This document shows, in pieces, positions 1 through 64,000 of a stretch of 64,000 nt of DNA. This stretch comes from Aphrocallistes beatrix (taxonomy: Eukaryota > Porifera > Hexactinellida > Sceptrulophora > Aphrocallistidae). The notes under the pieces were generated by a model. That model had not been told where the DNA came from, made no database searches, and saw nothing but the letters and a program-made list of their open reading frames with translations. The stretch is from NCBI GenBank assembly GCA_963281255.1, contig OY725493.1, forward strand, positions 2,293,550 through 2,357,549, read 5' to 3'. A program made the position numbers and the translations under genes. Numbering within the stretch: the first letter of the stretch is position 1; each line of letters opens with the position of its first letter.

Positions 1-75
1 GTAACCAAACCAATTTCTGTTTTAGAATTGAATGTGTAATTTAATGTGAATTGTTATTTTCAAACTCGAATAGAG

Positions 76-2513
76 ATGATCCGCCTGCTGAAGCTGAGAC
101 CTCTCTTCCTGTCTCACCACCTGACACCTCACTCACGCACGGTAGCCAGCCGTCCATTGGACAGTGAATGGCGTTCCCTGGCGGAGAAATCCCTGAAAGG
201 GGCGAGTCCTGACTCTCTCCTTTGGCACACCGCAGAGGGAATCACAATTAAGCCTATCTACACGTCTCAGGACAGAGAAGGGAAGGGAGGAGAAGGGGGA
301 GAGATCCCGGGAAAGTTCCCTTTCACCCGCGGTCCCTACCCCACCATGTACTCCCAGAGGCCCTGGACCATCCGTCAGTACGCAGGGTTCAGTACAGTCG
401 AGGACAGCAACAAGTTCTACAAGGAGAACCTGGCAGCAGGACAGCAAGGACTCAGTGTGGCATTCGACCTCCCGACACATCGCGGCTACGACTCAGACCA
501 CCCACGCGTGCTGGGGGATGTCGGGATGGCAGGAGTGGCGGTGGACAGTGTCGAGGACATGAAACAGCTGTTCGAAGGGATCCCTCTGGGGAAGGTGTCC
601 GTGTCGATGACGATGAACGGCGCTGTCCTCCCGGTCCTCGCCATGTACATCGTAGCGGCGGAGGAGCAGGGAGTCCGCCAGGACCAGCTGTCCGGCACCA
701 TCCAGAACGACATCCTGAAGGAGTTCATGGTCCGCAACACCTACATCTACCCCCCGGGCCCCTCCATGCGCATCATCGGGGACATTTTCTCCCACACCTC
801 CGAGAACATGCCCCGCTACAACTCCATCTCCATCTCGGGCTACCACATCCAGGAGGCAGGAGCGGACGCGGCGCTGGAGCTGGGACTGACACTGGCGGAC
901 GGACTCGAGTACTGCCGCACGGGAATCAAGGCGGGGATCGACATCGACAAGCTCGCCCCTCGCCTGTCCTTCTTCTTCGGGGTGGGCATGAACTTCTACA
1001 TGGAGATCGCCAAGCTGCGCGCTGCCCGTCGCGTCTGGGCTCAGCTGATGCGCGACACTTTCTCAGCCAAGGACCCTCGCTCCCTGACCCTCCGCACCCA
1101 CTGCCAGACCTCCGGGTGGTCCCTGACAGCGCAGGACCCGTACAACAATGTGGTGCGGACCTGCGTGGAGGCGATGGCGGCCGTGTTCGGCGGGACTCAG
1201 TCTCTGCACACGAACTCGTTCGACGAAGCTCTGGCGCTGCCGACGCCTTTCAGTGCGCGGATAGCGCGGAACACTCAGATCATCCTGCAGGAGGAGACCG
1301 GGATCCCGCGGGTGGCGGACCCGTGGGGCGGCTCCTACTTCATGGAGTCTCTGACGGACGAACTGGCCGCGCGCGCGGGAGAGATAGTCGGACGGTTCGA
1401 GAGGGAGGGGGGCATGGCCGCCGCGGTGGAGGCGGGCATTCCCAAACTGATGATTGAGAGAGCGGCCACGGAGAGACAAGCCCGCATCGACTCGGGACTC
1501 GAGGCGGTCGTGGGAGTGAACAAGCACCGGCCTGCGAGCGAGGAGGAACTCCGAGTTCTGCGCATCGACAACCAACTCGTCCGATCGGTCCAGCTGCAGA
1601 AGCTGGAGGGGCTGAGGGGGAGCAGGGACAGGGGGGGCGTGGAGGAGGCGCTGGGAGCACTGCAGAAGTGTGCTGAGTCCGGGGAAGGGAACCTGCTCGC
1701 TCTCTCCGTCGAGGCGGCCAGGGCGAGGTGCACCGTAGGGGAGATGTCGCTGTCCCTGGAGAGGGCTTGGGGGAGACACGTGGCGGAGACGAGTGTGGTG
1801 ACGGGGGCCTACAGCCACCAGTTCTCCGACGGAGAGGAGCTGCGCGCGGTCAGAGAGAGGGTGCGGGGCTTCTCTGAGACGGAGGGACGTAACCCCAGGA
1901 TTCTGGTCGCTAAGGTGGGGGAGGATGGACACGACAGAGGATACAAGGTAATGACCTAATAGTGCATTCCTGAATGTATTCACTGTCGTTAGGAATTGAA
2001 ATAGCCAACAATGACATGTGTGACTGGATACACGAGTTTGAGAAAAAAGAGGTTTGGTGAAGTACTTTGCTAAACCTCAATTTACTCCTACAAAGCAACC
2101 AAGAAGTGGAAATACTAAATTTTGTATCATTTCTCAATTTAGTATCATTCTAGGTGATCGCATCGGGGTTCACGGACCTAGGGTTCGACGTGGACGTGGG
2201 CCCCCTCTTCCAGACGCCGGAGGAGGTGGCTCAGCAAGCCATCGACTCGGACGTCCACGCGGTGGGAATCAGCTCCCTCTCAGCTGGACACCGAGTGCTG
2301 GTCCCGCGCATGATCGCGGAGCTGAGGAGACAGGGGAAGGGGGACGTGGTCGTTCTGTGCGGGGGTGTGATCCCTCCGCAGGACTACGAGGAGCTGCACC
2401 AGCAAGGTGTCAGTCTGGTGTTCGGACCGGGGACGCGAATTCCAGAGGCTGCTACCCGTATCCTGGACGTGTTAACTGGTGGGAAGAAAAAAGTGGATTC
2501 GAATCGATCTTGA
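76..2513 (+). CDS. MMUT: Methylmalonyl-CoA mutase, mitochondrial (2 exons)
   Basis: Adenosylcobalamin-dependent isomerase converting methylmalonyl-CoA to succinyl-CoA in the mitochondrial matrix. Exons are 76-1947 and 2154-2513, about 743 aa, close to the usual 750 aa of animal enzymes. The intron 1948-2153 is 206 bp with AAG|GTAATG donor and TTCTAG|GTG acceptor. The open frame runs back to a GTG at 46, but the ATG at 76 starts a basic, hydrophobic presequence ([12 protein letters not shown]) suited to mitochondrial import. The N-terminal half is the substrate-binding barrel ([23 protein letters not shown]). The C-terminal half is the B12 domain with the DxHxxG cobalt-ligand motif (DGHDRG) ending exon 1, directly before the intron, and a SLSAGH segment in exon 2. 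Vertebrate orthologues have many more exons. A TTTTAG at 20-25 could be the acceptor of a 5'UTR intron. Identity is very secure. Confidence 0.96.
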
Positions 2514-2613
2514 TTTTGTAATGTTTGCACTTCGAATTATTGTATTAATTCAATCCAGTCACTTTACGATATCTCATGATACTTCACGTCTGTCGAATAG
2601 CCTGAAAATAATC

Positions 2614-2853
2614 AAATTTGTCATTTTTTATGCATAATGATGACGTAATAACAGAGTGATGAGGCATCATTTTTTGATGATAGTTGATAATATGTGATAT
2701 ATTAATATACACATTCTATTAAAATTTCTGCCTTCTATCACACGGCTGAGTTATGGTCAAAAAACTGACTTAGTGGAGCCATTGCCAAAAAACTCCCACA
2801 TACCAAAAATCAGCTTCCTGGGTTTGGCAGTTTCTTCAATCAATTCGTTACAT
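2614..2853 (-). mobile_element. Partial copy of hairpin-ended repeat family H
   Basis: Reverse-strand, diverged piece of the family seen complete at 6072-6507 and 45721-47372. It keeps the end that reads CTGTAACGAATTGATTGAAG on the other strand and the CATCATTTTTTGATGATAG core. The GC-rich hairpin end is missing. Confidence 0.7.
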
Positions 2854-3167
2854 ATATTAATCGAATTTTAATAGTAAGGATTATTGTCCAAAGAAGATTT
2901 GAAGATATTCTTGTTATCTTGACGTGTTGTCCTAACCACAATGTTTCGTGGATTACTATAAGTATCATTAATAATGATAAAATTATCTAACAAACTTAAC
3001 TTGAAATAAATTTACTAAATTCGATTCCTAAAATGTCAAGGAAGAGGCCGCGTAAAATGAAAGTTTCCTGAATTTTGGTTTTTCGTTTCTAATGAAATAT
3101 AATATTCAAATTTCACAGTGTGTTATCTGTTTTAAAACATTGACCAACGAGTCTATGAATTTCAGTA

Positions 3168-3342
3168 CAGTCAGGGTCGCTTATTATGAACCACCAGGGG
3201 ACCAAAAGAACTGTTCACAATAGAGACTTCATATTAAGTGTTAAGTGAACTCTATTTATTACTAATCCTATGTAAGCTATAAAATTGGGGTCAGAACATT
3301 AGTTCATAATAAACAAATGTTCACAATAAGGGACCCTTCCTG
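3168..3342. mobile_element. MITE family M1, copy 1 (TA target, CAGTCAGGG ends)
   Basis: 175-bp element with inverted ends CAGTCAGGGTCGCTTATTAT and GGGACCCTTCCTG, flanked by TA on both sides as expected for a Tc1/mariner- or pogo-driven non-autonomous element. Four other copies lie at 9737, 13355, 35058 and 43112. Confidence 0.85.
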
Positions 3343-3660
3343 TATTTAATTATATAATTTTCTTAGGCACGCGTAAACTGTCTCCTCAATTCGGGGTAAT
3401 AGGGTTAGCAATGTTGGATAATGAGGTAATAACAGTAAAATGTTGGGGATCTCTGCTTTAGAGAGTGAGGCACGGAGACAAGAATTACAAATATCATAGA
3501 CTTATCAAGACGTTTATAACTTCTCTCCAAGTTCAGTGGAAAGATCTTTTGATACAGCTAACTTCATCGAATATCTACGGGAGCGCGATATCGACAATGA
3601 TCGGTGATACGGATTATCTCTGTAGCTGTATCCTGAATGTAATAATATACAAGTATATTA

Positions 3661-4428
3661 CTTAGAGCATTCAAAAAGTTCTCATCCCATATCTGTATCT
3701 CAAATGAAGTGAAAATAGGATGTTTTCGATTTATCCATTGTATTCCTTAGGGGATCAGCTTTCAATTTGTATATTGGTTTATTTTAAGAGGACAATTATT
3801 GTGGTTCTTACATTATATTTTTGTGCATCGGTTTAGGGTAGTGTCGAAAAGTTGGAATCTTCCCATTGAAAATGGCTTAAAACTAAATTTGGAGAATAAA
3901 AGTTGTTAAAATCGTAGAATAAGGTCATTAAAAGGTTATTTAAATAATTAAGAACCAATGTGAAAAAGTAAACGGGAAGTGTTCAATAGTATTGCTCGTA
4001 ATGAAAAAATATCATGCCATTTTTAGTGGATTTTTGGCCAATTTTCGACACTTAAAAAGTGGGACAAAAGTGGTAGTAGTAAACCACTTCAAAACACATT
4101 ATTCCCTCAGGCTAAACTAGAATACTTTAGAGAAGTCTGTGCTATTAGTTGATGCGTAGAATTCGATGGAGGGATCAGTTTTAATCTAAATTTGCTCAGA
4201 ATTGAAATATATCAAAGGGAACCCCAAAATCACGCTCAAAGGGACTACCTTAATCCGATACACAAAAATCTAATGTAGTAGGAACCACAATAATTGTACT
4301 TTCAAAATGAACCAAAATACAAATTGGAAGCTGATCCCCCAAGGAATACAATGACAAATTGAAAATATCCTATTTTCATTATCATTTGAGATACAGATAT
4401 GGGATGGGAATTTTTTGAATACCCTAAG
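3661..4428. mobile_element. Long inverted-repeat MITE family M2, copy 1
   Basis: 768-bp near-palindrome. The left arm (CTTAGAGCATTCAAAAAG, then GGGGATCAGCTTTCAATTTG) recurs inverted at the right end, and both sides are flanked by TA. Related copies are 22679-23387, 49847-50544 and the interrupted 60890-63653. It contains no coding sequence. Confidence 0.8.
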
Positions 4429-4611
4429 TAGAAATATTATATTTTAAAAGTTTCCAACTCCTTAATTAACTTAAGGATTTAAAATATTTTTACCAAAGTT
4501 GAAACCAATTGAACCGAATATAATTATTCATGAATAGTTCCTTAACCGAATACGAATACTTATATTCGGTTCCCAACCGAGTATTTGCCAAATTGTATTT
4601 GGTCTCTAACC

Positions 4612-4639
4612 CAGCGGTGGGCAACCTGGGGCCCGCGAG
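4612..4639. repeat. Solitary hAT-like terminal sequence
   Basis: CAGCGGTGGGCAACCTGGGG followed by CCCGCGAG resembles a common hAT-superfamily terminal inverted repeat. No matching partner end is evident nearby, so it is probably a remnant. Confidence 0.5.
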
Positions 4640-5855
4640 ACTAAATTTGATGCCCACAACTCCTTTCAAACACTATTATGGGGCCCGCGTGTTAGTGATT
4701 GTAATACAAAATGGGCCCGCCTAATTTTGGTGTGAAATTGATGCTGAATATCAATATATTTTCCATAATTATTATATAATGATTCAATTTATTTTACTTC
4801 GTTATTTGAATGTAATAATATATATTAATGGTAGAGATTCGAGGAATTCGCGTTTGGAAGGATCCCAAATCTCTGGATAGAAGCGCTCTATTGGTGTCCG
4901 CATCTTGCTAAGCAATCGTCTATAAGAACTTTTTGATAACTGCATCTTTGTCTCTGAGTTAGCTTCAATTGAGTAAGCAAATAAGTCCACTCAATGAGAC
5001 TCGTCGCTGATTAGGCCAGAAGCCAAGCCGAGTTTCCCATTGAGCGGAAGGAGGATAGAAATTAGGTGAACTTTGCACGATATCGAATATCTGGTTGATG
5101 CTCTGCTGCTGCTGTTGCGTCTCTCCTATATAAAATCTGTCCGCTTATTGGTAGTATTTGTGTCCATTGAATGTAAAATACTATTCGATTCATCAAACGA
5201 AGCACCAGAGTTAGGAGATATTGGAGACTCTAAATATGTTTCTTCATCTAAATTGGATTCTTCAGTAGTATCTTCATCATCAAAGGAACTCTCAAATTCA
5301 TTAGATAGCGGATATTCAGCTTGAGGTATGGTGTCCGGAGGGTGATAAGTTTCTTCGTCATCTGATAAGTTTTCTAGAAAAAAAGAAGACATTTAAATTT
5401 GTTAGTTTGAAATATATTCAATTATAGCAAGTTGACAAATTTTCAGGTCCGCAGATTTACCCAGTAGGCGCTTGCGGATATTAGAGAAACAATACGAACA
5501 ATACGGTTCTACACAAAAATCACACCTTAATAGCATTTAGAAATAGGGTTAAAACAGCTTAGAATCGCTAAAATTGTCCTTAGAATGACCTGTTGCGGAA
5601 TGATATGATGACTAATCGAAATTTTACCAACGGATATATGTACTTTGATACCATGTTTATATATGCTGGTAATACATTGGTAACGATTTTAGGCTAATCG
5701 TGTATTAATCCATTCGGCTACTACTTCATCCCTAGTCCATGATTTTCAGTCGCATTATTAGAGTAGGCTATGATTGATCATAGCATATGACACACTTTAA
5801 TTGTTGTTAACAATCAAATTATAGACTCAAAATAGCAGTATTCAATCATCCTTAC

Positions 5856-5902
<47 letters not shown>

Positions 5903-6071
5903 TGAGTTTGAGTTATTAGAACGCAATAGAAGTTTAATAATTAAGCAAAGAGATACAGTTATGCTTTCGGACTTATATTAGTCCTCATCAGAATGATTAT
6001 GGGTAGATTAGATATTTTTAAAATAAGGAGTGATTCCGATATAATGAGATCATAGGGGTGATATATATATA
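4640..6071. other. AT-rich intergenic region with TA microsatellite
   Basis: Apart from the short acidic frame, the only structure seen is an uninterrupted (TA)n tract at about 5860-5899, next to repeat sequence also found around 46.2 kb. No recognisable gene. Confidence 0.6.
5126..5392 (-). CDS. Short acidic open reading frame, possibly not a gene
   Basis: 88-aa ATG-initiated frame rich in Asp, Glu and Ser (LSDDEETYHPP, SFDDEDTTEESNLDEE). I do not recognise it. The acidic composition resembles the disordered N-terminus of some piggyBac-type transposases or of a nuclear protein, but no catalytic region follows. It could be a relic exon or chance; it is listed because biased composition in AT-rich DNA is unexpected. 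Confidence 0.2.
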   Translation of the reverse strand: MSSFFLENLSDDEETYHPPDTIPQAEYPLSNEFESSFDDEDTTEESNLDEETYLESPISPNSGASFDESNSILHSMDTNTTNKRTDFI

Positions 6072-6507
6072 TCTGTAACGAATTGATTGAAGAAACTGCC
6101 AGGCACAGAAAGCTGATTTTTGGCACGTGGGAGTCTTTTGGCTATGGCTCCAGTAAGTTCTGAGCTCAGAGCAAAATGTCGACTCATCATGGAATTATGA
6201 CGTCATTGTCACATTTTTAAAAGTTAAGCAACAGAGTTATTCCAGCATAACTCAGCCATTATAGGATATAGAAGGCTGAAATTTTAATAGAATGTGTATA
6301 TTAATATATCTCACATATGATACAACTATCATCAAAAAATGATTACTCAGCACTTTGCTATGACGTCATCAAAATTTTAAAAATTGACAAATTTGGTGAT
6401 TTTTTAATTTATAATTAACCAATGTCACCTCCAGGCGACCGAAGGGAGCCTCCGGCGGACACGAAGTGTCCGCCAGCCGCGCAGCGCAAGCAAGCGAAGC
6501 GCGCTTG
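6072..6507 (+). mobile_element. Hairpin-ended repeat family H, complete copy
   Basis: Begins TCTGTAACGAATTGATTGAA and ends in a GC-rich block containing a near-perfect stem (GGCGGACACGAAGTGTCCGCC region) followed by a second small hairpin ending GCGCGCTTG. It sits in TA-repeat DNA, has no long terminal inverted repeats and no coding. A 3' hairpin with an AT target is reminiscent of Helitron/Helentron derivatives, but the usual CTRR end is absent (CTTG here), so the class is open. Confidence 0.7.
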
Positions 6508-6671
6508 TTTATATGAAATCGAATCGAGTGAATGGCATTATAAAAGGCTGATAATTGATTGGTTCTCACATAAACCAATGAATTTCAATCACAAATAGTT
6601 CTTTTGATTGTATGCATAAGTCACTACTATTTTATTCCAATGTATTTGCATCATAAAATAATCGAAGTTGA

Positions 6672-6872
6672 TTGGTCAGCACATTTTGTCACCTATCTCG
6701 GCGAGGTGCGAACATTTCGCTTAGATCTTCGAACTTAATCCTAGATTCATCATTTGACACCTACATGCCAATTTTCGTATCTCTACGACTTTCTAATTCT
6801 TCAATCAATTCGGACAAACAAACAAACAAAAACAAAAAACAAAAAATCCTAGAGTTTTAATATATAAGATTC
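6672..6872 (+). repeat. Retroposon-like 3' tail with (CAAA)n
   Basis: Sequence ending in a GACAAACAAACAAACAAAAA-type run followed by AGAGTTTTAATATATAAGAT. The same tail type ends repeats at about 34880-34925 and 47390-47430. A SINE/LINE-like 3' end is the simplest reading; no tRNA-type promoter was found. Confidence 0.45.
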
Positions 6873-7463
6873 AGGCGAGAAAAGTAATGTACTAAAGTGT
6901 ATATCGTGTAAACGATAAACAAAATAATTTTAATCTCAAATTACGTTCTTAAGAACCGCTGCCTAAAATTTAGTGTCTCGCTTACTTGCGGACATTCTTT
7001 GTTCACTGGAAAAAGAGTACATTCCAACGGGATAGCTCACCCGAGCAATGATTTTGGACGATCAGTTATCACAATATTCTACTTATAATATTAGCGCTCA
7101 AGTCATCATCACCTGATCATGAAAATTTTTTATTAATACCTCTAGGTGTAAAAATTCTGATATTTTTGAGGATATATTTTGTGTCAAGATATATGATAAA
7201 CAATTCATTCGTTGAAAGTTTTCTTCCATCACTTTTCATAACAAGTTATAATTAAAACCCTCCGTTGCCCCTGGAATGTGTCACGTCATTCCCATTTTGG
7301 GCGGGGAAGCCATAAAAAGTATTTACTATAAATAGACAAAACCCCAAGCCATCCGGGGATAATTATATAATTATGATTCAAATATATTATCCTTATATGG
7401 ATATGATTATTTAATATATCAAGCTCAGTAATATTTGTGTAATATAAATTGGGATGGGAAACG
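6873..7463. other. Intergenic, nothing recognised
   Basis: AT-rich sequence; no gene, RNA or clear repeat boundary seen. Confidence 0.5.
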
Positions 7464-7786
7464 TGAATAAGACCGAAAGGAATAAGACCGAATGGAATAA
7501 GACCGAAAAATTATTCTGCACTGATTTCAGGCATTTTTGTTTAGAACAAATTGATTTTGAATGTGATTTCAGGTATTTTTGTTTAGAACAAATTGATTTT
7601 GAATATGACTGAAATAATTTATTGAAACATAAATTCCAGTTTTGACAATTCGGTCTTATTCCAGTTTTGACAATTCGGTCTTATTCCAGTTTTGACGATT
7701 CGGTCTTATTCCAGTCCTATTTTTTTTTCGGTCTTATTCCAGTTTGGGAAAAATCTATTTTCCTACCAAATATTCGGTCTTATTCA
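7464..7786. mobile_element. Small foldback element with GAATAAGACCGAA subrepeats
   Basis: Left end has three direct copies of GAATAAGACCGAA. The right end has several inverted copies (TTCGGTCTTATTCCAGTTTT) with about 25-bp spacing, terminating TATTCA against TGAATA on the left. An ATTGGGAT repeat at 7448-7455 and 7795-7802 could be a target duplication if the true ends lie a few bases further out. No coding. Confidence 0.65.
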
Positions 7787-7954
7787 GTCAACTCATTGGG
7801 ATCCATATAAATTATTTCTATATTAAATCTTTTGAAGATGTATTTGTTCCGGAGACATTTTGTTAAAAATACAATCAAATTTCAAATACAATTTATTTGA
7901 ACCTTATCAATATTATAATAACAGTTCCACCAGTAACGATTTAAACCTATGTTT

Positions 7955-8026
7955 GGGGGTATAGCTCAGTGGTAGAGCATTCGACTGCAGATCGAGAGGT
8001 CCTCGGTTCAAACCCGAGTGCCCCCT
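7955..8026 (+). tRNA. tRNA-Cys: tRNA-Cys (anticodon GCA)
   Basis: 72-nt intronless tRNA. The acceptor GGGGGTA pairs with TGCCCCC, the D arm is GCTC/GAGC, the anticodon stem TTCGA/TCGAG encloses loop CTGCAGA giving GCA, and the T arm is CTCGG-TTCAAAC-CCGAG. The discriminator base is T, the cysteine identity element in eukaryotes. Internal A and B boxes are present, and a TTTTT run at 8028-8032 is a Pol III terminator. No CCA is encoded, as expected for a nuclear gene. Confidence 0.96.
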
Positions 8027-8196
8027 CTTTTTGGCTCTATGGTAAAACTATACGTCGGATTATTCTGAGGTTCTATCCTGCCTTTGAAAAAACTGAGATT
8101 AAAATTTGTAGTCGAAATCATTTTTTGCTTCATCCTCCATTGCATGATGTTTTTCGGTGAACTTGTTAACAAGTCTTATCGGAAATTTTTGCTTCT

Positions 8197-8300
8197 GGCA
8201 TAGCCTACTCTAATACATATATTGGTATAATTATTGATAGTCCATCAACTAGCGCATCCATGGTACATCTAGTCAGGTCTTATATAGAGTAGGCTATGCC
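8197..8300. mobile_element. Short terminal-inverted-repeat element
   Basis: GGCATAGCCTACTCTAA at the left is mirrored by AGAGTAGGCTATGCC at the right around an AT-rich loop. It lies directly against a Tc1/mariner transposase relic. Confidence 0.5.
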
Positions 8301-8450
8301 TGATTTTACTTTTATGCAGGATGGCACTACTGCCCATACAACCAAAGCAACTTAGGAATGGCGCTCAGCCAGGTTCCCTCAGTTTGGGGAGAAAAGAGAG
8401 TGGCCATCTAACTCGCCTGACTTGAACCCAATTGAAAATCTCTTCATAAT
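8299..8450 (+). pseudogene. Tc1/mariner-type transposase fragment
   Basis: Translates to MQDGTTAHTTKAT, a stop, then EWPSNSPDLNPIENL, i.e. the second (DG) and third (SPDLNPIEN) parts of a DDE/DDD catalytic domain. The internal stop and the loss of the N-terminal and first catalytic region make it a relic. Its 3' side switches to a short segment (GGCTCAAGTTGGCAT) also seen in the MITE at 18532-18638, so it is chimeric. Confidence 0.8.
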
Positions 8451-8499
8451 GGCTCAAGTTGGCATTTATGCAAAGTAAAACCCCGAACTCAATTGTAAA

Positions 8500-9703
8500 G
8501 GATTTGTAAAGGAGGAAACAGGATTCTTAGGCGATATAAATAAAATACCAGAGTTAGAATTGACAATACTATATGGATCCATGAATCCTCATCTCCCGTT
8601 CCCTTCCCTTCCAATAGTGTGGAGGAGCTCCCCGAAGTTAGAGAATATCTTGATGACATGATCTTAGACTCTGAGTATTCACCAACGAGGATATTCTGTT
8701 CACAGTCCAGACAGAAGAACAAAGGATCACAACCAAACTTTCCTCTTCTCCCTGAGACACGTAGGAAGTAAGAGGTCCCTACTTCTGGAGTAGAAGTAGA
8801 TGCAGTTGGGACTCCCGTCTAGTACCTCCACCTTATCTGTCGTTAGTTTCACATCTTGAGGAGAAGATAGCGACCTATAACCATAATGCATTTGTTTAGA
8901 AACACTTGGTTAGAGAACATGGATACTCTGTCGTTACATGAGTCAGCTACAAACACGTCTCCATTCCAGTCCATACATAATCCTTTTGGATAAAACAGCC
9001 CTCCTTCATTCCCATAACCACCAGCTCTGTTGAGTAGCTGGCGGTTGTTCTTACAGAACTGGAATGGCCTGTGATTCCATCGTCTGTAACGAAGACGTGA
9101 TTATCAGTGACTAATATTCTCCAAGGTCTGGATAATAGTTCCTCTCTCAAGTGCAAAGTGAGATATGAACTTCCTTGGAAGGACAGTAGTACCTGTACGC
9201 AACTGTTCGCAGAATCCACTATATACACCTTGTCATTCACTTCGTCGAGTGATAACCCTGCACCATTAAGCTGCTTCTCACCTTTCCCTTCCATCCCAGC
9301 GGACCTCAGGATGGGTTGTTGCTTTTGAGAGTAATGCGGTGCTTCCAGCTGGACAACCTCCCCGAACTGCTCTATCTGGGATTGAAGGAGGGATGAATAG
9401 GGCGGGACAGGAGAAGAAAAGGTTGGGAAGTGGAGTGGGAACACACAACTGTTGCTTGGCCTGTTCATACATGAGCCCTGCTTGCTCAAAGTGGGGAGGC
9501 CAGTGTTGATTTTATTCAATTATTTCAGCTAGTAACTGTGATCGATTCAACTCTTCGATGACTACGAGAAGGTGTGTCACTACTCGGCAGAGAACGTCCC
9601 TCCTCTCGATCAGGGCATTCAATGTTCCCTCGATTCACGCGGCGATACGATCGAAATGCGCAATTGTGTCCTCAGGGACAATTTCCTGGATATTTGTTGC
9701 CAT
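8500..9703 (-). pseudogene. Decayed NHL-repeat (beta-propeller) protein gene
   Basis: Starting at an ATG at 9703, the reverse strand reads MATNIQEIVPEDTIAHFDR, a stop, then EGTLNALIERRDVL (coiled-coil-like). Beta-propeller blades of NHL type follow: GLSLDEVNDKVYIVDSANS, ILVTDNHVFVTDDGI, SCNDRVSMFSNQV and FFCLDCEQNILVGEYSESKI. Pieces lie in several frames with at least one internal stop (about 9636) and several frame shifts, so no intact product is possible. A 190-aa open stretch at 8947-9519 is the largest surviving part. The parent would be a cytosolic NHL protein of the TRIM-NHL-like type; its partner or substrate cannot be told. Confidence 0.7.
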
Positions 9704-9736
9704 TGCTTCAGTTTTGAATAGTTTGTGTTGAATATG

Positions 9737-9884
9737 CAGTCAGGGTCGCTTAATATGAACTAACCTCCTGGTCCCAATTTCATTTAAAAATAGGATTTGT
9801 ATTGAATCAAGCTTAATATGAAGTATCTCTATTATGAAAAATTTTTTTGGTCCCCTGGTGGTTCACAATAAGCGACCATGACTG
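9737..9884. mobile_element. MITE family M1, copy 2
   Basis: 148-bp element, CAGTCAGGGTCGCTTAATAT to AGCGACCATGACTG. Flanks are TG and TT instead of TA. It sits about 30 bp upstream of the NHL relic start codon. Confidence 0.8.
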
Positions 9885-10385
9885 TTTTATATTGTACTCG
9901 AACTAAGACCACATATATTATAATACCACTGTATGTCAAGGTTGCTATGGGAACTATTGTAAAGCTAGAGAATTTAATATTGGAAACGCAATTTGTTGTA
10001 AATATGTCATTTATTAAAAAGTCAGAGAACATGTTCCTATTCGTCCTTATAAAAGTATTTATACATGTTTGTAATATGTAATTACACGTGTAATTAGTAG
10101 TATATAAGAATGTGCATTTCGCCTACTCAATGAGATGCATTGTTACAGTATTTATGTGTTTGGAATATAGTCATTCTCCCCAATTTTCCAGTTCTTAATG
10201 GTCCACTGTTCTCTAATAGTCCGCCTGGGGGAACTTCGGATGGAAGATCGCGATCTCTTTTTAGCTCGATCATTTTCCGATTATTTTGGAAATTTGTCTT
10301 TCCACTTCACCTTCATTAACTTATTCTAATTCTTAATGCCGTTACAAATTTGAGTCTACTTCCAGCACTGAAAGACTATTACATA
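9885..10385. other. Intergenic, nothing recognised
   Basis: AT-rich; contains one ACACGTGTAATTA-like motif (about 10085) like the satellite unit at 58.9 kb, otherwise no feature seen. Confidence 0.5.
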
Positions 10386-10509
10386 CAGTAGCTAGTAGAA
10401 CGTCAGTTATCCGAACGTGATGGGACCAAAGAGGGTTCGGATAACTGAAGTTCGAAAAACTGGAGTTCAGATAAGTGACTTTCTACGAGTCGCCTGATTC
10501 TGTACAACG

Positions 10510-10670
10510 ATAATACCGGAATCTGTCCTACAACCAAACTGTTCGGAATCTGTCCTACGACTATTTCGAGTTCGGAATCTGTCCAACGCCTGAGTTCGGA
10601 ATCTGTCCTACGACTAAGTTCGGAATCTGTCCTACGACTATTTCGAGTTCGGAATCTGTCCTACGGTAAA
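10510..10670 (+). repeat. Subterminal tandem repeat TTCGGAATCTGTCCTACGAC
   Basis: About six direct copies of a 20-30-bp unit, some extended by TATTTCGAG. Two or three inverted copies occur at 13705-13762 at the other end of the composite element. Confidence 0.8.
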
Positions 10671-10915
10671 TTAGATTCCATTGAAATGTCTCTACATTGT
10701 GAGTTGTTCATTATTACAAATATCGGTCTTATGAAAAATTAAATTGTTGTTTCTTAACAACAATTTAGGTCTTCATTCAGAAATGAGTTTGTTGTTTGTT
10801 ATGATTCAGCAATTTCAATGCTAACCGCAATATAATTTCTACTTACACACACATGTGTATATATATATTACGTTGTATGTCATTTGTCAGTATTTTGAAT
10901 CATATTTGCTACTTT

Positions 10916-12534
10916 ATGGAATATTCTATTGTCGAAGGGAAAATATTGAACTCAAAGAATTACGAGTGTCAAGGATACCGGTATGTTAAAGTTCGAGAAT
11001 CTCCAATTTCAACCTTCTCAAATGTGCATTATTTCGGACACATCGCTGTGAGTCCTTTGGCAAGATAAACAAACTGACAGATCTGTTTGAATTAAAAAAT
11101 CTACATAATCACTCTGTCGAATCTCATAATAAAGAGAAAATTATCCTGTCTAACCAAATAAAGCGGAAGGCAGAAACTTCGACTTGCGAACTTAGAGAAG
11201 CATTTAATGAATGCTGCCGATATTCTATTGGTGCATCTTCTGTGACTTTTAAGAAATCAGAAAGCAGTATGTTTAAGAGAAAGAGGAAAATTCAACCGAA
11301 AATACCATCATGCGCACAAGAATTTGGAGTACTGTTACTTGAATCAGGCTATTCTACTAATCATTTGAAAACCGTTATTCAAGAGGGTGATGTAGCTTTA
11401 ATCTTTGGATCAGATAGCATGGTAAACAAGCTCCCAGATTTTACTTATATTCAGTTTGATGGCACCTTCAAACTCATCCCTCGAATATTCTTGCAACTCT
11501 TCACGATATTTATTTAATTTAATGGTCACACCCTTCCAGCACTACACATCCTAATGACCAGAAAAACTGAGCAATTATACACAGCTGTACTCTCTTCAAT
11601 TCGCGAATTGATACCGTGTTTTATTCCAGTATTTGCGATTGGTGATTTTGAAATTGCTCCAAGAAATGCTTTGAAAGGAATTTATCCCACAGTCTCGATA
11701 ATTGGATGCTGGTTTCACTACACCAAAGCGCTTTATGAAAAGGTTCAGAAACTGGGCTTGACATTATTGTACAAGAAAAATCACCCTTTTCGAACATGGA
11801 TCCGTCGACTAATGGCACTACCTTGGTTACCAGAAGAAGAGATATACCCTGTCTACTTATTGTTAGAATTACCAACCACTGATTTACTTGAGGCTGAAAA
11901 GAATTTGGTGAAGGCATTTAGAACATATTTTAACAGGACATGGCTAAGTGGAAATAACAATTTATCAGTGTTTTATTATGAACAAGCCACAAATAATGGA
12001 GCTGAATCCTATCACAAAAAACTGAAGTCTTACATGAAGATTCCTCATCCTAATATATGGAGATTTATGGAAAATTTGAATAACATAATCTCAGATTATG
12101 ATATCGAATTTCAAAGGTTGTCCAATGGTCTGGCTACTACAAGAGGAACTAACTACAACACAAGGACGAAAATAATTCGCAGAAAAGAACAAAGAGAAAA
12201 TCTTATTAATCAGACCTGCACTTCTCTACAATATCTTGATGCAATGGCGTTGACAATTGGTAATGAGAACCTTAATCCAGCAGAACCGTTAACAGTGCCC
12301 ATTGAAAGTGCTATATCTCACGTCTTCGTGGATTCTTCAGAAAGTGAGGATGACCTCAATGATGATCGGTGCCATGTATGTTTACAAGTCAGATCAGAAA
12401 ACTTTGCTATGTTACATGACCATTGTGTACATGCAGGCTTTTGTGAATCTTGTGCCAACCATTTATTTGAACTTCAGGCCGACTGTTCGATTTGCAGGAG
12501 CAAAATAAATGGAGTTTTGAAAGTTTTTCAATAA
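10916..12534 (+). pseudogene. MULE transposase with FLYWCH finger and C-terminal RING
   Basis: Mutator-like element transposase relic. N-terminal FLYWCH-type finger pieces: YECQGYRYVKVRES, then after a frame shift NLHNHSVESHNK. From about 11065 one frame runs through the MULE catalytic core: first Asp in YIQFDGTFKL, second in AIGDFEIAPRNA followed by GCWFHYTKAL, and Glu in NNGAESYHKKLK. A single in-frame TAA at 11515-11517 interrupts it just after DGTFKL; the frame resumes with FNGHTLPALHILMTRKTE. The C-terminus is a RING-like zinc finger (CHVCLQVR, HAGFCESC, CSICRSK). It is largely intact, so probably a young loss. RING-tailed MULEs suggest a ubiquitin-ligase-like accessory role (inference). 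Confidence 0.85.
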
Positions 12535-12725
12535 TTATAGTCAATTCAGATTTCTTCTTCACTCTTTTTCCACTAATTTACATCTTTAACTTCACTATTC
12601 AGGCCGACTGTCCATTTTGCAGGAGCAAAATAAATGGAGTTTTGAAAGTTTTTCAATAATTATAGTCAATTCAGATTTCTTCTTCACTCTTTTTCCACTA
12701 ATTTACATCTTTGACTTCATTCATC
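12476..12725 (+). repeat. Tandem duplication of the RING-encoding 3' end
   Basis: Two 125-bp copies, 12476-12600 and 12601-12725. Each encodes the last part of the RING and the stop. The first copy reads CSICRSK; the second reads CPFCRSK, the more canonical RING form, and follows a TTCAG that looks like a splice acceptor. Confidence 0.85.
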
Positions 12726-13111
12726 TTCATGTGTTTCGTTTTACTCTCCATTAAACTTCTTAATTATTATATTCTACAAATTATTATATCTAGCAGGGTT
12801 GTTTGATTTAGATCAAGTGATTTAAATCATGATCTAAATCATATATTAAAGTAAAGTAGTCCTCTCACTAATTTGAGCATGGATAAGGTAAAATACCGGT
12901 TAAAGCGAACAAGGTTTGATTCCCCAGCCTGTACAAATGTATGAAATTAACTTCGGGTAATACGAAATCCGGATAATACGTACAAGGTTTGAAGGTTCCC
13001 TGATTCGTATTAACGAGCCTCGACTCGATTTGAATTATAATGATCACACATATTATAGTGAACAATGTTCATCAATGACTTTTCTACAATCAAAAATAAA
13101 ATTATTCATCT

Positions 13112-13246
13112 CTGCCATCAAGCGCTGGAGTTGAGCAGATATTTTCAACATTTGGTTATATACATTCCAGCATAAAGAATAGACTTGGAATCGATAAGGC
13201 GGCCAAGATTGTTTTATCTACAGAATGCTCAATCTATCTATTATAA
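13112..13246 (+). pseudogene. hAT transposase C-terminal dimerisation fragment
   Basis: Reads LPSSAGVEQIFSTFGYIHS, then IKNRLGIDKAAKIV and a stop. This matches the hallmark C-terminal dimerisation region of hAT transposases (SSAGVERxFS, KNRL). The rest of the transposase is missing. Confidence 0.85.
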
Positions 13247-13354
13247 AACTTCATACTAAATTTTCTCTTCTACATTTTCCTATTGCAATTAATCATAAAC
13301 ATGCTGAATTCAAGCAACATTAAATCGATAATATGCTATTAAACTATCTGATTA

Positions 13355-13538
13355 CAGTCAGGGTCGCTTATTGTGAACCACCAGGGGACCAAAAATCTGT
13401 TCATAATAGAGATACTTCATATTAAGCGAACTTGATTCAATACAAATCCTATCTGAAAAATGAAATTGGGACCAGGAGGTTAGTTCATAATAAACGAATG
13501 TTCATATTATGCGGGTTCATAATAAGCGACCCTGACTG
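13355..13538. mobile_element. MITE family M1, copy 3 (nested in hAT remnant)
   Basis: 184 bp, CAGTCAGGGTCGCTTATTGT to AATAAGCGACCCTGACTG, with perfect TA on both sides. This is the best-preserved pair of ends in the family. Confidence 0.9.
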
Positions 13539-14062
13539 TATCAATCTTGTGGATTTATTAGCAAATAATATAACAAAATGTGAAATGAATTCCAAAAAGC
13601 AATAAAAATAAATAAAATCATGATTTTTATCAACCCTACGTAAATGACTATTCTTGACCAATAGTTTATCGATACCTAGGAAAATGGGGTAATCGAGTGT
13701 GCTGATTCCGAACTCGAAATAATCGTAGGACAGATTCCGAATTCAAGCGTAGGACAGATTCAGCGTTCCCCTTTCTACTATAGTAAGTATCATTTATTTT
13801 GAACTGAGAATAATTTATTTAATGTGGTTGAGTAACACTTTTTTAGAAGTGACGAAACGAACCAAGAATTTGTGTTCTACGTATTTCTGTGGTATTCTTA
13901 ATTTACTGGGTACGATTGAAAGCAGATTATGATTGATGTGTCTTATCGGGAGTGGTTGGAAATTTGTGTTTTTAATGCTTTCAATTCTCTTGGGTATAGT
14001 AAGATTATTTCCAAAGTACAAGTTTGGTTCGCCGAGGGGTTCGGATAACTGACGTTCTACTG

Positions 14063-14736
14063 TATTCTGATAGCTAAGTTTGATTAGCATTCCGAATTTT
14101 AGTTGCAATTAAAACTAGGCGTCAAGAAACAAAAAATATCGGAAAATGATCGAGATCGGGATCTTCCTTTTCACGATCGACTAATGCCCTGGCCTAGTGG
14201 ATAATGAGAGAATATCCTAATGTGTCAAACAAAAAAAAAGTGGAAGTGGCATTCCCTGGGACAAGGCAAGGGTTCGAGTGGCATTTTATGAGAAGAAGAG
14301 GAAAGACCAAAAGAGGAAGCAATTGGAGAATTTAAGTAGGAATAAAAGCAAACGAGCGAATTCTTCGGCGTTTTAGGACGAGATTCTTAAAATAGTATTA
14401 ATGATACGTCAATTAAATGAATCAGGTATACTGATAGGAGGCGAAATGGCACAAATTCATTTGTGTCGATCTCTCCGTTCTGAACATTAATATGAAAAAA
14501 GAAAATCTAATTTATCAAAGGATTCTACACCGTTGGTTCTATCCGATCATGTCTCGATTTAGAATAAACAAGTTGGGTTGGGTTTAACATAAATATGTAT
14601 AAACGGAAAGACATATAGCGGCATAAGTAAGTGCGATGGGTCGGATTTAAAATATCACATATCGAAGTTGTTTTCATGTAGTTTGCATTGCATCTTTTGA
14701 CCAAATTTCACCATTATATCCTTTGTCCTTGTAATA
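14063..14736. other. Intergenic, nothing recognised
   Basis: Low-complexity, purine-rich DNA with no supported gene or RNA. Confidence 0.5.
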
Positions 14737-15391
14737 AAAAGTTGAGAGAGCATGCTCGTTAAGTCGAAATAAGATGTTCTACTAATTCATCACATTTATT
14801 CAATTCCTAATGCTATTACCATTACCAGGGCGGTAGATATGCAGTGTTGCCAGATGAGTTGTTTAGCATGTTCATGCCACAACTCAAAAGTTCATGAAAA
14901 TACTACATACTCAACAAATCTATGAACTTTGTTCATGATATGGCAACATTGTAGATACGTATGTCTATAATGTATGCATTTTATTGTGATAGGAGACATC
15001 CATTGCTCAATTGTAAATTCCTCCTGTCATATATGAGTAACAAACATATTTAATTAAGAGGCTTCTATAAACCACAGCTTTATTGATAGGTTTTATATTA
15101 GCCCTTGGTATACTCCATTGGTTACCAGCATCATACCTACTTATAAAAGCAGGAAGTTATTACATATATGACTAATTTAAACCAATTTTACATCAGGATT
15201 TTTAAAGGTGATACTCCGTACGGTAAGACAGGATCTAGGACTCATGTAGTAGATTCAAATCAGTAAATACCTTTTTTTGAATATAAAGAAGGTAGAAATG
15301 TAAGGAGCATGCTCTCTCGATCTAACGAGCATGCTCCCTCGACCTAACGAGCATGCTCTCTCGACTTAACGAGCATGCTCTATCGACTTTT
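14737..15391. mobile_element. 22-bp-array element, family P1, copy 1
   Basis: Left end carries one unit (AAAAAGTTGAGAGAGCATGC then TCGTTAAGTC). The right end carries four tandem 22-bp units centred on the palindrome GAGCATGCTC (GCATGC at 15307, 15329, 15351, 15373), ending CGACTTTTCAATA. The interior (GTAAGACAGGATCTAGG, AAATCAGTAAATACC) is shared with 26420-26926. No coding and no clear target duplication. Confidence 0.75.
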
Positions 15392-15878
15392 CAATAGCTC
15401 CCTTCGTCAGATTGAATAATAATTTTTAAAAAAGGTTCGGACGAAATTTCAATATGATGATATCCAAGTTCGAAGTTTAATTTAATTTTGAGTTATAATA
15501 TGCGAAGAAGACAAAGTGGCACGAGTATGAAAAAAGTGAAATCGTATATGCACTCTTTGTAGTATTAATTAACATTCAAATGGTCAAATAAAGAGATAAT
15601 GGTTTTGTTAGACTGGCTTTATTATCAATTCTAAAGTTCACTTGGTCATAGTATGCTAGTAAATCTCATATGATCAACAAGTTACCCCACCAACATGGTT
15701 AGAGATGTAAATAGATTCGATTATAACAAACATAGCTATTAGTTAGCCTTCAGAGCATAGAGCATATCTGTCTGAATAATACATTTACATAGAATACCAT
15801 TTAATATACATTAACATAGATACGGGATTTAGGATAATATCTGAATAATTTACAGAAATAGCAGTGGCTTGATCTATA
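15392..15878. other. 3' flank of the sirtuin gene
   Basis: AT-rich sequence downstream of the reverse-strand sirtuin stop codon; no other feature recognised. Confidence 0.5.
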
Positions 15879-17117
15879 CTATAGCTTCCCTTTCACCACC
15901 TCAGGAGCAGAGTCTTTCTGCACCAGATTCTTCAGGTGAGTGTCTGATTGCTGTTCTTTCTTCAGTCGATCCATTTCCTTCGTATACAGAGTATCGAGGT
16001 CTTCTTTCCACCCGAGGAGTGTAGCTATTTTCTCACAAGAATCATCACAATGGCCACCCTGGAAGACGTCTCTATAGCTCTTATCAGAGAAGTCCAGACC
16101 AGTGGGCATCCCTAGCATAGCCTTAAACATGTCTCCTCCGGTTACCTGCTCTTGGTTCAGGAGCAGGCGCGGACAGGAGCCTGATACGCGCTCCACCAGT
16201 CCTGCGAAAGGTTGCACCTTCAGAGAAGTGCCTAGAATTATGAGTAGTTTACACGCAGGCAAGTCTTGCTCTGACATCTGCTGGAATATGGGAGACAGTG
16301 CCTCGCCGAAAAAGACGATATCTGGCTTGACGAGACCATTGCATTCGGGCACCGAACACCTGGCAGCACGTCCGTTCCAGATCTCCATCTTTACTAAGTC
16401 GACATCTTGAGGCTCTCTACACTCCACACAGCTGGCTGTATGGAAGGAGCCGTGGGCCTCTACTAGCTTCTCGTCCGCAATCCCGGCCCTTCTCTCCAGC
16501 CCGTCGATGTTCTGCGTGTAGAGGCGGGACAGAAGCCCTTTCTCCTGGAGCAGCCGCAGGAAGAAGTGGCTCTTGGTGGGATTGAACTTGCCTGGGAACA
16601 GCTCTTGAGCAAGCTTCACGAATGGCATCGGATTATCCTTGAAGTAATCAATGTGGAATATAGATTCGGGAGAGGGGATGTCAAACGAATCATCTTTCTT
16701 CAGACGAGCATAGAGTCCAGAATCTGGCGATCGGAAATCCGGAATTCCTGCGGCAGTTGACAGCCCTGCTCCTGTCATTACTACGATGAAGGGCTCATCC
16801 TTTTGAGGTTCTACTTCCTTACAAGCACCCCCAGGAGTGGAGGCTGGAACCGCGGGTTTGTTGTCCTCAATGGTCATATCGGCTGCATCCCCCGACTGCA
16901 CCCCACTCCCTCTCCCCTCCTCTCCAGCCGCTGTATCTGTCTCTCTGTAATCCTTCAGCTTATCACCACGCATGCACTTCTTAATGTACTCAGCTACGCC
17001 CTCTACGTCCAGAGTCTGGAGGTAGCGGGGTTCATTTGGGGAAGGCGAGCCCTCAGATTGATTCATTTTTGAGGCCAAGAGCTGCCCGAGTAATTCTAAA
17101 GATATGCCTGCTGCCAT
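15879..17117 (-). CDS. SIRT2: NAD-dependent protein deacetylase, SIRT2-like
   Basis: 412-aa class I sirtuin in a single exon. It removes acetyl groups from lysines using NAD+, forming O-acetyl-ADP-ribose and nicotinamide. Visible elements: Rossmann motif GAGLSTAAGIPDFRSP (about residues 116-131), TQNIDGLE (201-208), catalytic His222 in EAHGSF, structural zinc cysteines at 230/233 and 254/259, and GTSLKVQPFAGL (296-307). About 105 residues precede the core, with no mitochondrial-type presequence, so SIRT2 (cytosolic) fits better than SIRT3; length is close to vertebrate SIRT2 (about 390). The start is the ATG at 17117; the C-terminal tail is charged. All key residues are present, so it should be active. 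Confidence 0.92.
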   Translation of the reverse strand: MAAGISLELLGQLLASKMNQSEGSPSPNEPRYLQTLDVEGVAEYIKKCMRGDKLKDYRETDTAAGEEGRGSGVQSGDAADMTIEDNKPAVPASTPGGACKEVEPQKDEPFIVVMTGAGLSTAAGIPDFRSPDSGLYARLKKDDSFDIPSPESIFHIDYFKDNPMPFVKLAQELFPGKFNPTKSHFFLRLLQEKGLLSRLYTQNIDGLERRAGIADEKLVEAHGSFHTASCVECREPQDVDLVKMEIWNGRAARCSVPECNGLVKPDIVFFGEALSPIFQQMSEQDLPACKLLIILGTSLKVQPFAGLVERVSGSCPRLLLNQEQVTGGDMFKAMLGMPTGLDFSDKSYRDVFQGGHCDDSCEKIATLLGWKEDLDTLYTKEMDRLKKEQQSDTHLKNLVQKDSAPEVVKGKL

Positions 17118-18242
17118 TGCGTTCTATCTTAAATAGTAAAAGTACACATCTAAAGAATGATGTAATATGTACGCCAAAAGCCGAGGATGCGCAGCAGCTC
17201 TATAAGAAGCTGTCTTAGTTTCATGCGCAGGGTATAATTTATACGATATTGCATTGTAGTGCAAATTTTTTATACAACGCATCAAAAATTTCGTTATTCT
17301 CGGCGGATAGACTTAAAGTAAGCTACTAATGATAAGGAACAGCGAAGTTCGATGAAATGTCTACGGTAGATAAGTCCATACGTGTTCGCATGCCTTGACT
17401 TATTACATCTTTTATGCGCATTTAGCTTGCTTCTTCGTATTATTATTGTGCCTACAAATCATTAACTATCAAGTGTCACCTTGCGTACTATAATCAACAA
17501 CAACAACACAAAATAGTAAGTTAGGCCCTGATATAGGAACTTGGATTTTACTAGGTGCCATATTATGGGTTCCAGAAGTTATAGTACATCATTAGACCTA
17601 ACCAAGCAATGACCATTTGAATAGCATTTACATAACAAAATGAACTGACTTTCCAGATCATTCAAGATCCAGTATTTCACTGTCGAACATATTTGTACTT
17701 GTAGTGATGGCATCTTCGATCAGTGATCACATCAAATACATTAGTTCACTATCATCTATCTAAAAATCATGACAAGAGCAAATTTATTTATTTGTATCCA
17801 CAAAGTCGCCCCGCGGGCGCCTCGATATAAAATAATTCATAACCGCGCTACGCAAGTTTGCGAAGTAGACTTGTCATACATAAAATGGTATATCAATAAT
17901 CTGGAATCTCATCAATCAGTAGTCCGACGGGGAGCTACATTTGTCCGAATTGTCAAGTTGCCATTTGTCCGAATATATCGAGTTGTTGTTTGTCCGAATC
18001 AAATGTTTTAACTAATTTATAATGCTTTTTTTACAATGTCTAAACATAGATCTCTTTGGTATAGTTTACTTTTAATTGTCACCTTCACTTTCAAGAATGT
18101 AGAGTAAAAATTTTGACTTGAAACTAAATCAAGTCTAGGATACTACGATTTTATTTGTATTTTCTTCACTGATTCACGAACCAAGTTAAATTGCATTGTC
18201 CAGTTTGAAATCTGGGTAGTAGCTATATGGTCCTGTAACGAA
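17118..18242. other. Intergenic
   Basis: No gene recognised. Three copies of TTTGTCCGAAT with 24-25-bp spacing lie at 17940-18000, the only notable repeat. Confidence 0.5.
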
Positions 18243-19372
18243 AAAATTGGTCCGGGGGACCAACTTTGGCAGGCCAAAACTAAAATTGGTCCGTTCAATT
18301 TTTTTGTGCCATTAATTGCCTACACTAAAGCAGTCCTCTCCCCATATGATGTGATGACTTTGCAATCACTCTAGGAGTATATATAGACTAATAGGGCTTT
18401 ACTCCATAAATACGTATATACTTAGCCCCAGTTATTAAGTATAGTATTTATAAGCCCTATATTTATTTGTAGTTATATCTTGAGTTAAATACTAACACTT
18501 ATATAATATTATACCCAAAATAACCATGTTCATACATGGCAACTACCCCGTTTTTGGCGGACGTCCCGCTTTTTTGGATTTTATGTATAATCTTTTCCAT
18601 TGCGTCCTGATTTTATCATGGCTCAAGTTGGCATGTATGCATGTTAGAAATAAAAAATGTCTGTCGGCAGACCGATAGGGCTCCATTAAGTTCCATTAAG
18701 TGACTTGGCACGTGAGATATGAATATCCTAAGACATCGGAGCTACTCAATTTATGAAAACTATTCATATTCTTAATTAATTCTACATATTAAAATACCCT
18801 ATATTAGCTGTTGAGAGACATCGTATTTAAAAATATGTATAAATTATCTTAAAAGATGTGAAAATATGTATACCAATATATATACATAGTTATTTTAATA
18901 ACTCATAAAAAATCATTGTATTACTTTCAAAGTGCATCTTTAAACAAAACTTTGCAGTGGAGTGTTAAATTATCAAAAAGTTAAAATATGAATATAGTAC
19001 GCTTAAAAAATCCGGAAGATGCGAAATTTGGTAAAAATCAAAGTATTAAATTTCGCAATAGCGAGCGTATGGAGATACATACATACATATGGACTGGCGT
19101 GGTACGGCCGTTCTTGCCATAAGGGAATCTCTAAAGAAACTTCACTTAATTAAAATGGTCCCCGGACAAAATTAGCAACCAAAACTGATCCCTCGGACCA
19201 AATTTGGTAGCTAAAACTGGTCCCCCGGACCAATTTTGGCTGCCAAAATTGGTCCGGGGGGATCAAATTTAGCTAGGGGAACCAGTTTGGGCAGCCAAAA
19301 TTGGTCCCTCGGACCAATTTTGGTGACCACAACTGTTCCCCCTGACCAAAATTGGTCCCCCGGACCAATTTT
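18243..19372. mobile_element. Foldback-like element with GGTCCCCCGGACC arrays
   Basis: The left end has the inverted unit AAAATTGGTCCGGGGGACC. The right end (about 19155-19372) has some six units of roughly 30 bp built on TTGGTCCCCCGGACCAATTT alternating with GGCAGCCAAAA-type spacers. Each unit is itself palindromic. A second MITE sits inside at 18532-18638. No coding. Confidence 0.65.
18532..18638. mobile_element. MITE with ATACATGCCAAC-type ends
   Basis: ATACATGGCAACTACCCCG at the left pairs with CAAGTTGGCATGTAT at the right; inside is GGCGGACGTCCCGCTTTTTT. Related ends occur at 31459-31500 (single end) and 58452-58610. Confidence 0.7.
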
Positions 19373-20201
19373 GACCTGACAGTCCCAATCAAACTCAAAC
19401 ATTAGTTAAATTGAAACGCGATGTAATAATATTCAGAGCTGCTTTACAATACAAGAAAACTCGTATATTAAACAGGTTGTGAAAATTATAGAACATACTT
19501 GTATTTTATAGAATAAAGTATTTTAGAGCTTATATAAAGTACATTAATGAGAAAATACATTCTGCAAAGATATGGTAGGTTGGTTGTTCGATGAACTGCT
19601 CCACATAGCTTCACATGGTTGTAGAAGATGGCATGGAGCAGTTTAATCGGGACTTTAGCGGGTCTACATCGGCTTCTGGGCGGAGAACTTAAAGAAGCTC
19701 ATTTGCCCTCTTCTTCAGCTAGCTTGGTATTATAATTTAAAAAAGTATAAACTACAACATTTATACCAGGACTTTCAATAAAAAAACGTAAAGCCTATAT
19801 TCAAGCGTATTAACTTCATCAGATTTATCAGGAGTGTGACATCGGAGACTACGATGGTTGTAATCCAAACTTCTTACTAGGTAGTAGTAGCCATCGGATA
19901 ATTATTTATTGCCTTCTAGGCAGGACTGATTTAAAAGCTTAGATGCACCAAAACGGCTTATACACAGGGGCAGATCATGGGGTGTGGAAACCCCTGGATA
20001 CCAGTGTCCTTAGAGCCCCCCTCTCTCAGTGATGGACACACAGACGCACACACTCACGCCTCTGCCCTGAGTTGTGAAGTATACTAGTGGTGATAGAAAA
20101 TACACGCTTGAAAAACGACTCGGTTTTCACGGCCATTAATTTGGTAAGCTAGAATAATGATGAACACAACATCAGACGATATATAAGCAATGCATGTATC
20201 A
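19373..20201. other. Intergenic, nothing recognised
   Basis: No supported gene or RNA; AT-rich with a short GC-richer stretch near 19960-20060 of unknown nature. Confidence 0.5.
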
Positions 20202-20635
20202 CAGGGTTGGCAGGTTTTGTCCATGTGGTAAAAACCGGTAAAAACCGTCCTGTCCAAAACCTCCTGACTGGACAAAACCTAATTATAATACTAATGCATG
20301 TTACTTCTTACTTGTATATTTTAATAAGATGTACATAAATATGCTGAATACATAATTGAATCAATGAGCCTTCCTCCATGTGTCATTTCAAATTGGTCAA
20401 TTCAAATAAGATAAACAATCTGCACGATACCACACATTTTATCACTTTACTGTTTCATTTTATATGTGGTCAATAGTATATCACCAACTCAAAATAAGAT
20501 ATTTTAACAAGTTTTATAAGTTTTCAGTTTCTTATTATTCAAGGATATAGTATTGACCAGTATTGACCGGTAAAAACCGGGTTTTTCCCACTGTCCGTCC
20601 AAAACCAGTTTTGGACAGGACAAAACCCAACCCTG
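20202..20635. mobile_element. hAT MITE with 8-bp target duplication
   Basis: 434-bp non-autonomous element with ends CAGGGTTGGCAGGTTTTGTC and GGACAAAACCCAACCCTG, flanked by a perfect 8-bp duplication ATGTATCA (20194-20201 and 20636-20643). Internal GGTAAAAACCGG motifs recur near both ends. No coding. Confidence 0.93.
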
Positions 20636-21171
20636 ATGTATCATCAACTTTCCGATCACCAAAAAATCAGCATAGAAAAGTAATGCTGAAGTGAATATAT
20701 CAAATATTCGTTTCCAATGTAATAATAATACTAACTCATAGGAAGCACACGATGAAGTTAACAAACTGAGGACAATTATTTCAATCAATGAACTACGTGA
20801 CAAAGAGAATCTAGAAAATTTATATGCATGTGTTGAAATAATAAAGCTAAAATTAGAACTAAGAAGAAATAAACGTGTTGAACTATGTGCAAAGTATTCA
20901 CTTCCATAATGTGCTGCTTTATAATCATGATGTTGACGATATTTTATCTTTTGCTAAAAATATAACCGAGTTAGATCCACGTTAGAGCAAGTTATGATCT
21001 TACACTTAGACGAGATGGATGTACCTAAGCTTTCAACTACGCAAGTGTAATATTAATAAATAAGTTATGCCATTCAAAGCGTTTTGCAGGCAGAGCGCTA
21101 TATAAATAGTTCAAAAGAATCAATAAAATCAGAGAAGAAACTTCATTCAATCAATTTAACAAGATCTAAAA
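20636..21171. other. Upstream region of the acyltransferase gene
   Basis: AT-rich with no recognisable element; presumably contains the promoter and 5'UTR of the gene starting at 21172. Confidence 0.5.
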
Positions 21172-22104
21172 ATGAGAGAAGCAGCCAAGTGGATGTACAA
21201 ACATTTAGGTCGTTTTTTACTCTATATAATCATCGTCAGCTATCAATTTTCGGCTGCAATAATATTCGCCCTCCTCTTCCTCTACTTAAAGTTCCATTAT
21301 GCCCTGCTGGTAATGGTGGTAGTAATGCTAATTTATCGAATAAGGCTGCCAATCGAATATAACGGAGCTCTGGACTTCAAATGTATGCGAGACAACGCAT
21401 GGCTCCGCTTCATTAGAAGTACAGAACCCTGGAGTACTATTTTCATGGAGAAACTCAACCCAGAAGAGATGTACTTGATAGTGGGCTACCCGCACGGAAT
21501 GCTACCTATCTCGTGGCTGTTCTTTCTCACGGATCTTGCAAAACAAAAGATATATCCGCGTTCGTTGGCCGCAGATATCATAATGCGTCTTCCATTCAGT
21601 AGAGAGATTACATTGCTCATGGGGGGAGTGAATGCCAGTTGGAAAAGTATCAGAAAAGCGGGAGAGCAAGGCCATAGCCTATTCGTCCTACCGGGATCCA
21701 TCAGTGAGATGAAATATAATAATGAGAGTGATAAGTGCATTAACGTCATCAAGAGGAAAGGATTCATTAAGGCAGCACTGCAATACGGTTTTACTCTTGT
21801 GCCAGTCGTAGGCGTGGGAGTAACAGACCTCTATTCTTCATTCCTGATTCCTTCAGAATGGTTCAAGAAGATATTCGGGATCTATCCCTTCGTACCTCTG
21901 GGGGAGTACGAGGTCTGTTTTCCTCGCACAGTGCCCGTCCACAACGTAATCGGTAAACCAATCAGTGTAGAGAGAAATGCAGTATATACAGACCAAGATG
22001 TAGCAGAACTATCAGACAAGTATTACAAGGGACTACAAGAGGCGCTAGAACACTTTAACTCATTGCACTCAGACAATTACTTCATCAAACTGATCGAGTC
22101 ATAG
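21172..22104 (+). CDS. DGAT2/MOGAT-family acyltransferase
   Basis: 310-aa membrane acyltransferase of the DGAT2 family (mono- or diacylglycerol or wax-alcohol acylation at the ER). The N-terminus has two adjacent hydrophobic segments (about residues 14-56) forming the usual re-entrant membrane anchor. Family motifs: YPHGMLP (106-112; the HPHG/YPHG active-site block), LMGGVNAS (149-156), FVLPGSISEM (171-180; usually PGGxxE, here GS), RKGFIKAALQYG (195-206), VPVVGVG (210-216) and the GKPI block (261-264). It is slightly shorter than MOGAT2 (334 aa), mainly at the N-terminus. Which acceptor is used cannot be read from sequence. The start is the first ATG after an AT-rich leader, in a single exon. 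Confidence 0.9.
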   Translation: MREAAKWMYKHLGRFLLYIIIVSYQFSAAIIFALLFLYLKFHYALLVMVVVMLIYRIRLPIEYNGALDFKCMRDNAWLRFIRSTEPWSTIFMEKLNPEEMYLIVGYPHGMLPISWLFFLTDLAKQKIYPRSLAADIIMRLPFSREITLLMGGVNASWKSIRKAGEQGHSLFVLPGSISEMKYNNESDKCINVIKRKGFIKAALQYGFTLVPVVGVGVTDLYSSFLIPSEWFKKIFGIYPFVPLGEYEVCFPRTVPVHNVIGKPISVERNAVYTDQDVAELSDKYYKGLQEALEHFNSLHSDNYFIKLIES

Positions 22105-22678
22105 ATCTTTGTCTTCCCAACACTACAAGGAAACAACATATTACAAATCCCCATTTCCATTATTAATCTTCAATAAGTATTTTATTAACACATTGTAGCA
22201 ATCTAGTCTAATCAGTTAATTGAACTACAAATACTTCCTTATTCATGTGTTGAGTCTAATTCCAAACCAACATGCAACATCATATTCAACTGTGACATTC
22301 GCTGTAGACTTTGCGTGAGTGTGTGGGGGTAGAAGTCACAATATCAAAATAAAGGCAGACTGATTAGTTAGGGTCAATTTTAATAAAATGCACATAATCA
22401 TGCTAGGTTGTGCAATCAAATCACGAGAGACAAGATAAAGATGAGCCAATCTACGTTGACACATCATGGAACAGAGGAAATAATATCTCCATTTATATTC
22501 CAAATTGACCGGAATTGTATCATCACAATGCACTTTCGTGGTTTACCTAATAAGAATCGATTTGATATTTTAACCTCGACACATTTATCAAAGCTAAGAA
22601 ACGGTTGCAAAACAATGTTTCAGTTCCAAATATATCAAATTGGTAACAGTGACAGTAGCTAGAAGAATACGCAAATTA
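22105..22678. other. 3' flank of the acyltransferase gene
   Basis: AT-rich. An AATAAGTATTTTATTAAC stretch just after the stop could serve polyadenylation; nothing else recognised. Confidence 0.4.
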
Positions 22679-23387
22679 CTTAGGTCATTTCATAAGTACT
22701 GAGCCGTTATCTGTATTCAGAAGTTAGTGGAAATAGAATCTTTTCGATTTGCATATAGGGTTGTTGTGATAGGACAATTATTGTGATTGCTACATTCGAT
22801 TTATATACATGGTTTAGTGACTGTCGAAAAATTAGAATCCCATTGAAAATGGCTTAAAAATGAATTTGGTGATTTTTTAAATTCGTGGACTAAGATCATT
22901 ACAAGGTCAAATGATTAACAACATGTGTGTGTGTGTGATCAAGTAAAATGGGTGTTCAGTACAATAACCTGTGATAAAAAGTAAGTATGCCACTTAGAGT
23001 GGATTTTTCCCAATTTAGACCCCTAAAAATGGGACAAAGTGGCAGTATACCATTTCAAAAACAACTTATTCCCCAGCCTAAACCCATAATATAACAAATA
23101 AATCAATATTTATGTTTTTATACGTAGAATTTGATGGAGAGGTCAGTTTTAATTTAAATTTGCTCAGAAATGAAATACAGCTTTAGGGAACCCAAAAATC
23201 AGTCCGAAAACAGTATCCTAAACTGCACTTAAATCGGATGTATGAACCACAAAATTGTCCTATCACAGCAACCCTATATGCAAATCGAAAGCTGATGAGC
23301 TAGTATACAATGGACAAATCGAAAATATTCTATTTCCACTAACTTCTGAATACAGATAACGGCTCAGTATTTATGAAATGACTTAAG
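22679..23387. mobile_element. Long inverted-repeat MITE family M2, copy 2
   Basis: 709 bp, TA-flanked. CTTAGGTCATTTCATAAGTA at the left is mirrored by TTATGAAATGACTTAAG at the right, with homologous arms over much of its length. Closest to the copy at 49847-50544. Confidence 0.88.
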
Positions 23388-24376
23388 TAAACAAGCGACC
23401 TTAGCACGTCTTATTTATAACGAGTTCAAATTGCTCTCAAGATCACGTACTCGTAAACTCAGTTTATTAATAGAATGTTTATACATCGAAAATTAACACT
23501 GCTGTGTAACATTTGTAATCTATAGTTTATTGTCTATAAATACACTGAAATCTTACTGGTAGAATATACGTACATTCAATCTAAAGTGTGATTAATGTTT
23601 TTCATAGGAGATGATAAATTAATCTTGCGCTGTCATTCATTTTAAAAATTCACACGGTTCATATTTGAAATTCCAAGTTTTTATAATACAATTTTGGACA
23701 TACAGTGGACACTCGATAATCGGGGCACCCTAACAACGTTTGCATTCTCATGTATAAATCGGCACCTGTTAATTGGGGAAAAACTCATTCGAATTGCCAT
23801 TTATACTATTTGTTGATTAATAGAAAAAATTTAGCCTTGGGAGATTTTCTATTTATAGTAACTAGCATTTATACATCTAACTTAAGGAAGCGAGAATAAA
23901 GGTTTTGGACATACTTGATGGATGTAAAATGTCTTAATTTACTAATACCTTAATTGAGTCCAACCAGTAATAGATTTATAATATTATACACATTCGATAA
24001 TCGGGACACTTTTTGAATGATACGCAAGTGTCTACACTCTATTGTGAGTTACATGCCTCCAAATAAAGATACGATTCAATCTGGACCTGTATTGGCAGCC
24101 AAATGTTGATCACTGGACTAGGTACGGTACAGATATGCATCACTATCAGGTGCATACTACTCAGAAAAGAAAGTATGAAACTTAAGATAAAGAGAATTTC
24201 ATCGTAGAAATCTCCAAAATACAGTCGAATCAAGTACAAATTCGAATAAATCTAATCACTGCGATGAAAAAGTCAGAATCAAATACTGAGAGACGAGAAT
24301 GAGTAGTACAAAACTGCTGAACTGAACTGCAGTGAAATGAATGCGATCCATTAAACTGTTAAATACGTGGAGGTAA
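23388..24376. other. Intergenic with pogo-like terminal remnants
   Basis: CAGTGGACACTCGATAATCG at 23703 and ATTCGATAATCGGGACAC near 23995 resemble pogo/Tigger ends in direct orientation. No transposase or host gene seen. Confidence 0.4.
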
Positions 24377-25939
24377 TTACTCTAAAAAGTGTAGAGCCGC
24401 GCTAACAAGGTACAAACTTCCCGTCACCAGGACATGGTATTCCTCTCCCGCTTCATCCTCAGTCAGGAGATCTGACACCTCGGAGAAACAAGACACGGCC
24501 TGTGACCATCCCGCGTGCTCCCTTAGAGGCGTCCACTCCCGGTTCAGGTCTTCACACCTGCTCTGCTGCTGCTCCACTGAAGAGAGAACGTTGATAGTGT
24601 CCGCTCCTTTCTTGGCGGGAGCGAGATGAGACACGTTCGGACAGAAGAAGACATAGTCTAGCTCCAAATGACGTAACTTCTGCAGGAAGTCCCTGTGTCT
24701 CCTCCTCCCTGTCAGGTTCAGGACTATCCCCTTCCTGCCCTGAGAGGCGCGGAGCTGAGTGGGCACGGCCTGGTGGAACCAGGCGACTGCGCACTCTAGC
24801 GCTTCAGGCGTGTGGGCCCCGTCCAGGTAGTACACGATCCTCTTTCCGCCAGGCACCGACCTCTCCAACACCTGTGCTCTGCCCGGCCACAAGGTGCTGC
24901 TGAGACCTGAAGCGACCTGGGAGGAGACGTCGTCCGCCGAGAGGGCGCACTCCTCCAGCAGTCTGCCCGGACCGCTCTCTCCCCCGGCGAGGAAGCGCTT
25001 GGACAAGTGCACTGCGAGAGCTGCATTCTTCAGCTGGAACTCTCCCTGGAGAGAAAGCTTGGGCAGGAAGGGGAGGCCGTAAGGAGACTGCGCTGGTATC
25101 AGGTACAGCTCCTTCACCTTACACTCCCTCGCTCTCTCCAGATAAACCTGATGGACTGGGTGAGAGTGACTCTGGACGTAGCAAGGAACATTTTCCTTCA
25201 TTATCCCGGCTTTATTCCAGGCTATCTTCTCAATCGTGTCTCCTAGGATGTCCAGGTGATCATATCCCAGAGAAGTAATACCACAAACCCTCGGGGCGCG
25301 GAATATATTCGTACAGTCGTACTCCCCGCCAATACCCACCTCGACAATGCACACGTCAGGTCTCTCGGATACGAACACTTCCAGCGCCATCGCGGTGAGG
25401 AATGCGAAGTAGAATGGCATCAGACCGTCGTGTGCGAGTTTGGTTGCAAGGAAACGGTTGTAACAGGTCCAGAAGTGAGAAGTGAAAGCCGAGAAAGAGA
25501 GAGGCTCTCCATTCAAACGTATTCGCTCCCTAACTTCTGAGAGATGCGGAGAGGAGTAGAACCCAGTCCGTAGGCCTCGCGCCCTCAGGATGCTCTCAAC
25601 CATGGCGCAGGTGGACCCCTTCCCCTGCGTCCCAGCCACATGGATGATCGGCAGGGAGTCCATCTGCTCGCGAGATACGCTACAGCGTTCTAGAAATCGG
25701 AGCATTCCATCCCGTCTTGAACTCGGGTTCTCTGATTTCTGCTCGCGAACCTGCGCGATGAGAGACGCGTTAGTTTGTAGAGTATTCAATGTCTTCACTG
25801 CCTTCTGGTACTCGACCTCAGACTCGGGTGAATCGCTTGGGAGCATGCTAGCCATGAAGGAGAGAGGAGCATACGATGCGAATAGTAGAGACTTTGTTCT
25901 TTGATAAGATGGAATCAAAGAAAATCTAGCTACTCCCAT
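24377..25939 (-). CDS. FPGS: Folylpolyglutamate synthase
   Basis: 520-aa single-exon Mur-ligase-family enzyme that adds gamma-linked glutamates to folates using ATP, retaining them in cytosol and mitochondria. P-loop GTQGKGST at residues 103-110, folate-binding region SSPHLSEVRERIRLNG (129-144), VGIGGEYDCTN (201-211), SLGYDHLDILGDTIEKIAWN (223-242) with the metal-binding His, and the C-terminal-domain DGAHTPEA (373-380). It ends VLVTGSLYLVSAAL, the normal family terminus. An N-terminal stretch rich in Arg, Ser and hydrophobics before Met29/Met32 looks like a mitochondrial presequence, so alternative starts could give mitochondrial and cytosolic forms as in vertebrates (inference). Length is normal (human about 587 with presequence). 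GC-rich against its flanks. Confidence 0.95.
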   Translation of the reverse strand: MGVARFSLIPSYQRTKSLLFASYAPLSFMASMLPSDSPESEVEYQKAVKTLNTLQTNASLIAQVREQKSENPSSRRDGMLRFLERCSVSREQMDSLPIIHVAGTQGKGSTCAMVESILRARGLRTGFYSSPHLSEVRERIRLNGEPLSFSAFTSHFWTCYNRFLATKLAHDGLMPFYFAFLTAMALEVFVSERPDVCIVEVGIGGEYDCTNIFRAPRVCGITSLGYDHLDILGDTIEKIAWNKAGIMKENVPCYVQSHSHPVHQVYLERARECKVKELYLIPAQSPYGLPFLPKLSLQGEFQLKNAALAVHLSKRFLAGGESGPGRLLEECALSADDVSSQVASGLSSTLWPGRAQVLERSVPGGKRIVYYLDGAHTPEALECAVAWFHQAVPTQLRASQGRKGIVLNLTGRRRHRDFLQKLRHLELDYVFFCPNVSHLAPAKKGADTINVLSSVEQQQSRCEDLNREWTPLREHAGWSQAVSCFSEVSDLLTEDEAGEEYHVLVTGSLYLVSAALHFLE

Positions 25940-26410
25940 TCACACTCATAATCTGAATTTACTATATCCAAGCTCAAGAAAGGAATTGAATGTTTACAAC
26001 GGAAAATACAATTTGGAGAATTGTGCTATACTTGTCTGGGGCCTAGGTTATTATTACATATCAGATCTGGATATAATTTTCAGAGGTCTCACCAAGATGT
26101 TTTCTTAGAATATTTACGAGAAGAATGATGCTCCAATTGATGGGGTCCGGAATTATTATTTATCGGGACAGTATATTATATCATGGATGAGTTACAAACT
26201 CGACAAGTAATTAGGAACAAGGTAAACTCAGGTTAAATAATATTGTAGAGGTCAAAATTTCCTCACCAAGCACCTATTGGAGACTTTTTTTTTACCTGGC
26301 TCAATAACTCAAAATCTCACGATTCTACGGATAATCTCAGAATTCTACGCTAGAAAACCATCCATGGTTATATAGTATAAGAATCTCACGGATCTACGAT
26401 CTCACGAATC
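25940..26410. other. 5' flank of FPGS
   Basis: AT-rich. A short set of TCTCACGATTCTACGGAT-like repeats lies at 26310-26405; no gene seen. Confidence 0.45.
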
Positions 26411-26926
26411 GAGGTATTGAAAAGTCGAGAGAGCATGCTCGTTAAGTCCAGAGAGCATGCTCATTAGGTCGAGAGAGCATGCTCCTTACATTTATACCTT
26501 CTTTATGTTCAAAAAAGGTACAAGTATTTACTGATTTGAATCTACTACATGCGTCCTAGATACTGTACTTCCCGTACGGAGTATCACCTATAAAAATCCT
26601 GATGTAAAATTGGTTTAAATTAGTTCGAGAAGTTTCATATTTGTAATAACTTCCTACTATTATAAGTAGGTATGATGCTGGTAACCAATGGAGGAATGGC
26701 GGAATTTTCGTCCCCTGAAATGCCATTTTCGCACCTATTGATTTCTCAATCAAAATGCCTCATTTTCACCCTTTTTTTCAAACATACTCCACTCCAAAAG
26801 CCTCACTTTCCATTCCTTACATATTAGTGCCCATTTATTTTAGTCTCTAATAAGACAAAAATTCCAGGGACGAAAGTTCTGCTTACCCCAATGGAGTATA
26901 TAACGAGCATGCTCTCTCGACTTTTT
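26411..26926. mobile_element. 22-bp-array element, family P1, copy 2
   Basis: The left end begins GAGGTATTGAAAAGTCGAGA and has three tandem 22-bp units with the GAGCATGCTC core. The right end has one inverted unit (AACGAGCATGCTCTCTCGAC then TTTTT). The interior matches 14737-15391 inverted. It is interrupted at about 26690-26890 by roughly 190 bp of unrelated sequence bounded by AATGGAG/AATGGAG, probably a later insertion. Confidence 0.78.
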
Positions 26927-27401
26927 ATTATAAGCACGAATCTATGCAACAGACCTATACACCGTGATTTAAGACTGTAATTAATAAATGGAATCTACTG
27001 AACTTTTAGGGAGTCCAGACTTGGATGTATCCGTAGTGTCGTTCATTTTTAAAAGGGCTGATAACGCAACACTTATATGGCGTCCACCAGCCAGAGAATG
27101 TGGAAGTATACTATTATATTGGATCTATGATCCAATATAATAGATAGACTACACTAGAAATTTGAATTGTCATTATTAATTTCGGTTACGAGGGTGAACA
27201 AATAAACATCTTGGCAAAGACAATAGTAACCGAGATGGAAACAACCACAAATTCTCATAGCAATTAACAAAATTACAAAAGTCTAAAGTTGAAGCTATAC
27301 GTTACATAATATGTTACATTTGAAATCGATAATTATACAAAGCTATGGAAGTTTCCATTGTGTAGTTCTCTCGCATGTTCTGTCCAAATCAACTACGTAT
27401 C
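26927..27401. other. 3' flank of TTC13
   Basis: AT-rich; contains a short perfect inverted repeat TATTATATTGGATC/GATCCAATATAATA near 27113-27142. No gene seen. Confidence 0.5.
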
Positions 27402-29780
27402 TTAATCCTTTGGAAACATAATTTCTTCGTCTAGCTTAATCTCTTCATTGAAAATGGAGAACATGTCTCGTAGAGTTGCTACGCCCTCCTCTAGGCTCGG
27501 GATTCCGTTTAGGACATCCAACTCCACTCTCTTCAGGAGGCCGGGTCTGAGCCAGGAGGAAAGGGAGTCGGCAAAATCTTCTGGCCTCGACCTTAGCATC
27601 GCCTCCCAATCTAGCTGTACGCCTTTAGGTATCGACCCGTCCACTTCATACCCGAATGCTAGGAGAACAGCGTTGATGGCTTGTATGCCGACAGCGGCAG
27701 ATCCTCGAGACAGAGGCATGAACTGGAACCAGTAGTAAGCCAGGTTGAGGGACAGCTTGAGAGCCAGCTCCGGGGAAACCGGTGAGGAGGATTGGTTCGT
27801 GATATTCTGAAACGAGCTCTGCAGCTCTAGGCTGAATAGAGCCCAGCGAGGAGGCACTGCCGAGGTAGAAATCTCTAGCATGTAGCCGGGTCCCTCTTTA
27901 GATCGGTGCAGGAGTAACCGGCTGCCGTCCAGTATGGTACCGGGGGAGAGGGAGGAGTAACAGGGGGTGAGGACAGAAACGTCCGACCTGAATACTGAAT
28001 ACACCTCATGCAGAGTCTTGGCCGTCAAGATCTGATACACCTGCTCATCCTTAAGCTTGTTCTGCAGAGGTAGCAGGAACTGCAGCAGCTTGAAGACAGA
28101 GCTGAAATAAGAGAAGTAACGGATGTTCTTCGTCTCTCCCAGGATCAGAGGAGTGGTGGTCCCGTATCCCTTCTTGAAGCTCTCAGGGGTGAGGTTGTCG
28201 ATCCACCAGACAGCGTCCAACGGTTCTACTGCTTGTCTCCAGCGGACTAAGATGTCAAAGAAATCTCTCCAACCGAACAGGTGCTGCTTCCTGTCATGAC
28301 TGCTGGACTTCCCATCGAGCACGATTTCTCCGCCATTCAGGATAGCACGCACAGTCTGGGCAGCTTGTATGATAGCGCAACCTGAAGAAACAATCTGTTT
28401 CCTATTCGTTACGAACCCAGGAGAGTTGTAGAGGATCTTAGAACCGAAATGCTTGGCAAAAGGTAGAATCTGTTTCAAGGAGGGGGAGAGTGGGTGATCA
28501 AGATCTAGGGCAGGAATGTAGTCTCCAAAATACGTTCGAACTTTATAAATCTTCGGGAGACATTCCTTCGTGTCCCTACGCATTCCCCAGCACTCTTTGA
28601 ACTGGGGAGAGAAGAGGTTGTCCCAGTTGTACTCCTTCAGAGGAGTGTCAAAGTAGCCGTGGTGCAGGATGCATATCTGCTCTAAATAGAAGATGAAGTG
28701 AGTGGGCGAATGGGAAATGGCTCTTCCGTAAACTGTGAGAGCTGATTCAAACTGTCCCAGTCCATGGTAAGAGCCAGCAAGATAGTACGCCATCTCCAGC
28801 ATTGTAGAGCCCAGGTGTGAGTCAATCGCTTCTCTCGTGCATTCAACAGTCAGTGCTAGCTCCCCCGCCCAGTGACGCAGTCGGGCCATGCGTAAGTGCA
28901 GCATTAGACGAGTGTACTGAGAGTCTACACCATCCGGCGTGTAGCCTTTCGAGATGAGATCGAGAGCTGTCACGAAGTGCTCATCAGCTTGTTTAAATTT
29001 GTTAAGCTCTCTCAACACCTGTCCCATCTCGCTGAGTGCAGGCACAAAGTTAGCATCCGACTTGAGGATTTCTCGGAGGACTCCTCTAGCCTTGAAAATC
29101 TCTCCCATCTCCAGATACGTCTTCGCTATTTGGTACTTCAGAATAGTCGTCAACTTGGAATCATCCAAAGTTTTGAGAGCCTTCTCGAAGATGGAGAGTG
29201 CTCCGGTCAAGTTTTTCCTAGTGAGCTCATACTGTCCGTACTCTAGCGAGAGGATTGGAGAGGTGAGAGAGGAAGGAGATTGCCCTTCGAGCCTCTGTGC
29301 TTGTCTCAAGTCAGAGAGAGAACCCTGCGTGTCGCCTACGGCAGACCTGATCTGACTCCTCCGTACCCACGCATCTGCGTAGCTAGGACTGAGCTCTATC
29401 GCCCGTGTCATGTCGAGCAGGGCTCTCTCGTAGTCTCTCTCCAGGGCGTATGCACTGCCCCGTGCTACATACGGCGTGAAGACGTCCGGGTGCAGCCTGA
29501 TGAGGTCGGAGAGTAGCTTGATCGCTTCCTGGTGTTTCCCCATGTTGATTAGTAGCGTGCTCTTTGTCGTCTCTTGCTCTATCAACTCCTTAGGATTCCG
29601 ACGGTCCTGGCTTTCCCACCAAGAATCTTGATAATCCGATGCATCCTCTGAATCACTCGCACCTTCACACACCTCACTTTCTTCCGAGTTGCAAAACTGT
29701 TGTTTCGTACAGTCTCCTGCACTAAATATAGTTACGCAGAATGTAAGGGTGACTAGAGGGAGGAGAGTGGAGACGAGCAT
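27402..29780 (-). CDS. TTC13: Tetratricopeptide repeat protein 13-like
   Basis: 792-aa single-exon protein. The N-terminal hydrophobic stretch (LLPLVTLTFCVTIFSAG) is a likely signal peptide, followed by an acidic linker. TPR repeats run from about residue 70 to 370 (e.g. HQEAIKLLSDLIRLHP, YERALLDMTRAIELSP, LTGALSIFEKALKTL, FESALTVYGRAISHSP). The C-terminal half carries the features that mark TTC13: FGWRDFFDILVRWRQ, VWWIDNLTPESFKKGYG, YYWFQFMPLSRGSAAVG and GSIPKGVQLDWEAML. Length is slightly below vertebrate TTC13 (about 860). Its molecular role is poorly known; TPRs imply protein binding, and the signal peptide suggests the secretory route. The start ATG at 29780 immediately precedes the signal sequence. 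Confidence 0.9.
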   Translation of the reverse strand: MLVSTLLPLVTLTFCVTIFSAGDCTKQQFCNSEESEVCEGASDSEDASDYQDSWWESQDRRNPKELIEQETTKSTLLINMGKHQEAIKLLSDLIRLHPDVFTPYVARGSAYALERDYERALLDMTRAIELSPSYADAWVRRSQIRSAVGDTQGSLSDLRQAQRLEGQSPSSLTSPILSLEYGQYELTRKNLTGALSIFEKALKTLDDSKLTTILKYQIAKTYLEMGEIFKARGVLREILKSDANFVPALSEMGQVLRELNKFKQADEHFVTALDLISKGYTPDGVDSQYTRLMLHLRMARLRHWAGELALTVECTREAIDSHLGSTMLEMAYYLAGSYHGLGQFESALTVYGRAISHSPTHFIFYLEQICILHHGYFDTPLKEYNWDNLFSPQFKECWGMRRDTKECLPKIYKVRTYFGDYIPALDLDHPLSPSLKQILPFAKHFGSKILYNSPGFVTNRKQIVSSGCAIIQAAQTVRAILNGGEIVLDGKSSSHDRKQHLFGWRDFFDILVRWRQAVEPLDAVWWIDNLTPESFKKGYGTTTPLILGETKNIRYFSYFSSVFKLLQFLLPLQNKLKDEQVYQILTAKTLHEVYSVFRSDVSVLTPCYSSLSPGTILDGSRLLLHRSKEGPGYMLEISTSAVPPRWALFSLELQSSFQNITNQSSSPVSPELALKLSLNLAYYWFQFMPLSRGSAAVGIQAINAVLLAFGYEVDGSIPKGVQLDWEAMLRSRPEDFADSLSSWLRPGLLKRVELDVLNGIPSLEEGVATLRDMFSIFNEEIKLDEEIMFPKD

Positions 29781-30162
29781 TGCTAGATCTGATTGATAGC
29801 TTTAAAGGTACCTGCTCACTTTTATATTTAATTAAATTAAGATTATTCAATAATAGTTCAGGTTAATTGATCTTTGAAAACATATCAAAAGTAAAGAAAG
29901 TCCCTTTCGGAAGACAGTTTTTTCGCACTCGATGTCCGATATCCAATTCTTACAATTTTCCTAGGTTTCATTTAGAATAGGCGATACGCGTATCAAATAC
30001 TTTTAGATAAAATATGCTATGAAATGTCAAGTAGGACTTGCTAAGTACAGATGAAGATTTTCCAAATCATATAATCTGTTCAAAAGTAAACAATGATCAC
30101 ACAGCCCTGACGATATTTCCCTCTTCTATCGGCCTGTTAATTAAATACTATAAGCGTTAGGG
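29781..30162. other. 5' flank of TTC13, nothing recognised
   Basis: AT-rich sequence between TTC13 and a hairpin element; likely holds the TTC13 promoter. Confidence 0.45.
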
Positions 30163-30672
30163 CTGTTGCATGGTATTGTGAGGTACCGTGATATTGTGAG
30201 GTAACGCTAATCCTGTGATCATGATGCAATCATTTTCATAGTTCTAATTTATACAATGACTTTCCATTTGAATGGAGATACTTGTTTGTTTTCCCTGCTC
30301 TAAATACTGGATTGTGCTTCACGACCTGCAGGGGCCTGATTATTCACTAAACTAAAACTGTTTTGCTAAATCTACTAAGTCAAAAGTTCAAACTAAATTT
30401 GAAACTAAGTTAGTATCCACAAAGCAAAACTAAATCAAAACTAATTCAAAATTAAGTTTGAACTTATAGTTTTGACTTAGTAGTTTAGTGAATAATCAGG
30501 CCCCTGCAGGTCGTGAAGCACAATACACTATTTAGAGCAGGGAAAACAAACAAGTATCACCACTCAAATGGAAAGTCATTGTATAAATTAGAACTATGTA
30601 AATGGTTGCATCATGATCACAGGATTGGTGTTACCTCACAATACCACGGTACCTTAGAATACCATGCAACAG
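30163..30672. mobile_element. 510-bp near-perfect hairpin element
   Basis: Arms of over 200 bp. CTGTTGCATGGTATTGTGAG at the left is mirrored by TACCATGCAACAG at the right, and toward the centre GGGGCCTGATTATTCACTAA is mirrored by TTAGTGAATAATCAGGCCCC. The loop is only some tens of bases. No coding and no target duplication identified. Confidence 0.85.
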
Positions 30673-30709
30673 TGCTTTTAAAGATAAAAATTGCAGATAC
30701 AACAAATAT

Positions 30710-31023
30710 GGGATACAGACAATTCGTGACATTACAATTCGTGACATTACAATTCGTGACATACAATTCGTGACATTACAATTCGTGACATTGCTATTCG
30801 TGACTATTCAACATAGAATTGATGAGAATTCAATGTGAGAATGTGAGAATGTGAGAATGAATGAATTTCTCTCTCGGGAAGTAATTCTTTTAGTTGTCAT
30901 TGTCTCTCTCATCTTTAATTAATCAATAAACAAGTTGAATGAAACACTTTAATCTCAACTAATGATTGTTTACACGACTACAAGAATGTCACGAATTGTA
31001 ATGTCACGAATTGTCTGTATCCC
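30710..31023. mobile_element. Small foldback MITE, 15-bp arrays, 9-bp target duplication
   Basis: Ends GGGATACAGACAATTCGTGA and its inverse. The left arm has five direct copies of about 15 bp (ATTACAATTCGTGAC); the right has two inverted copies. It is flanked by AACAAATAT at 30701-30709 and 31024-31032, a 9-bp duplication as made by MULE/Foldback transposases. No coding. Confidence 0.85.
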
Positions 31024-32472
31024 AACAAATATGTACCTTGATAATACGACTAGATTTCGAGCTAAAACCTATGAATTGATTGCCAAAAACAGAAAATCGC
31101 CAAAATTGGGAGGAATTTTTTAAATTTATGAACAAAAGCTCAGGATCTCAATAAATTACCCATCCAAATTTTGGAAATGCATTGTTGAATCTGATTATTG
31201 ATGTTAACCTTTATTAATTAATATTATTGATTTTCGTTTTGTTTTGATGTTAATGGCATTAATTGTAAAGGGCATCAGGTTCCGGAGAGCTGGCCACCTA
31301 GAGAGCCTATAATTGGGAGGGGGCGGCCCCAGAGTTGGAATCGGGTTCGGGTTCAAATTCAGGTTGGGCTTACAGTATAATATAGTATTACATCGAAGAA
31401 ACTAGTCGGGTTTGGGTTCAAATACGGAATCCGTTTCGTGTTCAGGTTTTGTTTTGTCGCATACATGCCAACTGTCCCATTTTCGGCGGGACGTCCCGCT
31501 TTAATGTCGTCACTTATCAGATTGGAGTTATTGTAGACCAATAATGAACTTTTTGATAAGTGACAATCTTACAAAACCCCATTCTGAAATAACAACTTAT
31601 TATTCTGACGAATGCCAACTTAATTTTTGACAAATACAGCTCTCCCTTTCTAAACGTGAAGTTCGTTTCCCACTACCTCGGACGAATTTTCACTAATATT
31701 AGGATTTGTATAGAAACAATGTTTGCTTTCTCGAAATCTTTCCTGTGGTTTCCCTTTAAAAGATCACAGCCTTTAACTCGAGCTTTTTAGTGTAGGATGC
31801 ACAATACTAAAATGAGTGCTGGTGTCCGTACATATTCCTTCTAAATCATCATGATTATGTTCTTCCACTAATAACTAGAAAGAATGTAATGTTATTCTAG
31901 CAATTAAATTGTATTTTTGGCTAAATCATTTTGACAAAAATTTGTAATGTAACTCCTACCTTGTGTGCCGAAATAATGACATTTCAGGGGTTTTTCCAAA
32001 ATTATGGCACATCCAACTAGAAAACTATTAAACGTATCGAGCCAAATTATTACACATTGTACTTGGTAGGTTATGATTTTCAATAAAATATTTCTAATTG
32101 CTAACAAAATACGAGAATGAAGTGATAATCGTACACTTGATAAGTCAGAAGGAATGCTGTACCGGCTTCCAATTGAATTTAAATAAAATGTAATACATAC
32201 AACTTGAACATATGAAATTAGCAAATCATAGGGAAACAATTAAACAATAGGGCAACATCACCCCGAGGTTACGCTATTAGGAGGTTGCGTCCAAAATAGG
32301 ATATAAGAATGTGATCCAAGAGTGACAAGTGACAAGGTCCTGTGAAAAGAGTGAAAAAACATAAATAAACGACAATAACGAGTTGAACAAAATTATATAC
32401 AACAGTCCATTGAAAAATTAAGAAATTTATAATATTATAATTATAATTATAATTATTATCATTATCATTATT
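31024..32472. other. Intergenic upstream of the MATE gene
   Basis: Mostly AT-rich. A single MITE end CATACATGCCAACTGTCCCA lies at 31459, and an AT-rich (TTATAAT)n-like stretch directly precedes the MATE start codon. No other gene seen. Confidence 0.5.
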
Positions 32473-34023
32473 ATGAAGTTCAAACAATATCATTGGATGC
32501 TACAAGAAGCCAAAATCCTCACTTTCCTAGCTCTACCTACATCTATTTCATACTTTATAGAAGGAGTACATGCGAAAATAAGCAATGTGTTTATTGGTAG
32601 AAGCTCAGGGAATGAAATCACAATGATGTTGACTGCTCTTTACATTGGACAGATCTTCGCAAACGCCACTTCATACCCAATAACATTAGGAATGGCCGCG
32701 TATACCAATATTCTCTGTTCTCAAGCATACGGAGCTAAACAGTATAGGATGGTAGGATTGTATTTCTACCGAATTCTCTTCATGTCAGCTCTATTATGTT
32801 TCCCACTCTGTGCACTATACATAAGTGCCCGCCCGATCGTCTACCATGTGACTCATGATTGGGAATTAGCCTACCATGTTGGCCGATACACAGTTATTTA
32901 CTGTTTCGCTCTACCTGCCTATATGTATCATAAAGTAGCTATAGGATATCTACAATCGAGTGGAATTGTTTGGATGCCTTTGCTCTATCTTCTTCTAGGC
33001 AGCGCTCTTAATGGAATCTTACAATACATTTTCATATTTTATTACAACACAGGTTTAGCTGGAGCAGCAGCTGGCTATACAATTAGCATGTATCTTATAG
33101 TGTTGCTGCTCTACTCACATATCCGATTCACCAATATACACATTTTGACTAATGTCAATTGGACTGTTGAAATGATTGGAGAATGGTATCATACGATTCA
33201 GTATGCATTATCCACTACAATACAGATGTTTGCAGCGATATTTTCTTCAGGCATATCACCAATGATAATATTGGGAGTAATAGCTCGAAGTGAAACACAA
33301 TTAACCATGTATTCAATTCTCTACTCAGTTTGGTTTGTATTCTGTCTCTTCGCATCCGGTTTTGGGAGTGCGATAACAATTCGTGTTGCTAGCATACTCG
33401 GCACATGTGAACCAGCTAGGGCTAAGAGAGTTGCAGTATTTGCTCTGCTATATGGTTTCTTTGTCATTATTATAATTTCAAGTTTTTTGTGCTTAACAAG
33501 CGGACTTTTCAGTAGCATATTTACAACAGATAAGATGTTAGCTTCCGAATTATCTTTCAGCCTTAAAATCCTCTCAGTTACCATCCTTGGAGACTGTGTT
33601 CTTTTCGAACAAGGAATAATGAATGGATGCTGCTTGCAAAGAATAGATGCAATTCAGAAGTTTGTAATAAGATTAATGCTCGGGTTTATCATTTCAATCG
33701 TGTGCGCACACTACGTAAAATGGAAGGCATTGAGTCTGCTTATGGTGATGTCGATATCGGGCGTAATTTGCGGCATAATTGGTCTTTTGATTATTTTTTG
33801 TCAAAGTTGGGAAAATTTTGTAATTGCAGCTAAACAAAATACTGAAAATACAAAAGTTCAAGTAAACAGTGATCTTCATTTAGTAAAGAAACATTCAAAA
33901 ACATCCCGCTTACGCTGGCGTGAAAAGACATTCAACTCAAAGACATTCATTAGTATAAGATATTGCAGCTGTATGTTAATAGGTATTTGCTTATTCAGTA
34001 TTGTTTCATTCTACGATTCTTAG
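32473..34023 (+). CDS. MATE-family multidrug/toxin efflux transporter (SLC47-like), divergent
   Basis: 516-aa, single-exon polytopic membrane protein with about 12-13 hydrophobic segments in the two-bundle MATE layout: FLALPTSISYF start, CSQAYGAKQYR after TM2, and NGCCLQRIDAIQKF in the second half. Family members exchange organic cations or drugs for protons. A Glu matching the functional TM10 Glu of animal MATEs is kept (DCVLFEQGIMNG), but the Glu pair normally in TM7 is absent: the segment reads TIQMFAAIFSSGISPM. Coupling or substrate range may therefore differ. One extra hydrophobic segment ends the protein (CMLIGICLFSIVSF). AT-rich coding, unlike MMUT or FPGS. The ATG at 32473 is the first in frame. 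Confidence 0.85.
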   Translation: MKFKQYHWMLQEAKILTFLALPTSISYFIEGVHAKISNVFIGRSSGNEITMMLTALYIGQIFANATSYPITLGMAAYTNILCSQAYGAKQYRMVGLYFYRILFMSALLCFPLCALYISARPIVYHVTHDWELAYHVGRYTVIYCFALPAYMYHKVAIGYLQSSGIVWMPLLYLLLGSALNGILQYIFIFYYNTGLAGAAAGYTISMYLIVLLLYSHIRFTNIHILTNVNWTVEMIGEWYHTIQYALSTTIQMFAAIFSSGISPMIILGVIARSETQLTMYSILYSVWFVFCLFASGFGSAITIRVASILGTCEPARAKRVAVFALLYGFFVIIIISSFLCLTSGLFSSIFTTDKMLASELSFSLKILSVTILGDCVLFEQGIMNGCCLQRIDAIQKFVIRLMLGFIISIVCAHYVKWKALSLLMVMSISGVICGIIGLLIIFCQSWENFVIAAKQNTENTKVQVNSDLHLVKKHSKTSRLRWREKTFNSKTFISIRYCSCMLIGICLFSIVSFYDS

Positions 34024-34499
34024 GCGTTTATCAATTGTTAGCATTAACAATTTATTATTGAAAATATGGGTAGACATATATAAATATGGGTAGATATATA
34101 TAAATACTATGTTACTTTTTGCTCTGTTCTTGAATGGCAATATTAATTAAAAAATTAAATACATCAATCATCGCTACATTTTTATTCTAATCATATTACC
34201 GCACATAATATTTGATTTTTCCAGTTTTTTTAAAAAATGAAGCTGAGCATTAGAGGTGCGCACTCCTTTTAATAAAGTTAGTATCCACAATTTTCTCTGA
34301 TATAATATTTTTTTCTCAATGTTTCCTCAATGAAATTAATTGTAGGTTAAATTTAAACTAGAAAGTGGCCATAAAAAAAGAATGACACTCGAATGACTTA
34401 GTAGTCAAATCTTCCACTTTTCCTATCTTATTGAGAAATTTGCAATAAATTTCAATGTACACTTGCATAACCAATTATTTTTGGAAGCAATTTTCCGGA
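34024..34499. other. 3' flank of the MATE gene
   Basis: AT-rich, with short direct repeats (AAATATGGGTAGA, 34060-34100). Nothing else recognised. Confidence 0.5.
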
Positions 34500-34925
34500 A
34501 AGTATTTCTAAAGGAGGGCATAAAAGAGCGGGACGCGCTCTCTTTTTAATATTAGAAGTGGAGGCTAGTGCGTGCTAATTATAGGTAAGGAGCACGCAGC
34601 GGGAGGGCTAGGGATTCCAACCCGGATGATTTTTTCATCCCGCGAAGCCAGTTCAAAAATCTTTGAAGCCCCCGCTTCAAGTTATATTATCTGTTCAGGG
34701 CTAGGTCGAGACCAAGAGAATATAACTCTATAGCCCAGAGAATTTAACCAAATTTATAGTCGAAACCTGAACTAAATAGTACTGCGATCATTTTTTCACG
34801 GATTGCTCCTTGGTATTTGTAATATAATGTTTTAGTATATCCCCACGACACCTGCCAGTTCTCCAATCAACTCAAACAAACAAACAAACAAAACAATCCC
34901 AGCATTTTAATAATATAAGATATTC
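34500..34925 (+). repeat. Retroposon-like repeat with (CAAA)n tail
   Basis: GC-richer body ending TCAACTCAAACAAACAAACA then AATCCCAGCATTTTAATAAT, the same tail layout as at 6672-6872. A SINE-like or truncated LINE origin is likely; no protein remains. Confidence 0.45.
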
Positions 34926-35057
34926 GTACAATTGTACGTATAACCACTATCCCTTTCTTGCATGATAGTTACTTTTTATTCTTTATGGCGTAGGTCGGTG
35001 TGCACTGCCAATATTTGTTCGCGAAACCCAATCAATCCAGGCTTTTATAAGCGTATA

Positions 35058-35226
35058 CAGTCACTTAAGATGAATCCACTTTTAATATGAACATTCGTTT
35101 ATTATGAACTAACCTTCTGGTCCCAATTTCGTTGTTTACATATGATTTGTATCGCATTGAGTTTGCTTAATATGAAGTCTCTCTATTATGAACATTTTTT
35201 GGGCTCATAATAAGCGACAATGACTG
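35058..35226. mobile_element. MITE family M1, copy 4
   Basis: 169 bp, TA-flanked, degenerate left end (CAGTCACTTAAGATGAATCC) and better right end (ATAATAAGCGACAATGACTG). Confidence 0.8.
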
Positions 35227-35787
35227 TATCTATATTTTAACACCTCAACTGCAAAATTGTTTCAAGATATAAATAAGATCTCAACGGTTCATGTAGGGTA
35301 TTTACTATCCGATTTTGCACTATGAAAGTAATAATATGAAAAATTTTAGGTTTAAAATATTTTCACACCTTAGGAAACGTTTGTATTTTAATAATTATCA
35401 ACATCGATGGATAATGGATTTTGCAGGAATGTAACAACATTCCATTGAAAAATTATGAATTCTTCAAATCAACTAGTACTAATCTTGGTTCTACACAAAA
35501 AACATACCTTAATAATTTTTAGAAGTAAATTTCGAGGAGTGCTTAATGCTATACTCACAGGGTGCCTAATAAGGATATGAAATGTTTCCCAGCTGCGCAG
35601 CGCAAAGTGAACAGAACTCACTAAATCGCTTCAAACTAATCGTGAGTACTGGATACTCATACTCACAAATAGATGAAATATTAATTCGTATTTAAACTAA
35701 TGCATACACAATTCCAACAACAAATCATATTTTGGAAGGTATTTCAAACAAAGCAATGAAACTAAACTTATAAATGCAACGCTGGAG
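35227..35787. other. 3' flank of the LRR-EGF gene
   Basis: AT-rich; nothing else recognised. Confidence 0.45.
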
Positions 35788-37674
35788 TCAGTTGATGAGG
35801 TTGGAAGTACCACTATCATCATCCTCACAGTTAGCTGCTGAGAGCAACGAGAACGAAGGTTCTTTAGTTTTTTGCAGCTGTAAACTTCGAGTTTTTTTCC
35901 GGTACAAACAAAAACATATAATAAAAACTATTATGAGACTGGACGCAATAAAAAGTGCCGAAACGACAACAATAAGGGAAATGAGCGTGGAATGTTTGGC
36001 AGAGTTAGCCGATTGACACGTATATGAACCAAGATTGTTTACACATTCCTCTTGACAGGTGTGGTTGTCAATCAAACATTCATTAATGTCGGTACAAGAA
36101 AATAAATCTGTTCCAACTTTAAATCCAGCCATACAGTCACAATCATAGGATCCTATAACGTTGTTACAGATTTGAGAGCAACCGCCATTGTTAGTAACAC
36201 ATTCATCTATATCAGCGCAGCCTGATGTGTCGGTAAGAACGTAACCAAGGCGGCACGAACAAATGTAGGATCCATGCGTGTTTGTACACAAATGGCCGCA
36301 TGGCATTGGTGAGATGCATTCATTGATATCATCACAAGAGTTCCTATCTTCACCAGGGATTAGGCTATACCCTTGAGCACATGCACAATGGTGAATACCG
36401 TTAGTGATATAACACAGCTGATCACAACCCCCGTTATTCACTGCACAATCTATCACTAAGATGCACTCGTTTTCAAACATTTGGCGCCCCTCGTCGCAAT
36501 CACAATACGCACTATCCACTGTGTTCACACATGCACTGAAATCAGGACAAGTAAAGGATTTGTTAAAGCATTGAAAAGATTGAGTCGGCGTACAATTGAG
36601 ATAATTGGAAATATTTGCAATTTGATTCCCTTTCAATTCAATAGGAGTAGAACAAACTCCCGATATTGTTAAGTCAAATGAGTTGGAGACAATGGAGGTC
36701 CACTGCAAGTCACAGTCACAGTGAAAATTTTGACGTGGTGCTAGAATCGTTCGTAATCGTTGTTGCTGTTGAAAAAACGCGTAATCAAGTTTAGTGAATC
36801 CACAATTGGTGAAAGATATCAAATTTAAGTTTTGGAAGGTTGTGTTTCTTAGTCGTTCTAGCTCAAACGGATATTCAAAATAGAGATTTTTTACGGTATT
36901 TAGTCCAGCGAATGCATCATCTTCAATAACAGTAGATTGATTGAATAATATAGTAAGATATTCGAGTCGGGTCAGCATACTAAATTGGTTAGTATATAAG
37001 CGATCTTGAAACTTGCCGACATAAAGGTATTTGAGGTCCTGGAATGAATAGAAGGTGTCAGGTGAGAGTGAAAACCAATGGCAGCTGAATTCCGATAAAA
37101 CGAGTGTGTCGAGACGTGGGAACATCATTGATGAGTTTAGAAGAACTGGAGAGGGGACCAGTATGTCGTAACAATAAATTTGTTCGATATTATTCTGAGT
37201 TTTGAATAAAAAGAAATCGTTGAATTGAGTGAATTCCATCGCTAGGAGTTCGAGGTTGGGGATATAATTTAAGAAATTGGGATTCATAACAATACATGTA
37301 AGGCCGATATCAACTATATTCGGATGTACACGACTCCAGATGACATTGAGACAGCCCGAAAAGGTTCTATTTCCATTGTAAACAATCCTGATAGTGGTGA
37401 GGTTGTCGTTTATGTCGAGGGATATATTTCCTCCGGAAATAGGTTGCGATATTATGAAAAAAATAGTGTAAAAGGACTTGGACATGAAATTGTTAGCTTC
37501 TCTGCTGCACTCTGTAATCGAAGTGCCGATAACTGCTGTATCCGACGTTTGGAATTCACATCTTAATTCGCCATCATCGTCTCTACACTGGAGAGCACTG
37601 GTTGAACACGGATGTCCGCTCACTAGATGAGCTGATAAGTGGAATAGTATTATCATGCTGCATATTAGATGCAT
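35788..37674 (-). CDS. Single-pass membrane protein with LRR region and calcium-binding EGF repeats
   Basis: 628 aa, single exon. Signal peptide (residues 1-20, MHLICSMIILFHLSAHLVSG), a Cys-rich start, leucine-rich repeats (about 85-310, e.g. FPRLDTLVLSEFSC, LTRLEYLTILFNQST), an LRRCT cap (NFHCDCDLQWTS to YLNC, 316-361), then five EGF modules (about 369-553). Three begin with the calcium-binding signature DINEC or DIDEC (449, 488, 529). A transmembrane helix at about 565-590 is followed by YRKK and a 35-residue tail rich in Ser and acids. Many N-glycosylation sequons lie in the LRR part. Domain order suggests an adhesion or receptor role at the cell surface (inference). I do not recognise a one-to-one named orthologue. 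The ATG at 37674 leads directly into the signal peptide. Confidence 0.9.
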   Translation of the reverse strand: MHLICSMIILFHLSAHLVSGHPCSTSALQCRDDDGELRCEFQTSDTAVIGTSITECSREANNFMSKSFYTIFFIISQPISGGNISLDINDNLTTIRIVYNGNRTFSGCLNVIWSRVHPNIVDIGLTCIVMNPNFLNYIPNLELLAMEFTQFNDFFLFKTQNNIEQIYCYDILVPSPVLLNSSMMFPRLDTLVLSEFSCHWFSLSPDTFYSFQDLKYLYVGKFQDRLYTNQFSMLTRLEYLTILFNQSTVIEDDAFAGLNTVKNLYFEYPFELERLRNTTFQNLNLISFTNCGFTKLDYAFFQQQQRLRTILAPRQNFHCDCDLQWTSIVSNSFDLTISGVCSTPIELKGNQIANISNYLNCTPTQSFQCFNKSFTCPDFSACVNTVDSAYCDCDEGRQMFENECILVIDCAVNNGGCDQLCYITNGIHHCACAQGYSLIPGEDRNSCDDINECISPMPCGHLCTNTHGSYICSCRLGYVLTDTSGCADIDECVTNNGGCSQICNNVIGSYDCDCMAGFKVGTDLFSCTDINECLIDNHTCQEECVNNLGSYTCQSANSAKHSTLISLIVVVSALFIASSLIIVFIICFCLYRKKTRSLQLQKTKEPSFSLLSAANCEDDDSGTSNLIN

Positions 37675-38351
37675 TTCTAGCAGAATTTGAAAACTAGAAA
37701 GATGTCATACTACTGGTATACAGTTATCAAAAGGGCCACGGATGGGTTCAAGTTCTTATTTGAGATTTCAAGTTTTAAGTTTTATCTATACAATTCGGAG
37801 AGGAGGTTGGAGTGTTGTGCTTGTTTTGAACGTTGCATTTTGTTCTGCCAGCTAAATTATCCATAGAAATATGTAAGCTCATTTGTTTGATATACATAAT
37901 TTCGATTCAGGGATTTCTTCTAATCGTTTTATCTAATTTAGGTTCCTCACTTTCGGGACCTGTAGATGGAATTGAATAAGCCCAGTATCTGCCACTTAAT
38001 GTTTGTGTAGGATCTGATTCGGTTGTACGTGCTCAGTGCTACCATCGTGAATGTAGATTTTGTATGTTTGTATAGACATGACTTATTTTGCTACATCCGT
38101 TTGCTGTTGCTTTGAACAGAATGTGATACGTTTTACCGTTATCGTATTCACGGTATTATTGGAGGGATTCAAGTCTCATAAATATAAATATTTAAATGTT
38201 ATTAAAAATAAAATGTTCAGAAGATTGGGATAACCAATGTATTAGTTATTATACAAACTATTTTAAGTTATAATGACACTGTAAAGATCTAACTTAATTA
38301 CACAAAATGACTAGATTCTGAAATTTTATTCCCGATGGGGCAAGAGGTGTG
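37675..38351. other. 5' flank of the LRR-EGF gene
   Basis: AT-rich with no recognised element; likely promoter of the reverse-strand gene. Confidence 0.45.
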
Positions 38352-38755
38352 GAATTATTGAATTATTCAAAACCATGAAGACACATGCAGAAATAATGAA
38401 ATCTTTGAAGTTTCCTGAATCGGGGCGAAAGTTTGTCTATCGTACTATTAGGAGGTACAAGGATACCGGAAGAGCTGCGGACATGGCAAGAAGTGGTAGT
38501 CCGCCTTCAATAAGGGCTCTTCAACTCTAGAAGGCTGTGTGGGAGCGGATTCGTTGAAACTCTCGAAACAAATGCCTGCAGTAAATCTCATAAAAGTATT
38601 GAGGCTTTAGAAGAGATCTTCGGTAGCAGAATGGGAGAAGGTTCCCCAAGAGGTCCCAAGTGCCGACGTAGGGGCTTTACCAGGCAGAATAAACGCTGTA
38701 ATTGAAAACAAAGGCGGATAAATTGAATATCTACACAGTGGTCATTTTTGGGGGT
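38352..38755 (+). pseudogene. Internally deleted Tc1/mariner-like transposase relic
   Basis: Reads GIIELFKTMKTHAEIMKSL, then FVYRTIRRYKDTGRAADMAR and SGSPPS, the paired helix-turn-helix DNA-binding region of a mariner-type transposase. Several stops follow, then a C-terminal tail (GALPGRINAVIENKGG, stop, IEYL). The DDE/D core is deleted. Confidence 0.8.
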
Positions 38756-39059
38756 GAAATGGAAATAGGAAAACTATGCAAGATAGAGATACACATAATT
38801 TATTATTAACCCATAGGATAAAAAAATCTAGCTCATCTCATTAAAAAGTTATGACGTCATAATCAGAAATTATTGTTTTGAGCTTTAAAATTCAGTCACT
38901 AGAGGCAATAGAAGCATTTTATTATGAATCAGACACACTCACGTTCTAATGGTATCTTAATCGGAATACAATGACTCCCTCTCTTGATTTTTTAGTAAAT
39001 TTATCATATACGTATTTCAATTAGTATCTATGGTTAATTGCGTAAATAGAATCTCTTGG

Positions 39060-40049
39060 TCGGGAGGTTCGGAAGAGTTGTTTTCCTTGTTAGGTATTGT
39101 AGATATTCTATACGTATTGAGGACATGATCGCTATTAAACATCAGTCGTATAAAGATATCTCGTGTATTGAGAGAAAATGAAATTTTTCTGGCAAGATGT
39201 TACCTTCTAATAAGTTTGTTTGAAACCTCTACTGCTTCTTCAGAGATGTATTTTAGTCCATGGCCATTGTTACAAGTTCCAATGAGTTCTGTAGTTTATG
39301 CAAGGTTGGAGTGATGTTTACATTGCATTTGTATGTGTCCTTGCAAAGAATATCCAGTATTTCAGTGTTTATCTCTCGGTCGCTGTTGTAAATACGGAAA
39401 AGTACTGAAAGGCTAGTGTGGATGACCTCATGGTATTCTGTTGGTGTTAAAGAACAAACCCAGTAAAGAAATTGGTTTTTGTCCAGGAAGCAATTTCGAG
39501 CAATATTACCAATTGATGTATTGCCACCATCACTGCTGGGCTGATCAATCTTCACACCGGTCTTCTCCATCAATAAGCCTGAAACAAACTTCATTGGATT
39601 TTTTATGTGCTGGGGATGATGGTGACCACTTCCTTGCTCCTGATTGCAGATGATAAACGAGGGTCATAAACCATCTAAAGATGCACGTGTATGAATGTAG
39701 TGGAGATGAGCAAATTATAACTAATTTCTTTGGCAGCTAGTAAAGTGACTGGGCGAATTTGAAATTGTGAGTTGGGCCTTTCGTTGTCCCAAATAAGTTT
39801 TTGGGCGCTGTCGTGGATAGCGAAAGGTTTAAAAGCAAAGAGGATTAAATTTTTGGAAACAGTATCTGGTGATTCCTGAATCTGATTATAAACTTGATGA
39901 GATCCAGATCCATACAAACCATCTGCAGAAAATGTCAACGAAAATTCAAATTCAGAATATGTGTGGAGTGATTCAAGTAGTCTGGAAATTGTCTGTTTGA
40001 TGACAGATATGTAAGATAATATTCTTTTAGAATCAAGATTATTTAACAT
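39060..40049 (-). pseudogene. RAG1/Transib-like transposase relic
   Basis: Broken gene of the RAG1-Transib superfamily. Piece 1 (39675-40049) holds the first catalytic Asp region, FSADGLYGSGSHQVYNQ, then LILFAFKPFAI and PNSQFQIRPVTLLAAKE. About 39600-39670 reads HLQSGARKWSPSSPAHKKS in another frame. Piece 2 (39253-39594) holds SSDGGNTSIGNIARN, REINTEILDILCKDTYKCN and TPTLHKL. Piece 3 (below about 39250) reads GLKYISEEAVEVSNKLIRR, a stop, then HLARKISFSLNTRDIFIRL, the block containing the catalytic Glu in RAG1-type enzymes. Some 150 or more residues between pieces 1 and 2, including the second Asp, are missing. Frame changes and stops rule out function. Assignment rests on motif resemblance and order. 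Confidence 0.72.
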
Positions 40050-41451
40050 GAGTGTCTATCTCACAATGTTTGCCAACATCAGAATTAATTCGAACTAAAT
40101 GCCAACATCAAAATTAATTCGAAATAATGCCAACATATAAATTCAAACTAATGCAGGCGTCCCTCGATATGCAGCACCAGTCAGTAAGACTCGAAAAATA
40201 CGAAATGTGAAGTATGAAATCTACATAGTGAAATACCCTATAGTAATTATTCGTTGAGATCACGTTTTTATCGTAAACATCCGCGCTTCCGGCGTCTCTT
40301 CATCCTCTATTAACTACTTATTTTCGCTTTATACTGTGAATTGGAAAATATCTCCTTTCTATTCATAATCTTAAACTACACTCATGGTTCACACCATATG
40401 GACATTATCTTCACTTCATATAAATAGTTTTTTAATTAACCAAAGTAATCAGCACCTCTCAGCAACACTCGTGCATAAAATGCATAACAAAGTTTTAAAA
40501 AAGGAAGCGGCCGAAGGAGTCTAATTATGAATTATTTACATACAGTATATGCATTGAGTTATGTCCAATCCCTGTGAACCAATTATATTCAACTTCAGAT
40601 GCGATATTAAAACTCTGCAATTTAATTAGTTAGCACATTTTGACACGTTTAAGGCAAGGTGCGAAAATATGAATAATCGTTACATCAGCTATAAAACTAC
40701 ATATACGTATAAGGGATGTATGTCCCAAGTTTGTTTAAAATCGTTCTAGTAGCTTTCTCAAGAATGTCTGAACGGACGGACGAACGTCGCACACCGCCAA
40801 TGCCAATGGTGCAGCTCCTATAATAGCAGTAATTACAATAAACAAACTAGTTGATTGATACAAAATAGATTTTCGAATTATTAATTAATCTTATTCTCGC
40901 ATAATATAAAATTTATAGTAAAATAGTAAAATCTCATTATCTATTTTCTACTAAAAACCATTGATTTATTATATGAAGAATGATTGCTAAGAAAAGAGAG
41001 TTGCAAGATGAAATTCAATCCGGCATGGCAAGAAGAGTTTTTGTAATTGACCTAGATCTTGCACTGCCGTCGGGGCTCATAAAAAGTGATAGGCCATGGC
41101 TATCACTAAAGGAACCAAGTAAGCATTATTTTACTAAAATAATTTTTACTAAAATAATTTTCAAAATAACTTTCATTTGAGCTTTTGACATTGGTTGCGG
41201 CCTGAAGTAAGAACAGGATCATGCGGCCTGATAAGGAAGAGCTCAAGTAGGAATTCTTCAAAAATTCTTAAAATACTTCTCAAAACTGCAGAGAAGTGTT
41301 AAAAATGTTTGACAACAATTACAGAAATATTAAGCCCACTCTATACTAAATATTTTTACAATCGATGTATAAAGTAAACAAGTTATAGGTGCATTGCACT
41401 AAACTAACTGTTAAATAACATGAAGAAGAGTAAAATTGAAAAACTCTCGGA
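40050..41451. other. Intergenic, no gene recognised
   Basis: AT-rich. A repeat piece at about 40620-40760 (TTAGCACATTTTGACAC, AAGGTGCGAAAATAT) resembles 6672-6760. A 66-codon open frame at 40980 has no recognisable features and was not called. Confidence 0.5.
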
Positions 41452-42297
41452 TCAGCATTCCTTGCATTTCATGGGGGTGAGCGAGGTGAGAACGTAATCT
41501 CGCTTCTTCTGTTGGGAGGCTTGCCACTGTCTGTCTGTCCCATGTAGCCAATCTAGATAGCGGAAGGTGCCGAAGTTCTCAGTAAAGACTAGATGATGGA
41601 AATCGTGATGCTCCGGAGAGATAGGAATGAAGGGTAGATGATAACCGGAGTGATTGATGAAAGTTCCGATTATAACAATCGCAAACCACAGCCAATACTC
41701 AGCACAGTGCACTCCGAGGATGAAGGTAGGCAGCCACACTGAGAGCAGATTGACACAGACGTGCTCCACAGGGTGTGCGTACACGGCAGCGATGGCTACG
41801 GGCGATGTGAACTCGTGGTGCCTCTTGTGGTAGGCGCGGTAGAGAGGAGGGTAGTGGAACAGTCTGTGTAGGTAGTAGAAGAGGACGTCCTGCATCAAGA
41901 GGATGAGGGTGATGTCCAGCAAGAAGCGCTGGAAGGTAGGCATATCCTCTGGCGCCGTAGTCATCCCACGCCAGATCAGGAGGCGGGACGCAACAAGAGA
42001 GAAAAACGGACTGACAATGAATATATTGATGAAGTCTTGTTTCAACAGCTTGTAGAGATCTGCAGGAGATAGAGGCACATTCTTACTCGACTGGATCTTG
42101 TACTGAGTAAGTGCACCAGGCCCCCACACGTCCAGGAGAGTGAATAACAGCCCGAATACTATGAATATAGATATGGTAGTGCCCAGAGATCCAAACGTTA
42201 TTATTGTGAAGTCATCTGGAAACAACTCGTAGATATAGCGCCATTTTTCTGTCCAGAAGTTGCCACTGGATACCCAGATGCTGAATGGAATGTCCAT
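41452..42297 (-). CDS. FAXDC2: Fatty acid hydroxylase domain protein, FAXDC2-like
   Basis: 281-aa ER membrane di-iron enzyme of the sterol desaturase/C4-methyl-oxidase family. The His clusters are all present: HRLFH, HKRHH, HPVEH, HSGYH and HHDFHH, followed by LDWLHGTD near the end, as in FAXDC2. Several hydrophobic segments flank them. The family hydroxylates lipids or sterols; vertebrate FAXDC2 is linked to sterol metabolism. The open frame extends upstream to a GTG at 42372, but the first ATG is at 42297 and a TTCAG lies about 18 bases upstream of it, so a 5'UTR intron is possible. It is 219 bp downstream of the TMED gene on the same strand. Vertebrate proteins are about 333 aa; the N-terminus is shorter here. 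Confidence 0.85.
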   Translation of the reverse strand: MDIPFSIWVSSGNFWTEKWRYIYELFPDDFTIITFGSLGTTISIFIVFGLLFTLLDVWGPGALTQYKIQSSKNVPLSPADLYKLLKQDFINIFIVSPFFSLVASRLLIWRGMTTAPEDMPTFQRFLLDITLILLMQDVLFYYLHRLFHYPPLYRAYHKRHHEFTSPVAIAAVYAHPVEHVCVNLLSVWLPTFILGVHCAEYWLWFAIVIIGTFINHSGYHLPFIPISPEHHDFHHLVFTENFGTFRYLDWLHGTDRQWQASQQKKRDYVLTSLTPMKCKEC

Positions 42298-42516
42298 AAT
42301 TGAGACGAATTGCTGAAGTTTAAATAGAAAATGATTAGTAAGAATATAAACCGTAAAATCAAAGGCAAACACAGGAAAGCAGTCTGGCGCTGGGAACCAG
42401 CTGCTTCGAGCGCGGGAAATGATTCTGGAGAGTGATTCAGCTGTGCTGATCTAGTACAGTTATAATTAATTAATTAATAGTTTCACAGCTTTCTATAAAT
42501 TTATATCCAATCCAAA

Positions 42517-44624
42517 CTAAACCAGCTTCTTAGCTTCAAAGAAGCTTTTGAGATGTCTCATCTGCAGAAATCCGATTACTAGCACGATTATAACCTGTCC
42601 TAACGACCACCAGAGCACCCTGGCATTCGTAGACTCAGACGTGTATCTGAATCTTTCCTCCCTCGACCGCTGATAGTCCTGCTCCTTGTTGATCTGGTCG
42701 ACATGCTCCAGCAGCTTGCGCACCCGCAGCTGCATGTCATTCAGTTTCTCTTTCGTAGCTACTTCCTCGTAGTTAACGGCATGCTCTCCCGTCTAGATAC
42801 AGATGATAATACGGAGTGCGTTTGTAACATCAATCCATTAAATTCTAATTATAAATATCAGCCAATATTGACTCCTAATTCCGAAGTTAGTTATGCCAGG
42901 GGCTCTAGGGGGGCAAACTGGCTTATGCAAATGATTTGATCCTCCCACCCAAACTAAACCAAGTAACAACCACGCCCATGGATTTAAACCCTTCTGTCCT
43001 CCCTGGCCAGCCCTTTGCTAAGCCCTGGACAGTTCATGAACTCTAAAGATTTATAAACTATTTATGTTTAGGCCACTGTTAATGAGAACCTTGTTTCAGC
43101 TCCAAAACATACAGTCAGGGTCGCTTATTATGAACAATCGTTTATTATGAACTAACCTCCTGGTCCCAATTTCCATTTTTAGATAGGATTTGTATTGAAT
43201 CAAGTTCGCTTAATATGAAGTATCTCTATTATGAACATATTTTTTGGTCTCCTGGTGGTTCACAATAAGCGACCCTGACTGTAGTGAATACCCTAAGATA
43301 ACGTGGGGTCAAAGGTATAAATAGAAATGACCCCACTTTCATTTTCAATTTCAATTCAACATTCCTAGGCAAAGTAGGTTAAGTATTGTTCTCTGCGTGC
43401 TTTATTTTTTATAACCAAATAGGGGCTATTATTTAACAAATTATTACCAATTTATATAAAGCTTGTAAAATATATGAGAAAATGGTACAATAATAACAAT
43501 AATGACATATTAATGCAGCACACGAATCTTGATGCGGGTGGGGAGCTGAAACAAGTTTCTTGTGGCTATATAACGTTCCAGATATTGGAACGCTTAATTT
43601 TCAGAAATGGAGCCTTAAGTCTATAAAATCAGATAGAAAATGATTGAATTAAGTCTTTAGACATCCTCGTCCTATTTATATCTGTCTTCTGGACAATTGA
43701 TTATTAATTTAATTAACTAATAAATAGAGCATAAAAGGAACACTGGAGCGTATTTTAATACAGTTCTATGGAACATTTTCTCTGAAATGTTAAAACCCTC
43801 TATTCACTGTTTTTTCAATGAATTTTTATTGTGGTGGTATAACCCCAATTGATAGTCTCATAACAAAAAAGTCGCATTTCTCAGTATAAAATTTATTCCC
43901 TTCTTTTAGCATTCTGGGAAATTTTGAATTAATTTTTAGTGCATAATTCCATATTTTAAAGGAGCCCTGAGGAGCGGGGAGTTAAATGCTCTGCTAATAA
44001 CTTAAGTAATTTAATTTATGTGACCTTATATTTTAAAAAGAATTATTTTGGTTAAACGTATGACTAGAATGTAGAGGACATCCTGGGCTATCTCAGGAGA
44101 GCAATGGTTCGGTTGTTCCACCATGTACATAGTAAGACGGGACGATACAGACTGAATTACGCTTGCTGCTCTTGTCCTTGTAACGCCTATGTGCCTATCG
44201 GAATTCTTTAATCCGAATTATTAAACCAATGAATCAAAATACGTAATTGTAAACCAACCTGTATGTCTAGATGCACTCGAAGCTTTAGGCCAGAAAACCA
44301 TTGATCACTCGTAGATTTGAGACAAATGGAATGTTCACCTGGATAGTTTGAAGTGAAACTGAACCTCCCTTCAGCCTGGAAATCCTTGGATTGGATCACA
44401 TTCCTGTCAGGACCTGTGATGGTGACATGCATTCCGATCGACGGACCAGCAGTCACCCATGCCTGTTGACTAATGTCATGCGTCTCAATCTTATACTGTC
44501 CAATCACTGGAGTTTCAGTGGGGATCTCCTCAATGAAGCACTTTTCTTCTTTCTCGTGGATATAGAAGTAGAGGCAGGTTGCTGAAGAGAACAGAGTGAA
44601 GACAAGGAGTAGAGATAACTTCAT
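42517..44624 (-). CDS. TMED9: p24-family cargo receptor (TMED4/9), two exons
   Basis: Type I membrane protein of ER-Golgi COPI/COPII vesicles. Exon 1 (44259-44624, or from an upstream ATG at 44672) encodes a signal peptide ([17 protein letters not shown]) and GOLD domain ([31 protein letters not shown]), ending LRVHLDIQ. Exon 2 (42517-42792) reads [20 protein letters not shown], a coiled coil ([20 protein letters not shown]), a transmembrane helix ([20 protein letters not shown]) and the tail FFEAKKLV with a KKxx COPI signal. The donor is CAG|GTTGGT and the acceptor CTAG|ACG; phase and sequence fit vertebrate TMED9 and TMED4, which share this tail. The 1466-bp intron contains an M1 MITE. Intact. 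Confidence 0.92.
43112..43281. mobile_element. MITE family M1, copy 5 (inside TMED intron)
   Basis: 170 bp, CAGTCAGGGTCGCTTATTAT to AATAAGCGACCCTGACTG, perfect TA on both sides. It lies in the TMED intron. Confidence 0.9.
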
Positions 44625-44672
44625 TCGTGGGCTAATATGAAGAAGCCAATTAAAAATGTAAAATTTAGTCAT

Positions 44673-45720
44673 GGGATCAAATGTATGTTACAATTCATAT
44701 TAGGCTGCTGTTAGTTGGAAACTTTTGGTAGGGCATTGGTCGACCGTGAAAAGAAGATTGTGATCCCGATCTCGATCATTTTTCGATTATTTTAGTTGCT
44801 TGACACATCATTTTGTATGAACCAAACTCGAAATACCTTCCAAGCTCAGCTATGAATCTTCAAAAATTTTCAAAAATGATCGGGAAAGGATCGCTGATCC
44901 TCATTCGATCGTCGAAATAGGATCGCGATCATTGATCGTCAGATCCTAATGCTAATTGGTTACTTCATACGTATATTGCCATCAGTATCTCATTCTATAT
45001 CCGATACATGGTTTGATTATTAATATTAGTCGAAATCGTTTTTGTGCGACCGGATTTTAGGTTCCAAGTGACCCGCATTCGAAATGAAATATTCCTCACA
45101 AATACGTAAATCTGATAGTCAGTCATAAGCTGGTAGATTTCATTATATTCAGTTCGAGCTATTATTATACAATTATGATGTGTCAATGTGTCATTTGTAA
45201 ACAAGAAAATTGATTTGCCTCGAAATACTTTCAGAATTCAAGAAATAGCGTTTCAGTGGGAATAATTTTAAAAATTTTCTTGGGGGCCACGATACCCTAG
45301 TAACTGACATCTCCAACGCAAAAGATTCTTAAAATAGAAGCCAAGATTTGGAAAATACTAATACCAAACCTGGGGAGGACAGACCCGGAACCCAGAATCA
45401 TAAACTTGGTGGCTATGGTGCCTAGTGACTAAGGTGACCCACATTGGGATCACTCCAACTTGGACCTATGAGAATCCTCCTAGGCTCATTTAGGTATGCT
45501 GCAAACGCGCTATCAATTGAGGCAACTGTTAAAAAGTTACAGCGTGTTGATGTGACATGGAATATTTCACTGCTAATTTCATAACCATACCAAATGAGGT
45601 ATTAAAAATCCATTGCGCATGCGGAATCGTCATACTGCGCATGATCAATTGACCCTCATTGCATGATCTATCATCACTTTGCACATAATGCGCAAAAATC
45701 ACTTAAAATATTTCTATATA
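44673..45720. other. Intergenic, nothing recognised
   Basis: 5' flank of TMED plus about 1 kb of AT-rich DNA. ATCG-containing inverted motifs (GATCGCGATC-like, 44755-44945) recur near 10.2 kb and 14.1 kb. No gene. Confidence 0.5.
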
Positions 45721-46214
45721 CAAGCGCGCTTCGCTTGCTTGCGCTGCGCGGCTGGCGGACACTTCGTGTCCGCCGGAGGCTCCCTTTGGTCGCCTGGAGG
45801 TGACATTGGTTAATTAAACGGGATATATCATCTCTAAATATGTCCTACTTAGTTTTAAAATCGATATCACTCGAAAAAACACCAAATTTGTCAATTTTTA
45901 AAATTTTGATGAGTAATGATGACGTCATAGCAAAGTGATGAGTCATCATTTTTTAATGATAGTTGCATCATATGTGAGACGTGTTAATATACAGATTCTA
46001 TTAAAATTTCAGCCTTCTATCTCCTATAATGGCTGAGTTATGCCCGAATAACTGTGTTGCTTAACTTTTAAAAAGGTGACAATGACGTCATAATTCCATG
46101 ATGAGTCGACATTTTGCTCTGAGCTCAGAACTTACTGGAGCCATATAAAAGATTCCCACATGCCAAAAATCAGCTTTCTACGCCTGGCAGTTTCTTCAAT
46201 CAATTCGTTACAGA
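45721..46214 (-). mobile_element. Hairpin-ended repeat family H, inverted copy
   Basis: Complete copy on the reverse strand: hairpin block at 45721-45800 (CAAGCGCGCTTCGCTTGCTT, GGCGGACACTTCGTGTCCGCC region) and CAATTCGTTACAGA at 46214. It is head-to-head with the next copy across TA repeats and ATCCTTACTATTAAAACTCG motifs. Confidence 0.85.
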
Positions 46215-46282
46215 TATATCCTTACTATTAAAACTCGATTAATGTTTGTGTATATATATATCCTTACTATTAAAACTCGATG

Positions 46283-46322
<40 letters not shown>

Positions 46323-46325
<3 letters not shown>

Positions 46326-46848
46326 GTAACGAATTGATTGAAGAAACTGCCGGGCGCAGAAGGCTGATTTTTGGCATGTGGGAGTCTTTTGGCTATGGCT
46401 CCAGTAAGTTCTGAGTTCAGAGCAAAATGTCGACTCATCATGGAATTATGACATCATTGTCACATTTTTAAAAGTTAAGCAACACAGTTATTCGGGCATA
46501 ACTCAGCCATTATAGGAGATAGAAGGCTGAAATTTTAATAGAATCTGTATACTAACATACCATCACTTTGTAATGACGGCTGAAATTTTAAGGCTGAAAT
46601 TTTAATAGAATCTGTATACTAACATACCATCACTTTGTAATGACGTCATCATTACGCATCAAAAATTTTAAAATTGACAAATTTGGTGATTTTTAGAGTA
46701 TTATCGATTAGCACAGTAGAACAGACATATTTAGAGATGTTATCTCCCTTATAATTAACCAATGTGACTCCAGGCGACCGAAGGGAGCCTCCGGCGGACA
46801 CAAAGTGTCCGCCAGCCGCGCAGCGCAAGCAAGCGCGAAGCGCGCTTG
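46323..46848 (+). mobile_element. Hairpin-ended repeat family H, copy with internal duplication
   Basis: Starts TCTGTAACGAATTGATTGAA and ends at the GCGCGCTTG hairpin. An internal segment (AGGCTGAAATTTTAATAGAA to TTTGTAATGACG) is directly repeated around 46520-46645. Confidence 0.85.
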
Positions 46849-46876
46849 TATATATCTATCTATATCTATCTATATA

Positions 46877-47372
46877 TCTGTAACGAATTGATTGAAGAAA
46901 CTGCCGGGCGTAGAAAGCTGATTTTTGGCATGTGGGAGTCTTTTGGCTATGGCTCCAGCAAGTTCTGAGCTCAGACGAAAATGTCGACTCATCATGGAAT
47001 TATGACGTCATTGTCACATTTTTAAAAGTTAAGCAACACAGTTATTCGAGCATAACTCAGCCATTATAGGAGATAGAAGGCTGAAATTTTAATAGAATCT
47101 GTATACTAACATGCCTCACATATGATACAACTATGATCAAAAAATGATGACTCATCACTTTGCTATGACGTCATCATTACTCATCAAAATGTTAAAAATT
47201 GACAAATTTGCTGTTTTTTCGAGTGATATCGATTTTAAAACTAAGATGGACATATTTAGAGATGATATATCCTGTTTAATTAACCAATGTCACCTCCAGG
47301 CGACCGAAGGGAGCCTCCGGCGGACACAAAGTGTCCGCCAGCCGCGCAGCGCAAGCAAGCGAAGCGCGGTTG
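46877..47372 (+). mobile_element. Hairpin-ended repeat family H, tandem copy
   Basis: Direct neighbour of the previous copy across a short TATC/TA spacer. It is followed by (TA)n, (CAAA)n and AATCGAGTTTTAATAGTAAG, the inverse of the motif on the other side of the cluster. Confidence 0.85.
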
Positions 47373-48229
47373 TATATATATATATATACACAAACAAACA
47401 AACAAACAATAATCGAGTTTTAATAGTAAGGATGCAAACTATTCCAAAAATTAATGTCGCTAAAACCGCCACATTGCATTGAATATTTAGCGCAAAAAAA
47501 GTATCATTTCGGCTCATTTTTGATCCAATCTCCAACTAAAACGCCTCGGACCGAGCAGAGAATCCTATCAATCGGACCTAAAAGCCTCCATTCTTCACCA
47601 TTGGGATTGTATTCCTCCCTAATATGGCAATTGATCATGCGCAATGTGACGATTGCGCATGCGCAATGGACTTTTTAATATATGACCAAATGGAACAAAG
47701 CGAGAAAGTGTCTGTTGGCTTATAAATGAGGAGTTTACCCAAAACTGGCTCTGCTTATCCATGCCAGTCGATGCCAGCTGGCGTTCAGACCTTTCGAAAC
47801 ATTTCGTCGATTCAGACGGTGAAGGACTTCTCATAATTGTCGAAATGATCATGTGACCGCGTTCACCCTCACACTGCTGTACAGTGAGTTGATCAGTTAC
47901 CGCCTCATCAGGCGACAACCCCATCCTGTCCAACCCTCCCGATTTCGTTTGTCTATCCCGACTCCCGACGCAAGTCCCGCCGGGAGCTATATAATCCCGA
48001 TTTGACCTGTTTTCTCCCTATTTAATTAACCCGCTATTCTACATTGTTTATTCAATATTTCCCTAAACTTTAAGACAATAACCACGCGTATTGGGTTTTA
48101 GACCACTACTCTTTTGGATTTGCTATTGTTATATTTTACACTTCACCATTTAATTATTAGCGTAAACTGTGGTATAATATTGTATGGATAATGAGGGATA
48201 TTTAGTTAAAATATCATATATTGAAAATT
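47373..48229. other. Intergenic
   Basis: After the repeat tail there is no recognisable gene. A block at 47930-48010 (CCCGATTTCG, GTCCCGCCGGGAGC) looks like a transposon end with no seen partner. Confidence 0.4.
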
Positions 48230-48970
48230 ACTATTCGCATGCGAATAAGCTACTATTCGCATGCGAGCAAGCTACTATTCGCATGCGAATAAGCAACAAT
48301 TACGAATCAGATTCAAGGAACTGTTACACGAAAAATAGACACCCCCAGAATGGTTCCCCTGGTCAATATATTTCGTAATATTTGGACCCCCTTCGGAACT
48401 AATATTTCTATGTTATCCTCGAAAATATATGGACCATCATTATACAAAGGTCAATTGTAATAGGAAAGTCGACCACGGAACAATTTTTAAGTGGATGCAA
48501 TGTACAGGTGACCGCTATAAAAATTTGTTCAATAGAATATTGTAAAATCGGGATGTCCCGCCATGAACGGAATGGGTGGCGTGTATGGAAGGCTTTTCAG
48601 TTGTCATTAGTACAGTAAACAAATGCTCTCTGACTCTAGTCATGATTACGTCAGGGCCGTATTCTCGGGGTGAGGATTGGTAGGGTCTTTGGGCTAGGAC
48701 TCAGGATTGGTAGAACTATTTTGGACAAATCGTATCATAGCTAATAGAAGGTAATAGCCTTCGGCTAATTCATGTAAGGCAAAGGCCCTTCCAACCCGAC
48801 CGGAGCCTACGCCTATGTCATTCTGTGGGAGTCCAAAATTTTGTGACATTTCCTTGAATATGATCCATAATTGTAATTTATTCGCATATGCAAATACTAG
48901 TAGTAACTTGTTCACATGCGAATAGTAACTTGTTCGCATGCGAATAGTAGTTTGTTTGCATGCAAATAGT
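48230..48970. mobile_element. 22-bp-array element, family P2, copy 1
   Basis: The left end has three tandem 22-bp units centred on TTCGCATGCGAA (GCATGC at 48237, 48259, 48281). The right end has three inverted units (48914, 48936, 48958) plus a fourth degenerate one. The inner flanks (ATTACGAATCAGATTCAAGG and its inverse) also match. The interior includes GTAATAGCCTTCGGCTAATT and CCGACCGGAGCCTACGCC. No coding. Confidence 0.82.
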
Positions 48971-49846
48971 AGTTTTTAATCCTCATAATTCTAGTAGATT
49001 CTGTTGGTGGAACGCAGCGATTGCGATGGAAAGTGAAGAGTTATATCCCACTTTTGACTAATCTTGTTTTGATTGCCGACAGCAAAACAATTAATAATTC
49101 ACATACGTTTTACAATTAATTAAAACGTCAAATCTTGATAAGTAAAATATCTGAAAATTTCAGGCAGTATGCTTAATAACTGATTGAAAATGCCTGGAAT
49201 TTTCAGGTACTATTATACATAATAATATCTGCTGAAATTATGATAACTGATTTGACGTTTTAACTGTAACATATACTACATGCAATTAAAAATTCACTTG
49301 GCATCTCGTGTAGTAGTATGGAGTGCGAAAACACTAATTTCCTCATCATAGAATTTATCCTGAGTTGGCAAGCCCTTTGCAAGTCGATTAGTGCAGAGTG
49401 GAATTATTTTATCTGTTGAAATTCGATTTGGAGGTAACTTCAATCACCGAATGCTCCTTTTGCCAAATTGTCCCCTATTAAGACAATCCTGCAAAAGGAA
49501 TATCTGAATCGATATGACTTGGTAGAATGTCTGAGGTATTCCTGAGAGATGTGTAGGCATCTCCCTTGTTTAAATAAGTTTCACCATCCAGGTAGCCAAT
49601 GAGATAATCAACGAGCAACCGATATAGGCAGGGGCGTCGTGCCCATAGTCCCAGGGGGGACCGGGCCCACCAAAAATTTTTCTAGTCCCATAGATTTTCA
49701 CTTGTGTCCACCAGATTTTCATTTGCCCCCCCCCCCCCCATTTTAGAACTTTTTTAGAATTTTTTAAAACTGATCGTTTGGAAAGGGGACTTCCAAACGC
49801 TCAGTTAAAAAAAATTAGAATTCGTAATCTCTAGCAAATCCTAAAG
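48971..49846. other. Intergenic with small hairpins and a hAT-like end
   Basis: An imperfect inverted repeat at 49117-49263 (AACGTCAAATC/GATTTGACGTT), a hAT-like end CAGGGGCGTCGTGCCC at about 49628, a run of 12-13 C at about 49726 and a hairpin CGTTTGGAAAGG...CCAAACG at 49770-49805. No gene. Confidence 0.5.
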
Positions 49847-50544
49847 TTTAGGTTATTTCATAAGTACTGAGCCGTTATCTGTATTCAAAAGTTAGTGGAA
49901 TTATCCCATTTTCGATTTGTCCATTGTATAGCTCAGGGGATCAGCTAGCGATTTGCATACAAAATTACTGTGATAGGACAACTATTGTGGTTCCTACATC
50001 CAATTTAAGTACATCAGTTTAGGATACTGCCTTCAAACGTGAATTTTGAGTTCTCTAAGGCTGTATTTCATTTCTGAGCAAATTTGGATTAAAACTGATC
50101 CTTCCATTAAATTCTACATAAAAAACCCCATAAATATTTATTTATTTGTAGCATTATGGTTTTAGGCTGGGGAATAAATTGTTTATGAAATGGTATACTA
50201 CCACTCTTGTCCCATTTTTAGGGGGAGAAAATTGGGAAAAAATCACACACATATGTTCTTAATTATTTGACCTTTTAATGATCTTATTCCACGAATTCAA
50301 AAAAATATCACCAAATTCATTTTTAAGCCATTTTCAATGGGGGAGATTCCAATTTTTCAACAGTCACCTAAACCATGTGTATATAAATCGAACGCACCAA
50401 TCACCATAATTGTTCTATCACAACAATCCTATATGCAAATCGAAAGCTGATCCCCTCAGCTATACAATGGACAAATCGAAAATAGTATATTTTCACTAAC
50501 TTCTGAATACAGATCACGGCTCAGTACTTATGAAATGACCTAAG
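49847..50544. mobile_element. Long inverted-repeat MITE family M2, copy 3
   Basis: 698 bp: TTTAGGTTATTTCATAAGTA at the left, CTTATGAAATGACCTAAG followed by TA at the right. Sequence is very close to copy 2. It ends 94 bp downstream of the PSTK stop codon. Confidence 0.87.
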
Positions 50545-50638
50545 TATATTCTAATCAGACTAACAAATTGAATAACAACATCTGCATACATAATTATCTC
50601 AACCGGGATATCAATTACTAATTTCTAATATTAGCTAC

Positions 50639-51628
50639 CTACTGAGTTCCAAGCATTGCTTCCTTCATCATTTGAACAACTACGAGTTCAATCTCGCTTG
50701 GTGTCACTTCGTTCTCGAAAATTTCTTCACTCAACTGATTCAGAACTTCTCTTCTTTTTACATTGCACTTCTCAGCATACAGTTTGAGAGCTTGCTTTCC
50801 CAATTCCTTCTTACTTTCCTCCTTTACCATACTTCCTACTAACTTTCTAAGCGTGATGTCGCATTGGTGTGTGATACTAGCATTCGTTTCGTTCCGAGCT
50901 GCTTCTTTATGGGAGAGGATCTGCTCAGAATCTGCTAAAAGAGGCGGTAGTTTTAATGAAGATTCCTGCATTTTTGTGATAATTGCATCGAATTCAAAAT
51001 CTTTAGCAGTATCAATCTTGATTGTTTCTTGTTCCCATTTGTAAACGGACCCAGCTGGACTAGACAATTGTCCATGAATGTTTAGAATAGCTTGCTCAGG
51101 GACTGGGTGTTCTCTTGCCTTGTTGCGGACTATGCACTCTTCAAGACTTGTTTCAAAGCAAAGCTGTAAGAAACCAGTTCTATGCTTCCTAGCAAGTCTG
51201 TAGTATTCGTACCGCATGCTCCTGTAGTGGAATGTATCGTCAAGGACTAGTATTATGGCTTTATTATTGAAGTCTGTATGCAATTGTGATAATAGCAAAT
51301 CAGAAAACTGTTTATCAGGGCACTCTCCAAAAGGATAGCCTCAGTAACTGTCAATCTGTTCTCGCAAAAAATCTCGATGCTTTTTCCAAATGAAAGTTTC
51401 ATCAGGAGAACCTCCAGCTTGACATCTAGTATCCCTCGGAAGAAATGCATCAAACTCAACACAAATTAAATTCAAATTAGACTCAGTTGATTCGAGATAG
51501 CTCTTGAAAGAATGAATGAAAGTGGACTTCCCACTTGCTGGAATGCCAATCAATATACAGAGCAATTTAACACCCAGTTTCAAACTAGCTGAACCTAAGC
51601 TAGCCATAATATATGTATATCTTGTCAT
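50639..51628 (-). CDS. PSTK: L-seryl-tRNA(Sec) kinase, with one in-frame TGA
   Basis: Kinase that phosphorylates Ser-tRNA(Sec) in the archaeal/eukaryotic selenocysteine pathway. P-loop GIPASGKST, a second block LVLDDTFHYRSMRYEYY followed by RLARKHRTGFLQLCF (typical of PSTK), NKAREHPVP, and a helical C-terminal domain ending VVQMMKEAMLGTQ. The frame is continuous over 329 codons (first ATG at 51628; ATG at 51607 also possible) except for one TGA at 51341-51343, between LREQIDSY and GYPFGECPDKQFSD. Both sides read as good PSTK protein. The TGA may be a nonsense change (CGA to TGA is a simple CpG transition), an assembly error, or read through; it is not at a known functional residue. Length is normal for PSTK (human about 348). 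Confidence 0.85.
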
Positions 51629-52018
51629 TTGAACAAATTGAGGGTAAAAACAATCTACAGAAACTCCTGTTATTAACGGTAAACGGATGTTTCGTCGCTG
51701 ATATCTCTCCTAATGGAATTACAAACTGTTGGGAAACATGAATTGGTTCTCAAGCTGAATAGAATTAATAGGATTGAGGATTTTGGAGAGTATTATGTAT
51801 AAGAGCAAAGAGAAAGTGGGCATTTTGGGTTTGAAATAATACCAAATGGCATGCGAGAGTGGTATTTTTATTTCGTGAGGGGGTGGGTGATTGTCATTTA
51901 TTATTTGTTAGGATGAATGGGAGAATGAAAGTGAGGATTCGATCATTTCATTCAAAGAAATATCAGCGACGAAACATCCGCCATTCGTTATTAACCAAGT
52001 AGGATATAACGAAATGAG
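51629..52018. other. 5' flank of PSTK
   Basis: AT-rich; CGACGAAACATCCG-type sequence at 51965 recurs inverted near 51685 (CGGATGTTTCGTCG), giving a hairpin-ended block of about 290 bp. No gene. Confidence 0.5.
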
Positions 52019-52235
52019 GAGGTATTAAAAAGTCCAGAGAACTTGTTCCTATGGTCCAGAGAACATGTTCGTATAGTCCAGAAAACATGTACCCCTGACA
52101 TTTATGTGCCTGCGGACAAGATTTCACGCCTCTAGAGCTACCGCGATCCGTCCAACTAACTTACCCGTCCGGCCCAGTTCAGATCGAGTGTAGACCACAT
52201 GGAAGAAAACTGAGTCCGCAGTCCCATAGGACTGA

Positions 52236-52854
52236 ACGAGTGTGAAGTTGGCAGCGAAATCCATGTACACTTTAGAATGCGATAATTTGGAAACCAGGGC
52301 TGATATAAGGAATTCCTTTCACACAAGTAAATAATACATATGGTATATTGTTTTATTAAAATATCAACTAAATCTGACACTTGGTCATCCCGTGATGACT
52401 TTGCAAACTTTGACCATTTTAAGGATTTTTCTGTTTTTTTTCGATACTGTGTGCACTTTTGTGTGCGATTATTTCGAAACCAGTAGTGATACGAGAAATT
52501 CCTTTCACAAAAGTAAATAATACCTATGGTATATTGTGTTATTAAAATATCAACTAAATCTGACACTTGGTCATCCCGTGATGACATTGCAAACTTTGAC
52601 CATTTTAAGGATTTTTCTGTTTTTTTTCGATACTGTGTGCACTTTTGTGTGCGATTAGTTGGAAACCAGTAGAGATACGAGGAATTCCTTCCACACAAGT
52701 AAATAATACCTATGGTATATTGTGTTATTAAAATATCAACTAAATCTGACACTTGGTCATCCCGTGATGACTTTGCAAACTTTGAACATTTTATGGATTT
52801 TTCTGGTAGTTTTCGATACTGTGTGTACTTCTGTGTGCGATAGTTGGAAACCAG
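52236..52854. repeat. Left Foldback arm: about 3 units of 186 bp
   Basis: Period marks (GGAAACCAG or variant) fall at 52289, 52475, 52661 and 52846, spacing 186, 186, 185. Each unit contains GTGCACTTTTGTGTGCGAT and TCATCCCGTGATGAC palindrome-like segments. Because 186 = 3 x 62, frames stay open through the array, giving spurious repetitive reading frames. Confidence 0.93.
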
Positions 52855-53046
52855 ATAGGCTTTAGCTCTATCTTTCCAGTGAAAGATATTATGTTTACAT
52901 TTTCCCTTCTTAATGTCTTCATTATAATTGTTTTACCCAACTACTGTGATTAGATAAATGGATATTGTTTTATGAATTCTATTTCTAAGTACTAAAACGA
53001 TAATCTAATTTTAATCTACAAATTTCTACCTAAACACATGATCTAA

Positions 53047-53690
53047 TCAATCTCTATTGGACTTTCTATTCAGTTCCACTATAGAGTCTACTTTAACAAC
53101 AGGTTGATAATGATCCATATATAATCGAAAATATAATCTCTTTTCTGTCAATGGATGAGCATCATGCTTGTTAATAAATCCATGAGCCGAAAATTTAACC
53201 CATGAGGATAGAGAATCACGATAGACAAAAATATCGGTTTTTAACAATATTGCAGTTAGAAATAATTCTTGATCTGTGCCCCAGGATCTATTACGATCTA
53301 TTTTGCTCTTCTGTATATATTGTTCGATTGAACAGCAAACTCCGCCTAACAGTATGTCATTTTGTGTGTAACAGTACCTAGTGCATTCTTCTCTATATTT
53401 CCCCTTCATATTTTGAATCAATACTTCTCTGATTTCTTGGTGATAATGATCGCTCCCAGTTATAACATATGAGATTGACCGGAATAAACAATTCCCATCA
53501 GGAGAAATCCTTTTTTCTTTCGACGGCCTTAACTCGCGAATTTGCGAGTTTTTATCCTTTGATTCATTCTCGTAAAGAACACCACACACATATGTTAGCT
53601 GTAAGAATTTACACTTTTCTCTCTGCCAAATTTCATTTACTGGTGAGAAGTCACCGTGATCATAATACGTACTTCTTGCATTGTAATATC
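53047..53690 (-). other. OTU-type cysteine protease domain of the transposon protein
   Basis: Contains ISPDGNCLFRSISYVITGS with the catalytic Asp and Cys, and LYMDHYQPVV with the catalytic His near the end, giving a complete OTU active site. Its frame is open from about 53690 (HGDFSPVNEIWQREKCKFLQ) with no ATG before the domain, and it overlaps the end of the upstream transposase frame. It was therefore most likely the C-terminal domain of one protein, separated now by a frame shift. OTU enzymes cleave ubiquitin or ubiquitin-like chains. Confidence 0.85.
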
Positions 53691-56600
53691 AAGTGGAGAA
53701 GAATCACCTGAAACTTCACTATTGATACAACTTACGATTGCAGGTGTTGAGGTATACATCTTCTTTAATGACGACTGGTCTTTAAGAATTATCGATTTTG
53801 TCTGCTTTTCAATAATTGGATTTCGTTTATTACCAGTCTTACCTACTCGTTTTAGAATTTCGGCCTTTTTAGTAGATTTGCTACCATGTTTTTCACTATT
53901 TGTTATATTCTGCGTAAGCAAACTAGTCATTTGAGAATTAGTTGTCATAAAATATGTAGTTTTATTTTTCTTTCGCCTTTGCCAGATTTCTTCTGCTAAT
54001 TTATTATCCTTAATTTTACGAGGAACTTTAGTTTTCAGTATCTTGGAGCTCAGAGGCTCAAATGCAAATCCAAATGCTCTAATTCTTCCTTCCAATCCTT
54101 CACGTATTTTTCTTAAGAAATCGCCTGGCCTCAATTTAGTTTGATTTTGAAGAATATTGATTTTCAGAATTCGCATCCAGTTTTCAACAATGGCATTGCT
54201 AGATCTTACATCACTTTCATTTGGTGCCATAACAGGACCTAAAATCAAACTGGTCCAAAGAGGACATATTGGGATATAATGTGTTGCTAAAAAAGTTGGT
54301 AATCGTGGTAAGAAATAATTATCATTTTCTACGAGAGAAGTTGTTTTATGCATTATTTCTAAATGATAAATTCGTTCTTGACATTTAATTAACACACCAA
54401 ATATCTCCCAAATGGCGATTTACTTTTATAACTATTGCTATCCCCCATATCATTAGTGAGTTCTTCATCCAATTCAGCGATATAATCAAAGTCCTCATCG
54501 ATATCTTCTTCTTTAGACTTGATAGCTTTCTCAATTTTAGAAATATATTGTTGAATCTCTGGGTATATCCTTTTTGCCAAACAGACCATACATAACGCAG
54601 TGAAAAGTTGCTCGAATTCACCAATATTTGTACATGCTACCAATCTTGCCATTAAAAACATAAATATTCTTTTTATAGATTTCTTGATTTTCATCGTATG
54701 CTCAAGTTTATAACTAATACGGTTCATTAAATGAGCTGAACATATATGAAGTATACTTTTATCCCAATACTTTTCGGTTTGAGAGGTTTGTATGTACTGC
54801 CAACAAGTATTAAGATAATCTTCTAGGTGTTGTCGGTTGAAAATCTTGCAAATGCTATGCAACATTGCCCAACTGAAATCTACTTCGACTTGAGAAGGGC
54901 AGATATCCCGGTTCAATATCCTCCTCACATCGTAGTACCATCTGTTTAAAAAATGAGTAATCTCAACATTTGTTTGTTCGTTTGTTAGCATCTCAGCTAG
55001 GGGAATTGGGCTTATTTTCGCTATTGGGTGTTGTAATGTTAGAGCATAGTATAAGAAATTCTTCTCATCACGATCTAGCTTTCTGACAACAGATCCTGTT
55101 GCATCTAAATGCAACTTCAACTTAGACTTTTCTATTAACTTCAAAAAAACAAATTGTTCCTCACAATACATATGTATTATAAGTGGATATCTCGATATCA
55201 TTTGAATATAGCCGTTTAAAACTTTTCCTTTAATAGTACTGTCATAAGATTTCTTGGTTACAGTTATATCCTGCCACATATCATCAGTGAATCGCTGCTT
55301 TTCCATATATTGTGACTTCACCTTCCGTAAAACTTCTTGTGAATGTAATTTATTCAAATTTCCATGCTTTGCAACTGTTAAATTTTGTGAATTTTTGAAG
55401 AGATCATAATTATAATTTATTGCAGAACTGCAAGTTACCTTTTGTCCTAACTTTTCTCGTTGATCACCTGATACATTGCGACTATGTGCAGTTATATGAT
55501 CAAAATGTTCATTTGAAAGATTACCTTCAGCTAATACTTCCACATATATGTATTCAGATTTTCCTTTAGGCATTTCTTCAATCCGAATTGAAAATTTGAA
55601 GCATCTTTTAAATTTGCACATCGCTTGTGCTGTTATAAAAGGACAATTCCGAGATTCAGAATAGCTATTAACTCGGTGATATAAAAATTTGATGACACAG
55701 TAAGGGAATAAACACGAGAGTTTCTGGTTAAAAGTATATGTCCAATTAGGAACCAATTTGTTACACCCAGTTTTCGGTTTAATACAATCCCACTCTTCAG
55801 GATTGAGAAAAAAATGTTTTGTTTGATCAGCTTTTGGCTTCCAGGAACCATAAGATGTAAGTTTATCACCAATACCAATCTCGGAAATATAATCTTGGTG
55901 ACCTAGGGAGTTTGCACTAGTATTTGTATTTATATGGTCATTATATCCGGATTCTAGATGATATTTCTGATTCATTTCCCGAAGATATCTGTGTTGGATG
56001 TAATTTATCCAAGTTAAGATAAGATAGAGATGGACATTTTTGTATAGCTGAGAATTCATCCATTTGGTGTATTGGAGTAGAATTTGCACCCAACAATTTG
56101 GATAGATCTATACTCACAATCAGTATTAATTCTTTGTCAATTATTTCTGTCGAACTATGGCAAGAATTTACTTGTTCTTTAATTTTATCAGTATTTTGAT
56201 ACCAAAAAAGCATAACTTTTCTTCTCAGGGTTAGACGATTCATTTTGAATATGAATTTTGACAATTTCCCCCATATTGACATAGAATCGCGCCAATTACT
56301 GTTTCTAAGTTTTGATTTAATTTTGATCCAGGGCATATCTAATATTGACAATGCATTTATGAATTTTTCAGATATCTTTGCGTTTGCAGACAAAGTTTCC
56401 ATATTCTCTAAAATAAATTATATGTATACAAGTAGTATGTATAAGAATATAATAATACTAGTATTTGCTTTATGTTCATTAATTCAATTTTATTACTGCA
56501 TATAAAATTTACAAATACTAGCAGTGAGAGCAAAAATGTTGAATATAATAATCAGAATCAGCATAATCGATTTAACTCAGTATATTCGTTGTTCTATGTT

Positions 56601-56719
56601 TATTATCAATTTGTTGACATTAGGAACTGAAAATCAAATATACCAAAATGATGTAACTGACATACGGATAGAAATAGAATTTAAACAATATGGTAGTTAT
56701 AAGAATAAAAATTACTCAC

Positions 56720-56897
56720 CTGTTCCCAAAGGACCTGGGTTTAACTCAATATCACCACTCAAGAGTAGTTGGGTTGAAAAGAGAAATATATTTGAAAAGG
56801 TGATTGGCACAAAATATCTTAATTGATTTCCATGGGATGTGTCCTCACACTGTGATTCAAATAACAAATACTTTCCTATGCCATTTAACAACATCAT
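56720..56897 (-). other. Exon 1: 2A ribosome-skipping leader of the transposase
   Basis: ATG at 56897 opens a leader of about 55 residues with a hydrophobic stretch (NIFLFSTQLLLSG) followed by DIELNPGP, an exact match to the 2A consensus D(V/I)ExNPGP. Skipping would fall between Gly55 and Pro56, releasing the leader and starting the transposase with PLGTENMETL. The exon ends at a consensus donor (CAG|GTGAGT), and the joined phase keeps frame with exon 2. Confidence 0.85.
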
Positions 56898-57149
56898 GTT
56901 ACAATAAATAGAAACAAATAAGCCAGCCCAAAAATATTTTCAAATGAAGACAATTGTTCAGAAGAAATGATGTTCATCTGTTTGTTGTTAACATTGATAT
57001 ACAATCCAGATGTACATATTTTGGCATGAATATGTACAAGTGAAGTGAGGATTATTTCGGTAATTAATGGATAATAAAATTATATCAGATAAATTGTCAA
57101 ATATTTATTAGCTGTTAAATTATAACAAAACAGAATTTTCTCAGTATTG

Positions 57150-58140
57150 ATTTCCAAATAATCGCACACAAAAGTGCACACAGTATCGGAAAAAAACAGA
57201 AAAATCCATAAAATGGTCAAAGTTTGCAAAGTCATCACGGGATGACCAAGTGTCAGATTTAGTTGATATTTTAATAACACAATATACCATAGGTATTATT
57301 TACTTGTGTGAAAGGAATTCCTCGTATCTCTACTGGTTTCCAAATAATCGCACACAAAAGTGCACACAGTATCGAAAAAAAACAGACAAATCCATAAAAT
57401 GGTCAAAGTTTGCAATGTCATCACGGGCTGACCAAGTGTCAGATTTAGTTGATATTTTAATAACACAATATACCATAGGTGTTCTTTACTTGTGTGAAAG
57501 GAATTCCTCGTATCTCTACTGGTTTCCAAATAATCGCACACAAAAGTACACACAGTATTGAAAAAAACAAAAAAATCCATGAAAATAGTTAAAGTTTGCA
57601 AAGTCATCACGGGATGACCAAGTGTCAGATTTAGTTGATATTTTAATAAAACAATATACCATAGGTATTCTTTACTTGTGTGAAAGGAATTCCTCGTATC
57701 TCTACTGGTTTCCAAATAATCGCACACAAAAGTGCACACAGTATCGAAAAAATCCATAAAATGGTCAAAGTTTGCAAAGTCATCACGGGATGACCAAGTG
57801 TCAGATTTAGTTGATATTTTAAGAAAACAATATACCATAGGTATTCTTTACTTGTGTGAAAGGAATTTCTCGTATCTCTACTGGTTTCCAAATAATCGCA
57901 CACAAAAGTGCACACAGTATCGAAAAAACCCAGAAAAATCCATAAAATGGTCAAAGTTTGCAAAGTCATCACGGGATGACCAAGTGTCAGATTTAGCTGA
58001 TATTTTAATAAAACAATATACCATAGGTATTATTTACTTGCGTGAAAGGAATTCCTTATATCAGCCCTGGTTTCCAAATTATAGCATTATAAAGTGTACA
58101 TAGATTTCGCTGCTGTTTTCGCTGCCAACTTCACACTCGT
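57150..58140. repeat. Right Foldback arm: about 5 units of 186 bp
   Basis: TTTCCAAATAAT or variant occurs at 57151, 57337, 57523, 57709, 57885 and 58071. Spacing is 186 bp except one unit shortened to 176 by a small deletion. The sequence is the inverse of the left arm and ends GCTGCCAACTTCACACTCGT. Confidence 0.93.
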
Positions 58141-58451
58141 TAGGACTGACACGTCTTTTTAGTGAAAAAGTCAATTTGATCCATAACTCTTTGCAATAGT
58201 GTGGCAACTATGTGACACAATTTACAATTATCATTATTAAGTATCGTACGTGTAATTGAACTTTGGAGCAATTCTAATGTCGCCATCTTTCTCTCTAAAT
58301 CAATGATAATTTAGCTTCATCGATTCCCTTGGGAGAGCGAAATGATGTCCTTTTTTCATCCTTACTCAATAATGAAAACTGAAATAATCTGGTTATTTGC
58401 TCCGAACGACAGAGTAGTTGGATAACACTTCTGCCATTAGGAAAATCTTGT

Positions 58452-58610
58452 ATACATGCCAACCGTCCCGGGATTTTTTTCACTCTTCTCCTGAGCTAAT
58501 TTTGACAAGTGTCCCGTTTTTACATGAAATCTCCCCATGTCCGTTTTTTGGGATTCCGTGTATAATACCTTTCAGATGCGTCCCGCTTTTATCATCAGGT
58601 TGACATGTAT
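58452..58610. mobile_element. MITE with ATACATGCCAAC-type ends, second copy
   Basis: ATACATGCCAACCGTCCCGG at the left and TCAGGTTGACATGTAT at the right; interior TGTCCCGTTTTTACATG. Same family as 18532-18638. Confidence 0.65.
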
Positions 58611-58922
58611 GATCTTGACTAATGGCAACTACGTTAAGCTTAAGGTATTCAGGTAATTCTTTTGATGGACCCATAGAAATTCCGTCGAAGATAACGACAA
58701 AGGTTTATTTTTGCATTCGGGGCAGGAAAATCGTCACTGGACATGTTCTCTGGACTTTTCAATATGTGAATTTATCATACAGTTTCGAAAAGGCGATATG
58801 CAGAAGTAACACCCGTAAAAACCCTAGATCAACCGTTGAAACTAGTTTCCAGCATATTTTTGAGATCTATTCACTTTATGTACGATATATTGTATACATA
58901 AATAAATAAATAAATAATCATA

Positions 58923-59426
58923 CAGTTGCGGAAATAAAATATTCGGAATTATGTGTAATTACATGTGAAATTACACGTGTAATTACATGTGAAATTACAT
59001 GTGTAATTACATGTGTAATTACACGTGTAATTACATGTGAAATTACATGTGTAATTACATGTGTAATTACACGTGTAATTACATGTGTAATTACGTGTGT
59101 AATTACATGTGTAATTACACGTGTAATTACATGTGTAATTACATGTGTAATTACACGTGTAATTACATGTGTAATTACACGTGTAATTACATGTGTAATT
59201 ACATGTGAAATTACATGTGTAATTACATGTGAAATTACATGTGTAATTACATGTGTAATTACACGTGTAATTACATGTGAAATTACATGTGTAATTACAT
59301 GTGTAATTACACGTGTAATTACATGTGTAATTACACGTGTAATTTCACATGTAATTTCACATGTAATTACACGTGTAATTTCACATGTAGTTACACATAA
59401 TTCCGAATATTTTATTTCCGCAACTG
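58923..59426. mobile_element. MITE filled with a 12-bp palindromic satellite
   Basis: Ends CAGTTGCGGAAATAAAATAT and the exact inverse, then TCGGAATTATGTGTAATTAC mirrored at the other side. Between them (about 58951-59399) are some 37 copies of the 12-bp unit GTGTAATTACAY, itself a near-perfect palindrome. TA is present on the left flank only. No coding. Confidence 0.9.
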
Positions 59427-60094
59427 TCGTTCAACCAAACCCAGACCTATAGCCATAAAGACAAACTATCTTTTGAGCAGTAGCAAATTTTAAGGTGTCA
59501 ATATATATCTACCAAAATGCACACCAGATGAAATATCTTTTCGACGTAATTTCCATCAATAAAATCTCCGTCGATGTAGTGTCCTCCATTCCATTTTAGA
59601 TAAATAGGCCGGATTGAATTATCCTTCTTTGTCCATTGCAAATCATCGCGCGCACTGACGTATCCTATTTGAGTTGTAATTGTACATTCAGGAAATTCAA
59701 TAGCATAGCTATGTCCCATACATTGGCTGATTTTACTGTATTTCTTGATACGTAGTACTCTATTGGATACGTCAGGGTTCTATCTGCAGGTGGGAAGCTT
59801 CCCCTCGCAATTTAACATCATAGATAGAACCTTGTACGTACTGTACTACCATATACAGGGCTATCAACCTGACGTCACGAAATCGTGAGATTAGGTTTTT
59901 ACTTTTTGAGATTAGGTTTTTAAATCGTGAGATTAGGTTATTATACGCAGATAAGTATGCAACAATCATTATCTACGTACTCAAGGATCATGATCTCCAT
60001 GCTCGCACTTAAGGGAGACCGATCATTTAAGAGTGGTCCATATATTTCAGTATAACTTTGAAATATTGGTTCCGAGGGGTCCAAATATTTCGAA
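59427..60094. other. Intergenic
   Basis: No gene recognised. Three copies of GAGATTAGGTTTTTA-like sequence lie at 59885-59945; otherwise nothing. Confidence 0.4.
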
Positions 60095-60407
60095 TTGTAA
60101 GGACCGGGGGATACCATTCCAGGGGCCGTAGACTCGGAATGAGGATTGGGTGGGGCCTTTAGGTTTGCATGATTGGTATGGCCATTTTGGACAAAATGTA
60201 TCATAGCTAATGAAGGTAATAGCCTTCGGCTAATTCATGTAAGGCAAAGGCCCTACCAACCCGACCGGAGCCTACGCCTATGTCATTCTGTGGGAGTCCA
60301 AAATATTTGTGACATTTCCTTGAATATGATCCATAATTGTAATTTATTTGCATATGCAAATAGTAGTAGTAACTTGTTCGCATGCGAATAGTAGTTTTTA
60401 ATACCTC
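60095..60407. mobile_element. 22-bp-array element family P2, partial copy 2
   Basis: Shares about 300 bp with the right half of 48230-48970 (AGGTAATAGCCTTCGGCTAA, CCGACCGGAGCCTACGCC) and ends with one TTCGCATGCGAA unit, then TAGTAGTTTTTAATACCTC, the inverse of GAGGTATTAAAAA. The left half is not recognisable. Confidence 0.7.
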
Positions 60408-60889
60408 TAAAATATGGGAGTTAACAGTTGTCATTATGGACTGATTTCTGATTATATATAGATTTGACAAAATATTATTATTGACAAATAATTACTTAGA
60501 AATTTGAATATATGCTATATAAAAAATTGAATATCCATAGTCTGCCATAAAGAATATATCCCAAATTTTGGGTTCAAAGTTTACGGTCTGGCCCACGTTA
60601 GAAATCCCGATTTGAAGTAGCTACTAGGTTGGACAATATGCATCCTCAATATGCAGACAATATGCAGCATATGCAGAAAAAATAGTCAGATTTATCAAAG
60701 AAAAAAAGTTTTTTGTAATATAATATGATTGTACTTGAGTTTAATCCTAACTAAGAGTCCTAATTATTAGTTAAACTATTACTTAACAAGGCAAGTATAA
60801 AATTGTGAATTTAATAAATTAAATTTTTTGCATCGTCATTTTGTGCTAAAGTAAATTATTTACCTAATTCTGACTTTCAAAGCCTACTA
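60408..60889. other. Intergenic, nothing recognised
   Basis: AT-rich; no supported feature. Confidence 0.5.
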
Positions 60890-61527
60890 CTTAGGGCGTT
60901 CAATATGTTCCAGGCCCAACTTTATATGTCAAAAGGTAACAAAGAAAAAGTATTTTCAATTCGTTTAATGAATTCATTGCAGGATTATGCTTCGACTGGT
61001 ATGTTGGTTGCTGTGTTATTAATATAATTACTGTGGTTAGCACACACGATTATAGACCCGGTTTACGGTCCTTATAAAAAATTTCAATTTTGCCATTGAA
61101 AAAGACTGAAAACCAATTTGTATGGATAAAATTCCTCAAAATTGTTAAATAATATCGTTGAAATGTAAAATAATCAAGAAGGCATGGAGAAGATGCAAAC
61201 GGGAGGTGTTCAGTTGAATATTTTGTGATAAAAAGATGTTATACTAATTATGGTGGATTTTTCCCAATTTTTTGCCACTTAAAAGTGGGACAAAAGTGTC
61301 AGTGAATTGCAAAAAAAAACACATTATTCCCCCAGCTTAAAATTAGAAGAGTTCAAAGAAGTCAATCTCTATGTTATTTGATTTGCAGAATTCAATTGAA
61401 GAGATTAGTTTTAATCTAAGTTTGCTCAGAACTGAAATACATCAAATATTAAGCTAAAACTCTCCATAAGTACAAGGACCATAAACCGGGTGTATAAATC
61501 GTGTGTGCTAACCACAATAATTATATT

Positions 61528-62491
61528 CGGATTACTTATATGTCGGCGGCCGACATTGTCGGCTAGCCGACATATAAGTAAATATGGCCGCCATATAAGG
61601 ATCTAGCCGCCATATAAGCAAATATGGCCGCCATATAAGGATCTAGCCGCCATACAAGCAAATATGGCCGCCATATAAGGATCTAGCCGCCATATAAGCA
61701 AATATGGCCGCCATATAAGGATCTAGCCGCCATATAAGTGAATATGGCCGCCAAATAAGGGGAGTATGACACTTGTGTACAAGCATTAGAAAGATACGTT
61801 GTTGTAGACAGCCCTAATAATATCAGTGGTTCTTTAACTAGGGTACTAGAGGTACACCAGTGTAACGTAGGGTATTTGTCAGAATTAACCGCTACCTGTG
61901 AATATGATTTGAATCGTGAACTGTATTTATCTACTTCTTTGGTTTCTGAACAAATAATAATCTGTGTTGTTTAAAAACAAAAAAACAGGTAGGAATATTT
62001 TTTAAACTCATATTCACAGGTAGCGGTTAGTTCTGTACCCCAAATACCCTACGTTACACTGGTGTACCTCTAGTACCCTAGTTAGAGAAACACTGATAAT
62101 ATTAGGGCTGTCTACAACTATGCATCTTTCTAATTCTTGTACGAGTACACGATGAAATGTAAATGTCTCAGTGCACGATGAAATGATAACGACTACAAAA
62201 TAGCGAAATCAATTTTGTAAATGAGTATTGCATATATTTATAGTTCTTCATGCAAGGGTCAGTCAGAGTCCCTATTTGGCAGTTAGGGATAGCATGTACG
62301 TATGCATGGAGAATCCTTATTAGACGGCCATTTTTGCTTATATGGCTGCTAAACATACATAATAACGCATGAGAATCCTTATTTGGCGGCCATATTCACT
62401 TATATGGCGGCTAGGAATAGGTGTGCATGAACTATCCTTATATGGCGGCCATATTTGCATATATGTCGGCCGCCGACATATAAGTAATCCG
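61528..62491. mobile_element. Non-autonomous foldback element with 9-bp target duplication
   Basis: 964 bp with ends CGGATTACTTATATGTCGGC and inverse, flanked by AATTATATT at 61519-61527 and 62492-62500. The arms carry about five (left) and two or three (right, more degenerate) copies of a roughly 40-bp unit alternating AATATGGCCGCCATATAAGG and ATCTAGCCGCCATATAAG. The centre (about 61785-62145) is a second hairpin with arms near 130 bp (GTACTAGAGGTACACCAGTG and inverse). No coding. Confidence 0.9.
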
Positions 62492-62566
62492 AATTATATT
62501 ATCACAGCAAATCAAATTGCCAGTAGAAAGATAATCCTCTAACGAATACAATAAAAGAATTTAAAA

Positions 62567-63582
62567 CAGTGGCGGCGGACGGGGGGGGGGCGACCATGCG
62601 GTCGCCCCCCCTCCAGTCATTTTTTTAATTGTACCCTTACCACAATGGATTCCAAAATTTGATTACTATTCGATGCGATATAGGCAGGGTATATGAACTT
62701 ATGAAGCCCGCTATTGAGGGGTAAACAATTGTATTCAATGAACAACAAAATACTACTTAAGTACTATTGTTTTTCATGTTTTCATTGAAGAATTGTAGTC
62801 CCGTATATATGTACTACATATTACTTTATTATTGATAATAACTACTGTATTAGCTTAATTAACCAGTTTTGTTACTGTCATTAGAAGAATTATCAAACGA
62901 TGAAGCGGAATCTTAGTGACTTTTTCTGTCCACAGCCTGTAAAGCACGCAGAGACAGCAGAAGCTGTCCATATTCAAATATTGAAGTTCGAGGGGAGTAC
63001 GACAGGTGGCTTTTGAAATGGAAGAATATCCCGAAAGTTAAGTGACCGATTTGTCCCGTTGAAGCACTTGCCGAATGTGATCAATACTTTTACCCAGCTA
63101 TCCATTCGTATCTAAAAATCTATTGCTGTCTACCCACTACCACTGCATCATCGGAGCGGACCTTTTCTACTTTGAAATACCTCAAGAATTATTTGAGATC
63201 AACAACATCTGAGAAAAGACTCAACGGACTTGCACGACTATTTATCCATAGAGACATTGAAGTAGACGTTGAGAAAGTAATCGATACTTTCTCAACTAAA
63301 AAACGAAATGTTGATTTTACATTGTAGCACGACATGAATTACTTAATAATTTGTAACAGTTCTTATTATACATAACCTACTCGATTTCGATTATTTAACA
63401 TACTTTAATAAGTAAAGCACAGTCACGATATTCTTGAAGAATATCCTCTCAATCAAATGTTGGTGACCGGATGGATATAGACTTAACACCCTAGGTGTGA
63501 ATTAGTAAAACAGTTAGGTCGCTGTGTATTGGCAGCCACTTTGACCGCACCCCCCTTGAAGAAACTCCTAGCGCCGCCAGTG
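62567..63582. mobile_element. Internally deleted hAT element with 8-bp target duplication
   Basis: 1016 bp. Ends CAGTGGCGGCGGACGGGG and CTAGCGCCGCCAGTG, flanked by a perfect ATTTAAAA duplication (62559-62566 and 63583-63590). It retains N- and C-terminal coding of a hAT transposase with the middle deleted. Confidence 0.92.
62900..63327 (+). pseudogene. hAT transposase remnant (N- and C-terminal pieces)
   Basis: ATG at 62900 gives MKRNLSDFFCPQPVKHAETA, the N-terminus of a ZBED/hAT protein, ending at a stop soon after. A second open part reads LAECDQYFYPAIHSYLKIYC then LPTTTASSERTFSTLKYLKN, the hAT C-terminal dimerisation domain, ending DVEKVIDTFSTKKR. The BED finger and catalytic core are missing. 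Confidence 0.88.
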
Positions 63583-63653
63583 ATTTAAAATACATTGTTT
63601 CAGTTGCCTTTCGAATTATAAAGTTGGGCCTGGAACATATTGAACGCCCGAAG

Positions 63654-64000
63654 TATATCTTGCTGAACAAATACTAAAAAATTACACAACTAAATGATAT
63701 TTACATACATGAATATTTGCATTACTAAATTCAGTAGTATAGTATAAGAATACATTGCTATACTGTGATAGATATCTACTGGGATTTTCAAAAAAAAATC
63801 GACAAAAATTGAGTTTGCATTCAATTTTGTGACCTACTGTAATTTCTCGGTTGACCCTCCGTGGTGCTGGACTATTAGGGATTTTCCGAACAACAACCTT
63901 AACGTTGTATGCAGTCAGGGAGTCAGAAAAAAATTTGAGGAAGCGTGATGTAGAGTGGTGCTCGAAATTGTCTATGGGGATTTTGTATTGGAAAATTGCA
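63654..64000. other. Window end, nothing recognised
   Basis: AT-rich sequence; GCAGTCAGGGAGTCAG at 63910 resembles the M1 MITE start but no second end lies within the window. Confidence 0.4.

Follow-up and report, generated by a model that had tools for sequence, protein, structure and literature searches.

Results

The transposon and its transposase gene

The window, that is, the whole 64,000-nucleotide stretch of Aphrocallistes beatrix DNA that was analyzed, contains a transposon whose gene lies on the minus strand and whose parts are collected in Table 1. Its long inverted ends, built of tandem units, place the element in the Foldback-type structural class. Exact 9-bp target duplications, a length that fits the 8 to 11 bp expected of Mutator-like elements (MULEs), flank three of the four copies for which both ends were found, namely the window copy (TAGGACTGA) and those at loci L021 (GCCTTTAGT) and L014 (ATAAATAAT). 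At the fourth, L024, both ends were located and no matching target duplication was present. Because exact duplications flank three copies, at least three of these elements have moved as a unit.

Table 1. Features of the window element, with the leader types found in the genome
Feature	Position in window	Strand	Details
Whole transposon, gene on minus strand	52236..58140	(-)	inverted ends both start ACGAGTGTGAAGTTGGC; exact 9-bp flanking duplications
Target site duplication, left	52227..52235		TAGGACTGA
Left inverted end	52236..52854		3.2 tandem units of 186 bp
OTU-type cysteine protease domain	53050..53688	(-)	third frame; Pfam PF02338, E 2e-10
Transposase continuation	53640..54419	(-)	another frame; contains SSNAIVENWMR
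SSNAIVENWMR, likely catalytic Glu	54171-54203	(-)
Transposase core	54392..56107	(-)	frame differs from exon start
Second catalytic Asp	54860-54886	(-)	in EVDFSW
First catalytic Asp	55085-55114	(-)	in LHLDATGS
Cys/His pairs in transposase core	55601-55618, 55478-55504	(-)
Start of transposase exon	55944..56407	(-)	ENMETLSANAK...
Predicted phase-1 intron	56408..56719	(-)	GTGAGT ... TTTTAG, 312 bases
Leader exon	56720..56897	(-)	59 codons + one base; recurs in other copies
2A core	56730..56753	(-)	DIELNPGP
Right inverted end, upstream of gene	57151..58140		5.1 tandem units of 186 bp
Target site duplication, right	58141..58149		TAGGACTGA
Leader type A (window)			...STKLLLSGDIELNPGPLGPG
Leader type B			MGNNLDAMLLLLCGDVELNPGPLA
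Leader type C			MGVDLCTWRNHIGIF...ILTILSLFLIICGDVEVNPGPRYN
Leader type D			...LLLLLQCGDIESNPGP
Leader type E			...RLLSCGDVETNPGP
Leader type F			...LQLLICGDIEANPGPQLS
Leader type G			MSSLILRCGDIETNPGSLQ

The transposase frame of the window copy is broken, such that the first two Asp residues, the likely Glu (VENW) and the OTU domain fall in three different frames. Sister families do have long stop-free frames (family C, 1044 and 1037 residues; G, 1095; H, 1041), and the LDATGS, DFSW and N.I.ENW motifs are conserved among relatives of the transposase. Pfam recognized no transposase family in the four window pieces or in seven homologues. It detected no PHD finger in the window pieces or in P0006, P0016, P0003, P0023, P0025 and P0026; only the distant relative P0028 gave a PHD match, below the cut-off. 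A first structure model (pLDDT 60) had no Foldseek match under E 0.001, and a model of the relative P0005 (pLDDT 77.5) had exactly one, the C-terminal half of UvrC (E 3.5e-4), after which came Argonautes and, at rank 44, Hermes. The VIA rows for the P0005 model include the ISCth4 transposase, retroviral integrases, Hermes, the P element and RAG, with an IS256-family member on top. Judged from this model, the protein is a transposase of RNase H-like fold with DD(E) residues, and it looks Mutator-like, with an OTU protease. The earlier note had called it a Foldback/NOF transposase; what stands of that label is a DNA transposon with Foldback-like ends (186-bp tandem units, 9-bp duplications), and for the protein itself the fold of the relative points to RNase H-like transposases.

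The DNA around the transposon has features of its own. Just outside the left end lies a 22-base tandem repeat (AGTCCAGAGAACATGTTCCTAT; 52031-52090), and just beyond the element, on the minus strand, is a gene piece with a KTI12 domain (50642-51340; PF08433, E 5e-12) whose adjoining open frame reaches 51709. A palindromic array of approximately 12-base units (TGTAATTACACG and variants), the halves of which are 89% complementary, occupies 58922-59427, and a plus-strand open frame at 63046-63327 resembles, by eye, the C-terminal part of a hAT transposase.

A leader exon ending in a 2A motif

Starting at an ATG, positions 56897 to 56720 of the minus strand form an open frame that translates as MMLLNGIGKYLLFESQCEDTSHGNQLRYFVPITFSNIFLFSTQLLLSGDIELNPGPLGTG and is followed by GTGAGT. 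This 59-residue leader finishes ...FSNIFLFSTQLLLSGDIELNPGPLGTG and meets the donor CAG|GTGAGT, which is in phase with the predicted acceptor at 56409/56408, so that the joined exons stay in frame into ENMETLSANAKISEKF. The DIELNPGP octapeptide near the end of the exon is the only D[IV]ExNPGP in the six frames of the window (NPGP alone occurs twice), where base composition predicts 0.00004 chance matches to D[IVM]ExNPGP. The 2A leader described in the earlier note is thus confirmed at this position, both as an exact 2A match and as a separate exon with an in-phase donor, the junction being a predicted phase-1 junction. That note had also described the leader as hydrophobic; the leader is there, but its hydropathy is only moderate, with a best 15-residue Kyte–Doolittle mean of 1.51 versus 3.10 in family C.

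The region 56397-56930 matches 18 pieces in the genome, itself included. We aligned the leaders of 13 copies of this window family (family A) in 14 rows, one copy being split. NPGP is kept in 10 of these 13 copies, one each has NPGS and NPDP, and one is lost before the motif; by our reading of the alignment, the leader is open from its start in about seven. Over 10 rows, the exon differs by 5.4% on average and the first part of the intron by 11.3%, the latter figure being raised by one row with an insert.

The motif recurs upstream of related transposases

As a DNA pattern, D[IVM]ExNPGP matches the 100.5-Mb genome 30 times over both strands together, against 0.06 expected from base composition, and the same pattern read backwards matches nowhere. 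The shorter D[IVM]ExNPG matches 39 times (1.7 expected), and 29 of these 39 sites lie less than 5 kb upstream of a same-strand transposase match; the check itself took in 42 sites, three of them from a looser pattern, and the 29 are counted among the 39. Four further sites precede transposase relics detected by tblastn within the locus (L032, L036, L053 and L054), two are copies of the window family by DNA (C11:1385613 and C20:1996952), and C2:7304959 was left out of the assignment. At loci L028, L038 and L035 a leader-like frame is present, and no transposase was found over the following 1.5 kb; by leader type, the sites for which none was found within that distance belong to D (two sites) and E (one site). 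By eye, these three loci carry the 2A plus a GT at +34, and L028 and L038 are mutually related; they may be deleted elements or the heads of something else.

The looser D-x-E-x-N-P-G-P adds three sites to the 30 (C12:2860607, C15:623468 and C15:880435). We rejected C12:2860607 (locus L066) as a leader. Its surroundings (C12:2860450-2861600) hold what we judge by eye to be a different transposase-like frame, IMIDFERASLNALEQNFP...FHFGQAIW, and DLETNPGP is spelled in another frame of that sequence.

A transposase survey chosen without reference to the motif comprised 69 loci, from 76 of 336 candidates scored. At 43% or more identity to the window protein, 29 of 40 scored loci carry D[IVM]ExNPG, NPGS included, on the same strand no more than 4 kb upstream (6 of 8 at 80% or above, 8 of 9 at 55 to 79% and 15 of 23 at 43 to 54%), whereas none of the 29 scored loci at 42% or less carries it within 4 kb upstream. 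This difference indicates that the leader goes with one group of families. A distant family with 37% identity shows no leader in about 0.9 kb upstream. The 2A motif was absent from the 28 homologues of a first search and from three new ones among the five proteins of a second, profile-based search, most of these sequences being pieces. In IMG/VR viral contigs, four stretches fit a pattern and none is a relative.

Splice phase and core residues are kept among diverged leaders

At least one in-frame, stop-free donor–acceptor pair is present in 29 of 37 leader loci. Three others (L032, L046 and L053) have a transposase start and no such pair, and five (L028, L035, L038, L042 and L055) have no transposase start in the locus. 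For a phase control we considered only the best donor of each locus, which left 32 testable loci. That donor is in phase 1 in all 32, at +31 (13 loci) or +34 (19 loci), counted in bases from the D codon. For phase 1, 28 of 32 loci offer an acceptor that is in frame and has a pyrimidine tract, versus 11 and 7 for the wrong phases; near-copies are among the loci, so these are not 28 independent cases. The exact acceptors are predictions, with alternatives in some loci. Five families retain both the intron phase and the position of the donor, and for the window and families B, C and F the predicted junctions place D(V/I)ExNPG|P in frame with the downstream protein.

Conservation is concentrated at the amino acid level in the core. 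In an alignment of five leaders, the common residues are one L, GD, E and NPGP, and there is much divergence outside the core. Across the core codons of the seven leader types, pS is 0.72, near saturation, and pN is 0.047 (0.033 without type G), figures that serve as a count rather than a test, as the seven core sets were selected by the motif and pN is thereby biased downward. Other properties are less uniform. The best 15-residue hydropathy mean is 3.10 in type C, 2.17 in D, 1.30 in G, 1.25 in B and 1.03 in F, and type B has 21 residues up to NPG. Because this mean ranges from 1.03 to 3.10, membrane targeting is not a trait common to all leaders. Pfam returned no match for eight leaders. Single copies differ within a family as well: of the two family C copies, the one at C3:6285021 combines a 1044-residue frame with an open leader (at C3:6284454), and in the other the leader, at C15:2631163, is replaced upstream of LFLIICGDVEV.

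Families with an altered leader or none

Family G has NPGS at all seven sites found. Passages of PMC12846837 report that, in F2A, over 40% activity was retained by more than half of the substitutions at the last 2A position, and by analogy NPGS need not end 2A activity. Related intact elements that lack the leader, which the earlier note had named as evidence against its reading, do occur in one family: the five copies of family H, which have equal scores and 1041-residue open frames, show no motif within 4 kb upstream, and none was seen in the single upstream stretch of this family that was read. The leader is therefore not a requirement throughout the clade.

A 19-row tree places H beside C (99/99), within a larger group of leader-bearing families (81/93). 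The distant family I, without leader, falls outside the leader-bearing group under midpoint rooting, I being a long branch. The 2A label is not more clustered on this tree than in shuffles, of which 158 of 500 scored as low. One gain of the leader followed by its loss in H would be the simplest reading, for which tree support is moderate.

Discussion

A 2A leader as a probable working part of the transposon

Since the 2A peptide recurs in sister families despite a protein identity of only about one half, it is probably a functional component of the transposon and not an accident. We consider it fairly probable that the leader exon truly belongs to, and is inherited within, a Mutator-like clade with Foldback-like ends, giving a spliced leader–2A–transposase frame with skipping at NPG|P. 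From the DNA we infer the start of transcription, the splicing and skipping steps and what becomes of the products, as follows. The small first exon would be spliced to the large transposase–OTU exon to give a single frame. Most ribosomes would then skip the glycyl–prolyl bond at NPG|P, releasing the leader peptide, and the transposase would be made separately with proline as its first residue (here PLGTENMETL...). Leader release and a proline-first transposase are favored because the 2A core, and not hydrophobicity, is common to the leaders. An unskipped fraction would retain the leader and, where this is strongly hydrophobic, as in types C and D, may be held at membranes, away from the nucleus, by analogy with the sea urchin proteins discussed below. 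The 2A would in this way set the yield of free nuclear transposase per mRNA.

Several other readings account for part of these observations. The leader could be a relic of an ancestral state, carried along by the transposons and now without function, as might be expected from the NPGS of family G and the missing leader of family H, both of which have long open frames, and from family A, where 10 of 13 copies keep NPGP and only about seven an open leader. Yet the core has kept its residues while its synonymous sites approached saturation, and phase and donor position have been held in five families; we regard a relic as unlikely. Another reading makes the leader mainly a signal for membrane targeting or retention, with the 2A core kept as its cap and skipping incidental. 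The strong hydrophobicity of types C and D would suit such a signal, and passages of PMC4981915 describe, for sea urchin NLR proteins, an N-terminal 2A that also serves as a signal sequence. But types B, F and G are short or weakly hydrophobic and what the leaders have in common is the 2A core, which makes this reading a rather poor candidate.

There is less still to recommend a small upstream open reading frame whose 2A stalls or releases ribosomes and so lowers transposase output, the transposase itself starting at a methionine of the large exon. Unspliced RNA would indeed have a stop just past the donor (e.g., NPGPLGTGE*), a stop ends the leader frame no more than about 30 residues from NPGP in the loci viewed (sets of 15 and 30), and exon 2 of family A has an early ATG (ENMETLS). 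In several families, however, that stop is produced by reading a GTAAGTAA-like donor in phase 1, and in-frame acceptors are far more frequent for that phase (28 of the 32 testable loci) than for the wrong ones, so we hold this arrangement to be very improbable. A chance motif in non-coding DNA was rejected outright, its probability being negligible: accidents of this kind exist, as DLETNPGP at C12:2860607 illustrates, but the genome-wide excess over expectation and over the backwards control, the recurrence upstream of diverged transposases and the excess of phase-1 junctions over wrong phases all speak against it.

Comparison with known systems

The leader–2A–transposase arrangement that we favor has partial counterparts elsewhere. 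Odon et al. reportedly described, in 2013, 2A-like sequences in APE-type non-LTR retrotransposons, which are likewise mobile elements with a 2A in an open reading frame; those elements reverse-transcribe, whereas the element described here is a DNA transposon and has a separate exon for its 2A. The inverted ends of FB-NOF in Drosophila are composite, and its target duplications measure 9 bp. Tm1 and similar Foldback elements share both traits with the window element, and the passages of PMC3169594 drawn on here describe no leader exon for them. Rehavkus and other Mutator-like elements are alike in their 9-bp target duplications, long inverted ends and a minisatellite near an end, and one cnidarian Mutator group carries an OTU domain, as set out in portions of PMC6446971; the same portions describe no 2A leader. 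Rehavkus has a PHD finger in its transposase, unlike the pieces of the window family, in which none was found.

The closest likeness of the leader itself is to the N-terminal 2A of sea urchin NLR proteins (Roulston et al. 2016, PMC4981915), which, in the parts of that paper used here, is also short, has a hydrophobic stretch and ends in GD(V/I)ExNPGP. A primer printed there encodes MDGFCLLYLLLILLMRSGDVETNPGP (our translation), and the best 15-residue Kyte–Doolittle mean of the sea urchin 2A signal is 2.33. Its unskipped form is diverted to membranes, according to the same parts. The two differ in that the sea urchin 2A heads immune receptors and its activity was measured, whereas the sponge leader heads a transposase and is known from sequence. 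The same D(V/I)ExNPGP octapeptide appears in work on StopGo/2A recoding, which treats it in viral sequences in the passages of PMC12846837 consulted; that text has no mention of transposons and names retrotransposons in one reference only.

In the full-text literature searched, among the matches listed, we found no 2A on a DNA-transposon transposase, in keeping with the statement of the earlier note that it knew of no 2A heading a Foldback/MULE protein; the systematic 2A survey of Rao et al. 2025 lay outside that search. In two of the searched texts, "2A-like" proved to be a gene name in one and a mention in a reference in the other. The leader is thus a known peptide on a class of element for which we found no earlier report. 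If skipping occurs, the amount and place of the transposase would be set during translation by a 2A peptide, a layer of control of which we found no description for cut-and-paste transposons in the searched literature. It would also be a case of 2A peptides retained on exons of their own, with a bearing on how they reach unrelated viral, retrotransposon and host genes. Taken together, NPGP families, NPGS families and leaderless families provide a natural series for examining what the leader contributes to transposition.

Leader-like frames in other assemblies

A profile of five leaders retrieved 78 short open frames from public contigs, all 78 with NPGP, a motif that the profile itself favors. 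W-R-x-x-I-G, as in the family C leader, is present in 51 of the 78, and 48 stop two to six residues past NPGP, like an exon ending at its donor. The window-type leader P0036 and transposase P0002 are both on contigs of 620,872 bases, and the C-type leader P0034 and transposase P0014 both on contigs of 857,787 bases; the equal sizes suggest that each pair shares a contig. A general DNA-transposon cassette can be imagined, in which W-R-x-x-I-G, a hydrophobic stretch and a 2A on a phase-1 exon would head Mutator-like transposases and further genes and would set the split between released and membrane-bound product, an idea that we put forward tentatively and hold to be somewhat doubtful.

Many of the short frames P0038-P0110 combine W-R-x-x-I-G, a hydrophobic stretch and a 2A and end just past NPGP as if at a donor; possibly, in other organisms, they serve as leader exons for additional mobile or host genes. 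By eye, at least three of the 78 frames run into text like a non-LTR endonuclease.
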